From Phyllobacterium sophorae (lineage in GTDB: Bacteria; Pseudomonadota; Alphaproteobacteria; Rhizobiales; Rhizobiaceae): DNA of 64,000 nt. The stretch covers positions 310,001 through 374,000 of the forward strand of contig NZ_PGGM01000001.1 of NCBI RefSeq assembly GCF_003010965.1, written 5' to 3'. Positions 1 to 64,000 of the stretch are shown in pieces. The position numbers and the translations under genes are program-made. The notes beneath the pieces were generated by a model, which saw nothing but the letters and a program-made list of their open reading frames with translations, had not been told where the DNA came from and did no database searches. The stretch's first letter is position 1, and each line of letters begins with the position of its first letter.

Positions 1-603
1 TTGTCGGACGTCACCTGGCCCGCTATTTCCGGCACGTCGGTATCGCGCGACTTTGTCGAACTGCCATCGCAGCTTTACGAGCATTGGTTGACCGTACCGG
101 CCATCCTGGAAAAGTATGCCATCCACTACCGCACGGGCGAAGCCATGCCGAAGGCGCTACTCGACAAGGTGCTTGCAGCGAACACGTTCAATGCAGGGTT
201 CAATACGGTGGAGTTCACCTCTTCCGCATTGGTGGACATGGCGTTCCATGCTGACGGCACACCCCCAGCCGATCCGATCAAGTTCGAAGCGGAAACATTG
301 AAACAGTTGGGGATGCCGGATGCGATCATCATGCGTCACCGCACGCCGCATTTCACGCATGTGTTCTCCGGCGATGGTTATTCGGCCGGCTACTATTCCT
401 ATATGTGGTCGGAAGTACTCGATGCGGATGCCTTCAAGGCATTTGAGGAAACCGGCGATGTTTTCAACGCCGATCTCGCGGCAAAGCTGAAGCAGTATAT
501 CTATTCGGCGGGAGGAAGCCGTGATCCGGAAGAGCTTTACAAGGCTTTCCGCGGCAAGATGCCCACGCCCGATGCAATGATCGAGAAACGTGGGCTTGCT
601 TGA
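1..603 (+). CDS. M3 family metallopeptidase, C-terminal part (5' end outside window)
   Basis: The window opens inside a zinc oligopeptidase of the M3 (thimet/Dcp/PrlC) family; 200 codons and the stop are present. The segment GTSVSRDFVELPSQ near the left edge is the conserved stretch just after the HExxH helix, and its Glu (about fragment residue 20) is the expected third zinc ligand. GYSAGYYSYMWSEV near residues 125-138 matches the conserved tyrosine-rich substrate-binding segment. The HExxH helix itself must lie upstream of base 1, so the first in-frame TTG is not the real start. It meets the convergent hydrolase gene with only six bases between stops. Dcp and PrlC cannot be told apart from the C-terminus. 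Confidence 0.88.
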   Translation: MSDVTWPAISGTSVSRDFVELPSQLYEHWLTVPAILEKYAIHYRTGEAMPKALLDKVLAANTFNAGFNTVEFTSSALVDMAFHADGTPPADPIKFEAETLKQLGMPDAIIMRHRTPHFTHVFSGDGYSAGYYSYMWSEVLDADAFKAFEETGDVFNADLAAKLKQYIYSAGGSRDPEELYKAFRGKMPTPDAMIEKRGLA

Positions 604-609
604 GCCAGA

Positions 610-1431
610 TCAGGCTTTGGCGAAGGCCAGCAAATCTTCGTTGAGCTGGTCCTTGTGGGTCGTCGCAAGACCATGCGGAGCGCCCGGATAGACCTTCAGT
701 GTGGCATTCTTGACAAGCTTGACCGCTTTGCGGGCGGCATCGTCAATCGGCACGATCTGGTCGTCATCGCCGTGGATGAACAATGTCGGCACGTCAATTT
801 TCTTGAGGTCTTCAGTGAAGTCGGTTTCCGAGAACGCCTTGATGCAGAAATAGGAAGCTGGCATCCCTGCCATCATACCCTGCAGCCAGAAGGAATCCCT
901 GACACCTTCAGAGGCTTTTGCACCGGGCCGATTGTAGCTATAGAACGGCAATGACAGATCCTTGAAGAACTGCGAGCGGTCCGCGATGACACCGTCGCGG
1001 ATGCCATTGAAGACATCGATCGGCAGGCCTTCCGGATTGGCGTCGGTCTTCAGCATCAACGGCGGGACGGCGCCGACCAGCACCGCTTTGGCGACTCGTT
1101 TCGTGCCATGACGACCGATATAGCGCGCCACTTCGCCACCGCCCGTCGAATGACCAATCATGATTGCGTTCTTCAGATCGAGCTGTTCAAACAGCTCTGC
1201 CAGATCGTCGGCGTATTGGTCCATGTCATTGCCGTTCCACGGCTGACTCGAACGCCCATGGCCGCGGCGGTCATGGGCGATTGCCCGGTAGCCATGCGAC
1301 GCCAGAAAGAACATCTGGTCTTCCCAGGCATCAGCAGTGAGCGGCCAGCCATGGCTGAAGACGACCGGCTGTCCCTTGCCCCAATCCTTGTAATAGATCT
1401 CGGTTCCGTCTTTTGTCGTGATCGTGGTCAT
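610..1431 (-). CDS. Alpha/beta hydrolase, non-haem chloroperoxidase-like
   Basis: Serine hydrolase of the alpha/beta fold, closest in motif to esterases annotated as cofactor-free haloperoxidases. Counting from the ATG at 1431, the nucleophile is Ser95 in GHSTGGG, the oxyanion HG lies in FSHGWP (residues 25-30), the acid is in the [11 protein letters not shown] segment, and the base is His in APHGLATTH near the C-terminus. This ATG is preceded by AAAGGA at good spacing. The frame stays open further upstream, where it encodes an alanine-rich hydrophobic stretch that looks like the second half of a Tat signal peptide cut off by a frameshift (1432-1582). If the frameshift is real the enzyme is cytoplasmic; if it is a sequencing error it is exported. 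The substrate is unknown. Confidence 0.85.
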
Positions 1432-1582
1432 CGCATTGTGTCCTTTCACTGGTTGGCTGGATTTTGATGTCTTGGGTGTCTGCGCCGCCATTGCACCGCT
1501 CGCTGGAAAGCTGGCGGCGGCAATAAGGCCCGCGCCCGGCGGTCAGGAAGGAACGGCGTGACGTCAAATGAGAATTGCTCAT
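1432..1582 (-). other. Frameshifted Tat signal-peptide leader of the hydrolase
   Basis: An ATG at 1582 begins [16 protein letters not shown], a textbook twin-arginine n-region (SRRSFL). This frame then runs into unrelated residues. In the hydrolase frame the same DNA reads [17 protein letters not shown], a hydrophobic h-region with an A-x-A-like cleavage site, leading straight into the hydrolase. Removing one G from the G/C run at about 1531-1540 would join the two halves into a complete Tat leader. Seen: the two halves in adjacent frames. Inferred: a one-base insertion, either real or a sequencing error. Confidence 0.7.
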
Positions 1583-1622
1583 GATACTGGTCCAGTTGAC
1601 CCTAGCTTGACAACCCAGGGTG

Positions 1623-2045
1623 TCAATTAATTGAAATACGTACGTTCAGATTGTTGCGGGTTGCTTCGGAATAGGGGCAGACCACGTGTGCGCCATCGAC
1701 GATTTCGCGCGCTTGTTCCGCTTCCACACCTGGCAGAGTGACAGCCAGCGCGACATCGAGGCCAAAACCCTTGCCATCGTCGCGGGGACCAATGCCGACT
1801 GTGGCGGTGACTCCTGTGTCCTCCGGCAGTTTGACCTTCTTTTGCGAGGCCACATATTTGATTGCGCCGAGGAAGCAAGCGGAATAGCCGGCCGCAAAGA
1901 GCTGCTCGGGGTTGGTCCCCTCGGCACCATTGCCGCCAAGTTCCCTGGGGGTCGAAAGCGTGACGGCCAACCGGCCATCTTCGCTGGTGGCGCGGCCATC
2001 ACGGCCGCCGGTTGCTGTCGCCTTTGTCGTATAGAGAATGCTCAT
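1623..2045 (-). CDS. ohr: Organic hydroperoxide resistance protein, Ohr/OsmC family
   Basis: Thiol peroxidase that reduces organic and fatty-acid hydroperoxides. The 140-residue protein starts [14 protein letters not shown] and has the typical Ohr length. The peroxidatic cysteine is Cys57 in SACFLGAIK and the resolving cysteine is Cys123 in [10 protein letters not shown]. The ATG at 2045 is chosen over a start 11 codons upstream because AGGGAA precedes it and it matches the usual Ohr N-terminus. The gene is divergent from an OhrR-type MarR regulator, with a perfect palindrome between them, which supports Ohr over a generic OsmC protein. Confidence 0.93.
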
Positions 2046-2085
2046 TGGTTTGTTTCCCTGACTGGATTTGCCTGACACACATTAG

Positions 2086-2112
2086 ATTGCACACAATTTA
2101 ATTGTGTGCAAT
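2086..2112. promoter_or_regulatory. Probable OhrR operator between ohr and ohrR
   Basis: A perfect 27-bp palindrome with 13-bp arms (left arm ATTGCACACAATT) around a single central T at 2099. It lies 41 bases upstream of the ohr start and 93 bases before the preferred ohrR start. The core resembles known OhrR boxes, which are AT-rich dyads containing CAAATT/AATTG elements. A separate 11-bp inverted pair, CATTAGATTGC at 2080-2090 and its complement at 2151-2161, frames it. Binding by the neighbouring OhrR is inferred. Confidence 0.8.
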
Positions 2113-2205
2113 AGAAATTTTGTTATGAGTGGCGAAAAATTAAATGATGCGCAATCTAATGCGTTTGGCTATCTTGAGCAGACAGAACCGGTGGGAGTGA
2201 CCAGG

Positions 2206-2676
2206 ATGGAAAATGCGACAGGAAATGCGCAGGAGTCGCAGCTGAAGCTGTCGAACTTTCTGTGTTTCGCCATTTACTCCACCGCAAATGCGGTAACGCG
2301 CGCCTATCAGCCGCGTCTTGCTGCGCTTGGGCTGACCTATCCGCAATATCTGGTGATGGTGGTATTGTGGGAGCAGGAAAATCAGACCGTGAAGGCCATA
2401 GGCGACAAGCTCAGCCTTGATTCAGGCACACTGACACCCCTGTTGAAACGCCTTGAAACGGCAGGTCTGATTACAAGACGGCGCAACACCGTTGACGAGC
2501 GACAGGTCCTGATTGGATTGACAAATGAGGGCCGCAAGATGCGCGAGCGTGCCGAAGCTGTGCCTGTCGCCATGGGTCAGGCATTTGGCTGTAGCATGGA
2601 CGAAGCGCAGTCACTGCGGTCCGAACTGATCACGATGCGAGATAATCTCGTCGCTAGCATCGGAGAGACAAAATAA
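2206..2676 (+). CDS. ohrR: OhrR, MarR-family peroxide-sensing repressor
   Basis: Winged-helix repressor of ohr inactivated by oxidation of a reactive cysteine. Counted from the ATG at 2206, the sensor is Cys20 in LSNFLCFAIYS, and Cys129 in AFGCSMDE would make this a two-Cys OhrR like that of Xanthomonas. The winged helix spans about residues 60-110 (AIGDKLSLDSGTLTPLLKRL, then the RRRNTVDERQ wing). The 156-residue length from this start fits the family and GGGAG lies upstream; an in-frame start at 2104 is possible but would lie inside the operator. The gene ends at a terminator shared with asd. Confidence 0.92.
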   Translation: MENATGNAQESQLKLSNFLCFAIYSTANAVTRAYQPRLAALGLTYPQYLVMVVLWEQENQTVKAIGDKLSLDSGTLTPLLKRLETAGLITRRRNTVDERQVLIGLTNEGRKMRERAEAVPVAMGQAFGCSMDEAQSLRSELITMRDNLVASIGETK

Positions 2677-2700
2677 AGGGCGCGATATCCCGCGCCCTTT
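2675..2700. terminator. Bidirectional terminator between ohrR and asd
   Basis: A perfect 10-bp stem, AAAGGGCGCG pairing with CGCGCCCTTT, around a six-base loop, flanked by A on one side and T on the other. It begins at the ohrR stop codon and faces the 3' end of the convergent asd gene, so it can serve both. Confidence 0.85.
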
Positions 2701-2722
2701 CTGTGCCGATTGCGCTATGCGA

Positions 2723-3757
2723 TCAGGCTGCAATCTTCTTCGGCTGAATCAGCCCGCGTGCAACCAGAAGCTCTGCAATCTGGATCGTATTGAGCGCAGC
2801 GCCCTTGCGCAGATTGTCCGATACAATCCAGATCGAAAGACCGTTTTCGACCGTGATATCCTCACGGATACGCGAAATATAGGTCGCATCCTCGCCTGCA
2901 GCTTCGTATGGCGTTATATAGCCGCCATCTTCATGGCGATCGATGACCAGGCAGCCTGGCGCATCGCTCAGGATTTCGCGGGCTTCTCCTGCACTCATCG
3001 GGCTTTCGAATTCGATGTTGACCGCTTCCGAATGACCAATGAAAACCGGAACGCGCACGCAGGTCGCCGTGAGCTTGATCTTGGGATCGAGCATCTTCTT
3101 GGTCTCGGCGACCATCTTCCACTCTTCCTTGGTGTAGCCATCTTCCATGAACACGTCGATGTGCGGAATCACATTGAAGGCGATGCGCTTGGTGAACTTC
3201 CTCGCTGTCACCGGATCGGCAACGAACACTGCGCGGGACTGTTCGAACAGCTCGTCCATGCCTTCCTTGCCGGCACCCGACACGGATTGATAGGTCGAGA
3301 CAACGACACGCTTGATCCTTGCCTTGTCATGCAAAGGCTTCAGGGCAACGACAAGCTGTGCGGTCGAGCAATTCGGATTGGCAATGATGTTCTTCTTGGT
3401 GAAACCGGAAATCGCGTCGGGATTCACTTCCGGCACGATCAGCGGTACGTTGGAATCGTAGCGCCAGGCCGAGGAATTATCGATGACGACGCAGCCTTGC
3501 GCGCCGATCTTGGGTGACCATTCCTTGGAAATATTGCCGCCTGCCGACATGAGGCAGATATCCGTATCGGAAAAGTCAAAGGTATCCAGCGCCTTGACCT
3601 TAAGCGTTTTGTCACCAAAGGACACTTCGGTCCCCTGCGACCGGCGCGACGCGAGTGCAACGACTTCACTGACGGGGAAGCCGCGCTCCTCCAGTATTGT
3701 AAGCATTTCGCGGCCCACATTGCCTGTGGCGCCAACAACTGCAACCTTGAAACTCAT
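2723..3757 (-). CDS. asd: Aspartate-semialdehyde dehydrogenase
   Basis: NADPH-dependent enzyme making aspartate semialdehyde from aspartyl phosphate, for diaminopimelate, lysine, threonine and methionine. The 344-residue protein has the Rossmann start VAVVGATGNVG, catalytic Cys130 in NPNCSTAQL, and the SVSGAGKEGM segment. The ATG at 3757 is preceded by AGGAGA; in-frame extension upstream to 3934 has no support. The gene stands alone, with a shared terminator at its 3' end and a long spacer upstream. Confidence 0.97.
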   Translation of the reverse strand: MSFKVAVVGATGNVGREMLTILEERGFPVSEVVALASRRSQGTEVSFGDKTLKVKALDTFDFSDTDICLMSAGGNISKEWSPKIGAQGCVVIDNSSAWRYDSNVPLIVPEVNPDAISGFTKKNIIANPNCSTAQLVVALKPLHDKARIKRVVVSTYQSVSGAGKEGMDELFEQSRAVFVADPVTARKFTKRIAFNVIPHIDVFMEDGYTKEEWKMVAETKKMLDPKIKLTATCVRVPVFIGHSEAVNIEFESPMSAGEAREILSDAPGCLVIDRHEDGGYITPYEAAGEDATYISRIREDITVENGLSIWIVSDNLRKGAALNTIQIAELLVARGLIQPKKIAA

Positions 3758-4328
3758 CTGTGTATCTCCTGTCCCTCTCAGCTGTTCAGAAACCCGCTGG
3801 CCACTGCGGGTCTTTTCCCCCGGGCCGGACCGGGAGGGGGCGAGCAGGCCAAGGGAAATCAGACCGTTTTGGTGGTCGTTTTCGCAGTCTGTTTGGCCGA
3901 AATTTTGCGGAAAAGAGCAGGCGCGCCAGCGCATCCGGCAATCCTGCCGGTATCGTTCGTCGAAAACAGCGCTTTTGATTCGCTACCCACCTGGGTGTCT
4001 CCTTGTCCGATTGTGCTTGTACGCGGTTTCCGAAAAGAGTCAATTGTCTCATCAAAAGAGAAGAATATGTCGTGTTACGCACAATTTTAGACAATTGACG
4101 TAAGATGCGGGCTTTGCTTTCAGCAATATTTGTTGAACACTCCGCGCGTGCATCAGGTGCGTGACCTTTGGGGGGAGAAAATTCCGAGGGCCGTTCACCG
4201 GCGCGTGGTTTGCCGCAACAAGCAATCGCGGCAAACGGCCATGCGCAATGTCAATGGTTGAGAACATGATCGAGGGGTAAAACTGATCGCGTTCTCGGTT
4301 TAACTGCGGTTATCTGGGAGGAATAGTA
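3758..4328. promoter_or_regulatory. 571-base divergent spacer between asd and the MHS transporter
   Basis: No convincing gene lies here; the short open frames lack start signals and family features. The spacer must hold the promoters of asd (leftward) and the transporter (rightward). An 11-bp inverted pair, GTCAATTGTCT at 4039-4049 and its complement at 4089-4099, is spaced 50 bp centre to centre. A hairpin with an 8-bp stem TTTGCCGC/GCGGCAAA (4209-4216, 4228-4235), extended by an outer GGCCG/CGGCC (4189-4193, 4236-4240), lies about 90 bases before the transporter start and could be a leader structure. Roles are not known. Confidence 0.45.
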
Positions 4329-6215
4329 ATGGCAACCACGTCTGTGGCCGACAGTTCTAGTCGGGGAATGACGAGGGAAGAAAAGAAGGTTATCTTCGCT
4401 TCTTCGCTCGGGACTGTTTTCGAGTGGTACGATTTTTATCTTTATGGTTCTCTCGCCGCCTTTATCGGCGCTGCCTTTTTTAGTGAGTATCCGGAAGCAA
4501 CCCGCAATATCTTTGCGCTGCTCGCCTTTGCGGCGGGTTTTCTTGTCCGGCCCTTCGGCGCGCTTGTCTTTGGCCGCATCGGCGATCTGGTCGGCCGCAA
4601 GTATACATTCCTTGTCACCATCCTCATCATGGGTTTGTCAACCTTCCTGGTTGGTGTACTCCCGGGATCAGCCAGCTGGGGCATTGCCGCACCGATCATC
4701 CTGATCGCCCTGCGCATGCTTCAAGGTCTTGCTCTGGGCGGTGAATATGGCGGTGCGGCAACCTACGTCGCCGAACACGCGCCGAGTAACAGACGCGGCT
4801 ATTACACATCATGGATTCAGACTACGGCCACCCTTGGTTTGTTCCTCTCGCTTATCGTCATCCTGATCATCCAGAATTCGCTCAGCAAGGAAGCATTTGC
4901 TGCTTGGGGCTGGCGCATTCCGTTCTTGCTTTCATTTGTTCTTCTCGGAATTTCCGTGTGGATTCGACTGTCCTTGAGTGAATCACCTGCCTTCAAGAAG
5001 ATGAAGGAAGAAGGCAAGGGCTCCAAGGCTCCGCTTTCCGAGGCTTTCGGCCAATGGAAGAATGCCAGGATTGCTTTGCTCGCGCTTTTCGGGCTCACTG
5101 CAGGTCAGGCTGTCGTCTGGTATTCTGGGCAGTTCTATGCGCTGTTCTTTTTGCAGAATGTGCTGAAGGTCGACGCGCAGTCGGTCAACATCATGATTGC
5201 AATAGCACTCTTGCTCGGCACCGGTTTCTTCGTATTCTTCGGCTGGCTGTCCGACAAGATCGGCCGTAAGCCAATCATCATGGCCGGACTTGCACTTGCC
5301 ATCTTCACCTACTTCCCGTTGTTCAAGGCCTTGACCTGGGCTGCAAATCCGGCACTTGCCGCCGCGCAGCAGAATGTTCGCGCGACCGTCACCGCGGCAC
5401 CCGGCGACTGCAAGTTCCAGTTCAACCCGACGGGCACGGCGAAGTTCACCACGTCCTGCGACATCGCGACATCGTTCCTGACCCGCAACTCGGTTCCCTA
5501 TGACGTTGTTGCCACCGCAGCACCCGGCACGGCAGCCACAGTCAAGATCGGTAATGAAACGGTCGAATCCTACGACGCCGTTGCCGCTGGAGCCGATGCA
5601 AAGGCAAAGGAAACCGCTTTTGCAAAGGGCATCAACGTAGCGCTTCAGGACGGCGGCTATCCCCTCGTCCGCGATCCAGTCAAGGTGGCCGATTCGAAGC
5701 TTGATGCATTGATCGCTGCCAATCCGAAACTAGCGCTCGACCCGGCCGCGATCCGTGGAGGTGCAAAGACCATGGTTCCTGTCGATCAGGCGATCAAGGA
5801 CAAGCTCCTGACCGCAGAAGAGGCGGCCGGCGCGACCGAGGTTCCGGTCTACACGGTTCCCGGCGCTGGCGCATTTAAGATGGTTGCCGATCCGGCTGCG
5901 GTGAGCTGGCCAAAGGTCATTGCGATCCTGTTTGTGCTCGTGATCTATGTGACCATGGTCTATGGGCCGATTGCGGCGATTCTGGTCGAAATGTTCCCGA
6001 CCCGCATCCGCTACACGGGCATGTCCTTGCCATATCACATCGGTAACGGCTGGTTCGGTGGTCTGCTTCCGGCAACAGTCTTCGCGATGAGCGCGGCCAA
6101 GGGCGATATTTATTATGGCCTCTGGTATCCGATCGTCATCGCGGCGATGACCCTGGTTATCGGTCTCATCTTCGTACGGGATACGAAAGACACCGATCTC
6201 GACGCAATCAAGTAG
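4329..6215 (+). CDS. MHS-type MFS transporter with a large inserted domain
   Basis: A 628-residue proton-coupled permease of the metabolite:H+ symporter branch (KgtP/ProP/ShiA-like). The N-terminus has FEWYDFYLYG and the loop 2-3 signature GRIGDLVGRK, repeated as GWLSDKIGRK in loop 8-9. Helix 9 ends near residue 337; then come about 190 non-membrane residues (338-525) before helices 10-12 resume at WPKVIAILFVLVIYV. By MFS topology this insertion should be periplasmic. It holds two cysteines, Cys361 and Cys377, that could form a disulphide. The usual family length is about 430-450. GGGAGGA precedes the ATG. The substrate cannot be told from sequence. Confidence 0.9.
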   Translation: MATTSVADSSSRGMTREEKKVIFASSLGTVFEWYDFYLYGSLAAFIGAAFFSEYPEATRNIFALLAFAAGFLVRPFGALVFGRIGDLVGRKYTFLVTILIMGLSTFLVGVLPGSASWGIAAPIILIALRMLQGLALGGEYGGAATYVAEHAPSNRRGYYTSWIQTTATLGLFLSLIVILIIQNSLSKEAFAAWGWRIPFLLSFVLLGISVWIRLSLSESPAFKKMKEEGKGSKAPLSEAFGQWKNARIALLALFGLTAGQAVVWYSGQFYALFFLQNVLKVDAQSVNIMIAIALLLGTGFFVFFGWLSDKIGRKPIIMAGLALAIFTYFPLFKALTWAANPALAAAQQNVRATVTAAPGDCKFQFNPTGTAKFTTSCDIATSFLTRNSVPYDVVATAAPGTAATVKIGNETVESYDAVAAGADAKAKETAFAKGINVALQDGGYPLVRDPVKVADSKLDALIAANPKLALDPAAIRGGAKTMVPVDQAIKDKLLTAEEAAGATEVPVYTVPGAGAFKMVADPAAVSWPKVIAILFVLVIYVTMVYGPIAAILVEMFPTRIRYTGMSLPYHIGNGWFGGLLPATVFAMSAAKGDIYYGLWYPIVIAAMTLVIGLIFVRDTKDTDLDAIK

Positions 6216-6230
6216 TCGGCAAACACAACA

Positions 6231-6264
6231 AAAGCCCGGCGCGAGTGATCGCGCCGGGCTTTTT
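6231..6264. terminator. Bidirectional terminator between the MHS transporter and leuB
   Basis: A perfect 14-bp stem, AAAGCCCGGCGCGA with its complement, closes a GTGA loop at 6245-6248; T follows on the plus strand and A precedes it. It lies between two convergent genes. Confidence 0.92.
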
Positions 6265-6284
6265 CATAGTTCAGATTTTCCGGA

Positions 6285-7397
6285 TCAGGCGGCCAATGCC
6301 TTGAACTTGGCCAGAATGGCATCACCCATTTCGGTGGTGCCAACTCTGGTCTTGCCTTCCGACATGATGTCTGCGGTGCGAATCCCGTCATCGAGCACGC
6401 CGGCAATCGCAGCCTCCAGCCTGTCGGCCTCGACAACCATGTTGAAGGAATAACGCAGGCACATGGCGAAGGAAGCGATCATGGCGATCGGATTGGCCGC
6501 ACCAGTACCGGCAATGTCCGGCGCTGACCCATGCACCGGCTCGTAAAGTGCCTTGCGGCTGCCAGTCCTGGCGTCGGGAGCGCCCAGTGATGCCGACGGA
6601 AGCATACCAAGTGATCCTGTGAGCATCGCAGCGATATCGGAAAGCATATCGCCGAACAGGTTATCCGTAACGATCACGTCGAACTGCTTGGGCCAGCGGA
6701 CGAGTTGCATGCCACCCGCATCGGCCAGCATATGTTCGAGCGTGACGTCGGCATATTTCGCCTTGTGAGTCGCCGTAACGACTTCGTTCCACAGGACGCC
6801 CGACTTCATGACGTTGCGCTTTTCCATCGACGTCACCTTGTTGCCGCGCGTGCGCGCCAGTTCGAAGGCAACGCCGGAAATCCGCTCGATCTCGTACGTG
6901 TCATAGACCTGGGTATCGATGCCACGCTTCTGGCCATTGCCCAAATCGCGGATTTCCTTCGGCTCGCCGAAGTAAACGCCCCCGGTCAATTCGCGCACAA
7001 TCAGAATATCCAGACCCTCCACGATTTCCTTCTTGAGGGACGATGAATCGGCCAAAGCCGGATAGCAGATTGCCGGGCGCAGATTTGCGAATAGTTCCAT
7101 ATCCTTGCGCAAGCGCAGGAGTCCTGCTTCCGGGCGCAGGTCATAAGGAACGCTGTCCCACTTCGGGCCACCAACGGCACCAAACAGGACGGCATCGGAG
7201 GCCAATGCTTTGGCCATATCGGCTTCCGAAATCGCCAGGCCATGGGCGTCATAGGCAGAGCCGCCAACCAGCCCCTCGTCCAGCTCGAAGCCGCTTTCCA
7301 GCTCGGCGTTCATATATGCGATGATCTTGCGGACTTCGGCCATTGCCTCGGGTCCAATGCCGTCGCCAGGGAGAAGAAGGAGCTTTTTCGATACCAT
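6285..7397 (-). CDS. leuB: 3-isopropylmalate dehydrogenase
   Basis: NAD-dependent oxidative decarboxylase of leucine synthesis that converts 3-isopropylmalate to 2-ketoisocaproate. The 370-residue protein starts [14 protein letters not shown], has the substrate-binding [16 protein letters not shown] segment and the conserved [20 protein letters not shown] active-site region, then [12 protein letters not shown]. Length is normal. It lies downstream of leuD on the same strand, but a terminator in between suggests separate transcription. Confidence 0.97.
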
Positions 7398-7533
7398 GCT
7401 GGGAAACCTCGTTGATTGAAGAGCGCTCTAGTCGGGATGGCGCGTACTTAGCGCAAGTTCAGCAAAGATGGAAAGCTTTCCACGTAATTTTCTGAATTCC
7501 GACAGCGCGTCGATTGACCGATAGATACAAAAA

Positions 7534-7552
7534 GGCCCGGAAAACCCGGGCC
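7534..7552 (-). terminator. Terminator after leuD
   Basis: Stem GGCCCGG with its complement around a five-base loop; on the minus strand it runs into a T tract (the A run at 7529-7533 on the plus strand). It lies just after the leuD stop, inside the 178-base spacer before leuB. Confidence 0.8.
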
Positions 7553-7575
7553 ATTTCATTTTTCGAGATAAAAGC

Positions 7576-8181
7576 TTACGCCCAGGGATGCTTTTCCGCG
7601 TTGGCGGTTTCGAAACTGTCTATCTTTGCCGCCTTTTCCATCGTCAGACCAATGTCGTCGAGACCGTTGAGCATGCAATAGCGACGGAATTCGTCGAGCT
7701 CGAAACTGATTGTCCCGCCGTCTGGTCCCTTGATCGTCAATTCTTCGAGATCAATGGAAAGTGTCGCATTGGCGCCGCGCTGTGCATCGTCCATCAGTTT
7801 GTCCAGATTTTCCTGGCTGACACGGATGGGCAAAATGCCGTTCTTGAAGCAGTTATTGTAGAAGATGTCAGCAAAGCTCGTCGAGATCACGCAACGAATG
7901 CCGAAATCCAGCAACGCCCACGGCGCGTGTTCACGGCTGGATCCGCAACCGAAATTATCGCCAGCGACAAGAATTTGAGCCTTGCGATACGCTGGTTTGT
8001 TCAGGACAAATTCCAGGTTCTCGCTGCCATCATCATTGTAACGCATCTCGGCAAACAGACCGGTGCCAAGACCAGTCCGCTTGATGGTCTTCAGGTAATC
8101 CTTGGGGATAATCATGTCCGTGTCGACATTGATGATCGGCAGCGGGGCGGCAACGCCGGTGAGCTTGGTGAATTTGTCCAT
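7576..8181 (-). CDS. leuD: 3-isopropylmalate dehydratase small subunit
   Basis: Small subunit of isopropylmalate isomerase in leucine synthesis; it pairs with LeuC, which is not in this window. The 201-residue protein starts [15 protein letters not shown], has the [10 protein letters not shown] segment and the conserved [15 protein letters not shown] motif, and ends in the usual short tail. The ATG at 8181 gives the standard LeuD length; upstream in-frame codons to 8520 are not part of the family. Confidence 0.97.
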
Positions 8182-8336
8182 GATATCTGCCTGTAGATCC
8201 TGGGTAATGATTTTACGTTTCGCTTTACACCAGCTTGGCCGCGAATCAAAGAGTTTCGCCTGTGGCACATTAGGCAGATAGACAATCACGCATGATTGCG
8301 CTTGTCTTGGTCGCGCGATCAAGGCAAAAAGTCCAG

Positions 8337-9218
8337 ATGAGCAAACCGTTCCGCCCCCGCCGCTCCGTCCTTTATGTTCCAGCCTCGAATGCCAAGGCTC
8401 TAGCCAAAGTCGTTTCGCTGACCGCCGATGCAGTGATCTTCGACCTGGAGGATGCCGTCGCCCCCGACGCCAAGGAACAATCCCGTGAGGCATTGCGGGA
8501 TTACTTTCTCGGACACCCAACGAGCAAGGCCGAGCGGATTGTCCGGATCAACGGTCTTTCCGGCGAATGGGGCGGAGAGGACCTGCTCGCCGCCAGGGCC
8601 TGCAAGCCGGACGCGATTCTCCTGCCAAAGGTCGAGACCCCATATGACATCACCGGCGTTGCCGAAATTCTCGAGGAGACCGATGCCTCTGAGAACATTC
8701 GCCTGTGGGCGATGATCGAAACGCCGCGAGGCGTTCTTAACGCTGATGAAATCGCTGAACTTGGTCTGCGTTCGACAGCTCGTCTTGACTGCTTTGTTGT
8801 CGGAACCAACGATATCGCCAGGGAAACCGGCGCAAAGTTGATCAGGGGCCGCGCACCTTTCATCCCTTGGCTTATGCAAATACTGTTGAGCGCCAGAGCC
8901 GGGAAGCTCGACGTAATTGACGGGGTATATAACGATTTTTCCGATCCGGACGGTTTTTCTGACGAATGCACCCAAGCGGTTCAAATGGGGTTCGACGGCA
9001 AGAGTCTTATCCATCCATCGCAGATTGAACCGGCGAACGCAGCGTTTCATCCTGACGAAAATGCCATTGGCGAGGCCCGGTCCATTGTGGACGCGTTTTC
9101 CCATGCCGCCAACAAGGATAAAGGCGTCATCGCACTGGGCGGCAGGATGGTGGAGCGCCTGCATCTCGAGGCGGCTCAAAAACTACTAGCAAAAATCGAG
9201 ACAATAGGCAGAAATTAG
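8337..9218 (+). CDS. HpcH/HpaI aldolase family CoA-ester lyase
   Basis: CitE/malyl-CoA-lyase-like TIM-barrel enzyme that cleaves or hydrolyses a beta-hydroxyacyl-CoA. The 293-residue protein starts [18 protein letters not shown], typical for the family. It shows the [12 protein letters not shown] motif (metal-binding region), the catalytic-region R in IVRINGL, a glutamate in [12 protein letters not shown], and the C-terminal [17 protein letters not shown] substrate loop. The ATG at 8337 is preferred over one at 8292 by family alignment. The preference among citramalyl-, malyl- and methylmalyl-CoA is not readable here. Confidence 0.88.
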
Positions 9219-9278
9219 AATCTGAACCGCGGTACAACAGCATAGGCCTATTTCGGCCAAAACTTGGGAAAGAAAACC

Positions 9279-9485
9279 ATGAAACTATACCGGCTTCTGA
9301 CAGGTCCCGACGATGCGAGCTTCTGTCATAAGGTGACGGCAGCGGTGAACAAGGGCTGGCATATTTACGGATCACCGACCTATGCGTTCAACTCGGCGAC
9401 CGGAGTGATGCAGTGCGGTCAGGCCGTGGTAAAAGATATAGACGGCGTGGACTACGAGCCCGGCATCAAACTGAGCGACTATTGA
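9279..9485 (+). CDS. DUF1737 family small protein
   Basis: A 68-residue protein, MKLYRLLTGPDD onward, with the KVTAAVNKGWHIYGSPTYAFN core typical of DUF1737. Function is unknown; the family is short, soluble and common in proteobacteria. GGGAAA lies upstream of the ATG at 9279. It follows the CoA-ester lyase by 60 bases and could be co-transcribed. Confidence 0.8.
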   Translation: MKLYRLLTGPDDASFCHKVTAAVNKGWHIYGSPTYAFNSATGVMQCGQAVVKDIDGVDYEPGIKLSDY

Positions 9486-9559
9486 AGCGTTCGGCCAAGC
9501 GACGTTTGAGCGCTGATATGTTGCTCGGATGTGTCGGCCATGGCCGCCTCCGCGCGCTT

Positions 9560-9593
9560 GGCCGGCCTGTCCTAAAAAGGGGATCGGCCGGCC
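9560..9593. terminator. Strong hairpin between convergent genes
   Basis: Two copies of the self-complementary octamer GGCCGGCC at 9560-9567 and 9586-9593 pair in inverted orientation, with further partial pairing inside the 18-base intervening stretch. The spacer 9486-9672 separates the convergent DUF1737 and metallopeptidase genes, so termination is the likely role. There is no clean T tract. Confidence 0.5.
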
Positions 9594-9672
9594 GAACTGG
9601 CTCACCGTCAGATTCCCATTTGACGCCAGCGCGGGCGAAGCAAACCGCAGCCTGATTCAGGCAAGACAGCCT

Positions 9673-10095
9673 CTATTCGACCGTGGCTTCAATTCGTTCC
9701 ATATCCTCGTCTGACAGACCGAAATGATGGCCGATTTCGTGAATGAGCACATGGGTGACGATATCGCCCAATGCTTCTTCATATTCCGCCCAGTAATCGA
9801 GTACGGCACGGCGGTAGATTGTGATGCGATTGGCCTGCTCTCCTGTCTGCAGGGAAAAACGTTCGCCAATACCGGTTCCTTCAAAAAGACCAAGAAGATC
9901 AAAGGGTGATTCCAACCCCATGTCTTCAATGATCTGTTCGTCAGGAAACTCAGAAACCTGAATGGTAATATCGCCGCACAGGCTGCGAAAGGTTTCCGGC
10001 AAGTGCGCATATGCATTGATCGCCAGCGATTCGATCTCACCGAGCGACGGTGACAAGCGATTGCCCCAATCTGCAGTTTGATTACTTCGGGCCAT
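9673..10095 (-). CDS. Zincin-like metallopeptidase family protein (DUF1025-type)
   Basis: A 140-residue predicted metalloprotease with a minimal zincin motif: HEIGHHFGLSDEDM places the zinc ligands at His119 and His123 and the catalytic Glu at 120, with Asp129 as a possible third ligand. The family is widespread in alphaproteobacteria and actinobacteria and its substrate is not known. The earlier segment FGLFEG-like (DLLGLFEGTGIGERF) is also conserved in the family. It has no signal peptide and is probably cytoplasmic. Confidence 0.83.
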   Translation of the reverse strand: MARSNQTADWGNRLSPSLGEIESLAINAYAHLPETFRSLCGDITIQVSEFPDEQIIEDMGLESPFDLLGLFEGTGIGERFSLQTGEQANRITIYRRAVLDYWAEYEEALGDIVTHVLIHEIGHHFGLSDEDMERIEATVE

Positions 10096-10173
10096 CAGAA
10101 CTCCTGGAAGGCTGCTTCCCGCTCCATATAGTGCGTTTGAGCGGCAGATGCGAGAGCTATGAACCTCACGCTT

Positions 10174-10752
10174 TCAGCTTCGCGACCGGGCCACCATGAG
10201 CAACCGCTCCATCCGTCGAAAACTCTCGGCAAGTACCGTTGGATCTCTTAGGCCGTGTGCAAGCATGATACCGCCCTGCCACTCCGTCAGCGCATTGCGT
10301 GCGATGCTCAATGCGGTCGATGGGCGGATGCCGGACCGTCCGAGTTCTCTGCCGATGAAACCAATCAGAAGGCTGAACGCTTCTGCAGCACGATTGGCCG
10401 CCTCGGGCGACTCATGGCGAAAGTCGCGGATTCCAAGGGCAATGGGACAGCCATGTTCAACACGGCTTTTCAGCGATTGGGCCAGTTTTTCAATGAGAAG
10501 TTGCAACCGCGTTCGCGGGTTCTGGTCAGCTTCGGTGATCTCCACCAGCATGCCTTCGGTTTCTGTGATAAAAATATCCGCCACGCCACGCGCGAGCTCG
10601 GCCTTGCTCTTGAAGTAGTAGTAGATATTGCCGAGTGGAACACCGGAATGTGTCGCAATGTCAGCAAGACTCGTAACGGTATATCCCTGACGCCAGAACA
10701 GACCCGCCGCAGTAGCAATCAGAACATCGCGTTTCTCATTTTGTTTCGCCAT
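10174..10752 (-). CDS. TetR/AcrR family transcriptional regulator
   Basis: A 192-residue one-component repressor. The N-terminal helix-turn-helix is SLADIATHSGVPLGNIYYYFKSK at about residues 27-50, including the family's typical YYYFKSK recognition end. The C-terminal ligand-binding half has no recognisable effector signature, though it includes a GCPIALGIRDFRHESPE stretch like the TetR_C subfamily of AcuR-like regulators. The ATG at 10752 is preferred to a GTG four codons upstream. No adjacent divergent target gene is obvious; its target is unknown. Confidence 0.88.
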   Translation of the reverse strand: MAKQNEKRDVLIATAAGLFWRQGYTVTSLADIATHSGVPLGNIYYYFKSKAELARGVADIFITETEGMLVEITEADQNPRTRLQLLIEKLAQSLKSRVEHGCPIALGIRDFRHESPEAANRAAEAFSLLIGFIGRELGRSGIRPSTALSIARNALTEWQGGIMLAHGLRDPTVLAESFRRMERLLMVARSRS

Positions 10753-10826
10753 CGTTGTATCCACAGTCAGTTATGCAACTGACTCCGATTATGGCGCACG
10801 ATGCCCGCGAACGAAAGAACCTGACG

Positions 10827-11021
10827 TCAATCCGTGATGGTTCGCGCCTCGGATGGCAACATGATGGGAATACCGTCTCGCACCGGATAGGCCAGATGCG
10901 CCAATTTGGAGATCAGTTCCGATTTACCCTGATCGTACACAAGCGGTCCTTTGGTCAGCGGGCAGACCAGGAGATCGAGCAGTTTGCGGTCAATCGCTGT
11001 ATCGCGTTTCTCGTCCGTCAA
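10827..11021 (-). CDS. Trm112-family zinc-ribbon-like protein
   Basis: A 64-residue protein with the family core [21 protein letters not shown] and a C-terminal [17 protein letters not shown]. Members resemble the Trm112 methyltransferase partner; the bacterial role is unclear. Only one cysteine (in LLVCP) remains, so a full zinc site is unlikely. The start is taken as TTG at 11021 because AGGAGG lies eight bases upstream and the protein would begin [13 protein letters not shown]; in-frame ATG codons further up would overlap the preceding LON-domain gene. Probably co-transcribed with that gene. Confidence 0.8.
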
Positions 11022-11043
11022 GGCGCATTCCTCCTGAAACTGA

Positions 11044-11706
11044 TCACTGCAAACTTCCCTCGAAATCATCCTGATCCTTGGCCAGCGCAATTTCGGTGAT
11101 TGCGATCAATGTTTCCGCCCTGGTTTTTAGATCGGCCGCTTCCAGCAGGGCCTGCTTTTCCGCAGCACCAAAGGGCGACATCATGGCGAGCGCATTCACG
11201 AGAGTCTCGTTACCAGCCCGCGAAATGCCATCCCAATCCGCTTCTAGGCTGTTCGCATCGAGATAGGCGCGAAACACACGCAATAGCGCGGATCTGTCGA
11301 CTTCGGAATCATCGGCCTCGTCGAGATCAGCGCGAAGTGGTGCGATCTTGCATTGCCGGAAAGGGGTTCTGGTGGTGATTTCCTTGATGACACGGAAACG
11401 GCATATGCCCTGAAGTGTGATCAGTAACCGACCGTCACCAGTTTCGGCAAAAGACGTGATCCGCCCGAGACAGCCCACTTCGCACAAGTCGCCGTCTTCC
11501 TGATTGTCCTGATCGAAGCGTGGCTGGATCATGCCGATGATTCGTTTGCTGCTTAGCGCCGCATCGATCATGGCAAGGTAACGGAGCTCGAAAATATTCA
11601 ACGGCAATTGGCCGCCCGGAAGCAACAGTGCGCCCGATAAGGGGAAAATCGGCACAGTTTCCGGAATATCGTCCAGCGTCCGGTAGCGTACATTTCCTGC
11701 TTGCAT
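11044..11706 (-). CDS. LON-substrate-binding-domain protein
   Basis: A 220-residue stand-alone N-terminal LON domain without ATPase or protease parts. It reads [34 protein letters not shown] near residues 15-48, the hallmark of the family, followed by the GCLGRITSF and [15 protein letters not shown] strands and a helical tail. The role is unknown; it may act as a peptide-binding adaptor. GGAGAG precedes the ATG at 11706. It lies between cnoX and the Trm112-like gene, all on the minus strand, and probably forms one operon with them, as often in rhizobia. Confidence 0.87.
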
Positions 11707-11767
11707 CACTCTCTCCGCGCCAGGACCCAAGAAGATCAAGTTCGCCGGCTATAGTGCCTGATTTTTG

Positions 11768-12748
11768 TCAGGAAAACAGCAAGGAAGACAATCTGCGGCG
11801 TGCGGCGACAGAAGCCTCATCCCCCGGACCCCACGCGTCAAAGAACTGCAACAGCTGCTTGCGGGCACCATCATCATTCCATGCACGATCGGCCTTCATA
11901 ATGGCGAGAAGATGATCGGCCGCTTCATGGCGCTGGCCCTTGGCGTTCAGGATCATCGCAAGGTCAAAACGCGCCTGGTGATCGTTTGGGTTGGCTTGCA
12001 ATCGTGCCTCGAGTGCCACGGGGTCTCCAAGCTTCGCTACCTGCTCGGCCAGCGCGATTTTGGCCTCCGCTGTTCGGACTCCGGCATCCTGCCGCTTGTC
12101 GCCAGGTACGAGGTCGAGCACACCCCTCGCCTGCTCGGCGTCGCCAAGGTCGATCAGACAGTTGGCGAGACCCGCGAGCGCGGCGATGTTGTCAGGCGTT
12201 TCTTCCAGGACGGCTCTATACAGCTGCCCCGCCTGCTCGACAGCACCGGCCTCGACGGCCTGCGCCGCCGCCTCGAGCGCCGACTGAACGGCCGCTTCAC
12301 GGCCACCATCAGGAGACGCAATACGGTCAATGAATTCGTTCACTTTGGATTCGGGTAAGGCGCCCATGAAACCATCAACTGGTTTGCCATCGGCAAAGGC
12401 AATAACAGCGGGAATGGACTGAATGCCAAGTTGTCCCGCAATGGCAGGATGATCGTCGATATTCATCTTGACGAGCTTGACGCGTCCGCCGGCACCGCGA
12501 ACAACTTTCTCGAGAACGGGTGTGAGCTGCTTGCAGGGACCGCACCAAGGTGCCCAGAAATCCACCAGCACCGGCTGATGCTTCGATTCAGCAATCACAT
12601 CAGCAGAAAATGACGCTGTCGTCGTATCCTTGATCAGGCCGGCGGCGGCTTGAGCCGGTCCGTTTGGCGCCTCAGTTCCAAACGATACAGTCGTGGCGCC
12701 AGACGTCGCGCCATAGCCTCTGCCGAACGGGTTATCTGTGCTGCTCAT
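11768..12748 (-). CDS. cnoX: CnoX, thioredoxin-TPR chaperedoxin
   Basis: A 326-residue protein with a thioredoxin domain (about 35-145) and a C-terminal TPR region (about 150-326), the architecture of CnoX/YbbN, a holdase that protects clients from oxidative aggregation. The redox centre is WCGPC, Cys69 and Cys72. E. coli CnoX has lost this motif, while Caulobacter CnoX keeps CGPC and is redox active, so this one should be too. The first 35 residues are a low-complexity Ser/Gly/Ala tail. A GGGAGAG site precedes the ATG. Confidence 0.9.
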   Translation of the reverse strand: MSSTDNPFGRGYGATSGATTVSFGTEAPNGPAQAAAGLIKDTTTASFSADVIAESKHQPVLVDFWAPWCGPCKQLTPVLEKVVRGAGGRVKLVKMNIDDHPAIAGQLGIQSIPAVIAFADGKPVDGFMGALPESKVNEFIDRIASPDGGREAAVQSALEAAAQAVEAGAVEQAGQLYRAVLEETPDNIAALAGLANCLIDLGDAEQARGVLDLVPGDKRQDAGVRTAEAKIALAEQVAKLGDPVALEARLQANPNDHQARFDLAMILNAKGQRHEAADHLLAIMKADRAWNDDGARKQLLQFFDAWGPGDEASVAARRRLSSLLFS

Positions 12749-12812
12749 GAAACTCTCCCGTCATCTGCCCAACCGGCATGCTCTGCTTAATTCCTGTCGA
12801 TAGTATCAGCTA

Positions 12813-13322
12813 TCAGTTTGGGGTCGATCCGTCTATTTTCAAGATCAATGGTTCATGGCCAGTAGCCTTCAGGAAGGTTACCAGGTCCTTGCGGCCAATC
12901 GATGTCGTAGCCTCATTGGTCAGCGGGTGCACATTGATGATGTCGTGCTTCATCAGGCTTTCATCCAGCACCACTCTGACCTGATGGTGTGTGTCATTGA
13001 TTGCACCAAAAAGGCTCACTGCGCCGGGGGTCAAGCCGAGATATTCCATAAGCTTCTCCGGTTTGCCGAACGACACCCGGCTCACAGCGCCAATCCTTGT
13101 GTGGATTGTCTTGAGGTCAACCTCGGCTTCTTCATCCACCGTCACGAGAAAGAAATTGTCCTTCTTGTCTTTCAAAAACAGATTTTTGGTATGGGCACCG
13201 GCGACCTGTCCTCGCAGTTCCTGCGCTTCGGCAACGGTAAACACAGGAGCATGGCGAATCGTCGACACGTTTATTTCAAGTTTGCCGAGATATCGCATCA
13301 ATTCTTCGAACGTCTTGGGCAT
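12813..13322 (-). CDS. YbaK/ProX-type aminoacyl-tRNA deacylase
   Basis: A 169-residue stand-alone trans-editing domain of the INS superfamily, which hydrolyses mischarged tRNA such as Ala-tRNA(Pro). It shows HAPVFTVAEAQELRGQVAGAHTKNLFLKDKK near residues 24-54 with the conserved lysine in HTKNLFL, then GFGKPEKL-like and GAVSLFGAIND segments typical of ProXp/PrdX proteins. It is translated without an obvious Shine-Dalgarno site. The precise substrate (alanine or other) cannot be assigned by reading. Confidence 0.87.
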   Translation of the reverse strand: MPKTFEELMRYLGKLEINVSTIRHAPVFTVAEAQELRGQVAGAHTKNLFLKDKKDNFFLVTVDEEAEVDLKTIHTRIGAVSRVSFGKPEKLMEYLGLTPGAVSLFGAINDTHHQVRVVLDESLMKHDIINVHPLTNEATTSIGRKDLVTFLKATGHEPLILKIDGSTPN

Positions 13323-13464
13323 GATGGCTTTCTTGAACTCGCTTTGGTGCTGATTTGCGCTATTTCGTAATCACTCGGTAACAGGGTCTCAAGCGAAAAA
13401 CCAAACTACCGCAACATCTTTTGCCAATTTTTCGAGATATCGTTCAGAAGTCGAAAATTCCCTG

Positions 13465-13495
13465 TTGCAATTAGCCGGCGCTTGGGTCATATAAG
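13465..13495 (+). promoter_or_regulatory. Possible promoter of tRNA-Gly
   Basis: TTGCAA at 13465-13470 and CATATA at 13488-13493 are 17 bases apart and end about 30 bases before the tRNA. The -10 match is weak. The rest of the 201-base spacer before the tRNA shows nothing further. Confidence 0.35.
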
Positions 13496-13523
13496 CCCCG
13501 CTTCGCAAGACAGACTGGCACAT

Positions 13524-13598
13524 GCGGGAGTAGCTCAGGGGTAGAGCACAACCTTGCCAAGGTTGGGGTCGTGGGTTCGAATCCCATTTCCCGCTCCA
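13524..13598 (+). tRNA. tRNA-Gly (anticodon GCC)
   Basis: A complete 75-nt cloverleaf with encoded CCA at 13596-13598. The acceptor GCGGGAG pairs with TTCCCGC with one G-U pair; the D arm holds AGCTCAGGGGTAGAGC; the anticodon loop holds GCC at 13556-13558; the T arm contains GGTTCGAATCCC. GCC reads glycine codons GGC and GGU. A Rho-independent terminator follows 25 bases downstream. Confidence 0.97.
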
Positions 13599-13623
13599 GT
13601 TTGCTTAAACATTTGAAGCACTT

Positions 13624-13653
13624 AAAAAGGGCGTCTTTCGGGACGCCTTTTTG
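13624..13653 (+). terminator. Terminator after tRNA-Gly
   Basis: Stem AAAAGGGCGTC with GACGCCTTTT around a short loop, running into TTTTT. It also faces the 3' end of the convergent GNAT gene at 13694. Confidence 0.85.
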
Positions 13654-13693
13654 CTTTGTCGTCAAGGCATGTACTAAGCCGCAGGCCTGAAAT

Positions 13694-14158
13694 TCATTGC
13701 TCTGCGGTGGCGCGAAGCGCCGCACCATCGAGCCGGTAAAATACCTTTTCTGGTTTTGGCAAGGCGCCTAGTCTCTCATAGAAAGCTCTAAGCCCAGGAT
13801 TGTTGCGGTCGGCAGTCCAATCAACGCGATTATGTCCACGTTCGATTGCAAGGCGTGCCATCGTTTTTATCAAACGTGTTCCCGCGCCGCTGCCACGGTG
13901 GGCTCCAGAAACGAAGAGCTCTTTGAGAAACATGCCGGATTGGAGACCTGGTCCCGGGTAAACGGATGAAAAAGCGGCGAAACCGATAATCTGGTCCGTT
14001 TCAGCAACCAGAATTTCCGTCCCGCGGGGGATATTCTGAAGGCCTTCCAGGATCCTATCACGCGCTGGACACGACACTTGATAATATGCCTGCATCTCTT
14101 CAAAAAGGACCGCGAGTGCTGCATGATCCGATGGATTTGAGAGGCTCACCTTGATCAC
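13694..14158 (-). CDS. GNAT family N-acetyltransferase
   Basis: A 154-residue acetyl-CoA-dependent transferase. The acetyl-CoA pyrophosphate loop is GAHRGSGAGTRLIKTMARLA near residues 85-104 (R/Q-x-x-G-x-G/A pattern), preceded by strand MFLKELFV and followed by NNPGLRAFYERLGA, the typical motif B. The GTG at 14158 is supported by AAGGGG eight bases upstream. The substrate is unknown. It follows the transporter operon's terminator, so it is probably independent. Confidence 0.87.
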   Translation of the reverse strand: MIKVSLSNPSDHAALAVLFEEMQAYYQVSCPARDRILEGLQNIPRGTEILVAETDQIIGFAAFSSVYPGPGLQSGMFLKELFVSGAHRGSGAGTRLIKTMARLAIERGHNRVDWTADRNNPGLRAFYERLGALPKPEKVFYRLDGAALRATAEQ

Positions 14159-14182
14159 TTCGATTCCCCTTCATTGCTAAAA

Positions 14183-14216
14183 GGGCGGCCCGGCACCATG
14201 CCAGAACCGCCCAATG
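14183..14216 (-). terminator. Terminator of the amino-acid transporter operon
   Basis: On the minus strand GGGCGG at 14212-14207 pairs with CCGCCC at 14188-14183, with an inner GGCA/TGCC pairing, and is followed by TTTTAG. It lies directly after the binding-protein gene. Confidence 0.7.
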
Positions 14217-14237
14217 TGATAATACTTTCAGGCAGGC

Positions 14238-15068
14238 CTAATTGCCCTGGTTGACAGTGACCGGCGCGAGTTTGTTGGCCTTCAGGCCATATTTGTCCAG
14301 GAGCGCATCATAGGTCCCATTGGCTTGCAGCCTCTCAAGCGCGATCTTGACAGCGTCACGAAGCTGCGTTTCCGTTTTCAGAACAGGAATTCCCGCCAGG
14401 GACTGGCTAAAGGGTTCCCCTAGTGCCACATAGGTGTCCGGCTCAAGCTTCTGATTGTACGGCAATGTTTCATTGCCTTGGGCAGCTGCCTGCAAGCGCT
14501 GGCTCTTGATTTGCGTACGCGCGTCAGCTGAGCCTTCCGTGCCCATCACCATGATGGCTGGTTTGCCTTTGGCAACGCAATTGGCATCACTCCATGCAGT
14601 GATCTGTGCGGGCCAATCGGTGGAACGGCTGGCGCCGACGGACTTTCCGCAAAGATCGTCGACAGTCTTGATTTCGCCAGCAAGTGCTTTGGACGTGTAG
14701 AACTGCGCGCCAGATGTAAGGTAATCGACAAAATCGGCGGTCTCCTGGCGCGCTTTCTTGTCGCTCATACCCGCCATGGCGAGGTCCACGCGGCCAGTCT
14801 GGAGGGAGGGGAGCATTTGCGCAAAGGCGATTTCCTGCCACTCGACCTTGATGCCCAGTTCCTTGCCAATGGCCTCACCGAGCTCGATATCAAAGCCCTG
14901 CAGTTCGTTCGTCGCAGGATCCTTGTAGGTAATCGGCGGATAATTCGGCATGGTCGCAATGATGATCTTCCCGGCGTCCTTTATCCGGGCAGGAAGCTCC
15001 TGCGCCACGACAGGAAAGCTGAAGGCAATTGCCGCGCTGATCGTGGCAAGTTTGGTAATGCGTTTCAT
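14238..15068 (-). CDS. Polar amino-acid ABC transporter substrate-binding protein
   Basis: A 276-residue periplasmic family-3 solute-binding protein. A signal peptide (MKRITKLATISAAIAFSFPVVAQ) is cleaved after VVA/Q. The mature protein shows IIIATMPNYPPITYKD, GFDIELGEAIGKELG and the DLAMAGMSDKKAR stretch, corresponding to the ligand-binding motifs of the family. A good AGAGGA site precedes the ATG. It is the last gene of the argH-permease-ATPase-binding-protein operon. The ligand is not certain; the operon partner suggests an arginine-, citrulline- or dicarboxylate-derived amino acid. Confidence 0.9.
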   Translation of the reverse strand: MKRITKLATISAAIAFSFPVVAQELPARIKDAGKIIIATMPNYPPITYKDPATNELQGFDIELGEAIGKELGIKVEWQEIAFAQMLPSLQTGRVDLAMAGMSDKKARQETADFVDYLTSGAQFYTSKALAGEIKTVDDLCGKSVGASRSTDWPAQITAWSDANCVAKGKPAIMVMGTEGSADARTQIKSQRLQAAAQGNETLPYNQKLEPDTYVALGEPFSQSLAGIPVLKTETQLRDAVKIALERLQANGTYDALLDKYGLKANKLAPVTVNQGN

Positions 15069-15102
15069 GTTTTTGTTCCTCTCTGTTTGAATTTGTTTGG
15101 TC

Positions 15103-15873
15103 TCAGGCCAGAACAGCTGCGATAAAGTCCCGGGTGCGTTTTTCTTGCGGGTTGTTTAGAACCTGCTGCGGCGGTCCCGTTTCAATAATACGGCCCTGAT
15201 CCATGAACACGACGCGGTGGGCTACCTCGCGGGCAAAACCCAACTCATGAGTGACGACGATCATGGTCATGCCGCTGTTGGCGAGATCGCGCATCACTGC
15301 AAGAACCTCGCTCACAAGCTCCGGATCAAGCGCCGACGTCGGTTCGTCAAACAGCATAAGCTTCGGTTTCATCGCGAGCGCGCGGGCAATGGCGATGCGT
15401 TGCTGTTGTCCGCCCGAGAGTTCACTCGGATAGGCATGTTGCTTGTCTTTGAGGCCAACCCGTTCCAGCAGCGCTAGCGCCTCGGGAATAACGGCGCTCT
15501 TCGCGCGCTTCTGGACGATTACCGGTCCCTCGATGATGTTTTCGAGCACTGTCATATGTGCAAAAAGGTTGAAGCGCTGGAAGACCATGCCGCTCGATAG
15601 GCGCTGCCGTGCGATTTCCGCATCGTTCAACTCATAGAGCTTGTCGCCCTCCTGCCTGAAGCCGACCAGTTCGTCATCGATCCAGACAGCGCCGGAGTCG
15701 ATACGTTCCAGCTGGTTGATGCAGCGCAGAAGCGTGCTCTTGCCCGAGCCGGACGGACCGATGATGCAAAGCACCTCCCCGTGCTGAATCTCAAGCGAGA
15801 CCTCATCGAGCGCATGGAAATTTCCGAAATATTTATGCAGACCGACAGCGACGACCATGGCTGGCATATTCAT
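15103..15873 (-). CDS. Polar amino-acid ABC transporter ATPase
   Basis: A 256-residue GlnQ/HisP-type ATPase at the cytoplasmic face of the importer. Walker A is GPSGSGKST (about 39-47), the Q-loop is [14 protein letters not shown], the signature is LSGGQQQR, Walker B is [13 protein letters not shown] and the switch His is in VTHELGFA. Its ATG overlaps the permease stop by four bases, so the two are translationally coupled. Confidence 0.95.
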
Positions 15874-16769
15874 GCTCCTTCCGCTGCGGCTGGTGCGACG
15901 CGCTTGGCGTTTCGGCGTCCGAGGCTCTTTGAATAGTGCTTTTCAAGCAGGTGCTGTCCGATGGAAAGGATTGTCACGACTGCCAGGTACCAGATGGCCG
16001 ACACAATGAGCAGTTCCATGACGCGGTTGTTGGCATAGTAGATCGTCTGGGCATTGCGCAGAATTTCTGCATACTGGATGACGCTCGCAACCGAAGTCAG
16101 CTTCACCATGCTGATCACCTCATTGCCGACCGGAGGAATGATGACGCGCATGGCTTGCGGCAAGATAATCCGGCGCAGCATCGTGAGGCGTGTCATGCCG
16201 ATCACCTTTGCCGCCTCGATCTGCCCGTTGTCGACCGAAAGGATGCCTCCTCGCACTACCTCCGCCGTATAAGCTCCCTGATTGATGCCAAGGCCGAGCA
16301 GCGTTGCCATGAAAGGTGTCATGAAATCGACCGTGCGCATCTCGAAAAGTCCCGGAATTCCAAGCGTTGGAAAAATCAACGCAAGGTTGAACCAGAGCAA
16401 CAGCTGCAACAGCAATGGCGTACCGCGGAAGAACCAGATGTAGAATACCGCCACGTATTTGAGTACCGGGTTCGGTGACATGATCATGATCGCGAAAATG
16501 ACCCCGAGCGCGAGGCCCAACGCCATAGCACAGACTGTCATCAGGATCGTGCTCCACAGACCGGAGAGTATTGCTGGAGCAGTAAGGAACTGGCCAACCA
16601 CGGGCCAAGCGATCTGTCCATGCGCAAAAGCATTGATGATGAGCGCGAGCGCCAAGACAATCAGGGTCGCCGCGAGCCAGCGGCCGTAATGCCGGCGCGG
16701 CTGGTGGTGTAAATGCGCTACGGAATATTTTATCGGTGGAATGGAAGCTGCACTTTGGGTGTTCGCCAT
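15870..16769 (-). CDS. Polar amino-acid ABC transporter permease
   Basis: A 299-residue inner-membrane subunit of the HisM/GlnP class with about five to six membrane helices. The EAA loop reads [27 protein letters not shown], and [15 protein letters not shown] is typical of this family. Only one permease gene is present, so it should form a homodimer. The ATG at 16769 is preceded by AGGTGAGAA; an earlier in-frame start at 16865 would overlap argH and is unlikely. Confidence 0.93.
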
Positions 16770-16812
16770 TGTTCTCACCTTTCGGGGGTCGCGGTATGGG
16801 GGAAACTTGAGA

Positions 16813-18246
16813 CTAACGCTCAGCTCTGGGACCTGCATAGGACGAAAGCCACTCTTTTTGGCCATCCAGAACGCTTTTTAGCCGGGCGATCTGTTCCCTC
16901 ACACGATCAGGCGCCGTGCCACCGTAGGCCTTTCGCGCTTCGATTGCCGCCTGCGGTGACAGGCTCATCTTGATCGACGGCAATAGCCGCTCGTCGACAG
17001 CGGCAAGGTCGGCGTCACTCAAATCTTCCAGACCGATTGATTTATCCTCGCAATAGCGAACGAGAGCCCCGGTGATTTCATGGGCTTCGGAGAATGGAAC
17101 ACCACTTTTCGCCAGCCAGTCAGCGACTTCGGTCGCAAGGGTGAAGCCTTCAACGGACTGCCGCCGCATGATATCGGCATTGACACGCATGGTGCGGATC
17201 AATCCAGCCATTGCCGGCACGACCAGCGTCAGCGCATCAATCGTATCGAAGGCTGCATGTTTGTCTTCAGCCAAGTCACGATTATAGGCGAAAGCGAGGC
17301 CTTTGAGCGCCACCAGCATGGTAGTCAGACTGCCGATTAACCGCGAGGCGCGACCGCGCGTCAGTTCGGCGATATCGCAGTTTTTTTTCTGCGGCATAAT
17401 CGACGAGCCGGTCGCATAGCCATCATCCATTTCGATCCAGCGGAACTGACGTGATGACCATAGGAACAATTCCTCGGCGAGCCGCGACAGGTGGACGCCG
17501 AACATTGCCATGACGAAGAGGAATTCCGCCACGTGGTCACGGCTGCCCACCGCATCTATCGAGTTTTCGCAAGGCGCGTCGTAGCCAAGCTCCCGCGCGG
17601 AGAGTTCTGGCTGCAGGGCAATTGCCGATCCCGCCAAGGCGGCGGCCCCCAAGGGCGAGCGTGCCGCGCGCTTATCCCAATCGCGAAGGCGGTCGAGATC
17701 GCGGGCAAATGTCTGGGCGTGGGCCAGAAGCTGGTGGGCAAAGCTTACTGGTTGCGCCGGCTGCAGGTGGGTAAAGCCTGTGGTCAGTGTCGTGATGTGG
17801 GCTTCTGCTTGCTCGACAAGCGCGTTTTGAAGGTTGAGAATATCTGAACCGATGTGACGGGCGACATCGCGAAGATAAAGTTTCAGGTCATTGGCGGCCT
17901 GATCATTGCGCGACCGGCCAGCGCGCAGCTTGCCACCGAGAATACCTACGCGCTCGCCAAGAATGCGCTCGAGGAACGTGTGGATGTCTTCATCGCTTGG
18001 CGATGGCTTGATCCTCCCCGCCTCGTAGTCCGCACCAATGGTTTCAAGCGTCGCGCAAACCTCGTCTGCCTCCGCCGCCGTCAGGATGCCTGCCCGGACC
18101 AGCTCCCTGGCATGGGCCATGGACGAGGTTAGATCATAGCGAACCAGCCGGAAGTAGCTGCTCTCCGAACGGGAGAGCGCGATTAATTCTGGCGATGGAC
18201 TCGTCCTGAAACGAGCCCCCCACAGACGGACGGACTGTTCGGTCAT
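16813..18246 (-). CDS. argH: Argininosuccinate lyase homologue in a transporter operon
   Basis: A 477-residue member of the fumarase/aspartase superfamily. It has the lyase signature GSSIMPQKKN with the mobile catalytic-serine loop, TGFTHLQPAQPVSFAHQLLA with the conserved histidine, and RSRNDQ near the N-terminus (GGKLRAGRSRNDQAA). These are argininosuccinate-lyase motifs, not those of aspartase or adenylosuccinate lyase. It is the promoter-proximal gene of an amino-acid ABC transporter operon and is divergent from a LysR gene, which suggests a catabolic or specialised role beside, or instead of, housekeeping arginine synthesis. argG is not adjacent. The ATG at 18246 is preceded by AAGGGAA. 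Confidence 0.88.
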   Translation of the reverse strand: MTEQSVRLWGARFRTSPSPELIALSRSESSYFRLVRYDLTSSMAHARELVRAGILTAAEADEVCATLETIGADYEAGRIKPSPSDEDIHTFLERILGERVGILGGKLRAGRSRNDQAANDLKLYLRDVARHIGSDILNLQNALVEQAEAHITTLTTGFTHLQPAQPVSFAHQLLAHAQTFARDLDRLRDWDKRAARSPLGAAALAGSAIALQPELSARELGYDAPCENSIDAVGSRDHVAEFLFVMAMFGVHLSRLAEELFLWSSRQFRWIEMDDGYATGSSIMPQKKNCDIAELTRGRASRLIGSLTTMLVALKGLAFAYNRDLAEDKHAAFDTIDALTLVVPAMAGLIRTMRVNADIMRRQSVEGFTLATEVADWLAKSGVPFSEAHEITGALVRYCEDKSIGLEDLSDADLAAVDERLLPSIKMSLSPQAAIEARKAYGGTAPDRVREQIARLKSVLDGQKEWLSSYAGPRAER

Positions 18247-18328
18247 TTCGTTCGGTTCCCTTGTTTTTTGTTGTTTGAAGCTTATGGCCGCCTTTTGGGG
18301 ACGACAAACGAAATGAATTCGCATATCC

Positions 18329-18343
18329 ATTCCGAAATGGAAT
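18329..18343. promoter_or_regulatory. LysR-type operator candidate between argH and the LysR gene
   Basis: A perfect 5-5-5 dyad, ATTCC-N5-GGAAT, that contains the LysR-type T-N11-A pattern (T18330, A18342). It lies in the 132-base divergent spacer, 36 bases before the LysR start and about 83 bases upstream of argH, as expected for autoregulation with divergent activation. Binding is inferred. Confidence 0.6.
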
Positions 18344-18378
18344 ACCCTATCCAATGATCCGGAACCAGGATTGAGGCA

Positions 18379-19287
18379 ATGGTATCTGCTCGCATCTATC
18401 CCTCAACCCGCGCTCTGCAGGTGGTCGTAACCATTGCTGAGCATGGCAGTACGACCGCCTGTGCCAAAGCTCTGAACATGACGCAGAGCGCCGTCAGCAA
18501 ACAGTTGCTGGCGCTGGAACAACTCGCGGGCTTGCCACTTTTCATTCGGACACCCTACGGACTTTCAACGACGGAGGCGGGCCGCATCTACGTGACCGAA
18601 GCCCGTGCAGCGCTTGGTGCCATGGAAAATGCTGTGCTGAGGGTCGCGGCACTCGGCTCATCGCCAAACGCCATCAAACTCCACATTCTTCCAATCATGG
18701 GCGATCGCTGGGTGATTCCGCGATTTGCCGGCTTTGCAGAAGCACATCCGGAAATCGACGTGGAGCTATCCACCTTCGCGAACAATGAATTGATCAACCA
18801 GGCAGATGCAGCGTTCCGGTTTGGCGAGGGCGACTGGCCGGGGCAAAGCAACCATTACCTTTTCGGCCAAAACGTTGCGCTTGTCGGCGCGCCGCATTTC
18901 ATTGCCCGTCTTGGTGGTGTCGACAGACCCGACGACATTCAAAAGTTTCCGCTGCTGGATCACAAGCATACCCCGTTGCGCTGGGGCGAGTTTGCAGACG
19001 CCCATGCAATTTCCGACTTCACACCAGAGCGCATCACCCATTTTGGTTTCTATGCTTTGGTTATTCGTGCCGCCATCGCGGGACAGGGACTTGCGCTGGT
19101 TCCGCGTGGTCTCATTGCCGACGAACTCGAGAGCGGAAAACTGGCGAATCCCAAAGGGTTTGGCTTCGTCAGCCGCCATGCCTATTGGCTAACATGCCCC
19201 CTCGACAGACCGCAGCGGCCAGCCATGCGGGTCTTTCTTGATTGGCTCCTTCACGAAGTGAGTTTGATGCCTGCAGAATATCGTTAG
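18379..19287 (+). CDS. LysR-family transcriptional regulator
   Basis: A 302-residue regulator. The N-terminal winged HTH (about residues 8-67) reads STTACAKALNMTQSAVSKQLLALEQ, followed by the linker helix and an effector domain with IPRFAGFAEAHPEIDVELS and a C-terminal AGQGLALVPRGLI. The effector half resembles the GcvA/AmpR branch. It is divergent from the argH-ABC transporter operon and most likely controls it in response to the transported compound. Confidence 0.92.
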   Translation: MVSARIYPSTRALQVVVTIAEHGSTTACAKALNMTQSAVSKQLLALEQLAGLPLFIRTPYGLSTTEAGRIYVTEARAALGAMENAVLRVAALGSSPNAIKLHILPIMGDRWVIPRFAGFAEAHPEIDVELSTFANNELINQADAAFRFGEGDWPGQSNHYLFGQNVALVGAPHFIARLGGVDRPDDIQKFPLLDHKHTPLRWGEFADAHAISDFTPERITHFGFYALVIRAAIAGQGLALVPRGLIADELESGKLANPKGFGFVSRHAYWLTCPLDRPQRPAMRVFLDWLLHEVSLMPAEYR

Positions 19288-19367
19288 CCAACTAATTCAT
19301 ACATTTATATGGCCGTTATCCTTCATGTTATTTGCAATCTCCGCACAAACCAGTAAACCCGACTCCC

Positions 19368-20417
19368 ATGGCACAGAAGAAAGCACACGAAGTTGATTCA
19401 TTCCTGAAACGGTTGGACCGTGCCTATCCCATCGTCTTGCTTTATGGCCCCGATAAGGGTTTGGTGAGCGAACGAGCCGGGCTGTTCATCAGACTGACCG
19501 GGCTCGCCCAGGATGATCCGTTTGCTGTGATTCGCCTTGATGCGGACGAAATTCAAGCCGAGCCCGGCCGGCTTTCCGATGAAGCCAACACTATATCCAT
19601 GTTTGGCGGGGAGCGATTGATCTGGGTGCGCAATGCAGCGGGTCAAAAAGGACTGGTGGACGCCGTCGCCTACCTTGCGAAAAGCCCGCCCGCCAGCACA
19701 TACATTTTGATCGAAGCAGGGGATTTAAAAAAGGGCGCCGGGTTACGTGGAACAGTCGAGCAAAGCGCCAGCGCCATGGCCCTGCCATGCTACAGCGATG
19801 ATGCTCGCGGGATCGACGCCACAATCGACGACATGCTCGCCAGGAACCGGCTGCAGATAACACTTGATGCACGCAACCTGCTCAAGGAAAGCCTCGGCGG
19901 CGACCGCCTGGCGACCCGCGCCGAGCTCGACAAGATATGCCTTTATGCGCTTGGTCGGGAGCGCATCACCATCAATGACGTGCGCGATATCATTGGCGAC
20001 GTCAGCGCCACATCTTACGAAACAATTATCGATGCCGTGATGATCGGCAACATGACGGATTTTACCCACGCCTTTGATCGCGTGATCGGAACCGGATCCT
20101 CCAGCTTTCTCATCCTGAGCGCAGCGATTCGTCAGTTCCAGTCGTTACAAACGTTACGTTACGGCATGGAGGGCGAGGGAAAGAACGCGGCGTCAGCCGT
20201 TGCTACGGCACGGCCACCGATATTCTTTGGAAGGAAAAAACTGGTTGAGACCGCCCTGCAGCGCTGGACCACACAATCCTGTTCCCAGGCTATCGAGCGC
20301 CTGCAACGCACCGTACTGGAAAGCCGGCGCAACGCTGCTCTGGCAATTCCGGTCATCCGGCAATCTTTGATCGCGCTTGCAGCGGAGGCCGCACGGGCGT
20401 CCCGGAATAATCGCTGA
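19368..20417 (+). CDS. holA: DNA polymerase III subunit delta
   Basis: The clamp-loader delta subunit, which opens the beta clamp. The 349-residue protein starts MAQKKAHEVDSFLKRLD, has YPIVLLYGPDKGLVSERA and the middle FGGERLIWVRNA segment, and ends in the helical collar domain, all as in rhizobial HolA. The ATG at 19368 is chosen by family N-terminus; no Shine-Dalgarno is clear. In many alphaproteobacteria it follows leuS and lptE; here it is preceded by the LysR gene. It converges on parB with eight bases between stops. Confidence 0.92.
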   Translation: MAQKKAHEVDSFLKRLDRAYPIVLLYGPDKGLVSERAGLFIRLTGLAQDDPFAVIRLDADEIQAEPGRLSDEANTISMFGGERLIWVRNAAGQKGLVDAVAYLAKSPPASTYILIEAGDLKKGAGLRGTVEQSASAMALPCYSDDARGIDATIDDMLARNRLQITLDARNLLKESLGGDRLATRAELDKICLYALGRERITINDVRDIIGDVSATSYETIIDAVMIGNMTDFTHAFDRVIGTGSSSFLILSAAIRQFQSLQTLRYGMEGEGKNAASAVATARPPIFFGRKKLVETALQRWTTQSCSQAIERLQRTVLESRRNAALAIPVIRQSLIALAAEAARASRNNR

Positions 20418-20425
20418 AGGACGAA

Positions 20426-21307
20426 CTAGCTTTGCAGCCGGCGGCAAATCTCGTCGAGCTGCTCCAGCGTCGTATAATGGATGCGAACATCCCCACCCTT
20501 GGTCTGATGGTTCACCGTCACGCGCATACCGGTAACATCCGACAATAGTTTCTCCAAAGCGCGCGTATCAGCGTCCTTGTCGTCCGCGTCCGCTTTGACC
20601 TTCGCGACCGATGGTTTGGCGCCACCGCCTTGTGCAAGTGCCTCCGCCTGGCGTACCGAGAGGCCGTCCCGAACTATCCTGTCCGCGAGGGGACCAGGAT
20701 TTTCGGCCGTGATCAGTGTCCGCGCGTGCCCAGCCGACAATGCGCCATTGGTGATCATGTCGCGGACCGGCTCAGGCAGTTTCAGCAGCCGAAGCGTATT
20801 GGCAACATGGCTACGGCTCTTGCCAATCACCTGTGCCAGATCTGCCTGAGTATACTCGTGGTCATCAATAAGCTGTTGATATCCCATGCCTTCTTCGATG
20901 GGATTTAGATCTGCACGCTGGACGTTTTCGATGATCGCCAGTTCCAGCGCGACGCGGTCATTGACCTCACGGATAATAACGGGAACGGTGGTAAGTCCAG
21001 CCCGCTGGGCGGCGCGCCAGCGACGCTCACCGGCAATCAGCTCATAGTGATCTGGCGAGTCTTTGACCGGACGGACCACGACGGGCTGCACGATGCCGTG
21101 CTCCCGGATGGATTGGGTCAGATCTTCAAGATCACCCTCTGTGAACAAGCGCCGCGGATTGCGCGGGTTACGCGTGACGAACTCGATAGGAACCTGACGA
21201 TCGAGAGTGGCAACGGGGGCTGCATTTTCTTCCGGCAGACGGTCCATCTCGCCGATCAGTGCCGCAAGGCCGCGACCAAGGCGCTTTTTTGACAGATCTT
21301 CATTCAT
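20426..21307 (-). CDS. parB: Chromosome-partitioning protein ParB
   Basis: A 293-residue CTP-dependent DNA clamp that loads at parS and organises the origin. The N-terminus KKRLGRGLAALIGE is the ParA-interacting segment. The CTP-binding region carries GERRWRAAQ and ENVQRADLNPIEE; the HTH lies in the TQADLAQVIGKSRSHVANTLRLL segment; the C-terminus VTVNHQTKGGDVRIHY is the dimerisation domain. The ATG at 21307 is preferred over a GTG two codons upstream. It is downstream of parA in the same operon, and parS sites lie close by. Confidence 0.97.
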   Translation of the reverse strand: MNEDLSKKRLGRGLAALIGEMDRLPEENAAPVATLDRQVPIEFVTRNPRNPRRLFTEGDLEDLTQSIREHGIVQPVVVRPVKDSPDHYELIAGERRWRAAQRAGLTTVPVIIREVNDRVALELAIIENVQRADLNPIEEGMGYQQLIDDHEYTQADLAQVIGKSRSHVANTLRLLKLPEPVRDMITNGALSAGHARTLITAENPGPLADRIVRDGLSVRQAEALAQGGGAKPSVAKVKADADDKDADTRALEKLLSDVTGMRVTVNHQTKGGDVRIHYTTLEQLDEICRRLQS

Positions 21308-21345
21308 TGTCACAGGCTCTCATAAATGTTTCGTATTCGAATCGA

Positions 21346-22140
21346 TCATGCGGCGCGTAAATGCCGCTCCCGCTGGATAACTTCAGACGCCAGTTGCAGA
21401 TAGGCCTGGCTTCCAGCGCATTTCAGGTCATATAGGATGGCCGGGATACCATAAGACGGAGCTTCTGAAACCCGCACATTACGCGGAATGACAGTGCGAT
21501 AGACCTTGTCGCCCATAAAAGACCGCACATCGTCGACCACCTGAGTCGCCAGATTGTTGCGCCCATCATACATGGTGAGCACAATACCCTGAATGGTGAG
21601 GTTAGGGTTGAGCGCAGTCCGCACTTGGTTTACGGTTTCAAGGAGCTGGCTCAGACCCTCGAGCGCAAAAAATTCGCACTGCAAAGGAACCAGAACCGAA
21701 TCCGCAGCAGCCATGGCGTTCATCGTCAACAGATTGAGAGATGGCGGACAATCAATCAGTATGTATGTAAACGGCGAAGCAGCTGGATTACCGCGAAAAG
21801 CCTTGCGCAAACGCGTTGCGCGGTCTGGCGCATTAGCAATTTCCATTTCAACACCAAGAAGATCAAGCGTTGATGGGATCAATGACAAGCTGGGGACGGC
21901 AGTCGACACGGCGGCCGCTTCAACAGAGGCGGTCTGCATCAAGACGTCATAAGAAGATATCTCGCGATCCTTCCGATCAATGCCGAGGCCCGTGCTTGCG
22001 TTGCCCTGCGGATCGAGGTCGACGATGAGGACATTTTCCCCGATCGCCGCCAGCGCTGTAGCAAGGTTGATTGCCGTCGTGGTTTTTCCGACACCGCCCT
22101 TTTGATTGGCTATGGTAATGATACGAGTCTGGCTGTTCAT
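21346..22140 (-). CDS. parA: Chromosome-partitioning ATPase ParA
   Basis: A 264-residue deviant Walker ATPase that moves ParB-parS complexes. The deviant Walker A is KGGVGKTTTA with the signature lysine (residues 15-24), the A' region is LIVDLDPQGNAST, and Walker B is ILIDCPPSL. AGGA precedes the ATG at 22140. It is followed by parB and preceded by rsmG on the same strand. Confidence 0.97.
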   Translation of the reverse strand: MNSQTRIITIANQKGGVGKTTTAINLATALAAIGENVLIVDLDPQGNASTGLGIDRKDREISSYDVLMQTASVEAAAVSTAVPSLSLIPSTLDLLGVEMEIANAPDRATRLRKAFRGNPAASPFTYILIDCPPSLNLLTMNAMAAADSVLVPLQCEFFALEGLSQLLETVNQVRTALNPNLTIQGIVLTMYDGRNNLATQVVDDVRSFMGDKVYRTVIPRNVRVSEAPSYGIPAILYDLKCAGSQAYLQLASEVIQRERHLRAA

Positions 22141-22194
22141 CACTGTTTCCTGCGCAAAACACCGTTCCTGGCAATCGGATGGGTGCAGTCATAG

Positions 22195-22836
22195 TCAGTT
22201 CACGTTGGCGCGCCGCAAATTGCTGATCTGCAACACGACCGAATCTCGGTCGACCACACTTGCTCGTTCTACCAGATCAAACGTCCATGCGTCACGGCTT
22301 TCCACAATTTCCCTGCGGTAATCCCGTCCTTTTTGAAAAAGGGCCGTCGCACCGGCAGTCAGCCATGGCTCCGCAAGCACAAACAGGTCGCCTAATGGTG
22401 CGAGTGCGCGGGCGGTAATGACTTCCGGGCCTCGTATTTCGGCCCAAACGGCATCGATTCGCGCGGCATGAACAATTCCGGGCGCCGAAAATTGGCCAAG
22501 GGCTGTCCGCAAAAAAGCAGCTTTCTTTCCGTTGCTTTCCACCAGATCGATTCGGCCACCTAGGCGCTCTTTCAGCAAGATCGCCAGCACTACGCCGGGA
22601 AATCCTCCGCCCGAGCCCAAATCCAGCCAACGCGTTGCCGTTGGTGCCATTTCAAAAAGCTGGGCGCTATCGATAATATGGCGTTCCCAGAGGTGATCGA
22701 GTGTGGAGGGTGAGGCCAGATTGATGGCTCTCGACCATTTACGAAAGAGTTCTTCGAAAGCGCACAGGTTATCCACTGTTTCACGTGAAACATGGACTAA
22801 TACTTCTTGCAGGCGTTTTTCCCGGTCAGAACTCAC
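22195..22836 (-). CDS. rsmG: 16S rRNA (guanine-N7) methyltransferase
   Basis: The SAM-dependent enzyme (formerly GidB) that methylates G527 of 16S rRNA; its loss gives low-level streptomycin resistance. The 213-residue protein has the SAM-binding motif [19 protein letters not shown] and the VTARALAPL segment. The start is GTG at 22836, overlapping the mnmG stop as GTGA. A perfect parS site lies inside codons 15-20 and encodes HVSRET, so this coding stretch is constrained by ParB binding. Confidence 0.95.
22777..22792. other. parS site 1 (perfect), inside rsmG
   Basis: TGTTTCACGTGAAACA, identical to the 16-bp consensus for chromosomal ParB in bacteria. It lies within the 5' end of rsmG, about 1.5 kb from parB. 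Confidence 0.95.
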
Positions 22837-24698
22837 GCTACGTCCCGCGCGGTGGCTCGCCGTATCTGAGTGATGATCAAAGCCAAGGCTGCAGGCGTCA
22901 TGCCGTCAATACGCTGGGCCTCGGCAATGGAGCGCGGCGCTCGCAGCTTGAGCTTCTGCTTCAACTCATTCGACAGGCCCGATGTTTCGGAAAAATCGAT
23001 CGACTGTGGAATAAGCAGCGATTCTTCGCGCTCCATGGCCGCCACGTCCGCTCGCTGCCGTTCGAGATAGACCGCATACTGCGCTTCGATCTCCAGCGCG
23101 TCGGCTATGCGCTTATCGATGATGCCAAGCTCCGGCCAGATGCGCTTGATCCGATCAAGGTCAATGTCCGGAAAGGCCAGCAGATCGTAGGCTGACCGCC
23201 GGATTCCATCCTGATTGAGATGAAGATCATGCGCCGCCGCAGCACTTGGTGTAATCGTCAGTTCTTTCGCCAACGCACGCGCGCGCTCGAGATCATGTGT
23301 CCTAACGCGGAAGCGATCCCTGCGCGCGGTACCGAGAATGCCGAGCCGCTCTGCCATCGGCGTCAAACGCTCATCCGCATTGTCTGCTCGCAACGACAGC
23401 CGAAACTCGGCACGGGAAGTGAACATGCGGTACGGCTCACTTACGCCACGAGACGTCAGGTCATCAACCATGACGCCTATATATGCCTCCGTCCGCTGGA
23501 TAATAACCGGTTCTGCACCACCAGCGCGCCGTGCAGCATTTAGACCGGCGAGCAACCCTTGTGCCGCAGCTTCTTCATAACCGGTAGTGCCATTGATCTG
23601 GCCAGCCAGGAACAGGCCGCCGATACGCCGCGTCTGCAAACTCCGATCGAGCTCGCGCGGATCAATGAAATCATACTCGATCGCATAGCCAGGCTGCAGC
23701 ATCGTTGCGCGCTCCAAGCCCGGAATCGTCTTCAGCAGATCCAGTTGCACGTCTTCGGGCAGCGAAGTTGAAATGCCGTTGGGGTAGACAGTGTGATCAT
23801 CAAGACCTTCCGGTTCAAGGAATATCTGGTGACCATCACGGTCCCCAAACTTCACGATCTTGTCTTCAACCGAAGGGCAGTATCGCGGTCCAATTCCTTC
23901 GATCGAACCCGAATACATGGCGGAACGATGGAGATTGGCGCGAATGATCGCATGAGTTTCCGGCGTCGTACGCGTAATTCCGCAATCTATCTGCGGGTTC
24001 TCGATTGAATCCGTCATCAACGAGAATGGCAATGGGTCTTCATCGGCTGATTGGACTTCCAAGCTCCGCCAATCAATCGTACGGCCATCGAGCCGCGGCG
24101 GTGTACCGGTCTTCAATCGGCCAAGAGCGAACGCGTGGCGGGCCAGCGTGTCAGACAGGCCAAGGGCAGGTGCCTCGCCCATTCGCCCCGCAGGGATCTT
24201 CTGCTCGCCGATGTGGATCAGGCCGCGCAAAAACGTTCCTGTCGTCAGGACGACTGCGCCACATGTCAGCACTCGGCCGTCCATCAATTGAACGCCAGCA
24301 ACCTCGCCGTCGTTCACGACGAGGTCATTCGCGCCACCTTCGACGACAGTTAGATTGGCTTGCTCAGCTATCAATTGACCCATGGCAAGGCGATATAGCT
24401 TCCTGTCCGCTTGTGTGCGCGGTCCACGGACCGCCGGTCCTTTGCGGCGATTGAGCAACCGGAACTGGATACCTGCGGCATCAGCAACACGCGCCATCAG
24501 GCCGTCCAAGGCATCAATCTCACGAACGAGGTGCCCCTTGCCAAGGCCGCCGATCGCCGGATTGCAAGACATCACGCCGATCGTATCCGCACGATGGGTC
24601 ACGAGCGCTGTCTTGGCGCCAAGGCGCGCGGAAGCAGCCGCTGCTTCACAGCCGGCATGACCACCACCAATGATGATGACATCAAAAACGTCTTCCAC
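22833..24698 (-). CDS. mnmG: tRNA uridine 5-carboxymethylaminomethyl modification enzyme MnmG
   Basis: The FAD protein (GidA) that works with MnmE on the wobble uridine of several tRNAs. The 621-residue protein starts with the FAD-binding [17 protein letters not shown], has the GidA signature [15 protein letters not shown], and a second site [16 protein letters not shown]. The start is GTG at 24698; the Shine-Dalgarno is weak. It is coupled to rsmG by a four-base overlap and lies in the classic mnmE-mnmG-rsmG-parA-parB order. Confidence 0.97.
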
Positions 24699-24778
24699 GG
24701 GCTAACACTTTCAGAGATTCGAATCTGAGCCTTGATGGGCAAAACCGCGTCGTGAGTCAAGTATGAGTCGCTAAACAG

Positions 24779-24794
24779 TGTTTCACGTGAAACA
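24779..24794. other. parS site 2 (perfect), upstream of mnmG
   Basis: A second exact TGTTTCACGTGAAACA, 80 bases upstream of the mnmG start in non-coding DNA. Confidence 0.95.
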
Positions 24795-25123
24795 TTCCAC
24801 GCTCAACTCGGCTCGCGACGACCCCCCCGCCACGCCCTCATTCTCTGAGTCTGGCCATCGAGTGGTTGGGGAAGACGGGCGGTCGCCGAAGCGCGTCTTG
24901 GTAGTTAAGTAATGCGATCCGAAGGCCGTCCGTCCGGCGACTTTTCATCCCGTCCGTTCCGCTTGGGAGGCTTCGGCACCGGGGAAGGCCATTTGCGGCA
25001 TTCCATGCGTCACCTGCGTGCCCCTTAGAGTGCTCGTCCAGCACGCGCCGGTCCTAGTACCGGCAGGGGAACCCTTGGACAGAACGTCCCCGGACAGCGG
25101 GTCCGTTCCCCGCCATCGGAGGC

Positions 25124-25182
25124 GCCGGTCCTTTCCCCGCTTCGAACGGCTCCGGAAGCAGTTCCCCGTGGAAAGGACCGGC
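25124..25182. repeat. 13-bp inverted repeat in the mnmG-mnmE spacer
   Basis: GCCGGTCCTTTCC at 25124-25136 and its exact complement at 25170-25182 enclose 33 bases. They can form a long hairpin in DNA or RNA. No coding function is seen. Confidence 0.65.
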
Positions 25183-25413
25183 TTTAGAATAAACGAGGTT
25201 TGGAGGACGTGGATAAGTTGGCGGCATTATTTTCGTGCAAGGCAGGAACAACTGCTCCACTCCACCCCGGACCCGCAATCCGACCCCCCCGTCCAGGGGC
25301 AGGGTCGAAGCAGGGATCGCCACCTCCGCGCTCGATGGAGCAGGTCGTGCCGCAGGTGCGGGTGGGATCGGGGCACTGTATTCTGTGGCGAAGAGTTATC
25401 CATGAAATCCATG

Positions 25414-25429
25414 TGTTTCACGTGAATCA
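25414..25429. other. parS site 3 (one mismatch), at the 3' end of mnmE
   Basis: TGTTTCACGTGAATCA differs from consensus at one position (the 14th base). It overlaps the last codon and stop of mnmE (stop at 25427). Confidence 0.82.
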
Positions 25430-26761
25430 TTTGCCAATGCAAAACTGCGAGAAAACCACATCCAATATATCCTCGACGTCTACGTCGCCCGTGATGCGCC
25501 CCAACGAATGCGACGCCCGGCGCAGGAACTCGGCCCGGACTTCAAGAGGAGCTGTCTCCTCGCAGATAGCAGCGTCGATCTCCTTGCTCGTTTCAACGAG
25601 CAGCTCCAGGTGCCGGCGCCGGGTCGGTAATGGGTCCGAGAGATCGCCAGCGGCCAACTCCGCTCGATGGGCAAGAACTCTCAGGAGATCCTCAAGCCCT
25701 GTTCCGTTCCGCGTCGAAATCGTCAGATCATAGTCTGCTGCAACTGACGCAGGAGCCAAATCCGACTTCGTACCAACCCGGAGCATGGCACCGGTCTCTA
25801 TAACGTTGAGAGCAGGCGCGATTGGATCGGACAGGTCGGTGAGCGCCAGGACCACATCGGCCGAGGATGCTCGTTCAAGCGCGCGGCCGATGCCAATCTT
25901 TTCAACCTTGCCTTGGGTTTCCCTCAAACCAGCTGTATCCGTCACCAGGACTGGGAGACCAGCGAGATCAAGTTTGATCTCTATCAGATCGCGTGTCGTC
26001 CCCGGCTCGTCCGATACGATGGCAACGTCGCTTCCAGCCAATGCATTGAGCAAACTCGACTTTCCGGCGTTGGGCGCGCCGACGATAACCACGCGGAAGC
26101 CATCGCGGACGATGGCGCCGCGCTTTCCATCCGCAATGTGTTTGCCAATCCGATCAGCAAGTTCGCGCATGGAGTGCCATACCTGATCGGACACTGAGCC
26201 GGGTACGTCGGATTCATCTGCGAAATCAAGCTCCGCTTCTATCAACGCGCGAGCGCGGATCAGCTCGTTTCGCCAGGTCGAGTATAGCTCCGCCTGTGCG
26301 CCCGACGAGATCTGCAGCGCGAGCCGGCGCTGGCTATCGGTTTCAGCGGCAATGAGATCGGCTAGTCCTTCGGCAGCCGTCAGATCGAATTTTCCATTAG
26401 CATAAGCCCGGCGCGTGAATTCTCCGGCCTCTGCCATCCGGCAACCCTCGAATGCATACAACGTCGATAGCATTGCATCGACGACCGCTTTGCCGCCGTG
26501 CAGATGAAACTCACAGCTATCCTCGCCGGTGAAGCTATGTGGAGCCGGGAAATAGAGGACCAGGCCCCTGTCGATTGCCCCGCCTTCGGCGTCCTTGAAC
26601 ACCCGCAAAGCGGCGTGGCGCGCCTCCGGAAGGTTGCCGCAGATTGTTTCGATGGCGAATCGAGTCTTTGGTCCCGAAATCCGGACCACTGCCACCCCCG
26701 ACGGCAATCTGCCGCTGGAGAGGGCGAAAATCGTCTCGGCGAAAACATGGTTCTGTTTCAT
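25427..26761 (-). CDS. mnmE: tRNA modification GTPase MnmE
   Basis: The GTPase partner of MnmG (formerly TrmE). The 444-residue protein starts MKQNHVFAETIFALSSG; the N-terminal formyl-THF-binding domain comes first, then the helical domain with an inserted G domain. G1 is VGAPNAGKSSLLN, G2 lies in PGTTRD, G3 is DTAG, and G4 appears as GTKSDL in place of NKxD. The C-terminus ends in the catalytic FCIGK. The ATG at 26761 is chosen by this N-terminus. Confidence 0.95.
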   Translation of the reverse strand: MKQNHVFAETIFALSSGRLPSGVAVVRISGPKTRFAIETICGNLPEARHAALRVFKDAEGGAIDRGLVLYFPAPHSFTGEDSCEFHLHGGKAVVDAMLSTLYAFEGCRMAEAGEFTRRAYANGKFDLTAAEGLADLIAAETDSQRRLALQISSGAQAELYSTWRNELIRARALIEAELDFADESDVPGSVSDQVWHSMRELADRIGKHIADGKRGAIVRDGFRVVIVGAPNAGKSSLLNALAGSDVAIVSDEPGTTRDLIEIKLDLAGLPVLVTDTAGLRETQGKVEKIGIGRALERASSADVVLALTDLSDPIAPALNVIETGAMLRVGTKSDLAPASVAADYDLTISTRNGTGLEDLLRVLAHRAELAAGDLSDPLPTRRRHLELLVETSKEIDAAICEETAPLEVRAEFLRRASHSLGRITGDVDVEDILDVVFSQFCIGK

Positions 26762-26822
26762 TTCAATCCGTCCAGGCTTACACTGATAGCGTTGTAGACC
26801 GCCGCGTTTCATACGAAAAGGC

Positions 26823-28841
26823 ATGAAAAATCCTATGTCTCAGCAAGCCAATCTTCTTGGTCACGAATCCAGTCCATATCTGCGTCAGCATGCGGACAAT
26901 CCGGTTCACTGGCGGCCATGGGGCAAGGCGGCGCTTGAAGAGTCACGTGAGACCGGAAAGCCCATACTTCTGTCGGTCGGCTACGCCGCCTGTCATTGGT
27001 GCCATGTCATGGCACATGAATGTTTCGAGGATGCGGAAGTAGCGGCTCTCATGAATGCGCTCTATGTCAACATCAAGGTAGACCGCGAAGAGCGTCCGGA
27101 CATCGATCAGATCTACATGGCTGCACTGGCGGCCATGGGTGAGCAGGGTGGCTGGCCGCTTACGATGTTCCTGACGCCGGAAGCAAAGCCATTCTGGGGC
27201 GGAACTTATTTTCCCAAGCATTCGCGCTATGGCCGGCCGGGCTTTGTCGACGTCCTCCAATCGATTGCCCGAGTCTGGAATGAGGATCGCGGCCGCGTCG
27301 AGCAGAATGTCGACGCGTTGACAACGCATGTCACTGCTCGGCTTGATGCCAAGGCGGACGCCTCGCCGCTTGACAAGCACCTGTTTGATCAATTCTCCGA
27401 AAATATCCATGGGATGGTCGATCATGTCAGAGGCGGTCTCGCGGGAGCGCCAAAATTTCCAAACGCTCCTTTCATGGATACATTGTGGCTGTCCTGGCTG
27501 CGCACCGGTGAAAAGCGCCATAGAGATGCGTTTCTGCTTAGTCTCAGGACTATGCTGCAGGGTGGAATCTATGATCATCTTGGCGGGGGACTGTCCCGTT
27601 ACGCTGTGGATGATTCATGGCTAGTGCCGCATTTCGAAAAAATGCTTTACGACAATGCACAATTTATTCGCCATGCGACATTCGGCTTCGCCGAAACCGG
27701 TGATGAATTGTTCCGCTTCCGAATCGAAGAGACGGTCGCCTGGCTGCAGCGGGAAATGCTGGTTGACGGACGCTTCGCCTCCAGCCTCGATGCAGACAGC
27801 GAAGGAGAGGAAGGTCGGTTCTATGTCTGGACGGCAGGCGAAATTCCGGGAAGTTCCGAGTTCGATGCGTTTCGCCGCGTTTATGATGTGAGCGATCAGG
27901 GCAATTGGGAAGGCAAATCGATCCTTAATCGCTTGCATTCACTCGACGCTCTTGATCTTGAAAGCGAGAAACAATTGAAGCAGGCGCGTCAGGCGCTCTT
28001 TGCCCTGCGCGAGAACCGTATTCGTCCTGGCCGGGACGACAAGGCATTGACGGACTGGAATGGCCTGATGATCCGCGCCCTTGCCGAAGCCGGACGTGCG
28101 TTCGAGCGAAAGGATTGGCTTGATTGCAGCCTTATTGCATACCGTTCCATCTCCGAATCGATGGTTGATGAACGGCTCCCCCATTCGGTATTGGGCGATT
28201 CGCGCCTGTTCCCCGGACTTTCTTCGGACTACGCGGCAATGATCAACGCCGCCCTGTCGCTTTACCAAGCGACGCAGGATGAAGCGTTTGTCACGGACGC
28301 ACGCCACTGGCTTGCCGCGCTGGATGAATGGCATAGGACTGAGGACGGTAATTATGCCCTCAGCGCTTCGGACAGCGCGGACGTGATTGTTCGCGTGCGA
28401 GGGGATCAGGATGAGGCAATCCCAAGCGCGACCAGCCAGATTATCGAAGCCATCAGCCGTCTGGCGATTGTCACCAGTGACGAGACATTGCGGCAGCATG
28501 CGGAACGAATTGCCGAGAATGCGCTCGGCCGGGTCCTGCAGCAACGCTATGGCCAGGCTGGCGTTCTCAACAGCGCCAGCCTATTGCTCGAGCCGGTGAA
28601 GCTCGTACTGGTTACGCCAGACAAGGAGCATTCATTGATGCAGGTGGCTAACCGTCATCCGGATCCGCGGCGCGTGGACATCTGGATTCCCTTCGACAGG
28701 GAAAAGAAGATTGTACTCGTGCCCGGCGGGGGTGAGATAACGATAAAAAAACCCGCGGCTTATTTGTGCCGCGGGCTTGTCTGTCTTGCACCAGTGGAAA
28801 CAGAAGGAGCACTCGAAGCGCTTCTTCGCCCAACTTCGTAG
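26823..28841 (+). CDS. Thioredoxin-domain protein, YyaL/DUF255 family
   Basis: A 672-residue protein with an N-terminal thioredoxin-like domain (about 1-170) and a C-terminal six-hairpin glycosidase-like region. The N-terminus has SSPYLRQHADNPVHW and the redox-like SVGYAACHWCHVMAHECFED, in which CHWC replaces CGPC. This matches the spermatogenesis-associated protein 20/YyaL family of unknown function. It is inserted between mnmE (divergent) and rho (convergent). Only two bases separate its stop from rho's, and its last 35 codons contain a terminator for rho. M5 at 26835 is an alternative start. Confidence 0.9.
   Translation: MKNPMSQQANLLGHESSPYLRQHADNPVHWRPWGKAALEESRETGKPILLSVGYAACHWCHVMAHECFEDAEVAALMNALYVNIKVDREERPDIDQIYMAALAAMGEQGGWPLTMFLTPEAKPFWGGTYFPKHSRYGRPGFVDVLQSIARVWNEDRGRVEQNVDALTTHVTARLDAKADASPLDKHLFDQFSENIHGMVDHVRGGLAGAPKFPNAPFMDTLWLSWLRTGEKRHRDAFLLSLRTMLQGGIYDHLGGGLSRYAVDDSWLVPHFEKMLYDNAQFIRHATFGFAETGDELFRFRIEETVAWLQREMLVDGRFASSLDADSEGEEGRFYVWTAGEIPGSSEFDAFRRVYDVSDQGNWEGKSILNRLHSLDALDLESEKQLKQARQALFALRENRIRPGRDDKALTDWNGLMIRALAEAGRAFERKDWLDCSLIAYRSISESMVDERLPHSVLGDSRLFPGLSSDYAAMINAALSLYQATQDEAFVTDARHWLAALDEWHRTEDGNYALSASDSADVIVRVRGDQDEAIPSATSQIIEAISRLAIVTSDETLRQHAERIAENALGRVLQQRYGQAGVLNSASLLLEPVKLVLVTPDKEHSLMQVANRHPDPRRVDIWIPFDREKKIVLVPGGGEITIKKPAAYLCRGLVCLAPVETEGALEALLRPTS
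28745..28775 (-). terminator. Rho-independent terminator of rho, inside the convergent gene
   Basis: On the minus strand CCCGCGGC at 28775-28768 pairs with its complement at 28759-28752 over an eight-base loop, followed by seven T residues (28751-28745). It lies 69 bases beyond the rho stop, within the DUF255 protein's coding sequence, where it encodes a KKPAAYLCRGL stretch. Confidence 0.85.
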
Positions 28842-28843
28842 GG

Positions 28844-30109
28844 TTATGTATTCATCGAGTCGAAGAACTCGCCATTGGTCTTGGTTTGCTTGAGCTTGTC
28901 GATGAGGAACTCGATCGCGTCCGTCGTACCCATCGGCGCGAGAATGCGGCGAAGAACGAAGATCTTCTGCAGATCCTGACGCGGCACGAGGAGGTCTTCC
29001 TTGCGTGTACCGGACTTGAGGATGTCCATGGCCGGAAAGATGCGCTTGTCAGCGACCTTGCGGTCGAGCACGATTTCCGAGTTGCCGGTTCCCTTGAACT
29101 CTTCAAAGATGACTTCGTCCATGCGGCTACCGGTATCGATCAGTGCCGTCGCGATAATCGTGAGCGAACCGCCTTCCTCGATATTGCGTGCGGCACCGAA
29201 GAAGCGCTTCGGGCGCTGGAGGGCGTTGGCGTCGACGCCACCAGTCAGGACCTTGCCGGATGAAGGCACAACAGTGTTGTAGGCGCGGCCGAGACGGGTG
29301 ATGGAATCGAGCAGAATGACCACGTCGCGGCCATGTTCGACAAGGCGCTTGGCCTTCTCGATGACCATTTCCGCAACCTGGACGTGGCGCGACGCCGGCT
29401 CATCGAAGGTCGATGATACAACTTCGCCCTTCACCGAGCGCTGCATATCGGTCACTTCTTCGGGGCGCTCGTCGATCAGAAGCACGATGAGGTAGCATTC
29501 CGGATGGTTGGCAGTGATTGAATGCGCGATATTCTGTAGCAGAACGGTCTTACCGGTCCGTGGCGGCGCGACGATCAGCCCACGCTGGCCTTTGCCGAGC
29601 GGCGCTACCAGATCGATCACCCGCGCGGAGAGATCCTTTGTCGTCGGATTTTCCAACTCCATCTTGAAACGCTCATTCGGATAGAGCGGCGTCAGATTGT
29701 CGAAGTGGATCTTGTGCCGGATTTTTTCCGGATCTTCGAAATTGATCGTGTTGACCTTCAGAAGGGCGAAATAGCGCTCACCTTCCTTGGGTCCCCGGAT
29801 GGGGCCCTCCACCGTATCGCCGGTCTTCAGCGAGAAACGCCGGATTTGCGATGGTGAAATATAGATATCATCGGGACCCGGGAGATAATTGGCATTGGCG
29901 GATCGCATGAAGCCGAAGCCGTCCTGCAAAATCTCGACCACACCTTCGCCGATGATTTCGACTTCCTGCGAAGCCAGCTTCTTCAAAATGGCAAACATCA
30001 ATTCCTGTTTGCGCATGACGCTAGCGTTCTCGACTTCAAGCGACTCTGCAAAGGCAAGGAGGTCGACCGCTGTCTTGTTCTTGAGTTCTTGTAGTTTCAT
30101 TTCCTGCAT
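28844..30109 (-). CDS. rho: Transcription termination factor Rho
   Basis: The hexameric RNA helicase that ends transcription. The 421-residue protein starts [18 protein letters not shown], has the cold-shock-like RNA-binding [17 protein letters not shown], Walker [13 protein letters not shown], Walker [17 protein letters not shown] and the R-loop/Q-loop region [17 protein letters not shown]. The ATG at 30109 is chosen by family N-terminus. A 195-base leader separates it from hemJ. Confidence 0.97.
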
Positions 30110-30304
30110 GTGTGCGGAACTCTTAATTCTATGTTTGAAATGGGGAAGGGAAATGACGATGCCTGAATGCAGTGCCACTGAAAATGGCTGGATATTGCTG
30201 TGGCGGTATTTCCAGAGAGGAGGCCCCTATCTAGCCAATCATGTCAGCAAGGGCAAGAGGTTTCATGAGTGGATTTGATATGAGACTGCAGTTTTTATGA
30301 TAGA

Positions 30305-30844
30305 TCAAAATGGCTTTATAATGACCATAAGGACGATGATGATCATGAGCACAGCCGGCACTTCGTTCATCATGCGCCAGAAGCGTGCCGGTTTTTCATT
30401 CCGGTCTTGCGCAAACAGCCGCACTGCCTTGGAAAAATAGCCATGCGCACCCGACAAGATCAAGACTGCCAGGAATTTTACGTGAAACCACCCATCCATA
30501 TAGGCTGCCGATTGCCACGTGAGCCACAAACCCGCGAGCCAGGTTATCCCCATGGCCGGATCGATAATTGCCTTGAGCAGCCGCTGTTCCATGACTTTGA
30601 ATGTCTCTGACTGGACAGAGCCGGGTTCGGCAGCACAATGATAGACGAACAGCCGCGGCAAATAGAGCATCCCTGCCATCCATGAGATAACGGCGATGAC
30701 ATGGATCGCCTTCACCCAGAGGTAGGATTCGGCCGGATACAGGACGGCAAGCGTTATACCACCAATCGCCACAAGAGCCGCGATGGTCCGTGGCAACACC
30801 GGAATTTTTCTGACGCTGCCCTCATCCGGTTTTGTTGTCGTCAT
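30305..30844 (-). CDS. hemJ: Protoporphyrinogen oxidase HemJ
   Basis: Inner-membrane enzyme that oxidises protoporphyrinogen IX to protoporphyrin IX in bacteria without HemG or HemY. The 179-residue protein has about four to five membrane helices and the motifs YLWVKAIHVIAVISWMAGMLYLPRLFVYH and WFHVKFLAVLILSGAHGY, with the conserved histidines that probably bind haem. AAGGAA precedes the ATG. It follows hemE by 17 bases, so the two form one haem-synthesis operon. Confidence 0.93.
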   Translation of the reverse strand: MTTTKPDEGSVRKIPVLPRTIAALVAIGGITLAVLYPAESYLWVKAIHVIAVISWMAGMLYLPRLFVYHCAAEPGSVQSETFKVMEQRLLKAIIDPAMGITWLAGLWLTWQSAAYMDGWFHVKFLAVLILSGAHGYFSKAVRLFAQDRNEKPARFWRMMNEVPAVLMIIIVLMVIIKPF

Positions 30845-30861
30845 GCGAATTTCCTTCCGTG

Positions 30862-31893
30862 CTATTTTCGCGGCGCGGCCTGGCGAACACGGTGAACCAT
30901 CTGTTCCACGTGCGACACAGGCGCATCCGGGGTAATCCCATGACCGAGATTGAAGATTAGCGGTCCATGACCCAGAGAATCGAGAATGGCATCGACCCCC
31001 TCATCAAGTGCACGGCCACCGGCAACGACCCGCAGTGGATCAAGATTTCCCTGAACCGCACCACCGCCTTGCAGCGAAGACGCCATGGACAGCGGTACTG
31101 ACCAATCCAGCCCGAGCGCGGTAATGCCGGTTCGCTCGCGGTAGTTGACGTAGAGCGCGCCTGCACCCTTCGGAAAACCGATAACAGGTACGCCCGGATG
31201 AACTGCGCGAACTTTCTTGACGATGCGTGCCACCGGTGCCACGCAAAACTGCTCGAAGCAGGTTTCATCGAGAACGCCCGCCCAGGAATCGAAAATCTGC
31301 ACCGCATCCGCGCCGGCATCGATCTGCCGGATCAGATATTCAGCAGAAACATCTGCTAGCACATCCAGCAATTTCTGGAACGCCTCAGCATTGCGATAGG
31401 CGAAAAGCCGGGCAGGGGCCTGATCAGGCGTTCCATGGCCGGCAATCATATAGGTCGCCACGGTCCAGGGAGCCCCACAGAAGCCTAGCAGTGTTGTTTC
31501 CGTAGGGAGTTGCTGCCGCAGAAGCCGCACCGTCTCATAGACCGGCTCCAGGCGATCAGCAGCGCCACCGGATTCCAGCCAGAATATTCCATCAACGTCG
31601 ATTGGCGTCATCAAAGGGCCGCGCCCCTCCTCAAAGCGGAGATCCCGGCCGAGCGCATGGGGGACGACAAGAATATCGGAAAAGAGAATTGCTGCGTCGA
31701 AGCCAAAACGGCGGATGGGCTGCAGTGTCACTTCCACCGCAAGATCGGGCGAGTAACAGAGGTCGAGAAAACTGCCAGCCGTTTTCCTTACCTGCCTGTA
31801 CTCGGGAAGATAACGTCCAGCTTGGCGCATCATCCAGACAGGAGGAGGAAAGACAGTCTCGCCTCCAAGGACTTTCAGCACTTTGCGAACCAT
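30862..31893 (-). CDS. hemE: Uroporphyrinogen decarboxylase
   Basis: Removes four carboxyl groups from uroporphyrinogen III to give coproporphyrinogen III. The 343-residue protein has the [16 protein letters not shown] signature at the N-terminus and the [14 protein letters not shown] segment. GGAGAG at good spacing selects the ATG at 31893 over a GTG five codons earlier. It is transcribed away from the putative origin and precedes hemJ. Confidence 0.96.
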
Positions 31894-32306
31894 TGTCAGT
31901 CTCTCCACCCTTACTCTTTAAAAAAGAAATTTAGATTTCTTTGGGTTTTCTGATTCTTAGAGTCTGTTTGTATCGGGAATTACCAATTTGCCAGCATTTT
32001 CCCACAGTCCGGAGTTTCTGCCATAAATCCGGAAAACCAAAGGTTGAAATCCGGGAAGAACGTGGAAAGCTCCATAAACATAATCATTACAATGGTTTAA
32101 GATAATGCTAATTGTGAATAAATATGTGGAAAGTCGGGGAATGAAAGACGAAGAGTCGCAACAATCCCCAGTTTTCCGGAAGCGCCGGAACAACGGCCCA
32201 CAATCGGGTTCGCTGTGGATGACTTGCCAATAATTCACATGGCTGCCATCAGTTGTGGATGCTTTGGCTGATTGTCCCCAGCCATCAACAGGAGTGCAAA
32301 ATTTCT
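31894..32306. other. Putative chromosomal origin of replication (oriC)
   Basis: This 413-base gap between hemE and PPSRP is where the origin sits in Caulobacter and in many rhizobia. DnaA-box-like sites (consensus TGTGGATAA) include TGTGAATAA at 32113-32121 and TGTGGATGA at 32214-32222 (one mismatch each), and TGTGGATGC at 32254-32262, TGTGGAAAG at 32125-32133 and the complement of TTTCCCACA at 31998-32006 (two mismatches each). A CtrA-like TTAA-N7-CTAA lies at 32097-32111. An AT-rich dyad, AAAGAAAT at 31923-31930 with its complement at 31935-31942, could be the unwinding element. GANTC sites lie at 31952, 31960 and 32153; this number is near chance. Function is inferred. Confidence 0.75.
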
Positions 32307-33128
32307 GTGACGAAACCAGTAAATTACTTTCATCTTCACATGATTTCTGATGCGACCGGCGAGACTCTCATCGCGGCTGGACGCGCTGCTGCGGCGCAAT
32401 ATGCGCATGCACGAGCGATAGAGCATGTTTATCCATTGATCCGTACGGAAAAGCAGATGAAGCGGGTGCTGGATGGCATAGATGCCGAGCCTGGCATCGT
32501 CCTCTATACAATCATCGATCAGCGGCTTGCGGCGATGATTAATGATGGCTGTGCCGCGCTGGGAGTTCCCTGCGTATCGGTTCTCGAACCAGTCCTGACC
32601 ATCTTTCAATCCTATCTGGGTGCGCCGGCGGGAAGGCGTGTCGGCGCCCAGCATGTTCTCAATGCCGAATATTTCCGGCGGATCGATGCGCTCAACTTCA
32701 CCATGGAACACGATGACGGCCAATTGCCGCCAGACATCGAAGAGGCGGACGTGATTCTGATTGGTATATCACGCACATCCAAAACACCAACGAGTATTTA
32801 TCTCGCCAATCGCGGCATCAAGACCGTGAATGTCCCCATCGTAATCGGTGTTCCTATTCCCGACGTTTTGATAAACTCCGAAAGGCCGCTGATTGTCGGG
32901 CTGGTAGCCTCGGCGGAACGAATATCGCAGGTGCGCCAGCATCGCGTGCTCGGTGCAACGCATGGGTTTGACGCCGACCAATACCTCGACCGGGCCAATA
33001 TTATCGAGGAACTCACCTATGCACGGCAGATCTGCCACCGGCACAATTGGCCGATGATCGATGTTTCCCGCCGCTCAATCGAAGAAACTGCTGCTGCTGT
33101 TCTTGCCCTGCGCGCAGAGGGACGATAA
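32307..33128 (+). CDS. PEP synthase/PPDK regulatory protein (PPSRP)
   Basis: A bifunctional serine/threonine kinase and phosphorylase that controls pyruvate phosphate dikinase or PEP synthase (DUF299 family). The 273-residue protein starts at GTG as [20 protein letters not shown] and contains the P-loop-like [16 protein letters not shown] and [16 protein letters not shown] near the C-terminus. AGGAG lies 12 bases upstream. The next in-frame start upstream (TTG at 32253) falls in the origin region. It is the first gene right of oriC. Confidence 0.92.
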
Positions 33129-33164
33129 CGGAATTGGGGCAAAACGATTTCAGGCAACGAAGAT

Positions 33165-33764
33165 ATGACAATGAACATCATTCTAGCCTCCAAAAGCCCG
33201 TTCCGAGCAACGTTGCTGAAGAATGCTGGCGTCGCGTTCACGGCGAATTCAGCCGGTATCGATGAGCGGGCGGTAGAGGCGCCACTCTATGACAGTGGCG
33301 CGACGCCTGAAGATGTTGCACTGGTGCTCGCGGAAGCCAAGGCGATCGACGTCAGCGAGCGAAATCCTTCAGCACTGGTGATAGGCTCGGACCAGACCCT
33401 CTCCCTTGGTGACGAAGTTTTGCACAAGCCGGATAGTATGGAAGCCGCGCGGCGGCAGTTGCTGAAACTGTCGGGCCGGACGCATCATCTCAACAGTGCG
33501 GTGGTGCTCGCCAGGGATGGTCAAACATTGTGGCGTCACGTGTCTGTCGTCCGCATGACTTTGCGCGATCTCGACCCGGGTTTCATCGGCAGGCACCTGT
33601 CGCGTGTCGGAACGGCGGCCCTGCAGAGTGTGGGCGCTTACCAATATGAGGGGGAAGGGGTGCAGCTTTTCGAAAAGGTCGAAGGCGACTACTTCACGAT
33701 TGTCGGCTTGCCGCTTTTGCCACTGCTTGAAGAATTGCGCCGCGAAGGTGCCATCGATGGCTAA
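33165..33764 (+). CDS. maf: Maf-family nucleoside triphosphate pyrophosphatase
   Basis: House-cleaning enzyme that hydrolyses non-canonical or excess NTPs. The 199-residue protein starts [18 protein letters not shown] and has IDERAVEAP, the catalytic-region [15 protein letters not shown], and [22 protein letters not shown]. Whether it is of the dTTP (YhdE) or m7GTP (YceF) type is not decided. Its last bases overlap the start of aroE by eight, giving translational coupling. Confidence 0.93.
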
Positions 33765-34605
33765 GGCTTTTGTTACAGGTTTCCCCATTCGCCATTCGCG
33801 CTCACCGCTGATCCACGGCCATTGGTTGAATCAATACGGGTTGAGCGGTTCCTATCAGGCTATCGAAGTCGCGCCAGAAGGTTTTGCCGATTTCGTGCAG
33901 AGCCTTCAACGAAATGGCTATGCCGGCGGCAATGTGACGATTCCGCATAAGGAAAATGCATTTGCGCTGTGCGATCAGCATGACCCGGCTGCCGAAGAGA
34001 TCGGTGCGGTCAACACATTGTGGTTCGACCACGGGAAACTCTGTGGTGGCAATACGGATGCCTATGGTTTCGTTGCCAATCTCGATGCACTCCGTCCTGG
34101 CTGGGACAGGAATAAATCAGCAATGGTATTGGGCGCGGGCGGTGCAAGCCGCGCCGTGGTCTATGCGCTAAAGCAGCGTGGTTTCAACGACATTCGCATC
34201 GTTAATCGCACGGTTGACCGGGCCAAGCAGCTGGAAGACCGTTTTGGCGCAGGGATCACTGCGCATGAATGGCGCGCAATTCCAGAACTGCTGAAAGGCG
34301 CCGCATTGATTGTCAATACGACTTCGCTCGGGATGGAAGGCAACGCCGATGCCGCCGTTGATCTGTCGCGAGCCGAGCCGGATGCGCTGGTAACCGACAT
34401 CGTCTATGTGCCGCTTGATACGCCGCTGCTGAGGTCGGCAGGGGAACTTGGCCTGAAAACCGCCGACGGCCTCGGTATGCTGCTGCACCAGGCAGTACCA
34501 GGGTTCGAGCGTTGGTTCGGCGTCAGGCCGGAGGTGACGCCGGCGCTGCGTCAACTGATCCTGGCCGATATGAACCAACACAGCTTAAGCAGGCGATCCA
34601 AATGA
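33757..34605 (+). CDS. aroE: Shikimate dehydrogenase
   Basis: NADPH-dependent reduction of 3-dehydroshikimate in the aromatic amino-acid pathway. The 282-residue protein begins [23 protein letters not shown], has the catalytic Lys in NVTIPHKE, the DTDAYG-equivalent GGNTDAYGF and the nucleotide-binding [10 protein letters not shown]. Its start overlaps maf and its stop overlaps coaE (ATGA). Confidence 0.96.
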
Positions 34606-35183
34606 TCGTCCTTGGCCTCACCGGCTCGATTGGCATGGGAAAATCCACATCGGCGCAGATGTTTGTCGATGAAGGGATACCGGTTTACTCGGCTGACGAG
34701 GCCGTTCATTCGCTCTATACGGGTGCGGCGGTTCCGCTGATTGAAGCGGCATTTCCCGGAACCACCAAGAACGGCAAAGTCGATCGCACGAAGCTCTCGA
34801 TGGTAGTCGTGGGTAAGCCAAAGGCGCTGGAAAAACTTGAGGCAATTATCCATCCGCTGGTACGCGCCGAGGAAAACAGGTTTCGCGATGACGCACAGTC
34901 GCGTGACGCAAGACTGATCGTTCTCGATATTCCACTGCTGTTTGAAACCGGTGCCGATCGTCGAGTGGACAAGATACTCGTCGTTACGGCACCCGAGGAT
35001 GTCCAGCGAAAGCGCGTTCTTGAACGTCCCGGCATGACGCCAGAAAAATTCGATGCGATCCTTGCCCGCCAGACACCGGATGCGGAAAAGCGCGCGCGCG
35101 CGGATTTCATCATCGACACCCGCCATGATTTCGATGTGACCCGGGCCGAGGTCCGCAAGATTATCGGCCTCCTGTCAGGATAG
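34602..35183 (+). CDS. coaE: Dephospho-CoA kinase
   Basis: Last step of coenzyme A synthesis. The 193-residue protein has P-loop [12 protein letters not shown] at its N-terminus (residues 5-16), the substrate-binding [11 protein letters not shown], the [11 protein letters not shown] segment and a lid with RQ. The ATG overlaps the aroE stop by four bases. Confidence 0.95.
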
Positions 35184-35254
35184 GCGGGGGACAGAACCCA
35201 TCTCCCCTTGCCCGAATTGGCCAATTCGTGGAATTTGGGCAAAAGGATGATTCC

Positions 35255-35971
35255 ATGCGCGAAATTATATTCGATACGGAGACGACAGGGCTTGACCGGC
35301 TGGATGACCGGGTCATCGAAATTGGCGGCGTCGAACTGGTCAACCGCTTCCCCACAGGCCGTACATTTCACGTCTATATCAATCCCGAGGGCAAGGTTGT
35401 GCATCCGGACGCGCTCGCCGTGCACGGCATCAGCAACGACCAGCTTGCCGACAAGCCGCTTTTCGCCGGGATCCTCCATGATTTCCTCGATTTCATCGAT
35501 GGCGCCAAGCTGATCGCGCACAATGCGATGTTCGATATGGGCTTCATCAATGCAGAACTAAATCGCCTTGGACATCCACCGATACACAATGATCGCGTGG
35601 TTGACACATTGGCGCTCGCGCGGCGAAAGCACCCGATGGGCCCGAATTCTCTCGATGCTTTGTGCCGTCGCTATGGCATCGACAACAGCCACCGGACCAT
35701 GCACGGCGCGCTGCTGGACTCGCAGCTTCTCGCGGAAGTGTATATCGAGCTGATCGGCGGCAAGCAGGCGGCATTGGGCCTCACGATTGCGGAGCAATCC
35801 AACAACCAACAGACCAGCGATGCATCGGGACCGATCGTGATATCACGCCGGCCTGTACCGCTTGCGCCACGTCTGACCGAATCGGAGAAACTGGCCCATG
35901 CCAAACTGGTGGAAAAGATTGGTGAGAAAGCCATCTGGAACGAGCGCCGCGCCGCCGTTGAACTCCAATAA
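35255..35971 (+). CDS. dnaQ: DNA polymerase III epsilon subunit
   Basis: The 3'-5' proofreading exonuclease of the replicase. The 238-residue protein has Exo I FDTETTGL (Asp and Glu metal ligands), Exo II HNAMFDMGFINAE, and Exo III HGALLDSQLLAEVY. The C-terminal tail carries the region that binds the alpha subunit. AAAGGA precedes the ATG at 35255. It ends at a strong terminator shared with secB. Confidence 0.95.
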   Translation: MREIIFDTETTGLDRLDDRVIEIGGVELVNRFPTGRTFHVYINPEGKVVHPDALAVHGISNDQLADKPLFAGILHDFLDFIDGAKLIAHNAMFDMGFINAELNRLGHPPIHNDRVVDTLALARRKHPMGPNSLDALCRRYGIDNSHRTMHGALLDSQLLAEVYIELIGGKQAALGLTIAEQSNNQQTSDASGPIVISRRPVPLAPRLTESEKLAHAKLVEKIGEKAIWNERRAAVELQ

Positions 35972-35997
35972 AAAACCCGGGCCTGGACCCGGGTTTT
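35972..35997. terminator. Bidirectional terminator between dnaQ and secB
   Basis: A 10-bp perfect stem AAAACCCGGG/CCCGGGTTTT around CCTGGA begins immediately after the dnaQ stop. It is flanked by A before and T after. Confidence 0.9.
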
Positions 35998-36019
35998 CAC
36001 TGTCTCGAAACAGCTGGCT

Positions 36020-36526
36020 TTAGCTGACTTTCGCCTTGGCCTGTTCTTCGGCCATGCGCTGCTGGAACATCTGCGCGAAATCGATCGGGTCGATCATCAG
36101 CGGCGGGAAACCGCCATTGCGCGTTGCCTCGGCAATGATCTGACGGGCGAACGGGAACAGCAGGCGCGGGCATTCGATGAACAGCAGCGGCAGCAAATGC
36201 TCCTGCGGGAAACCGACAAGACGGAAAACGCCTCCATAGACGAGTTCCGCGTTGAACAGGACTTCCTTGCCTTCACCGGCTTTGGCCGACAGCGTCAGAA
36301 CTACATCAAAGTCGTTCTCCGCAATTGGATTGGCATTGACGTTGACATTGATGCTGATGCCGGGAGCCTTGTCGCGCGGCCGCAAAGACAGCGGAGCGCC
36401 GGGGCTCTCGAACGACAGATCCTTCACATACTGTGCCAGTATATTCAACGACTGCTGCTGGCCAGTTCCCTCGCCATTGGTCACTTCATTGCCGTTCCCG
36501 GCCTTTTCATCAGGCTTTTGAGCCAT
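36020..36526 (-). CDS. secB: Protein-export chaperone SecB
   Basis: Tetrameric chaperone that keeps preproteins unfolded for SecA. The 168-residue protein contains [31 protein letters not shown] and the conserved [17 protein letters not shown] in the C-terminal helix. AAGG lies upstream of the ATG. It converges on dnaQ. Confidence 0.96.
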
Positions 36527-36645
36527 TGTCTGGAAACCTTCTTCTGTTACGTCCGTTATGCACGGTATCGAATGAATGATGGCTCGCTAGCATGTGTGCC
36601 TTAGCGAGGCAAGGCACGCACTCTAATCCTATCGTTTCATTCCGG

Positions 36646-37131
36646 CTACGGCTTGGGGTTCCATGGGGAGTCCGGGTCGGGCTTACGGGAATAATCTTCG
36701 GGATCGAGTTCGATAACCCGGTCCTTTCGACGCGATGCTCCGGGTCCAGATGTTCCATGGTTGCCGGGCCGCACCACAATCACCCGGTCGCTGACGAAGC
36801 GCCAGCCAATGTCTCGCACCGCCGGTATGAACAGCAGGAGACCGATAATGTCGGTGATGAAGCCAGGAATGATCAACAGGAATGCGGCAAAGACCAGCAT
36901 CACGCCGTGAACGAGCTCGCGTTTTGGCGTTCGGCCAGCGGCTGTTTCTTCGCGAATTTTCTGAATGAGCCCAAAGCCTTGAAAACGCAGCAGGAAGACG
37001 CCGAGAAAGATCGACAGGACGATAAGACCGAGCGTTGCCAGCACGCCGATCTCGCTGCCGACCACAATAAAACCGGCGATTTCCAGAAACGGCAGCGCCA
37101 GAAAGAGCAAAGGCACGAGAGACGATCGCAA
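36646..37131 (-). CDS. fxsA: FxsA family membrane protein
   Basis: A 161-residue cytoplasmic-membrane protein with four predicted helices in the first 110 residues. The family core is PFLEIAGFIVVGSEIGVLATLGLIVLS and LLIIPGFITDIIGLLLFIPAVR; the tail is polar and proline-rich. E. coli FxsA lowers F-plasmid exclusion of phage T7; the general role is unknown. The start is TTG at 37131, with AAAGGT upstream. It is divergent from the Tim44-like gene. Confidence 0.88.
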   Translation of the reverse strand: MRSSLVPLLFLALPFLEIAGFIVVGSEIGVLATLGLIVLSIFLGVFLLRFQGFGLIQKIREETAAGRTPKRELVHGVMLVFAAFLLIIPGFITDIIGLLLFIPAVRDIGWRFVSDRVIVVRPGNHGTSGPGASRRKDRVIELDPEDYSRKPDPDSPWNPKP

Positions 37132-37308
37132 ACTAATTTACCTTTCGAATGAGATATCCGGTTATTATCCATACCCGGCGTCAATTTCATGCCTATATAG
37201 GCAAGCAAGATGAGCATTTGTATGATTGCCTCTGGCAATCTATATGATTTTGGTATTTCGGCAGAAGATCGAAGGCCGTAACGAACTTTGGGATGAATGG
37301 CAGGCGAC

Positions 37309-38004
37309 ATGGAATATTTGGACTTTGGAACGATTTTTTTCTTCGTGGCGGCAGTGGTGATCTTCCTCCAGCTGCGCAAGGTCCTTGGCCGGCGCACCGG
37401 CAACGAACGCCCTCCATTCAATCCTTATACGCGTACCGCCGAAGTCGATGACAAGACAAAGCCAGGCGACAATGTCGTTTCCCTGCCGCGGCGTGGTGAA
37501 GTGAAGGAGAGCAGCTTCGAAAAAGTTGATGCGATCGCGAAGCCCGGCACGCCGCTGAATGACGGTTTGCGTGCGATTCAGAACGTCGACCCTTCGTTCG
37601 AACCCTCAAAATTCCTTGAGGGCTCGAAGATGGCCTACGAAATGATCGTCATGTCATTTGCCGACGGCGATCGCAAGACACTCAAATCCTTGCTGTCCCG
37701 CGAAGTCTTCGACGGTTTCGTCGCTGCGATTGCTGACCGGGAATCGCGCGGTGAGAAAGTGCAGTCGTCGTTTGTCGGCATCAACAAGGCGGAGATCATT
37801 GGTGCGGAGATGAAGGGCACCGAGTCCCACGTCACCGTCCGAATTATCAGCGAGCTGATTTCGGCAACGCTCGACAAGGACGGCAACGTGATCGATGGCG
37901 ACAAGGAATCCGTTGCCGAGGTCAAGGATGTCTGGACCTTCGCCCGTGACACACGTTCGAAAGATCCCAATTGGAAGCTGGTCGCGACCGAAGCCGAAGA
38001 TTGA
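37309..38004 (+). CDS. Tim44/TimA-like lipoprotein-free membrane protein
   Basis: A 231-residue protein with one N-terminal membrane helix (about 7-22, FGTIFFFVAAVVIFLQL), a charged linker, and a C-terminal Tim44-like domain (about 75-231) including FLEGSKMAYEMIVMSFADGD. This is the alphaproteobacterial TimA, related to mitochondrial Tim44 and thought to be a membrane-bound factor. The ATG at 37309 or one four codons earlier (37297) may start it. It precedes mltA by 17 bases. Confidence 0.9.
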   Translation: MEYLDFGTIFFFVAAVVIFLQLRKVLGRRTGNERPPFNPYTRTAEVDDKTKPGDNVVSLPRRGEVKESSFEKVDAIAKPGTPLNDGLRAIQNVDPSFEPSKFLEGSKMAYEMIVMSFADGDRKTLKSLLSREVFDGFVAAIADRESRGEKVQSSFVGINKAEIIGAEMKGTESHVTVRIISELISATLDKDGNVIDGDKESVAEVKDVWTFARDTRSKDPNWKLVATEAED

Positions 38005-38021
38005 TCAGCGATTGAGACGTA

Positions 38022-39128
38022 ATGGCCATGCTGTCACCCCTGTTCAAGCCGGTGGATTTCAAAGACTGTCCCGGCTGGGATGACGACAGGCAATTGGAAG
38101 CCTTCGGTGCGTTCGTTCGATCGGCGGAGCGTGTCCGCGAAAAGCCCTACAAGTCCGGCGCACTCGGTATCAGTTTCGAGGCACTCGCTCCCATTTTTGC
38201 TGATTCACGTGAAACATTGGTCGAAACCGATCAGCAGGCACGGCATTTTTTCGAGAAATGGTTTCGTCCCGCTCTCGTAACAAGTACTGAACCAAACGAC
38301 GGTTTCGTCACCGGTTTCTACGAACCGCAGGTCATTGCCTCTCCCGTTCGCACCGAGCGGTTTGCGGTTCCGTTTCTCCGCCGCCCTGACGATCTCGTTG
38401 ATGTCGATGACAGCAATCGACCCGATGGGCTTGATCCCTATTTTGCCTTTGCCCGGCAAACGCCAGCAGGACTTGTCGAATATTTTGACCGTCCTGCAAT
38501 TGAAAGCGGCGCTCTGAACGACCGGGGCCTGGAAATCGCGTTCGTCGAAAGTCCTGTGGACGCCTTCTTTGTGCATGTTCAGGGCGCGGCTCAGTTGAAG
38601 ATGACCGATGGGACCCTGTGCCGCATCACCTATGCAGCGAAGACGGGGCATCGTTTTACCGGGATTGGCAAGATCCTGCTCGACAGCGGCGAGATTGCGC
38701 TTGAAAATATGTCCATGCGGTCGATTCGCAGCTGGCTTGCCGATCATCAGGAAAAAGCCCGCGCGCTCATGTGGAACAACCGGTCCTATATTTTCTTCCG
38801 CGAAGCCGACGTGGAGGACGAGTCGCTTGGCCCGATTGCTGCGGCAAAGGTGCCGCTGACCGCCGGCCGGTCGCTCGCCGTTGATCGGCTGCTGCATACG
38901 TTCGGGACGCCATTCTACATCCACGCCCCCGATCTGAAGGCTTTTGGTGGCGACTGCTTTGCCCGTCTGATGATTGCCCAGGATACCGGATCGGCCATTG
39001 TCGGTCCCGCACGCGGCGACCTATTCGCCGGTTCCGGTGATGCTGCAGGTGAGATCGCGGGTGGTATCCGCAACAAAGCCGATTTCTATGCTCTGGTTCC
39101 GCGTTCGCTTCTGGCTCAACAGCAATGA
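38022..39128 (+). CDS. mltA: Membrane-bound lytic murein transglycosylase A
   Basis: Peptidoglycan-cleaving enzyme that makes 1,6-anhydro-muropeptides. The 368-residue protein has the MltA barrel, with DGFVTGFYEPQV near residue 89-100 and the C-terminal 3D domain with AQDTGSAIVGPARGDLFAGSGDAAG, in which three conserved aspartates give the name. There is no clear signal peptide or lipobox at this start, which is usual for the alphaproteobacterial form's annotation but odd for export. A parS-like site lies around codons 60-65. It overlaps smr by four bases. Confidence 0.92.
   Translation: MAMLSPLFKPVDFKDCPGWDDDRQLEAFGAFVRSAERVREKPYKSGALGISFEALAPIFADSRETLVETDQQARHFFEKWFRPALVTSTEPNDGFVTGFYEPQVIASPVRTERFAVPFLRRPDDLVDVDDSNRPDGLDPYFAFARQTPAGLVEYFDRPAIESGALNDRGLEIAFVESPVDAFFVHVQGAAQLKMTDGTLCRITYAAKTGHRFTGIGKILLDSGEIALENMSMRSIRSWLADHQEKARALMWNNRSYIFFREADVEDESLGPIAAAKVPLTAGRSLAVDRLLHTFGTPFYIHAPDLKAFGGDCFARLMIAQDTGSAIVGPARGDLFAGSGDAAGEIAGGIRNKADFYALVPRSLLAQQQ
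38201..38216. other. parS site 4 (one mismatch), inside mltA
   Basis: TGATTCACGTGAAACA differs from the consensus only at the third base. It lies inside mltA, about 15 kb from site 1 and on the far side of the putative oriC. It encodes the DSRET part of the protein. Confidence 0.75.
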
Positions 39129-39682
39129 AGAAGAAGGTGGTTCAAGACGAGTTTGCTACACTGGAAGACCGGATCCTCTGGGAAACGGTAGCAAAGACCG
39201 CGCGTCCGCTGAAGGGCAAGGAAAAGCCGACCTTCCTGATCGCCATGCCAAAGCAACCGGCGCCACTTCATCCGTCGGCCCCTGGTACCGCCAGACCCGC
39301 AGCATCGCCCGCGCCAAAGCCTGGCCTTCAACCTGCCCATCGCCTGCACCCCATCGATCGGCCGACGCACCGGAAAATAGCAAAGGGCCGCGTCGATATT
39401 GAAGCCCGGATCGATTTGCATGGTCTCACCCAAAGCGAGGCCTATGGTTTGCTTCTTGGATTCCTGCAGCGCGCGCATCTGCGAAAGTTGCGCCATGTCC
39501 TGGTGATCACCGGCAAGGGATCGTCCATGGGCAGCGACGGGGTGCTGCGTCTGGCCGTGCCCCTATGGTTCGCAACGCACGCCTTCCGCATCCTGGTCAA
39601 TGGCTATGAAGATGCAGCGCGTAATCATGGCGGAACCGGCGCAATCTATGTGCGTATGCGCCGGCCAATGGAGATGCCATGA
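39125..39682 (+). CDS. Smr/MutS2-type domain protein
   Basis: A 185-residue protein with a long proline/alanine-rich linker (about 30-85) and a C-terminal Smr domain: IDLHGLTQSEAYGLLLGFLQ, VLVITGKGSS and GGTGAIYVRMRR. Stand-alone Smr proteins are predicted nucleases acting on branched DNA or on mRNA. The stop of mltA and the start overlap by four bases, as do its stop and the next start, giving a tight three-gene unit. Confidence 0.92.
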   Translation: MKKKVVQDEFATLEDRILWETVAKTARPLKGKEKPTFLIAMPKQPAPLHPSAPGTARPAASPAPKPGLQPAHRLHPIDRPTHRKIAKGRVDIEARIDLHGLTQSEAYGLLLGFLQRAHLRKLRHVLVITGKGSSMGSDGVLRLAVPLWFATHAFRILVNGYEDAARNHGGTGAIYVRMRRPMEMP

Positions 39683-40050
39683 CCCCGTTCGGCGAGAAAC
39701 TCCGAGACCTGCGTGCCGAACGTGGCATTTCGCAAAAGGACATGGCCAAGGCAATCGGTGTATCTGCGGCATATCTTTCGGCACTGGAACACGGAAAACG
39801 TGGTCAGCCAACATGGGACAAGCTGCAGCGCATTATCCAGTATTTCAATATTATCTGGGACGAAGCAGAAGAGCTGCAACGATTGGCGATGATATCGGAC
39901 CCCCGCATCACGATCGATACGGGTGGTCTTTCACCCGTAGTGACGGAACTTGCCAATCTCCTGGCGGCGAAAATCCGCGAGATTGACACAGACATGGCCA
40001 AGAGCCTGATCCAGAAGTTGAAAACCTTGCCGGAAAAACGCAGACGCTAG
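39679..40050 (+). CDS. XRE-family HTH regulator
   Basis: A 123-residue protein with an N-terminal HTH_3 domain (about 5-65), LRDLRAERGISQKDMAKAIG then SAAYLSALEHGKRG, and a helical C-terminus. There is no ligand domain or partner toxin next to it. Its start overlaps the smr stop by four bases. Its target is unknown; origin proximity and coupling to mltA-smr are conserved-looking but not explained. Confidence 0.88.
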   Translation: MTPFGEKLRDLRAERGISQKDMAKAIGVSAAYLSALEHGKRGQPTWDKLQRIIQYFNIIWDEAEELQRLAMISDPRITIDTGGLSPVVTELANLLAAKIREIDTDMAKSLIQKLKTLPEKRRR

Positions 40051-40059
40051 GTCCTTCGA

Positions 40060-41025
40060 TCAGAAAAGCGTCTGCAACTGATTGATCTTTTCGTTGACCA
40101 GCCAGCCATAATAGTTCTCTTCCGGCAGTTGGAGCGCCTCACCGTTAGCGAGCCGGGCCGCATTGGCATTGGCCAGCGCATGCGCGCGGCTGTCCGCGCC
40201 ACCGGTATTGTAAAGGGTCGCGGTGATGCCCGGATTATTGGAGATGTCGAAATCAGCGATGCGGCGATAGACGTCGATCGAATGTTTCAGTGCTGCCGCC
40301 ATGTAGGGCAGCGTCAGATCCGGGTCCATGATCGTCTTGTAGACATCGGCGGCATGGTCTGCATCGAGCTTTGGCAGGCCGGAATAACGGTTGACCATGT
40401 CGGTCATTTGCAGGGCAATCAAAGGGCTGAGCTGGCCAAGGCCAAAGCTCTGTCCCGCGTAAAACGGCTGGAAGAATACGGCACTGAATCGCTTGTCGGG
40501 GAAGCCCTTGCCGTCGACAGTCTTGCCACGGAAGTCCTGTTCCCAGACATCTTCGCGGCAGGTCCAGAGCCGCAGGCTATCCTTGAACTGCGCACAAGAG
40601 GCGAATTGCGGCCGCTTGACAAACGTACCAATGCTCTCGCCCTGGTAGTCGAAGCTTAAACCCTGCTGCACGTAGGAAATTGCCTTTACATAATAGGTTT
40701 GCAAGCGGTCATAGGCGTCAACATTATAGGTGTGTTCGCCAATAAGCGCGCCGACGATATGAACGGGATCGATGCCGTAGGTGCGGGCAACGCTGGCTAT
40801 CTTCGACCGCAGTTTGGAATCGCTTTTCAATAGATTGTAAATCTTCTCATACTTCGCTTCGTAGGTCGTGTTCATCTCGCGCGTCCGCTTGGCGGATGCG
40901 GCGGGAACGCCGGGCTGGCTCGCGTTGCGGTTGCCTTCCGGCACGACAGTTACGGCTGCAGCCGGTTGCATGGCGGAGAGCAAAAAACAACTTGTCGCGA
41001 AAAGGATCAGGTGGCGTTTCATCAT
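40060..41025 (-). CDS. DUF1402 family secreted protein, lytic-transglycosylase-like
   Basis: A 321-residue protein with a signal peptide (MMKRHLILFATSCFLLSAM, cleaved near AAA/V). Three segments look like those of a goose-lysozyme/SLT fold: Glu97 in VGALIGEHTYN as the possible catalytic acid, SFGLGQLSP at 193-201, like the GLMQ motif, and LYNTGG at 271-276, like AYNAG. No experimental function is known to me; peptidoglycan cleavage is inferred from these motifs only. It converges on the XRE gene and follows hslU on the same strand after a hairpin. Confidence 0.82.
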   Translation of the reverse strand: MMKRHLILFATSCFLLSAMQPAAAVTVVPEGNRNASQPGVPAASAKRTREMNTTYEAKYEKIYNLLKSDSKLRSKIASVARTYGIDPVHIVGALIGEHTYNVDAYDRLQTYYVKAISYVQQGLSFDYQGESIGTFVKRPQFASCAQFKDSLRLWTCREDVWEQDFRGKTVDGKGFPDKRFSAVFFQPFYAGQSFGLGQLSPLIALQMTDMVNRYSGLPKLDADHAADVYKTIMDPDLTLPYMAAALKHSIDVYRRIADFDISNNPGITATLYNTGGADSRAHALANANAARLANGEALQLPEENYYGWLVNEKINQLQTLF

Positions 41026-41115
41026 CGGTCCAAAGTTTCGGTCAGGCGCTCCGAATAACGTCTTGCTTCTCCGAAAGCCAGAAAAACCTCACCGCCAGCA
41101 TTGCTGAATCGCAAG

Positions 41116-41144
41116 AATGCCCCCTCGCAGCTCAAGGGGGCATT
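41116..41144 (-). terminator. Hairpin after hslU
   Basis: A 9-bp stem AATGCCCCC/GGGGGCATT at 41116-41124 and 41136-41144 around an 11-base loop, in the 140-base spacer between hslU and the DUF1402 gene. The T tract on the minus strand is short. Confidence 0.6.
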
Positions 41145-41165
41145 GGTCACATGCGATGCGTCACC

Positions 41166-42473
41166 CTAGAGGATGAAGCGCGACAAATCCGCATTTTTGG
41201 CGAGATCTCCAACGGTCTCGCGGACATATTTGGCATCGATTGTATGCTCGGCACCGGATTTATCTGGTGCATTGAACGAAATGTCGTCGAGCACACGTTC
41301 CATCACCGTCTGCAGGCGCCGCGCACCGATATTCTCCACCGTCGAATTGAGGTCGACGGCGATATCCGCCAAAGCGTCGATCGCATCATCGGTAATGTTG
41401 AGCGTAACCTCTTCGGTCGCCATCAATGCAATATATTGCTTCAGCAGGCTGGCTTCCGGCTCGGTCAGGATACGCCGCATGTCATCGCGCGTCAGGGCGC
41501 TGAGTTCGACACGGATCGGGAGACGCCCCTGCAATTCCGGCAGAAGGTCCGACGGTTTGGAAACATGAAAAGCGCCTGACGCGATAAACAGGATATGGTC
41601 GGTCTTGATCGGACCGTATTTGGTCGCGACCGTTGTTCCTTCCACCAGCGGCAGCAAGTCGCGTTGGACACCTTCACGTGACACGCCGGCTCCGACGCCG
41701 CCATCACGAGCGGCGATCTTGTCGATCTCGTCAAGGAAGACGATGCCATCATCCTCGGCCGACCGCAACGCTTCCTGAGTAATCTGTTCCTGATCGAGCA
41801 GCTTGTCCGACTCGTCATTGATCAGCACGGAATAGGATTCCTTGACGGTGGTCTTGACGGTTTTGGTTCGTCCGCCCATGGCCTTGCCCAACATGTCGCT
41901 GAGATTGAGCACACCGATGTTGGCGCCCGGCATACCCGGAAGCTCGAAATTTGGCATACCCGAACCGGTATCCGCGACTTCGACCTCGATTTCCTTGTCG
42001 TCGATAAGTCCGTCGCGCAGCTTCTTGCGGAAGCTGTCGCGTGTCGCCGGGCTCGCGGTCTTGCCAACCAGTGCATCCAGCACACGCTCTTCCGCATTCA
42101 TATGCGCCTTTGCCTTCACCTCTTCGCGTTTCCTTTCACGCACAAGGCCGATAGCGACTTCTACCAGATCGCGGATGATCTGCTCGACGTCCCGGCCGAC
42201 ATAACCGACTTCGGTGAACTTGGTCGCTTCCACCTTGATGAAGGGTGCTCCAGCCAGCTTGGCCAGGCGGCGGGAAATTTCCGTCTTGCCGACGCCCGTC
42301 GGTCCGATCATCAGGATGTTCTTTGGCATGACCTCTTCGCGCATCTGGCCTTCCAGCTGCTGGCGGCGCCAGCGATTGCGCAATGCGATGGCGACGGCAC
42401 GTTTTGCGTCATTCTGACCGATAATGTAGCGGTCGAGTTCAGAGACGATTTCGCGGGGGGAAAATGTTGTCAT
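41166..42473 (-). CDS. hslU: ATP-dependent protease ATPase subunit HslU
   Basis: AAA+ unfoldase of the HslUV protease. The 435-residue protein starts [20 protein letters not shown], Walker A is GPTGVGKT at 57-64, Walker B is [10 protein letters not shown], and the C-terminal tail that docks in HslV is ADLSRFIL. The ATG overlaps the stop of the GNAT gene lying between hslV and hslU. Confidence 0.97.
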
Positions 42474-43006
42474 TGTATTCTCGTTTCATCTGGCCATAGT
42501 TCAGGATTGTCTCGCGCCATTAACAGGGCGGGACCGTAAATTGATGTGCGGGTGTCGAAAGCAATGAAGCCCGCCTTCTTGTATGCCTTGATAGCCTGCT
42601 CGTTGGCGGGATCCGGATCGACGATCACGCGAGGCACGCCTTCTTCAAACAGCAGCGATACGAACTCGTCGAGCAGCCGGGCCCCATGGCCCTTGCCGAT
42701 CAAATCGGGTTCACCGATGAACTGGTCGAGGCCGAGCGTACCGGTCGGCTGATCTTGGTACGGATGATCATCTTCCAGATGTGGGTCATAGGTCTGGAGA
42801 TAACCGATGGCTTCGTCGCCAAGCATGATGATAAACGGCTCGACCGAGACGCTGTCCAAATGCTCCACAATCGATGCCATCTCATCCTCGGGATCTTCGC
42901 CCCACCATTTCGCCACATGCGGTTCTGCCAGCCAATCCGAGATCATGTTCAGGTGGCGTGGCTCAACCGGTATGAAGCGATAGTGGTAGTCGGACTCATT
43001 CGGCAT
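42470..43006 (-). CDS. GNAT acetyltransferase between hslV and hslU
   Basis: A 178-residue protein like the aminoglycoside 6'-N-acetyltransferase type: [28 protein letters not shown] at the N-terminus, [22 protein letters not shown] as the acetyl-CoA loop, and [13 protein letters not shown]. The ATG at 43006 overlaps the hslV stop by 11 bases and its own stop overlaps hslU by four, so it is translated as part of the hslVU operon. Acetylation of a heat-shock substrate or an antibiotic is not shown. Confidence 0.88.
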
Positions 43007-43550
43007 CGATGGTCTCGAATGTGACGCTCGTGTTCGTGTAAATGCAGATGTCGGCAGCAATCTGCATGGCGCGGCGGGCAATCTCTTCAGCGCTCAAGTC
43101 CGTATCAGCGAGCGCCCGTGCAGCCGCCAGCGCATAATTGCCGCCGGAACCGATAGCCATGATACCATGCTCAGGCTCGAGCACATCGCCGGTGCCAGTA
43201 AGAGCCAGCGTCACCGACTTGTCCGCGACAAGCATCATCGCTTCGAGACGGCGCAGATATCGATCGGTCCGCCAATCCTTGGCAAGCTCGACGCAGGCGC
43301 GCATCAGCTGATCGGGATATTGTTCGAGTTTGCTTTCAAGCCGCTCAAGCAGGGTGAAGGCATCGGCGGTTGCGCCAGCAAAACCGGCTATGACGTTTCC
43401 TTTGCCGATGCGGCGTACCTTGCGGGCATTGCCTTTCATGACGGTGTTGCCGAGACTGACCTGTCCGTCACCGGCGATGACCACCTTACCGTTCTTGCGG
43501 ACGGTGACAATCGTCGTGCCATACATCGTCGAGGGATTGTGTTCTTGCAT
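42996..43550 (-). CDS. hslV: ATP-dependent protease peptidase subunit HslV
   Basis: Threonine peptidase of HslUV. The 184-residue protein starts [11 protein letters not shown]; cleavage before the Thr of [11 protein letters not shown] exposes the catalytic N-terminal threonine. GDGQVSLG and [19 protein letters not shown] follow, as in all HslV. AAGGAG at eight bases selects the ATG at 43550. A 198-base spacer separates it from the divergent hisB; I see no clear heat-shock promoter in it. Confidence 0.96.
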
Positions 43551-43748
43551 ATTCAGCTCCTTCAAGCGGATTCGATTATGCTCCAATTGGCTGCAGATCG
43601 AACCCCTTATGTGACACTTATGTATGAAGCAGCCACGGAATTGCAAATGGCCATTCGAAGCTGCGCCATCAAAGCATTTGGAGATTCGCCGTTCGTGTTT
43701 TAGAAGGCCTCAATCAAGCTTCCAGAACCCAAGGGGCGGGAAACAGCA

Positions 43749-44357
43749 ATGACCAACGTCAGCACACGCAGTGCCAGGATCGAGCGTAGTACCAAGGAAA
43801 CCAGTATTGCCGTTTCGGTCAATCTGGATGGGACAGGCAGATTCGACATTTCCACCGGCGTTGGCTTCTTTGATCATATGCTGGAGCAGCTCTCGCGTCA
43901 TTCGCTGATCGACATGGACATCAAGGTGAAAGGCGATCTGCATATCGATGACCACCATACGGTCGAGGACACAGGCATCGCCATCGGACAGGCTATCGCC
44001 AAGGCGTTGGCTGACCGGCGTGGTATCAACCGCTATGCTTCCCTTGATCTCGCCATGGATGAAACGTTGACACGTGCCGCGCTCGACGTCTCGGGACGGC
44101 CTTTTCTCATATGGCAGGTGGAGTTCTCAAGCCCGAAGATCGGAACATTCGATACGGAGCTGGTGCGGGAATTTTTCCAGGCACTGGCGCAGAATGCCGG
44201 TATCACCTTGCATGTGTCGACCCTCTATGGTGCCAATAATCACCATATTGCCGAGACCTGTTTCAAGGCGGTTGCGCGCGCGCTGCGCAGCGCCATCGAA
44301 ACCGATCCGCGCCAGAAGGATGCCATTCCTTCAACCAAGGGCACGCTGAACGGCTGA
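43749..44357 (+). CDS. hisB: Imidazoleglycerol-phosphate dehydratase
   Basis: Manganese enzyme of histidine synthesis. The 202-residue protein has the two metal-binding repeats, [17 protein letters not shown] and [17 protein letters not shown], and [14 protein letters not shown]. It is the monofunctional form without the phosphatase domain. GGCGGGAAA precedes the ATG. First gene of the his cluster. Confidence 0.97.
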
Positions 44358-44372
44358 CGAGAGGGCTGAGAC

Positions 44373-44867
44373 ATGGCCAGTTTCCTTGTATTGGCACCAC
44401 GGCCCCAGAATGGCCAGCGTGACGACGACAGCACTGTTTTCATACGGGATGGTTTTGCCTTCCTGGCTTTCGTGCTGCCGGTCCCTTGGCTGCTGGTGCA
44501 CCGGCTATGGTTCGAGGCGGCGCTCGTGATGGGATTGACGGTCGTGATTTCAGCTGTGGGCAATTTGACCGGTCACGACAATATGGCGGCCTTCGCCACG
44601 GCGCTGCTATCGCTTTTGGTGGGGTTCGAGGCGAATAACTGGCGGGCGTCGCGGCTTGAACGGCGCGGGTTTGAACAGATAGGAATTGTTGATTCAGACA
44701 GTGCGGCGGATGCCGAAACCGCATGGTTTCTCGGGCCGAAATTCGCCCCGGCAATGATGCGGCAGGAGGCGGCTGGTCCCAAAGTGGTTATGCCGCCGCT
44801 TCGAGGCGGACCAAATCCGGTACTCGGTAGCATGGTGGGGCTGGTCAGCCACCGGGGAGACAATTGA
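44373..44867 (+). CDS. DUF2628 membrane protein in the his operon
   Basis: A 164-residue protein with about three membrane helices in the first 85 residues ([40 protein letters not shown], and a third), followed by [17 protein letters not shown] and a polar tail. This is the DUF2628 core. Its function is unknown; its place between hisB and hisH is common in rhizobia. Its stop overlaps a TTG that could begin hisH, though the ATG three bases on is preferred. Confidence 0.87.
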
Positions 44868-44869
44868 AC

Positions 44870-45520
44870 ATGCGTGTCGCCATAATCGATTATGGTTCCG
44901 GTAATCTTCGATCGGCCACCAAGGCTTTCGAACGGGCAGCGCGGGAAAGCGGCATCAATGCGACGATTGATCTGACCGACGATGCATCTCGGGTGCGCAC
45001 CGCCGATCGTATTGTCCTGCCGGGCGTTGGCGCCTACGCCGATTGCCGCCGCGGGCTTCATGCTGTCGAGGGCATGGTCGATGCCATTCACGAGGTGGCG
45101 GTGGAAAAGGCACGGCCATTCCTTGGCATCTGCGTTGGCATGCAGTTGATGTCGTCGCGCGGTCTGGAGAAGACGATCTCCACCGGATTCGACTGGATCA
45201 AGGGTGATGTCCGCGAGATGGTGCCATCAGATCCAGCGCTGAAGATTCCACAGATTGGCTGGAACACCATACGTCTCACTCGTCCGCATCCGCTGTTCGA
45301 TGGGATCAAGACGGGGCCGCAGGGCCTGCACGCCTATTTCGTCCATTCCTATTTTCTTGATGCCGAGATTGAAAATGACGTGGTTGCCGTCACTGACTAT
45401 GGCGGGACAGTCACCGCTGCCGTAGCCAACGACAATATGGCCGGGACGCAGTTTCATCCGGAAAAGAGCCAGGCGCTGGGCCTCGCCCTCATTGCCAATT
45501 TTCTGAGGTGGAATCCGTGA
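44870..45520 (+). CDS. hisH: Imidazole glycerol phosphate synthase, glutaminase subunit
   Basis: Supplies ammonia from glutamine to HisF. The 216-residue class I amidotransferase has catalytic Cys in GICVGMQLM and the His/Glu pair in QFHPEKSQ; the N-terminus is [13 protein letters not shown]. The ATG at 44870 fits this N-terminus and the upstream GGGGAG; a TTG at 44864 is possible. It overlaps hisA by four bases. Confidence 0.96.
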
Positions 45521-46260
45521 TCCTTTTTCCTGCAATCGATCTGAAAGACGGTCAGTGTGTGCGCCTCAAGCTTGGCGATATGGATCAGGCCACGGTCTAC
45601 AATGCCGATCCAGCTGCACAGGCCAAAGCTTTTGAGACGCAAGGCTTTGAATGGTTGCATGTGGTCGATCTGAACGGTGCCTTTGCCGGTCAGTCGGTCA
45701 ACGGTGCTGCGGTTGAGGCGATTCTCAAGGCCACGAAAAATCCTGTACAACTTGGCGGCGGTATCCGCACGCTCGATCATATCGAGGACTGGCTGGCAAA
45801 GGGGCTCTCCCGTGTCATTCTTGGGACGGTCGCCGTTCGCGATCCGGCGCTCGTTATCGAGGCCTGCAAGCATTTTCCCGGCAAGGTGGCGGTTGGCATC
45901 GACGCCAAGGGCGGCAAGGTTGCCGTTGAAGGCTGGGCGGAAGCCTCGACACTCGGCGTTGTCGAGCTGGCGAAGAAGTTCGAAGGCGCTGGCGTCGCTG
46001 CGATCATCTATACGGATATCGACCGCGACGGTGTTCTCGCCGGCATCAACTGGGAATCGACGCTGCAACTGGCAGAGACAGTCGCCATTCCGGTCATCGC
46101 GTCGGGCGGCCTTGCCTCGATCGCCGATATCGTCCGCATGACCATGCCGGATGCGAAGAAGCTTGAAGGCGCGATCTCTGGCCGCGCGCTCTATGATGGC
46201 CGGATTGACCCAGCGGAAGCGCTGCAGGTCCTTCGCGAAGCACGGGAGCGCGCCGCATGA
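45517..46260 (+). CDS. hisA: ProFAR isomerase
   Basis: TIM-barrel Amadori rearrangement enzyme of histidine synthesis. The 247-residue protein starts at GTG (45517) as [20 protein letters not shown], with the catalytic Asp in PAIDL and a second in [11 protein letters not shown]. The GTG overlaps the hisH stop as GTGA; GAGGTGG lies upstream. Its last bases overlap hisF. Confidence 0.96.
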
Positions 46261-47042
46261 CCCTCAAAGCCCGTGTTATACCCTGTCTCGACGTGAAAGA
46301 CGGACGTGTCGTCAAGGGCGTCAACTTTGTCGATCTCATTGACGCCGGTGATCCTGTCGAGGCGGCGAAGGCCTACGATGCAGCAGGGGCGGATGAGCTC
46401 TGCTTTCTCGACATCACCGCTTCGTCGGATAATCGCGAGACGATTTTCGATGTTGTCGCCCGCACGGCCGAGCAATGTTTCATGCCGCTGACGGTCGGTG
46501 GTGGGGTGCGTACTGTTGGCGACATTCGCAAGCTGCTGCTCGCAGGCGCCGACAAGGTTTCGATCAACACAGCGGCAGTGAACAATCCTGAGTTTATTGC
46601 CGAAGCGGCCGACAAGTTCGGCAATCAATGCATTGTCGTTGCCATCGACGCCAAGAAAGTGTCACACGCGGGCGAGACAGACCGCTGGGAGATCTTCACC
46701 CATGGCGGACGGCAGGCGACGGGTATCGATGCAGTGGAATTTGCCCGCAAGGTGGTCGATCTCGGCGCAGGCGAAATCCTACTGACCTCGATGGACCGGG
46801 ATGGCTCGAAGATCGGGTATGATATCCCGGTGACGCGCGCCATTGCCGATGCGGTTCGTGTGCCAGTAATCGCATCGGGCGGCGTCGGCAATCTCGATCA
46901 TATGGTCGAAGGCATTCTCGAGGGTCACGCTTCGGCCGTGCTGGCCGCATCGATTTTCCACTTTGGCACCTATACGATCAGCGAGGCGAAAGCCCATATG
47001 GCGGCAGCGGGTATTCCGATGCGCCTCGACCCCGTCCGCTGA
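46257..47042 (+). CDS. hisF: Imidazole glycerol phosphate synthase, cyclase subunit
   Basis: Forms imidazole glycerol phosphate and AICAR from PRFAR and ammonia. The 261-residue TIM barrel has catalytic Asp in [16 protein letters not shown] and in [13 protein letters not shown], and ASGGVG near the C-terminus. Overlaps hisA by four bases. Confidence 0.97.
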
Positions 47043-47058
47043 ATGGAGAAATGCTTTC

Positions 47059-47382
47059 ATGACCGCATTCACCCTCGCTGATCTCGAACGCATTGTGGCG
47101 GAACGCGTCGCCTCAGCGGATGTCAAATCCTATACGGCCAGTCTCTACGCCAAGGGCATTGGCAAGGCCAGCCAGAAACTGGGAGAAGAGGCGGTTGAAA
47201 CCGTCATTGCAGCGGTTTCCGGCGACAGGCAGGGTGTTGTTTCGGAAAGTGCAGATTTGCTCTATCATCTCATCGTCGTTCTCGGGATTTCCGGCATAAA
47301 GCTTGAGGAAATCTTCGAGGAACTCGACCGGCGGACGGCTCAGACCGGAATCGAAGAAAAAGCCGCGCGAGGACATGACTGA
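47059..47382 (+). CDS. hisE: Phosphoribosyl-ATP diphosphatase
   Basis: Second step of histidine synthesis, removing pyrophosphate from PR-ATP. The 107-residue all-helical MazG-like protein has [29 protein letters not shown] and [12 protein letters not shown] with the metal-binding Glu residues. It is separate from HisI, as usual in this group. GGAGAA precedes the ATG. Confidence 0.95.
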
Positions 47383-47384
47383 TC

Positions 47385-48386
47385 ATGTTCAAAGCACCGG
47401 CATTCGTACGGCAGACGGAAGGGGAAGTCGTGGATCAGTTGGCACCCAGCGAGTTTTCGCCCTACCGGTTCTTCAGCGCCGAGCGCTGGGCAGAATTTCG
47501 TGCCGACACGCCAATGACGTTGACCTATGACGAGGTCAAGCGTCTGCGTTCTTTGGGGGACCCGATCGATCTCGATGAGGTGAGCCGGATTTATCTTTCG
47601 CTGTCGCGGTTGCTTTCCGCACATGTGGAGGCAAGTCAGCTGCTGTTCTACCAGCGCCGGCAGTTTCTCAACACCGGCGACGCCTTCAAGACGCCGTTCA
47701 TCATCGGCATTGCCGGTTCGGTGGCGGTCGGTAAATCCACCACCGCGCGTGTCCTGAAAGAATTGCTGGCCCGCTGGCCATCGAGCCCGAAGGTCGATCT
47801 GGTAACCACCGACGGGTTCCTCTATCCGAACGAGGTCCTTCGCGCCAAGGGCCTGATGGAGCGCAAGGGCTTTCCGGAGAGCTATGATGTCGGCATGGTC
47901 CTGCGCTTCCTGTCGCAGATCAAGGCCGGCCAGCGCAATGTCAACGCGCCGCTCTATTCACACCTGACCTACGACGTGCTGCCGGGTGAATTTCAAACAG
48001 TGGATGCACCCGATATACTGATCTTCGAGGGCATCAACGTACTTCAGGTTCGCGATCTGCCCGAAGACGGCAAGATGGTACCGTTCGTCTCGGATTTTTT
48101 CGATTTTTCCATCTATATCGATGCGGATGAAGAGCAGATCCACAAATGGTACATCAGCCGTTTCATGCGGCTACGGGAAACGGCGTTCAAGGATCCGAGC
48201 TCATTCTTCCATCGCTATTCGACTATTTCGGATGATTCTGCCCTCGCTATCGGCGAAAGCCTGTGGGCCAACATCAATCTGAAGAATTTGAGGGAAAACA
48301 TCCTTCCGACCCGGCCGCGTGCTGATCTGATCCTGTGCAAGGGCGACAATCACCTCGTCGAGGAAGTCGCGCTCAGGAAGCTGTGA
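47385..48386 (+). CDS. coaA: Type I pantothenate kinase
   Basis: First, regulated step of coenzyme A synthesis. The 333-residue protein has P-loop [16 protein letters not shown] and the [24 protein letters not shown] and YDVLPGEF signatures of CoaA. It follows hisE by two bases, so it is the last gene of the his operon here. Its 3' end overlaps alkB tail to tail by 14 bases. Confidence 0.96.
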
Positions 48387-48987
48387 CGCGGCGCAAAGTG
48401 AGATTTATCCGCCCTGGGCTCTTCAGCAGCGTCGACGTGCCCGGATAAATACGATCGACACCATGGAACGCCAGACGGCCCTCGCCACCGAGAACAATCA
48501 CATCGCCGCTTGATAGCCGTATCGACTGTGTCTTGTCTTTGCGATTTGCACCGCCGAAGCGGAACAGGCAGGCGTCGCCGAGCGACACGGAAACGACCGG
48601 CGCCTGAAAGTTTTGCTCGTCACGATCCTGGTGCAGGCCCATCTTTGCCGTTTCCGAATAGAAATTCACCAGGCAGGCTTCCGGCGGCAGCGGAAAGTCA
48701 CCGACCGCCTGCCACAGTGCCAGCAGGCGCGGCGGAATGGCCGGCCAAGGCTTCTGCGTCACCGGATGCCGCGCTTGATAGCGGTAGCCCGACTCCTTGT
48801 CGGTGACCCAGCCAAGCGGGCCGCAATTGGTCATGCGCACGCTCATTTCCTTGCCGGTTTTCGGCATGGCTGGGACATAGAGTGGTGCTTCAGTGACGAC
48901 ACCTCGGATGTCCTCCACCAGCACGGCCTGTTCGGCCGGATCGAAATGATCCGGATAGTAGCGAATGCCGGGTGCAAGCAGGAGCAT
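48373..48987 (-). CDS. alkB: Alpha-ketoglutarate-dependent dioxygenase AlkB
   Basis: Fe(II)/2-oxoglutarate enzyme that demethylates 1-methyladenine and 3-methylcytosine in DNA. The 204-residue protein has the iron ligands His119-x-Asp121 in MGLHQDRDE and a distal His near 175 in LAFHGVDR, and 2-oxoglutarate Arg in RINLTLRR (193-200). The ATG at 48987 is chosen because a hairpin lies right before the TTG at 49014. Usual AlkB length. Confidence 0.9.
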
Positions 48988-49016
48988 CGGATTGGGCGCG
49001 GCTTTCGAAAGCAACG

Positions 49017-49040
49017 GCCCGGCTGCAAGCAGAGCCGGGC
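49017..49040 (-). terminator. Hairpin between the BON-LysM gene and alkB
   Basis: An 8-bp stem GCCCGGCT/AGCCGGGC at 49017-49024 and 49033-49040 around an eight-base loop, in the 72-base gap. The minus-strand sequence after it is only partly T-rich, so it may be an attenuating structure rather than a full terminator. Confidence 0.45.
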
Positions 49041-49059
49041 GATTGCGTAAGGGTTAGAC

Positions 49060-49518
49060 TCAGTCGAGCGGCGGGATACGCAGTACCTGACCCGGATAGA
49101 TCTTGTCGGGATGGCTCAGCATCGGCTTGTTGGCTTCGAAGATAACCGTGTTCTTCGCGCCTTTGCCTTTGCCATATTGGGACTCGGCGATCTTCCACAG
49201 ATTGTCGCCTTTCTTCACCGTGTAGAACACGGCTGCCTTGGTGACGGAACCGGTGGTTGTCTCATCAACCTTCAATCCGTCAGTCTCTACCTTGGAGATA
49301 CCGAGCGAGTTACCAACGGCAATGATGGCCTTTTCAAGAATTTCCTGGTTGGTGACATTGCCTTTCAGGACTGCCTTGTCGCCTTCAACAACGACCTGGA
49401 CATTGTCCGTGCCAAGCTTGTGCGAATCCAGCTCTTTCTTCAGCGCCTCTGCGTCGGGCTCGTCATCGCCGATGCCGATTTTCTTTCCTACGGATTTAAC
49501 GAAATCAAATAGTCCCAT
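49060..49518 (-). CDS. BON-LysM domain protein (Kbp/YgaU-like)
   Basis: A 152-residue protein with an N-terminal BON domain (about 25-88) and a C-terminal LysM domain (about 97-151) reading FYTVKKGDNLWKIAESQYG and KIYPGQVLRIP. This is the layout of E. coli Kbp, a cytoplasmic potassium-binding protein, and there is no signal peptide here either. AAGGAG precedes the ATG. Confidence 0.9.
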   Translation of the reverse strand: MGLFDFVKSVGKKIGIGDDEPDAEALKKELDSHKLGTDNVQVVVEGDKAVLKGNVTNQEILEKAIIAVGNSLGISKVETDGLKVDETTTGSVTKAAVFYTVKKGDNLWKIAESQYGKGKGAKNTVIFEANKPMLSHPDKIYPGQVLRIPPLD

Positions 49519-49625
49519 GTCTGGCTCCTTGTTGATTGTTCAAACCGACAGATGCTGTTGTGGCACTCCGCGAAGAGCTTGAAAAGCCGAGAATAACGGG
49601 CGCAGTTAATATTAGGGACGCGCGC

Positions 49626-50063
49626 TCAATCTCCTTTGACCCTGCCACGCATTTTTTTCACATCGGCACGGCCGGATTTTGCTTTGAGGCGGCGTTCGAT
49701 GGAGCCCTTCGTTGGCCGCGTCTTCTTGCGGGGCGGCGGCGGTGGTTCAGCCGCCTTCGCAACCAGCGCAATCATGCGTTCGAGCGCATCCTGACGGTTG
49801 CGTTCCTGTGTCCGAAAGCGATTGGCTTCAATGAGCACATCGCCATCCTTGGTCGCTTTCTGGCCGGCAAGCTTTATCAGCCGTGCAAACACATCATCCG
49901 GCAGCCCCGCTCGCGCGGCCAGAAACCGCAATTGCACCGCTGTGGAGACCTTGTTGACGTTTTGTCCGCCAGGACCAGCCGAGCGAATGAAATTTTCCTC
50001 CAGATCGTCCTCGTCAATCCAGATTCGATTGGTGATTTTTATTCGGCTCCGGCTCTCTTCCAT
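49626..50063 (-). CDS. arfB: Ribosome-rescue factor ArfB
   Basis: Peptidyl-tRNA hydrolase that frees ribosomes stalled on non-stop mRNA. The 145-residue protein has the GGQ motif at 32-34 (IRSAGPGGQNVNKVST) and a basic C-terminal tail (KKTRPTKGSIERRLKAKSGR) that enters the empty mRNA channel. It lacks the codon-recognition domain of RF1 and RF2, as expected. Confidence 0.94.
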   Translation of the reverse strand: MEESRSRIKITNRIWIDEDDLEENFIRSAGPGGQNVNKVSTAVQLRFLAARAGLPDDVFARLIKLAGQKATKDGDVLIEANRFRTQERNRQDALERMIALVAKAAEPPPPPRKKTRPTKGSIERRLKAKSGRADVKKMRGRVKGD

Positions 50064-50122
50064 GACTGGATTGGTAAACCAAACTTTGATTCGAGCAAAG
50101 CATCAGAAAATTGCCGCATATG

Positions 50123-50156
50123 CAAAAGGCCCCGTTGTTTGCAACGGGGCCTTTTG
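50123..50156. terminator. Terminator after pckA
   Basis: A perfect 15-bp stem (50123-50137 with 50142-50156) around TTTG, with its own A and T flanks. It lies between the pckA stop and the arfB start; both are on the minus strand. Confidence 0.93.
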
Positions 50157-50178
50157 GATTGTCAGGATTGCCGTGGAA

Positions 50179-51792
50179 TTACTCCGCGGCGACCGGTGTG
50201 TGCGGGGCAGCGGCCTTGATATCGCTATCGACGTGACTTTCGAACTTGCCGAAATTGCGAATGAACATATCGACCAGCTTGTTTGCCTGAACATCGTAGC
50301 CGGCCTTGTCCACCCAGGTCGAACGCGGATCTAGAATGGCCTCATCGACGCCTGGCACGGAAACCGGGACAGCAAAGCCGAAATTCGGATCCGTGCGAAA
50401 CTGGACATTCTTTAGCGAACCGTCCAGCGCCGCCGTCAGCAGTGCGCGGGTGGCCTTGATTGGCATGCGCTTGCCTGTCCCGTAAGCGCCGCCGGTCCAG
50501 CCCGTATTCACGAGCCAGCAATCGACGCCGTGATCGGCAATGAGCTGGCGCAGGAGATTGCCATATTCCGAGGGGTGACGCGGCATGAACGGGGCGCCGA
50601 AGCAGGTTGAGAACGTCGCCTCTGGCTCGGTCACGCCGCGTTCGGTGCCGGCGACCTTGGCGGTATAGCCGGACAGGAAGTGGTACATGGCCTGCGCCGG
50701 GGTAAGCTTAGCGATGGGCGGCATTACGCCAAAGGCATCAGCGGTCAGCATGATGATGTTCTTTGGGTGCCCGGCCTTGCCGGACTTCGATGCATTTGGA
50801 ATGAAATCGAGTGGGTAGGCGCACCGCGTGTTTTCCGTCAACGAGCCGTCATTGAAATCCGGCTGGCGGTTTTCATCGAGAACGACGTTTTCAAGTACGG
50901 TGCCGAAACGCTGGGTCGTTGCAAAGATTTCCGGCTCGGCTTCGGCGGAAAGGCGAATCGTCTTGGCATAGCAGCCGCCCTCGAAATTGAAGACGCCGTG
51001 TTCGCCCCAGCCATGCTCGTCATCGCCGATCAATGTACGGCTCGGATCGGCCGAAAGTGTCGTCTTGCCCGTGCCCGACAGGCCGAAGAAGACAGCAGTG
51101 TCGCCATCCGGGCCTTCATTGGCCGAGCAATGCATGGGCATGACGCCCTTGGCCGGCAGAGTGTAGTTAAGTGCGGTGAACACCGATTTCTTCATCTCGC
51201 CCGCATAGGCCGAGCCACCGATGAGCACGATCAAACGCTTAAGATCGACGGCGATAACCGTTTCCGTCCGTGTGCCATGTCTTGCCGGGTCAGCACGAAA
51301 TGACGGCAGGTCGATAATGGTCATCTGCGGCACGAAGCTTGTGAGCGATCCCCGCTCCGGACGGATCAGCAAGTTGCGAATGAACAGCGAATGCCAGGCG
51401 AATTCGGTGATCACACGAGTGTTCAGTTTGTAATCTTCATCGGCACCGCCGACCAGATCCTGGACGAACAGTTCTTTGCCTTTTGCCTGCTCCATGAAGT
51501 CCGCGTAGAGGAGCTCGAAAGCCTCAGGCGACATGGGTGAATTGTTTTCCCACCAGACGTGATCTTCGGTTGATCCGTCGCGGACAACAAACTTATCCTT
51601 TGGCGAACGGCCGGTATGCTGGCCGGTGCGGGCAACAAGTGCACCCTGTGCCGTCAGTTCTGCCTCACCCCGGCGCAATGTCTCCTCATAAAGCTCTGCC
51701 GCTCCGAGATTATAATAGACCGCCGAAAGCCCCTTCAAGCCTGAGGTGCCGAGCGCGATCGCCGCGTTGTGAATACCGGTCTCTCTAGTCAT
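50179..51792 (-). CDS. pckA: Phosphoenolpyruvate carboxykinase (ATP)
   Basis: Gluconeogenic conversion of oxaloacetate to PEP with ATP. The 537-residue protein has the Walker-like [11 protein letters not shown], the PCK signature region [10 protein letters not shown] and [23 protein letters not shown], and [14 protein letters not shown] near the N-terminus. The ATG at 51792 fits the family; a TTG nine codons upstream is open. Divergent from chvI, as in Sinorhizobium and Agrobacterium. Confidence 0.97.
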
Positions 51793-52100
51793 GTGTCCGC
51801 CGTTGTTAAGATGGTTCAAGGGTCAAGTTCGGATCATGCCGCACCTCGCATCTTCCAACGGGAATGCGGTCATACTTGGTCAAAAGCAGAAAAATTGAAT
51901 ACTATCAAATGTTTAATCGATTTAAAGAATTTAAATTTTTTTAAATCGGTTTAAATAAGAGAAATTTCCGCGATTCTTCCGTGTGCGTAAAAGTAACCAA
52001 ATGTGGTGAAGATGACATCACTCGCGAACTGTGCCACATTTTGTACCTAATTTGTCCGGCACAAGCAGCCTCAATGTAATGGCACAAGGAAAGGCAGGGC
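51793..52100. promoter_or_regulatory. Divergent pckA/chvI control region
   Basis: A 308-base spacer with a very AT-rich core at about 51900-51960 made of repeated TTTAAA units. A 9-bp inverted pair, CGATTTAAA at 51918-51926 and its complement at 51940-51948, is the cleanest dyad. It must carry the pckA and chvI promoters; direct control of pckA by ChvI is known in related bacteria, but no ChvI box is certain here. Confidence 0.5.
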
Positions 52101-52820
52101 ATGAGGGAAGTACCCGCAATGCAGACAATCGCGCTCGTCGATGACGATCGCAACATTCTGACCTCCGTATCGATCGCGCTTGAATCCGAAGGCTACCGGG
52201 TCGAGACTTATACCGATGGCGCGTCCGCGCTCGATGGTTTGATGGCCCGTCCGCCAAATCTTGCCATATTCGATATCAAGATGCCGCGGATGGATGGGAT
52301 GGAGCTCTTGCGCCGCCTGCGCCAGAAATCCGATCTGCCGGTGATCTTCCTCACATCAAAAGATGACGAGATCGACGAACTCTTCGGCCTTAAGATGGGC
52401 GCCGATGATTTCATCACCAAACCGTTCTCACAGCGGTTGCTGGTCGAGCGGGTCAAGGCAGTCCTGCGCCGTGTCGCGGCGAGGGATACCGTGGTGAAGC
52501 CCGGCAGTCCCCAGGCAAAATCACTTGAGCGAGGCCAACTCGTTATGGATCAGGAACGTCATACCTGTACCTGGATGGGCGAGCCCGTCACTCTCACCGT
52601 AACAGAGTTCTTGATCCTGCATTCCCTGGCCCAACGACCCGGTGTCGTCAAAAGCCGTGACGCTTTGATGGATGCGGCCTATGATGAACAGGTCTACGTG
52701 GATGATCGCACCATCGACAGCCACATCAAGCGACTGCGCAAGAAGTTCAAGGTCGTCGATGACGATTTCGATATGATCGAGACCCTCTATGGCGTGGGCT
52801 ATCGTTTCCGCGAAACCTGA
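52101..52820 (+). CDS. chvI: ChvI response regulator
   Basis: OmpR-class regulator of the acid/envelope response essential for host interaction in rhizobia, Agrobacterium and Brucella (BvrR). The N-terminus [21 protein letters not shown] and [11 protein letters not shown] place the phospho-accepting Asp at residue 58 (52 if the start is 52119); LTSKDDE and TKPFSQRLL follow. The winged-helix DNA-binding domain covers about 135-235. The ATG at 52119 ([10 protein letters not shown]) has GGGAAG upstream and is an alternative start. Confidence 0.96.
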
Positions 52821-52904
52821 TATTGTTTGCGGGCGAATATTGCTTAATGCATGACGCGGAACCAGCCTGAGCTTTCACAGGCACGTTATCCGCGCTAAAC
52901 AAGG

Positions 52905-54752
52905 TTGTCTCAACGCGCCGTGAATGCGATGAGGCAACGCAATTTACAAGTTTCTGAGGCAGAAATGGTAGCCGGGCTTCAAAGCGGCAATATTACGCGC
53001 AAGAGCGCCGTTATGCGCCGGAAGCGTTCGCTTGCCTTGAGGCGCTTCTTCAAGCCGCTTAATCGCGTCTTCGGCAATTACCTGTTTTCAAGCCTTACCC
53101 GGCGAATTCTCTTTCTCAATCTCGCTGGCTTGGCAGTCCTTTTGTCCGGCATAATGTATCTCAATCAGTTTCGCGACGGACTGATCGATGCGCGCGTCGA
53201 AAGCCTGATGACACAGGGAGAGATCATCGCCGGCGCAATCGCCTCGTCGGCAACGGTCGACACCAACTCCATTGCGATCGATCCCGAAAAGCTCCTGGAA
53301 CTACAGGCGGGTCAAAGCCTGACCCCGTCGCCGGACGTTCTGGACAATCTCGATTTTCCGATCAATCCGGAACGTGTGGCGCCGGTCCTGCGCCGGCTGA
53401 TTTCGCCGACACGCACCCGGGCCCGCATTTACGATCGTGACTCGAACCTCCTGCTCGACTCCCGCCATCTTTATTCGCGCGGCCAGGTGCTGCGCTACGA
53501 GCTTCCGCCGATCGATGGCGAGGAGCCCAGTTTCTTTGAGCGTCTGACCAACCGGATGACGCGGCTTCTCCGCCGAAGCGACTTGCCGATTTATCAGGAA
53601 CAGCCGGGCGGTAACGGCTCGTCCTATCCCGAAATCGTCAAGGCCCTGACCGGCTCACCGGCCACCGTTGTGCGCATGACGGAAAAAGGCGAGCAGATCG
53701 TCTCGGTCGCCGTGCCCATCCAGCGCTTCCGCGCGGTGCTTGGTGTGCTGCTGCTTTCGACAGAAGGCGGTGACATCGACAAGATCGTTCAGGGCGAACG
53801 CTTCGCGATCATCCGCGTGTTCACGGTTGCCGCGCTGGTCATGGCTATCCTGTCGCTGTTTCTGGCTTCGACCATCGCCAATCCGCTGCGCCGTCTTGCG
53901 GCAGCTGCCGATCGGGTCCGCCATGGCGTAAAGAACCGCGAAGAAATTCCCGACTTCTCCGAGCGTCAGGACGAAATCGGCCATCTTTCCACATCGATCC
54001 GCGACATGACCAATGCGCTATACGCCCGGATCGAATCAATCGAGAGTTTTGCGGCGGATGTCAGCCACGAGTTGAAAAACCCGCTAACTTCGCTGCGCAG
54101 CGCCGTCGAAACGCTGCCGCTCGCCAAGAACGACGAGTCGCGCAAGCGGCTCATGGACGTGATTCAGCACGATGTGCGCCGCCTCGACCGTCTGATCACA
54201 GATATCTCCGATGCATCACGGCTCGATGCCGAACTCGCGCGTGAGGATTCAGAACATGTCGATCTGAAATTTCTGCTCGGCAATCTCGTCACTGCGGCGC
54301 GCGAGGTCAGGCGCAACAAAAAGGACACGCGGATCGAATTCGTGGTTGGCAAGCTTCCGAACAACAAGAAGGGCTTCTACGTTGTCGGTCATGATTTGCG
54401 CCTGGGCCAGGTCGTCTCCAACCTGATCGAGAATGCACGCTCCTTTGTTCCGGAAGAAGATGGCGTCATTACAGTCACGCTTCAGCATATGGGCGACCGT
54501 ATCCGCATTCTGGTCGATGACAATGGCCCGGGCATCCGCGTTGAACAGATCGACCGGATATTTGAGCGGTTCTATACGGACCGGCCTTCTGGCGAAGCCT
54601 TTGGCCAGAATTCCGGGCTCGGCCTGTCCATCAGCCGTCAGATCATCGAGGCCCATGGCGGCACGCTAAACGCCGAGAACATTATCGATCCCAAGGATCC
54701 GGACAATTATCTCGGCGCGCGATTTATCGCTATCCTCCCGGTCGAGGTCTGA
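52905..54752 (+). CDS. chvG: ChvG sensor histidine kinase
   Basis: Membrane sensor partner of ChvI (ExoS/BvrS). Membrane helices at about 66-86 and 299-325 frame a periplasmic sensor domain where ExoR would bind; a HAMP-like linker follows. The H-box is ADVSHELKNPLTSLRS with His388; the N-box is NLIENARSF, G1 is DDNGPGI, and G2 is NSGLGLSISRQI. Three starts are open (TTG 52905, ATG 52929, ATG 52965 with GAGG upstream). The stop overlaps hprK by one base. Confidence 0.96.
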   Translation: MSQRAVNAMRQRNLQVSEAEMVAGLQSGNITRKSAVMRRKRSLALRRFFKPLNRVFGNYLFSSLTRRILFLNLAGLAVLLSGIMYLNQFRDGLIDARVESLMTQGEIIAGAIASSATVDTNSIAIDPEKLLELQAGQSLTPSPDVLDNLDFPINPERVAPVLRRLISPTRTRARIYDRDSNLLLDSRHLYSRGQVLRYELPPIDGEEPSFFERLTNRMTRLLRRSDLPIYQEQPGGNGSSYPEIVKALTGSPATVVRMTEKGEQIVSVAVPIQRFRAVLGVLLLSTEGGDIDKIVQGERFAIIRVFTVAALVMAILSLFLASTIANPLRRLAAAADRVRHGVKNREEIPDFSERQDEIGHLSTSIRDMTNALYARIESIESFAADVSHELKNPLTSLRSAVETLPLAKNDESRKRLMDVIQHDVRRLDRLITDISDASRLDAELAREDSEHVDLKFLLGNLVTAAREVRRNKKDTRIEFVVGKLPNNKKGFYVVGHDLRLGQVVSNLIENARSFVPEEDGVITVTLQHMGDRIRILVDDNGPGIRVEQIDRIFERFYTDRPSGEAFGQNSGLGLSISRQIIEAHGGTLNAENIIDPKDPDNYLGARFIAILPVEV

Positions 54753-55210
54753 TGGAAAAGCAAAGTGGTGAACTTTTGCACGCGACCGCTGTTCTGGTCG
54801 GCGACCGCGGCGTTCTGATCAGTGGGCCCTCGGGGTCGGGCAAATCGTCGATTGCGCGCGCTCTGATGGACAGGGCGTCGACCAGGGGGCTGTTTGCAGC
54901 ATTGATCAGTGATGATCAATGTCAGATTTGGCGAGCGTCGGGACGCCTGATGTGCACCGCCCCCGCCGCGTTGCAAGGCGGATTGGAGGTCCGCGGTTCA
55001 GGCCTTCATTCTGTGGATTTTGAGACGGCCGCGGTCATACATCTCGTTGTTGAATTGATCGAACGAGATCATGCGGTTCGATTTGCGGATGGCGCCACGG
55101 CACAACTACAGGGTGTCGCGATCCCACACCTTCTTCTACCAAAACGGGAAATCGAGGCTGCCTGCCGTGCTGTGGAAGCGAGACTTTTTTGCCCCCAGTG
55201 GAAAAAATAG
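54752..55210 (+). CDS. hprK: HPr kinase/phosphorylase, short alphaproteobacterial form
   Basis: Phosphorylates HPr on serine. The 152-residue protein keeps only the catalytic domain: P-loop GPSGSGKSS at 25-33, SDDQ as the Walker-B-like segment, and GLEVRGSGLHSV near 87-98. Full-length firmicute HprK is about 310 residues; alphaproteobacteria usually have this short form. Its ATG overlaps the chvG stop (TGATG), tying it to the sensor. Confidence 0.95.
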   Translation: MEKQSGELLHATAVLVGDRGVLISGPSGSGKSSIARALMDRASTRGLFAALISDDQCQIWRASGRLMCTAPAALQGGLEVRGSGLHSVDFETAAVIHLVVELIERDHAVRFADGATAQLQGVAIPHLLLPKREIEAACRAVEARLFCPQWKK

Positions 55211-55393
55211 CTTAACAATCCAAATAGTTGACCTATTAAGCTGCGAGAAAATGACCCTCTGTCTTGTTAACGCCATTTTTCCACTTGCCTTCACGATTCG
55301 TCCTGCCAGAATGCGACACCTGCCAAACGGGGCATTCAAGGCGCAGACAAAAGCCCAATCCCAAGGGGCTGGCGCGACAGGAGCAGTTTCAGA

Positions 55394-55795
55394 ATGATCG
55401 GACTCGTGCTTGTGACGCACGGAAGACTGGCTGAAGAATTTCATCATGCCGTGGAGCATGTTGTCGGCCAGCAGGAATATCTGGAAACCGTATCAATCGG
55501 TGCAGATGATGATATGGAGCAGCGCCGGCGGGATATCGTCGATGCCGTGGCCCGGGCTGACAATGGCTCGGGCGTTATCATCCTGACAGATATGTTTGGC
55601 GGAACGCCTTCCAATCTGGCGATTTCCGTGATGGAGTCAGGGCGGATCGAAGTCATCGCCGGAGTTAATCTGCCGATGCTGATCAAGCTTTCCAGTGTCC
55701 GCGTTACCAATGACATGGCGGCGTCGTTGCGGGAAGGCCAGGATGCGGGACGGAAATATATCAACGTGGCCAGCCAGGTGCTGACAGCCAAATAG
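55394..55795 (+). CDS. PTS EIIA component, mannose class
   Basis: A 133-residue EIIA(Man) domain protein with His9 in VLVTHGRLAEEF as the phospho-acceptor and ILTDMFGGTPSNLA typical of the family. No permease (EIIC/EIID) is present, so it is probably a regulatory end point of the phosphorelay rather than a sugar transporter. AGGAG precedes the ATG; a 183-base gap with no gene separates it from hprK. Confidence 0.94.
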   Translation: MIGLVLVTHGRLAEEFHHAVEHVVGQQEYLETVSIGADDDMEQRRRDIVDAVARADNGSGVIILTDMFGGTPSNLAISVMESGRIEVIAGVNLPMLIKLSSVRVTNDMAASLREGQDAGRKYINVASQVLTAK

Positions 55796-55819
55796 GGTTA
55801 TGCCCCATAGAGGTAATAA

Positions 55820-56134
55820 ATGCGCCTGACTGCTGAAACGACCGGCACATTTGATCCGGACAATGCCCTTGTGGAGTCATTCGAGATCATCAACCGGCGC
55901 GGGCTGCATGCGCGCGCCTCGGCAAAGTTCGTCCAGCTGGTTGATGGCTATGATGCCCACGTCCGTGTCGAAAAGGATGGCATGACGGTTGGCGGCACAT
56001 CTATCATGGGTCTGATGATGCTTGCAGCCTCCCCGGGCTGCTGTATCAAGATCAGCGCTTCCGGACTTCAGGCGCCTGAAGTGATGAAGGCTCTCGGCGC
56101 TTTGATAGCTGATAAATTCGGCGAAGAAGCCTGA
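55820..56134 (+). CDS. ptsH: HPr phosphocarrier protein
   Basis: A 104-residue HPr with a 19-residue N-terminal extension. Both phosphorylation sites are present: His30 in NRRGLHARAS (His15 equivalent, for EI) and Ser61 in VGGTSIMGLM (Ser46 equivalent, for HprK). With hprK and EIIA upstream it completes most of a regulatory PTS; EI must be encoded elsewhere. A 174-base spacer to ahcY shows no clear riboswitch. Confidence 0.95.
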   Translation: MRLTAETTGTFDPDNALVESFEIINRRGLHARASAKFVQLVDGYDAHVRVEKDGMTVGGTSIMGLMMLAASPGCCIKISASGLQAPEVMKALGALIADKFGEEA

Positions 56135-56308
56135 CGTCGAACCATATCTCAAGGGCAATATCGCGGCTAAATCCATCGCCACCATATGCACGCATAAGGA
56201 TTTCTTTATATCCCATTGTGCGTTGATCCCTAATCTGCTAGTCAACGGCATCTCCGGTCGCCTCTAAACGCGCGGCCAAATGGAACACACAAGACGGAGC
56301 TGACTTAG

Positions 56309-57709
56309 ATGGCCGAGAAACAGGACTACATCGTCAAGGACCTTGAACTGGCTGCTTGGGGCCGCAAGGAAATCGAAATCGCCGAAACCGAAATGCCTGG
56401 CCTGATGGCCAGCCGCGAAGAATTTGGCACGTCGCAGCCGCTTAAGGGTGCCCGCATTACCGGGTCCCTGCACATGACGATCCAGACCGCCGTCCTGATC
56501 GAAACCCTGCAGGCACTCGGCGCCAAGGTCCGGTGGGCATCGTGCAACATCTTCTCGACCCAGGATCATGCCGCTGCAGCTATTGCTGCAACCGGCACGC
56601 CGGTCTTCGCCGTCAAGGGCGAGACTCTTGAAGAGTATTGGACCTACACCGATCAGATTTTTCAATGGCCGGATGGCCAGCCTTCCAATATGATTCTCGA
56701 TGATGGCGGCGACGCCACCATGTACATCCTGATTGGCGCACGCGCGGAAGCCGGGGAAGACGTCCTGTCCAACCCGGGCAGCGAAGAAGAAGAAATCCTC
56801 TTCGCGCAGATCAAGAAGCGCATGAAGGAAACCCCGGGCTTCTTCACCAAGCAGCGCGATGCGATCAAGGGCGTGACTGAAGAAACCACGACCGGCGTCA
56901 ATCGTTTGTATCAGCTGCAGAAGAAGGGCCTACTGCCTTTCCCGGCGATCAACGTCAACGACAGTGTCACCAAGTCGAAATTCGACAACAAGTACGGCTG
57001 CAAGGAATCGCTGGTTGACGGTATCCGCCGCGCCACCGACGTCATGATGGCTGGCAAGGTTGCTGTTGTTTGCGGCTACGGCGACGTCGGCAAGGGTTCG
57101 GCCGCGTCGTTGCTTGGGGCCGGCGCTCGCGTCAAGGTGACGGAAGTCGATCCCATTTGCGCACTGCAGGCCGCGATGGACGGTTTCGAAGTGGTAACCC
57201 TCGAAGATGCGGCTCCAACGGCCGACATCATCATCACCACAACCGGCAATAAAGATGTCATCACCATCGATACCATGCGCAAGATGAAGGACATGGTGAT
57301 CGTCGGTAATATCGGCCACTTCGACAACGAGATCCAGGTCGCCGCATTGCGCAATCTGAAGTGGAGCAACATCAAGCCTCAGGTCGATATGATTTCGTTC
57401 CCGGACGGCAAGCGCTTGCTGCTCCTTTCCGAAGGAAGGCTGCTTAACCTTGGCAATGCAACAGGTCATCCAAGCTTTGTCATGTCAGCCTCGTTCACCA
57501 ACCAGGTTTTGGCTCAGATCGAGCTATACAGCCGCGGTGAACAGTACAAGAATGAGGTTTACGTCCTGCCGAAGCACCTGGACGAAAAAGTCGCCCGTTT
57601 GCATCTCGACAAGCTCGGCGCGAAATTGTCGGTTCTTTCCGAAGAACAGGCTGCCTATATCGGTGTAACGCCGAGCGGCCCGTTCAAGTCGGACCACTAC
57701 AGATATTGA
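56309..57709 (+). CDS. ahcY: S-adenosylhomocysteine hydrolase
   Basis: Splits SAH to homocysteine and adenosine, keeping methylation going. The 466-residue protein has NAD-binding [13 protein letters not shown], the catalytic-region [10 protein letters not shown] and [14 protein letters not shown], and [14 protein letters not shown]. It ends KSDHYRY, as in the family. A terminator follows. Confidence 0.97.
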
Positions 57710-57740
57710 TCTGATCAGTATATACCCACAAGATATGGAA

Positions 57741-57776
57741 GCCGGAGAATTGACAAATTCTCCGGCTTTCTTTTTT
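57741..57776 (+). terminator. Terminator after ahcY
   Basis: Stem GCCGGAGAATT with its complement (57741-57751 and 57756-57766) around GACA, then TTTCTTTTTT. Confidence 0.93.
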
Positions 57777-57906
57777 GCACGCAGTTCTTCCCGTCGATTC
57801 GCTCAAGGTTTATTGTAGTGATTCGGGATGGCGTTGTTTCGGATGGGCCAAGTGGTTGAAAAATCGCGAGGATCGAAGCAACCACATTCGTCAGGATGGG
57901 GCTGAT

Positions 57907-60438
57907 ATGACGATTGGTGAAGGTGATGTTCGCAGTAAACATGCAGCATACGGACGACCTGTGCTGAGAAAGTTGCGGACACTGCTTGCCAGTGCGAGTT
58001 CGGCAATGCCCATTGTTTTGGCCGCTTCATCTGCCGCGCACGCCCAGGATGCGCTGGGTAAAATCAACACGCCATTCGGTGTGGAGGTGGGCACATTCGA
58101 AGTCGTGCAATTCGCGATGTTTCTCGGCGCCATGGGCGCGGCGCTGCTCTCGGCGGGTTGGCTGATCCGTGAGCGCAGCCGCATTGCCAATGAAAATCGC
58201 CAGCTACGCGACAAGGTCGCAGATCTCAATGTCACCGTTCAGCGCAATGAGGCCATGCTCAATCTCAAGGACCAGCGCATAATCGTCTGGGAAGGCGCTT
58301 CAAGCACACCAAATCTTGTCGGCACCCTGCCGCCCGAGATCGGTGTTCCGGAGGCGCGGGCACTATTCCTGGCTTTTGGCCGTTGGCTCCAGATCGACTC
58401 GGCGACATTGCTTGATCGCTCGATCTCGGCATTGCGCGAAAAGGCGCGGCCGTTTGATATTGCGATCGAGACTTCGAAGGGCGCACCGCTGGAAGTTCAA
58501 GGTCGCACCTCCGGCGGCTATGCTATCGTCCGCTTCATCAATCTCGGGGAGGCGCGGGCGGCACAGGCGTTGCTCAAGACCGAGAATTATCAACTCAGTG
58601 AAGCCGTCGGTACGCTGCGCGGGCTCCTGGAGGCGGTTGATATGCCGGCCTGGCACCGCGATGGCGATGGCCGTCTTACCTGGGTGAACATGGCTTACGC
58701 CAAGGCGGTGGACGTTCGCGACGCGCGCACTGCAGTCAGCGATGCGCGTGAACTGTTTGGTTCGCAAGCCCGCGAGCGCATTGAGCGGGACAAAGCAGCG
58801 AACCGTCGATTCCACGATCAGCTATCGACGGTCGTCGGCGGAGACCGTCACGTCTTCCGGGTGACAGACGTTGCCGGTAGCGCCGGCTCCGCAGGGCTCG
58901 CGGCCGATATCAGCGAAATCGAATTGATTCGCGAAGAGTTCAAGCGAACCGTGCTAAATCATTCGGACACGCTGGATCAGTTGAATTCTGCCGTCGCGAT
59001 GTTCGACGCCAACCGCAAGCTGCAATTCTTCAATCAGGCCTTTGCCAAGCTATGGGGGTTGGAAACAGCTTTTCTTGAGAGCAGCCCCGACAATGCCATG
59101 CTGCTCGATCGCTTCCGCAGCGACGGCATACTGCCGGAGCAACCGGACTGGCGGCGTTGGAAAGACCAGGTTCTAGCGGCCTATCACTCTGTCGAGTCGC
59201 AGGAACATGTCTGGTATCTGACTGACGGCCGCACGCTGCGTGTCATCGTCAATCCGCAGCCGAAGGGCGGTGTCACATGGGTCTTCGAGAACCTGACGGA
59301 AAAGCTCGAACTGCAGAGCCGCTATAACACACTCATCAAGGTTCAGGGCCAGACACTGGATCACCTCGCTGAAGGCGTTGCCGTATTCGGCTCCGATGGC
59401 AAGATCCGCCTCTCCAATCCCGCTTTTGCATCGTTGTGGTCGTTGAAACGCGAACAGATCGCCGAAGGCTTGCATATTTCGGCGATCCGCCGGCTGTGCG
59501 AGCCTGTCTCGGACGCTGCTCACTGGGAAACCTTCGTCACGACGGTCACCGGTTTCGATGACGAACGTCAATCGCTCTCCGGCCATATCGAACTCAGCAC
59601 CGGCAAGATCCTGTTTTACGCGACAGCGCCGTTGCCGAACGGCCAAACCATGCTCACTTTCGTCGACGTTACCGACTCAGTCCAAGTTGAGCGCGCATTG
59701 AAGGAAAAGAACGAGGCGCTGGAAAGAACGGATGAACTGAAGAACGATTTCGTGCAGCACGTATCCTACGAACTGCGCTCGCCTCTGACCAACATCATTG
59801 GCTTTACCGAACTTCTGCAGACGCCGATGACCGGACCGCTCAACGATCGCCAGCGCGATTACCTCGATCACATCGGCACCTCCTCTTCGGTATTGTTGAC
59901 CATCGTCAATGATATTCTGGATCTTGCCACCGTCGACGCCGGCATTATGGAGCTCGACATAAGCGATGTCTCGGTCACAGATGCCGTGACGACGGCCTCC
60001 GAAAAGGTCGCCGAGCGGTTGAAGGAGCATAATATCCTGCTGGATATTCGCATCGAGCCTGGAACAGGCTCCTTTCGTGCCGATGCCAGCCGTGTCAAAC
60101 AGGTCCTGTCAAATCTGCTGAGCAATGCCGCCAATTACGCTCCGGAAGGTAGTACGGTGACGCTCGCTTGCCGGCGGGAGCAGGCCGAAATGGTCTTCAG
60201 CGTACACGACAGTGGCCCTGGCATGCCTGATTATGTCCTCGACAGCATTTTCAAACGCTTCCAGCCCTATCCCAATGGCGGGCGCAAGCGCGGCGCCGGG
60301 TTGGGACTTTCAATTGTGAAGGGATTTGTCGAGCTGCATGGCGGCACGGTCGATATCAGCAGCGCCGCCGGGATGGGTACGCAGGTTACTTGTCGCTTCC
60401 CCCTGGAGGCGCGGACATTCAGCATCGCTGCCGAATAA
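57907..60438 (+). CDS. divL: DivL-like PAS sensor kinase with tyrosine in the H-box
   Basis: An 843-residue membrane-associated kinase homologue. A signal-like N-terminus (about 20-48) and a membrane helix at about 64-88 precede a coiled coil, several PAS domains (about 225-600), a dimerisation helix and an ATPase domain. The H-box reads FVQHVSYELRSPLTNIIGF: Tyr621 stands where other kinases have the phospho-accepting His. This is the mark of DivL, which in Caulobacter controls CckA and so CtrA. N-box (NLLSNAANYAPEG), G1 (DSGPGMP) and G2 (GAGLGLSIVKGF) are kept. The ATG at 57907 follows GGATGGGG. Neighbour to ahcY and tsaE, as in other Hyphomicrobiales. Confidence 0.9.
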   Translation: MTIGEGDVRSKHAAYGRPVLRKLRTLLASASSAMPIVLAASSAAHAQDALGKINTPFGVEVGTFEVVQFAMFLGAMGAALLSAGWLIRERSRIANENRQLRDKVADLNVTVQRNEAMLNLKDQRIIVWEGASSTPNLVGTLPPEIGVPEARALFLAFGRWLQIDSATLLDRSISALREKARPFDIAIETSKGAPLEVQGRTSGGYAIVRFINLGEARAAQALLKTENYQLSEAVGTLRGLLEAVDMPAWHRDGDGRLTWVNMAYAKAVDVRDARTAVSDARELFGSQARERIERDKAANRRFHDQLSTVVGGDRHVFRVTDVAGSAGSAGLAADISEIELIREEFKRTVLNHSDTLDQLNSAVAMFDANRKLQFFNQAFAKLWGLETAFLESSPDNAMLLDRFRSDGILPEQPDWRRWKDQVLAAYHSVESQEHVWYLTDGRTLRVIVNPQPKGGVTWVFENLTEKLELQSRYNTLIKVQGQTLDHLAEGVAVFGSDGKIRLSNPAFASLWSLKREQIAEGLHISAIRRLCEPVSDAAHWETFVTTVTGFDDERQSLSGHIELSTGKILFYATAPLPNGQTMLTFVDVTDSVQVERALKEKNEALERTDELKNDFVQHVSYELRSPLTNIIGFTELLQTPMTGPLNDRQRDYLDHIGTSSSVLLTIVNDILDLATVDAGIMELDISDVSVTDAVTTASEKVAERLKEHNILLDIRIEPGTGSFRADASRVKQVLSNLLSNAANYAPEGSTVTLACRREQAEMVFSVHDSGPGMPDYVLDSIFKRFQPYPNGGRKRGAGLGLSIVKGFVELHGGTVDISSAAGMGTQVTCRFPLEARTFSIAAE

Positions 60439-60445
60439 GGCACCT

Positions 60446-61954
60446 ATGACCTCAATCAGCATTCAGCTCGCAACGACAGAAGAAACCGAACGCCTTGGCC
60501 AGGACTTGGCGCTTGCGTTAAGAAAAGGCGATCTCGTCACGCTTTCCGGCGACCTCGGCGCGGGTAAGTCGACGCTGGCGCGCGGTTTGATCCGTGCGAT
60601 TGCCGACGATACTGACTACGAGGTGCCAAGCCCGACCTTCACCATCGTTCAGTCGTATCCGGAACTGCGCGTCCCGGTCAGCCATGTCGATCTCTACCGC
60701 CTTTCCTCTGCCGATGAAATTGATGAGCTTGGCCTGGATGAAGCATTGGAAGACGGTGTTGTCCTGGTCGAGTGGCCGGAACGGGCAGGCCAAGTCCTGC
60801 CAACAGCAAGCCTTCACCTGTCCCTGATCAGCGATGGCGACGGGCGAAAAGCATTGGTTGATGGTGAACCCGCCGCCATAGCTCGGCTGCAGCGCTCATT
60901 GGAAATTCGAAATTTCCTGACGGAAGCCGGGTTGGGAACCGCCCGGCGGCGCTATCTGCTCGGCGACGCGTCAGCACGGGGCTATGAAACAGTTTCGACC
61001 GGAGACGAGCTTCCGCTCATCCTGATGAACTCGCCATATAATCCTGGCGGACCTGTTTTGCGCGACGGCAAGACTTACATGCAGATCGCTCATCTGTCCC
61101 AGTCGGTGACGGCATTTGTTGCCCTCGATAGATTGTTGCAATCGAAGAAATTCAAGGTGCCCGCGATCCTCGCCGAAGATCTCGAGAGGGGGTTTCTGCT
61201 CCTGGAAAACCTCGGTAGTGATGGAGTGCTGGATGCCACGGGTGCACCAATTCCTGAACGCTACGAGGCGGTAGTTCGTCTGCTGGCGAAAGTGCATCAG
61301 CAATCATGGCCGCGGGATATCGAGGCGGCCGAAGGTTATTCACATCATATCCACAACTTCGATCGCGACGCGATGATGATTGAAGTGGAGCTGCTTTCGG
61401 ACTGGTATGTTCCCCGCATGCGCGGGTCGCCACTTGGATCTGCGAAAAAATCGGACTATGTCGCCGCCTGGGACGAAGTATTTAGCCAATTAATCAATGC
61501 CGAGCAAAGTCTGCTGCTGCGTGACGTGCATTCGCCCAATATTCTCTGGCGCAGCAGCGCGACAGCCACCGACCGCATTGGTTTGATCGATTTTCAGGAC
61601 GCGATGATCGGCCCGTCGGCCTATGACGTGGCATCGCTGGTTTTCGATGCGCGGGTGACCATTCCACCGGAGCTTCAGGATCATTTGCTCGCCGCTTATC
61701 TCGACGAGCGTCGATCGGGCAGTGAGGATTTTGATGAAGAGGGTTTCCGCAGGGCCTTTGCTATAATGGCGGCGCAGCGCAATGCCAAGATTCTCGGTAT
61801 CTTTGTCCGCCTTGACGAACGGGACGGCAAACCTTTCTATCTGCAGCACCTTCCTCGCATCAAGGCCTACCTCAATCGCGTCATTGGCCACCCTGCACTG
61901 GCGCCGGTCAAGGATTGGTGCGAAAAGGCAGGTATCGTAAATTCGGAGAGTTGA
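60446..61954 (+). CDS. TsaE-AmgK fusion protein
   Basis: A 502-residue two-domain protein. Residues 1-150 are TsaE, the ATPase for the t6A tRNA modification, with P-loop GDLGAGKST (35-43) and VEWPERAGQVLP. Residues about 152-502 are an aminoglycoside-phosphotransferase-fold kinase with LLLRDVHSPNILWRS (catalytic Asp) and GLIDFQDAMIGPSAYDVASL, the AmgK type that phosphorylates the anomeric carbon of N-acetylmuramate/N-acetylglucosamine. The murU gene follows at once, which supports this. Begins eight bases after divL. Confidence 0.9.
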   Translation: MTSISIQLATTEETERLGQDLALALRKGDLVTLSGDLGAGKSTLARGLIRAIADDTDYEVPSPTFTIVQSYPELRVPVSHVDLYRLSSADEIDELGLDEALEDGVVLVEWPERAGQVLPTASLHLSLISDGDGRKALVDGEPAAIARLQRSLEIRNFLTEAGLGTARRRYLLGDASARGYETVSTGDELPLILMNSPYNPGGPVLRDGKTYMQIAHLSQSVTAFVALDRLLQSKKFKVPAILAEDLERGFLLLENLGSDGVLDATGAPIPERYEAVVRLLAKVHQQSWPRDIEAAEGYSHHIHNFDRDAMMIEVELLSDWYVPRMRGSPLGSAKKSDYVAAWDEVFSQLINAEQSLLLRDVHSPNILWRSSATATDRIGLIDFQDAMIGPSAYDVASLVFDARVTIPPELQDHLLAAYLDERRSGSEDFDEEGFRRAFAIMAAQRNAKILGIFVRLDERDGKPFYLQHLPRIKAYLNRVIGHPALAPVKDWCEKAGIVNSES

Positions 61955-61959
61955 TTTTA

Positions 61960-62691
61960 ATGACGAAGCCCCGTACCGCAATGGTTCTGGCAGCCGGTCT
62001 CGGCAAGCGCATGGCTCCGATTACAGACACGATCCCCAAGCCCCTGGTAAAGGTAGCCGGCAAACCATTGATCGATTGGGGGCTGGACGCGCTCGCAAAT
62101 AATGGTGTCGAGCGTGCAATCGTCAATACGCACTATCTCGCTGATCAATTGGATACGCATTTGGCGAAGAGGAGCGTTCCCGAGATTCTCGTTTCAGATG
62201 AACGTACAGAGCTGCTTGATTCTGCAGGTGGCATCGTCAATGCACTGCCGCAGATAGGGACCGAGCCGTTTTATGTCATCAATGCGGACACTTTCTGGAT
62301 TGACGGGGCGATACCAAATCTTGTCCTCCTGGCGGAAGGATGGGATGATGCGCGCATGGACATTCTCCTGATGATCGCGACGAAGCACCAGGCGACCGGC
62401 TATGACGGCCGCGGGGATTTCAACATGAACGCGGAGGGTAAGTTGCGCCGGCTCGCAGCGGATGAGACATCGCCCTATATCTATGCCGGTGCAGCCATCA
62501 TCCACCCGCGCATCTTTGCCGAAGCATCGGCAGGCAAGGCTTCGCTGAACCATTATTTTGACGCAGCAATTGCTGCGGACCGGCTTTACGGTGTGCCAAT
62601 GGAGGGTATTTGGCTGACGGTCGGGACACCCGGCGCCATCGGTGATGCGGAAGCCGCTATCGCCCGCGCCGGTCAAGGGATCCATGGCTGA
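61960..62691 (+). CDS. murU: N-acetylmuramate-1-phosphate uridylyltransferase
   Basis: Makes UDP-MurNAc from MurNAc-1-P in the cell-wall recycling path that bypasses fosfomycin-sensitive de novo synthesis. The 243-residue protein has the nucleotidyltransferase signature MVLAAGLGKRMAPITDTIPKP and VINADTFWID, and a C-terminal GIWLTVGTPGAIGDAE. GGAGAG lies nine bases before the ATG at 61960. It overlaps addB by eight bases. Confidence 0.91.
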   Translation: MTKPRTAMVLAAGLGKRMAPITDTIPKPLVKVAGKPLIDWGLDALANNGVERAIVNTHYLADQLDTHLAKRSVPEILVSDERTELLDSAGGIVNALPQIGTEPFYVINADTFWIDGAIPNLVLLAEGWDDARMDILLMIATKHQATGYDGRGDFNMNAEGKLRRLAADETSPYIYAGAAIIHPRIFAEASAGKASLNHYFDAAIAADRLYGVPMEGIWLTVGTPGAIGDAEAAIARAGQGIHG

Positions 62692-64000
62692 CCACAAACA
62701 TTCACGGGTATTTTCCATCGCGCCCGGCATACCGTTCCTGCCTGCTCTCGTAGATGCGCTGGGGTCGGGAACGCTCATACCTGGCTTCCCCGACAATCCC
62801 ACAGATCCGATGGCGCTGGCGCGTGTGACGATCTACGTGCCGACGCGCCGCGCTGCGCGCACTTTGCGCTCACTGCTTGTTGAAAAAAGTCCAGTCAGAT
62901 CCGCGATTCTTCCCGTCATTCGCCCACTAGGTGATGTGGACGAAGATGCAGCGATGTTTGATATGGGATCGGACGCCTTCTTCGATCTCTTGCCACCGAT
63001 AAGCTCCACGGAACGGCTGCTGCTGCTCGCACGGCTGGTGAGGCCGTGGCGTGAGCGCTTGCCGGACCATGTCCGGGCTCTGTTCGGCAATGAGGAAATT
63101 GCCATCCCTGCTACGACCGCCGACGCGATCTGGCTGGCGCGTGACCTTGCCGCACTGATGGATCAAGTGGAAACCGAAGCCAGCGGCTGGGCGACTCTCT
63201 CGAACATCGTGTCGGAGGAACTGCCGAACTGGTGGCAGGTGACACTTGATTTTCTAGGCATAGTCACCAGTCTCTGGCCCGATATTCTGGCCGATGTTCA
63301 TCGATCGAACCCCGCGGCCCATCGCAACCGGCTGATTGAACTGGAAGCTGAGCGTCTGATGCGCAACCCTCCGGACGGCCCCGTTATCGCTGCCGGTTCC
63401 ACGGGTTCCATACCTGCCACAGCCAGGCTCCTTGCATCCATCGCGTCACTGCCGCATGGTGCCGTCATCCTGCCAGGCCTTGACCGCGATATGGATGCAG
63501 CGAGCTGGGACGTCTTGGCAAATATTGACGGCAATCCGTCGATTTTCGGTCATCCGCAATATGGCCTGAGAAAACTCTTGAGCGAACTCGGCGTGCTGCG
63601 CCACGATGTCGTCCGTTTGGGAAAAGTCACGCCGCAAAAGAGAGCTCGCGAGCATTTGCTCGCCGAGGCCATGCGCCCGGCGGATACGAGCGAGGCCTGG
63701 AGCACTATCGACCGCACCAGCGGCCAATTTTCTGAAGCCGTCGCGCCGGTGGCCCTGATCGAGGCGGCCAATGAGCGCGAAGAGGCGCTCGCCGTGGCCG
63801 TCGCATTGCGTGATGCCATCGATCAGCCGGGCAAGACTGCGGCCCTGATCACAGCTGACCGCGACCTGGCACGTCGTGTGTCGACCGAACTTGCACGCTT
63901 CAACATTGCTGCAGACGATTCCGGCGGCCATGCCCTGCGCGAAACGCAACCGGCGACACTGATGCGGCTGGCGATCGAAACTGCATTCAACCCAGGTGAT
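62684..64000 (+). CDS. addB: Double-strand break repair protein AddB, N-terminal part (3' end outside window)
   Basis: Starts ATGGCTGACCAC inside the last codons of murU and stays open for 439 codons to the window's end. It reads SRVFSIAPGIPFLPALVDAL, then IYVPTRRAARTLRSLL, LLPVIRPLGDVDED and LARRVSTELARF, which match the N-terminal helicase-like half of rhizobial AddB. The nuclease domain with its iron-sulphur cysteines is beyond base 64000. AddAB processes broken DNA ends for RecA. Not visible as a closed open frame because it runs off the edge. Confidence 0.92.
   Translation, partial: MADHKHSRVFSIAPGIPFLPALVDALGSGTLIPGFPDNPTDPMALARVTIYVPTRRAARTLRSLLVEKSPVRSAILPVIRPLGDVDEDAAMFDMGSDAFFDLLPPISSTERLLLLARLVRPWRERLPDHVRALFGNEEIAIPATTADAIWLARDLAALMDQVETEASGWATLSNIVSEELPNWWQVTLDFLGIVTSLWPDILADVHRSNPAAHRNRLIELEAERLMRNPPDGPVIAAGSTGSIPATARLLASIASLPHGAVILPGLDRDMDAASWDVLANIDGNPSIFGHPQYGLRKLLSELGVLRHDVVRLGKVTPQKRAREHLLAEAMRPADTSEAWSTIDRTSGQFSEAVAPVALIEAANEREEALAVAVALRDAIDQPGKTAALITADRDLARRVSTELARFNIAADDSGGHALRETQPATLMRLAIETAFNPGD

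Follow-up and report, generated by a model that had tools for sequence, protein, structure and literature searches.

A DivL orthologue with tyrosine at the H-box in Phyllobacterium sophorae, and histidine-bearing relatives nested among tyrosine-bearing DivL proteins

Histidine kinases (HKs) with a substituted acceptor histidine are put at about 1% of sequenced HKs (PMC5361649). DivL of Caulobacter crescentus, with Tyr550 at this site, is described as having neither autokinase nor phosphatase activity and as binding phosphorylated DivK (DivK~P), which docks on the DHp helices next to Tyr550 (PMC4211667). According to the same account, the PAS region of DivL adds a preference for the phosphorylated form of DivK, and the Y550H variant remains inactive on its own, although DivK~P can stimulate it (PMC4211667). 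Tyr550 is there called conserved throughout alphaproteobacterial DivL, except for an alanine in Magnetospirillum magneticum (PMC4211667). The PAS domains are reported as required for CckA binding by DivL (PMC4211667; PMC11500502). In Sinorhizobium meliloti, divL is described as probably essential (PMC11500502), and in Brucella abortus the gene is reported as part of the 16-gene BvrR/BvrS operon, together with the two-component system, hprK, EIIA, HPr, ahcY, tsaE and a sugar nucleotidyltransferase (PMC9491525).

The DNA analysed here is a stretch of 64,000 nucleotides from Phyllobacterium sophorae (contig NZ_PGGM01000001.1, positions 310,001 to 374,000), referred to as the window. In it, a response regulator, a ChvG-like kinase, HPr kinase, EIIA, HPr, ahcY, divL, a tsaE–AmgK fusion and a MurU-like gene follow each other in this order:

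52092..52817, + strand: chvI/bvrR-like response regulator (Response_reg and Trans_reg_C), named from its place beside chvG
52905..54752, + strand: chvG/bvrS-like sensor kinase (NF058527 ChvG, 494.7 bits, under the cut-off of 740)
54752..55210, + strand: hprK-like HPr kinase (PF07475)
55394..55795, + strand: PTS EIIA-man protein (PF03610)
55820..56134, + strand: HPr phosphocarrier (PF00381)
56309..57709, + strand: ahcY (TIGR00936, 591.5 bits, above the cut-off of 497.6)
57907..60438, + strand: divL, pseudo-histidine kinase of 843 residues (open frame; HisKA and HATPase_c; 4q20 as best solved relative by sequence; 80 relatives)
60446..61954, + strand: tsaE fused to an AmgK-like kinase (PF02367 and PF01636; NF045698 AmgK, 201 bits, under the cut-off of 500)
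61960..62691, + strand: murU-like nucleotidyltransferase (NF045697, 228.9 bits, under the cut-off of 370; PF00483)

The initial annotation had placed divL between ahcY and tsaE, and the TIGR00936 and PF02367 matches bear this out. The placement is widespread in the class and not special to the window genome. All 80 named loci, the best of 497 candidates, have tsaE no more than 600 nt downstream of divL, and in each of the 78 with enough flanking sequence ahcY is found upstream. A sample of 148 loci from the class gave both flanking genes in 58, ahcY only in 38, tsaE only in 13 and neither in 39; these counts are lower bounds, with 1.5 kb of flank in 29 of the 148 loci and divergent genes possibly missed. 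Since the flanking genes are shared across the named loci, the class sample and the Brucella operon, the placement is old and ordinary. Two fusions were seen in the course of this comparison. Between 60446 and 62691 of the window, a tRNA-modification domain (TsaE) is joined to an AmgK-like sugar kinase of cell-wall recycling and followed by the MurU-like enzyme. In locus L221 (genome G032), a DivL with serine at the acceptor site runs in one 990-residue frame into a TsaE domain (residues 839–965), which is 46% identical to the window TsaE and forms the sole DivL–TsaE fusion among the DivL frames compared.

The window divL reads as a single frame of 843 residues from an ATG start through the stop codon; a longer frame from a TTG at 57775 was rejected, as the alignments of close relatives begin at residue 1 of the ATG start. 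The following parts were assigned:

58093..58260, + strand: long helix, residues 63–118, putatively membrane-spanning at its start (AlphaFold2 helix; hydrophobic stretch in the sequence)
58273..59667, + strand: four PAS-like folds, about residues 123–212, 248–334, 362–462 and 490–587 (strand and helix order of the model)
59671..59940, + strand: DHp helices, residues 589–678, with Tyr621 in helix 1 (model; HisKA 612–679)
59767..59769, + strand: TAC codon of Tyr621, at the site of the phospho-accepting histidine (frame, alignment and codon reading)
59959..60402, + strand: CA (ATPase) domain, residues 685–832, with intact N, G1 and G2 boxes (HATPase_c 726–834; motifs; model)

By Pfam and the model, the protein thus has the layout of DivL, i.e., a membrane segment (predicted from the sequence), several PAS domains, DHp and CA. 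The AlphaFold2 model was built from 47 aligned sequences and has a mean pLDDT of 80.1 and a pTM of 0.34; because of the low pTM, the mutual placing of the domains is not to be trusted, and the fold search is of little use outside DHp–CA. Pfam matches PAS at residues 356–468 and 484–590, and the first two PAS-like folds are taken from the model, with their order read by eye. The DHp helices of the model comprise residues 589–638 and 647–678. When the whole model was used for fold searching, Caulobacter DivL (4q20) ranked 8th, after longer multi-domain chains, and first among chains of DHp–CA size, with about 38% identity over DHp–CA.

Similarity, phylogeny and synteny identify the window gene as a DivL orthologue, in agreement with the type assigned in the initial annotation. 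The solved relative closest by sequence is chain 4q20 (E 1.1e-46, runner-up 7.6e-30), through which, rather than through full-length Caulobacter DivL, the trees are linked to the Caulobacter protein. DivL rows are split from other kinases both by IQ-TREE (60 rows from 3, support 100) and by FastTree (196 rows from 11, support 88). Only one DivL gene is present in the genome, the next match being far weaker (6.1e-40), although many Rhizobiales genomes are reported in a survey to contain two divL homologues (PMC8116508). HisKA is matched 30 times in the window genome, and the nine best matches to the window DivL besides itself all have histidine in the aligned column. The nearest named relatives of the protein (best 80 of 497) are from Phyllobacterium strains and Rhizobiales isolates, at up to 91% identity. 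An NCBIfam search gave no DivL model among the 25 of 78 families listed, and every match was far under its cut-off. A record titled Bacillus subtilis strain SK6B4 (L046) contains a DivL locus 58% identical to that of the window, and Pseudochrobactrum records with the same score adjoin it; probably, the record is mistitled or its assembly contaminated.

The H-box of the window DivL reads HVSYELRSPL. An active HisKA domain has its acceptor histidine in this box; here Tyr621 stands in its place, as had been read from the sequence at the outset, and aligns with Tyr550 of chain 4q20. Tyrosine occupies the site in 80/80 of the named relatives (best 80 of 497), and Tyr621 is therefore not a sequencing error. 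The N, G1 and G2 boxes are likewise intact, with N740, D768, G770, G772, G796 and G798 all present, and the same six residues are retained in all 80 named relatives (best 80 of 497).

Our preferred interpretation, to which we give a probability of roughly 0.88, is that the window DivL is a membrane-bound, multi-PAS pseudo-histidine kinase that docks DivK~P, switches CckA and sets the level of CtrA~P. Lack of autokinase activity, binding of DivK~P and control of CckA are here predicted by analogy with Caulobacter and Sinorhizobium. In such a mechanism, the DHp helices would be unable to hold a phosphohistidine, so that no phosphate would be transferred, and would therefore serve as a dock for DivK~P instead of a phosphate relay. 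Binding of DivK~P would alter how the DHp helix bends at Tyr621, the PAS domains would relay this change and flip CckA between kinase and phosphatase, and the state of CckA would set CtrA~P. The genes of the pathway are all present in the genome, in line with the link to CckA and CtrA that had been proposed: DivK (79% identity to the Caulobacter probe, with a second receiver gene close behind), ChpT, CtrA (83%) and CckA (NF046020, 1458 bits against a cut-off of 1000). The further proposal that DivL reads the state of DivK through its PAS domains holds in part. As described for Caulobacter, the PAS domains are not by themselves the reader, since DivK~P docks on the DHp helices, but they do contribute the preference for the phosphorylated form (PMC4211667; PMC11500502).

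Tyrosine at the H-box had also been taken as a mark of DivL. Matches at E 1e-55 or better were found in 157 of 289 genomes of the class, of which 146 were counted with one row each (G053, with two matches, also as one row) and 11 were left out, their rows being weak or unlisted. The window (L086) and the duplicates L135 (=L111), L257, L260 and L279–L281 were excluded from the counts, as was L136, a locus of 100 bases; L262 and L263, each the second and weaker match of its genome, served as outgroup. The 148 class loci have Tyr in 127, His in 7, Phe in 4, Thr in 3, and Val, Ser, Arg, Gly, Gln, Leu and a stop codon in one each; counted by genome, 125 of 146 have tyrosine and 21 another residue. 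Tyrosine is thus the usual, not a strict, feature of DivL, and as a mark it stands for most of the class without being universal. Thr, Val, Ser, Arg, Gly, Gln or Leu occurs in nine rows. Eight of these (Thr, Val, Arg, Gly, Gln and Leu) have neither flanking gene and are assigned as orthologues solely by the tree, the ninth being L221 with its fused tsaE. Among the Tyr rows of the class sample and family f79, 102 of 132 have a complete set of ATP motifs. Phenylalanine is found in L096 and L104 (same order, family f2), L139 and L209, none of which has lost an ATP motif; L104 is flanked by ahcY and tsaE, and L096 adjoins tsaE. In L131 (genome G260), an in-frame TAG falls exactly on the Tyr/His codon of a divL that is otherwise open and lies between ahcY and tsaE; in this fragmented assembly, the TAG is possibly an error or the sign of a decayed gene.

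The residue at the site varies with the presence of DivK, which was searched for in all 146 class genomes and gave no match at E 1e-30 in 17. Among these 17 genomes, 8 have a residue other than tyrosine, compared with 13 of the 129 in which DivK was matched (Fisher p 0.0005); counted by family, the figures are 5 of 10 and 8 of 65 (p 0.011). Loss of tyrosine is thus commoner where DivK is missing, but the association is only suggestive, because related genomes are not independent, five DivK matches counted as present are weak (about 50% identity), and the eight changed rows without DivK have neither flanking gene in the stretch searched. Nine of the genomes lacking a DivK match retain tyrosine, and DivK is matched in the genomes of 13 changed sites, including the syntenic His sites. 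The association lends support to the view that DivL keeps its DHp part for DivK. It can also be cited for an improbable alternative, in which the window DivL would mainly serve CckA as PAS scaffold and activator, with the Tyr-bearing DHp–CA part left as an evolutionary remnant and only minor input from DivK. Published accounts lend this alternative further weight. They associate the absence of DivK with a DivL kinase part that is lost or decayed, down to shortened proteins without DHp–CA (PMC2877005; PMC9430884), and describe DivK as dispensable and DivL as essential in Hyphomonas neptunium, so that DivK input need not be central (PMC7200025). The window genome, however, has DivK, and the six ATP-site residues, intact in 80/80 relatives (best 80 of 497), and Arg624, invariant in the 47-row alignment, are unlike a remnant.

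The older name of DivL, tyrosine kinase, which also appears in the title of 4q20, suggests that the window protein might instead be an active kinase phosphorylating Tyr621. Intact ATP motifs next to a tyrosine at the acceptor site, in all 80 named relatives (best 80 of 497), would suit such an enzyme, but we consider this very unlikely: Caulobacter DivL is reported to lack autokinase activity in vitro (PMC4211667), and the four Phe-bearing proteins among the 148 class loci, all with intact ATP motifs, indicate that the hydroxyl group is not needed everywhere. That the protein is an active histidine kinase by way of another histidine in DHp is hardly credible, since the closest candidate, His618, although only three residues N-terminal of Tyr621 and common in the consensus of the 47-row alignment, corresponds to asparagine in Caulobacter DivL (GNVSYELR) and to Asn, Ser, Arg or Thr in the His-bearing kinases compared from the same genome, and the HisKA register sets the acceptor at 621. 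His618 was accordingly rejected as a displaced acceptor, and the dimerisation helix, in which the initial annotation had advised looking for a conserved histidine elsewhere, has Tyr621 at the acceptor position.

Histidine at the site is of more interest than the ordinary window gene. In the class sample, ahcY and tsaE flank five of the seven His rows, and neither gene is in sight beside the other two. In family f35, 23 of 25 genomes gave a match and all 23 have histidine, with tsaE downstream in 22 and ahcY upstream in 21; in the row without tsaE, the stretch searched ends directly after divL. All 18 genomes of family f79 were matched: histidine is found in 10/10 of genus g154, each with both ahcY and tsaE, and in 2/2 of genus g81, with neither gene within 1.5 kb, and the six genomes of other genera all have tyrosine. 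The His rows are L194, L196, L206 and L264–L286 in f35, L225, L228 and L252–L261 in g154, L105 and L247 in g81, and L220 in family f6. The histidine codon is CAC or CAT in 36 of 36 rows, one transition away from the tyrosine codons. From the histidine onward, 25 of the 36 read HELRT, the form usual in active kinases. The f35 and g154 proteins share with the window DivL the ahcY–tsaE locus and the PAS and HisKA domains, but differ from it in the histidine and from each other in the ATP site, the motifs of which are intact in f35 and eroded in g154. All six ATP-site residues are present in 23/23 of f35 and 2/2 of g81, versus 0/10 of g154 and 0/1 of f6; when one protein each of f35, g81 and g154 was compared with Pfam, HATPase_c was matched in the f35 and g81 proteins and not in that of g154. 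Each of the 17 f35 and 7 g154 genomes searched gave matches to DivK, ChpT, CtrA and a CckA-like kinase. Of the g81 genomes, G078 has DivK, ChpT and CtrA; in G291 (73% complete), ChpT was matched, DivK more weakly (56%) and CtrA not at all. The open-licence literature, outside which most subscription papers lie, yielded no description of a DivL orthologue with histidine.

Phylogenetic trees place the His-bearing proteins within DivL. All 36 distinct His rows fall on the DivL side, among Tyr rows, in a FastTree of 207 rows with the H-box column retained; the same holds for the 14 His rows included in a quick IQ-TREE of 63 rows from which this column was removed, with a fewest-change count of 7 (Tyr/His/Phe). 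In a more careful tree of 38 rows without other kinases, g154 joins two Tyr genera (support 98/95) and g81 three (87/79), and at least 5 changes are needed. The f6 row L220 groups with two Tyr rows of its own genus and would be a further His event. As the His rows nest within a Tyr clade, reversion from tyrosine to histidine is likely and well supported by these sequence trees. How many such events took place is uncertain. On the 63-row tree, one common origin for the His groups was not rejected (constrained tree 11 log units better, p-AU 0.68); on the 38-row tree, a joint clade of f35, g81 and g154 had p 0.024, and one of g81 with g154 had p 0.063. The groups were named after the first tree had been seen and the two sets of tests disagree, and we therefore claim nesting in the Tyr clade and not a count of reversions. 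Tyrosine would be the ancestral state, judging from its presence in most deep branches; change counts alone give no direction.

A tentative extension, which we rate at somewhat less than an even chance, is that the pseudokinase state of DivL is reversible, with f35 DivL perhaps a genuine kinase that is stimulated by DivK~P and feeds into the CtrA pathway. This would not extend to g154, where the eroded ATP site suggests a histidine that is only phosphorylated by a partner or structural. The f35 protein would then be the natural counterpart of Caulobacter Y550H, described as having autokinase activity only with DivK~P (PMC4211667). Should the His-bearing orthologues prove to be active kinases, DivL would not be locked in its inert state, and these natural proteins could show why most lineages keep tyrosine and how a DivL capable of kinase activity affects CtrA control.

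The window DivL itself is ordinary, one more member of a known family, and beyond confirming the annotation it adds little. Its gene order is presumably also that of Sinorhizobium meliloti divL. The S. meliloti protein, likened here by its published description, resembles it in belonging to a DivK/CckA/CtrA network (PMC11500502). The named genes of the Brucella abortus BvrR/BvrS operon recur in identical order in the window, known from its gene order; the operon differs in that additional predicted genes are described for it, which separate hprK from EIIA, precede ahcY and separate ahcY from divL (PMC9491525). With Caulobacter crescentus DivL (4q20), the window protein shares the tyrosine in place of histidine, a DHp–CA part with all HK boxes and PAS domains ahead of it (PMC4211667), as well as DivK, CckA, ChpT and CtrA encoded in the same genome. 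Caulobacter R553, T557 and A601 are retained as R624, T628 and A674, whereas Y562, H579 and D595 are replaced by Phe633, Tyr652 and Asn668; R553A, T557N, Y562A and H579E are reported to reduce DivK~P binding in Caulobacter (PMC4211667). With two of these sensitive positions, Y562 and H579, changed, the predicted docking surface appears to be mostly, though not wholly, kept. The position of T557 is asparagine in 100 of 212 Tyr-bearing DivL rows, even though T557N weakened binding in Caulobacter. The proteins differ further in sequence, at about 38% identity over DHp–CA, and in that lack of autokinase activity is a prediction for the window DivL. Finally, Caulobacter DivL is described as a weak binder of an ATP analogue (PMC4211667), in contrast to the fully canonical ATP site of the window DivL, and ATP binding may therefore carry more weight in the Phyllobacterium protein than in its Caulobacter counterpart.
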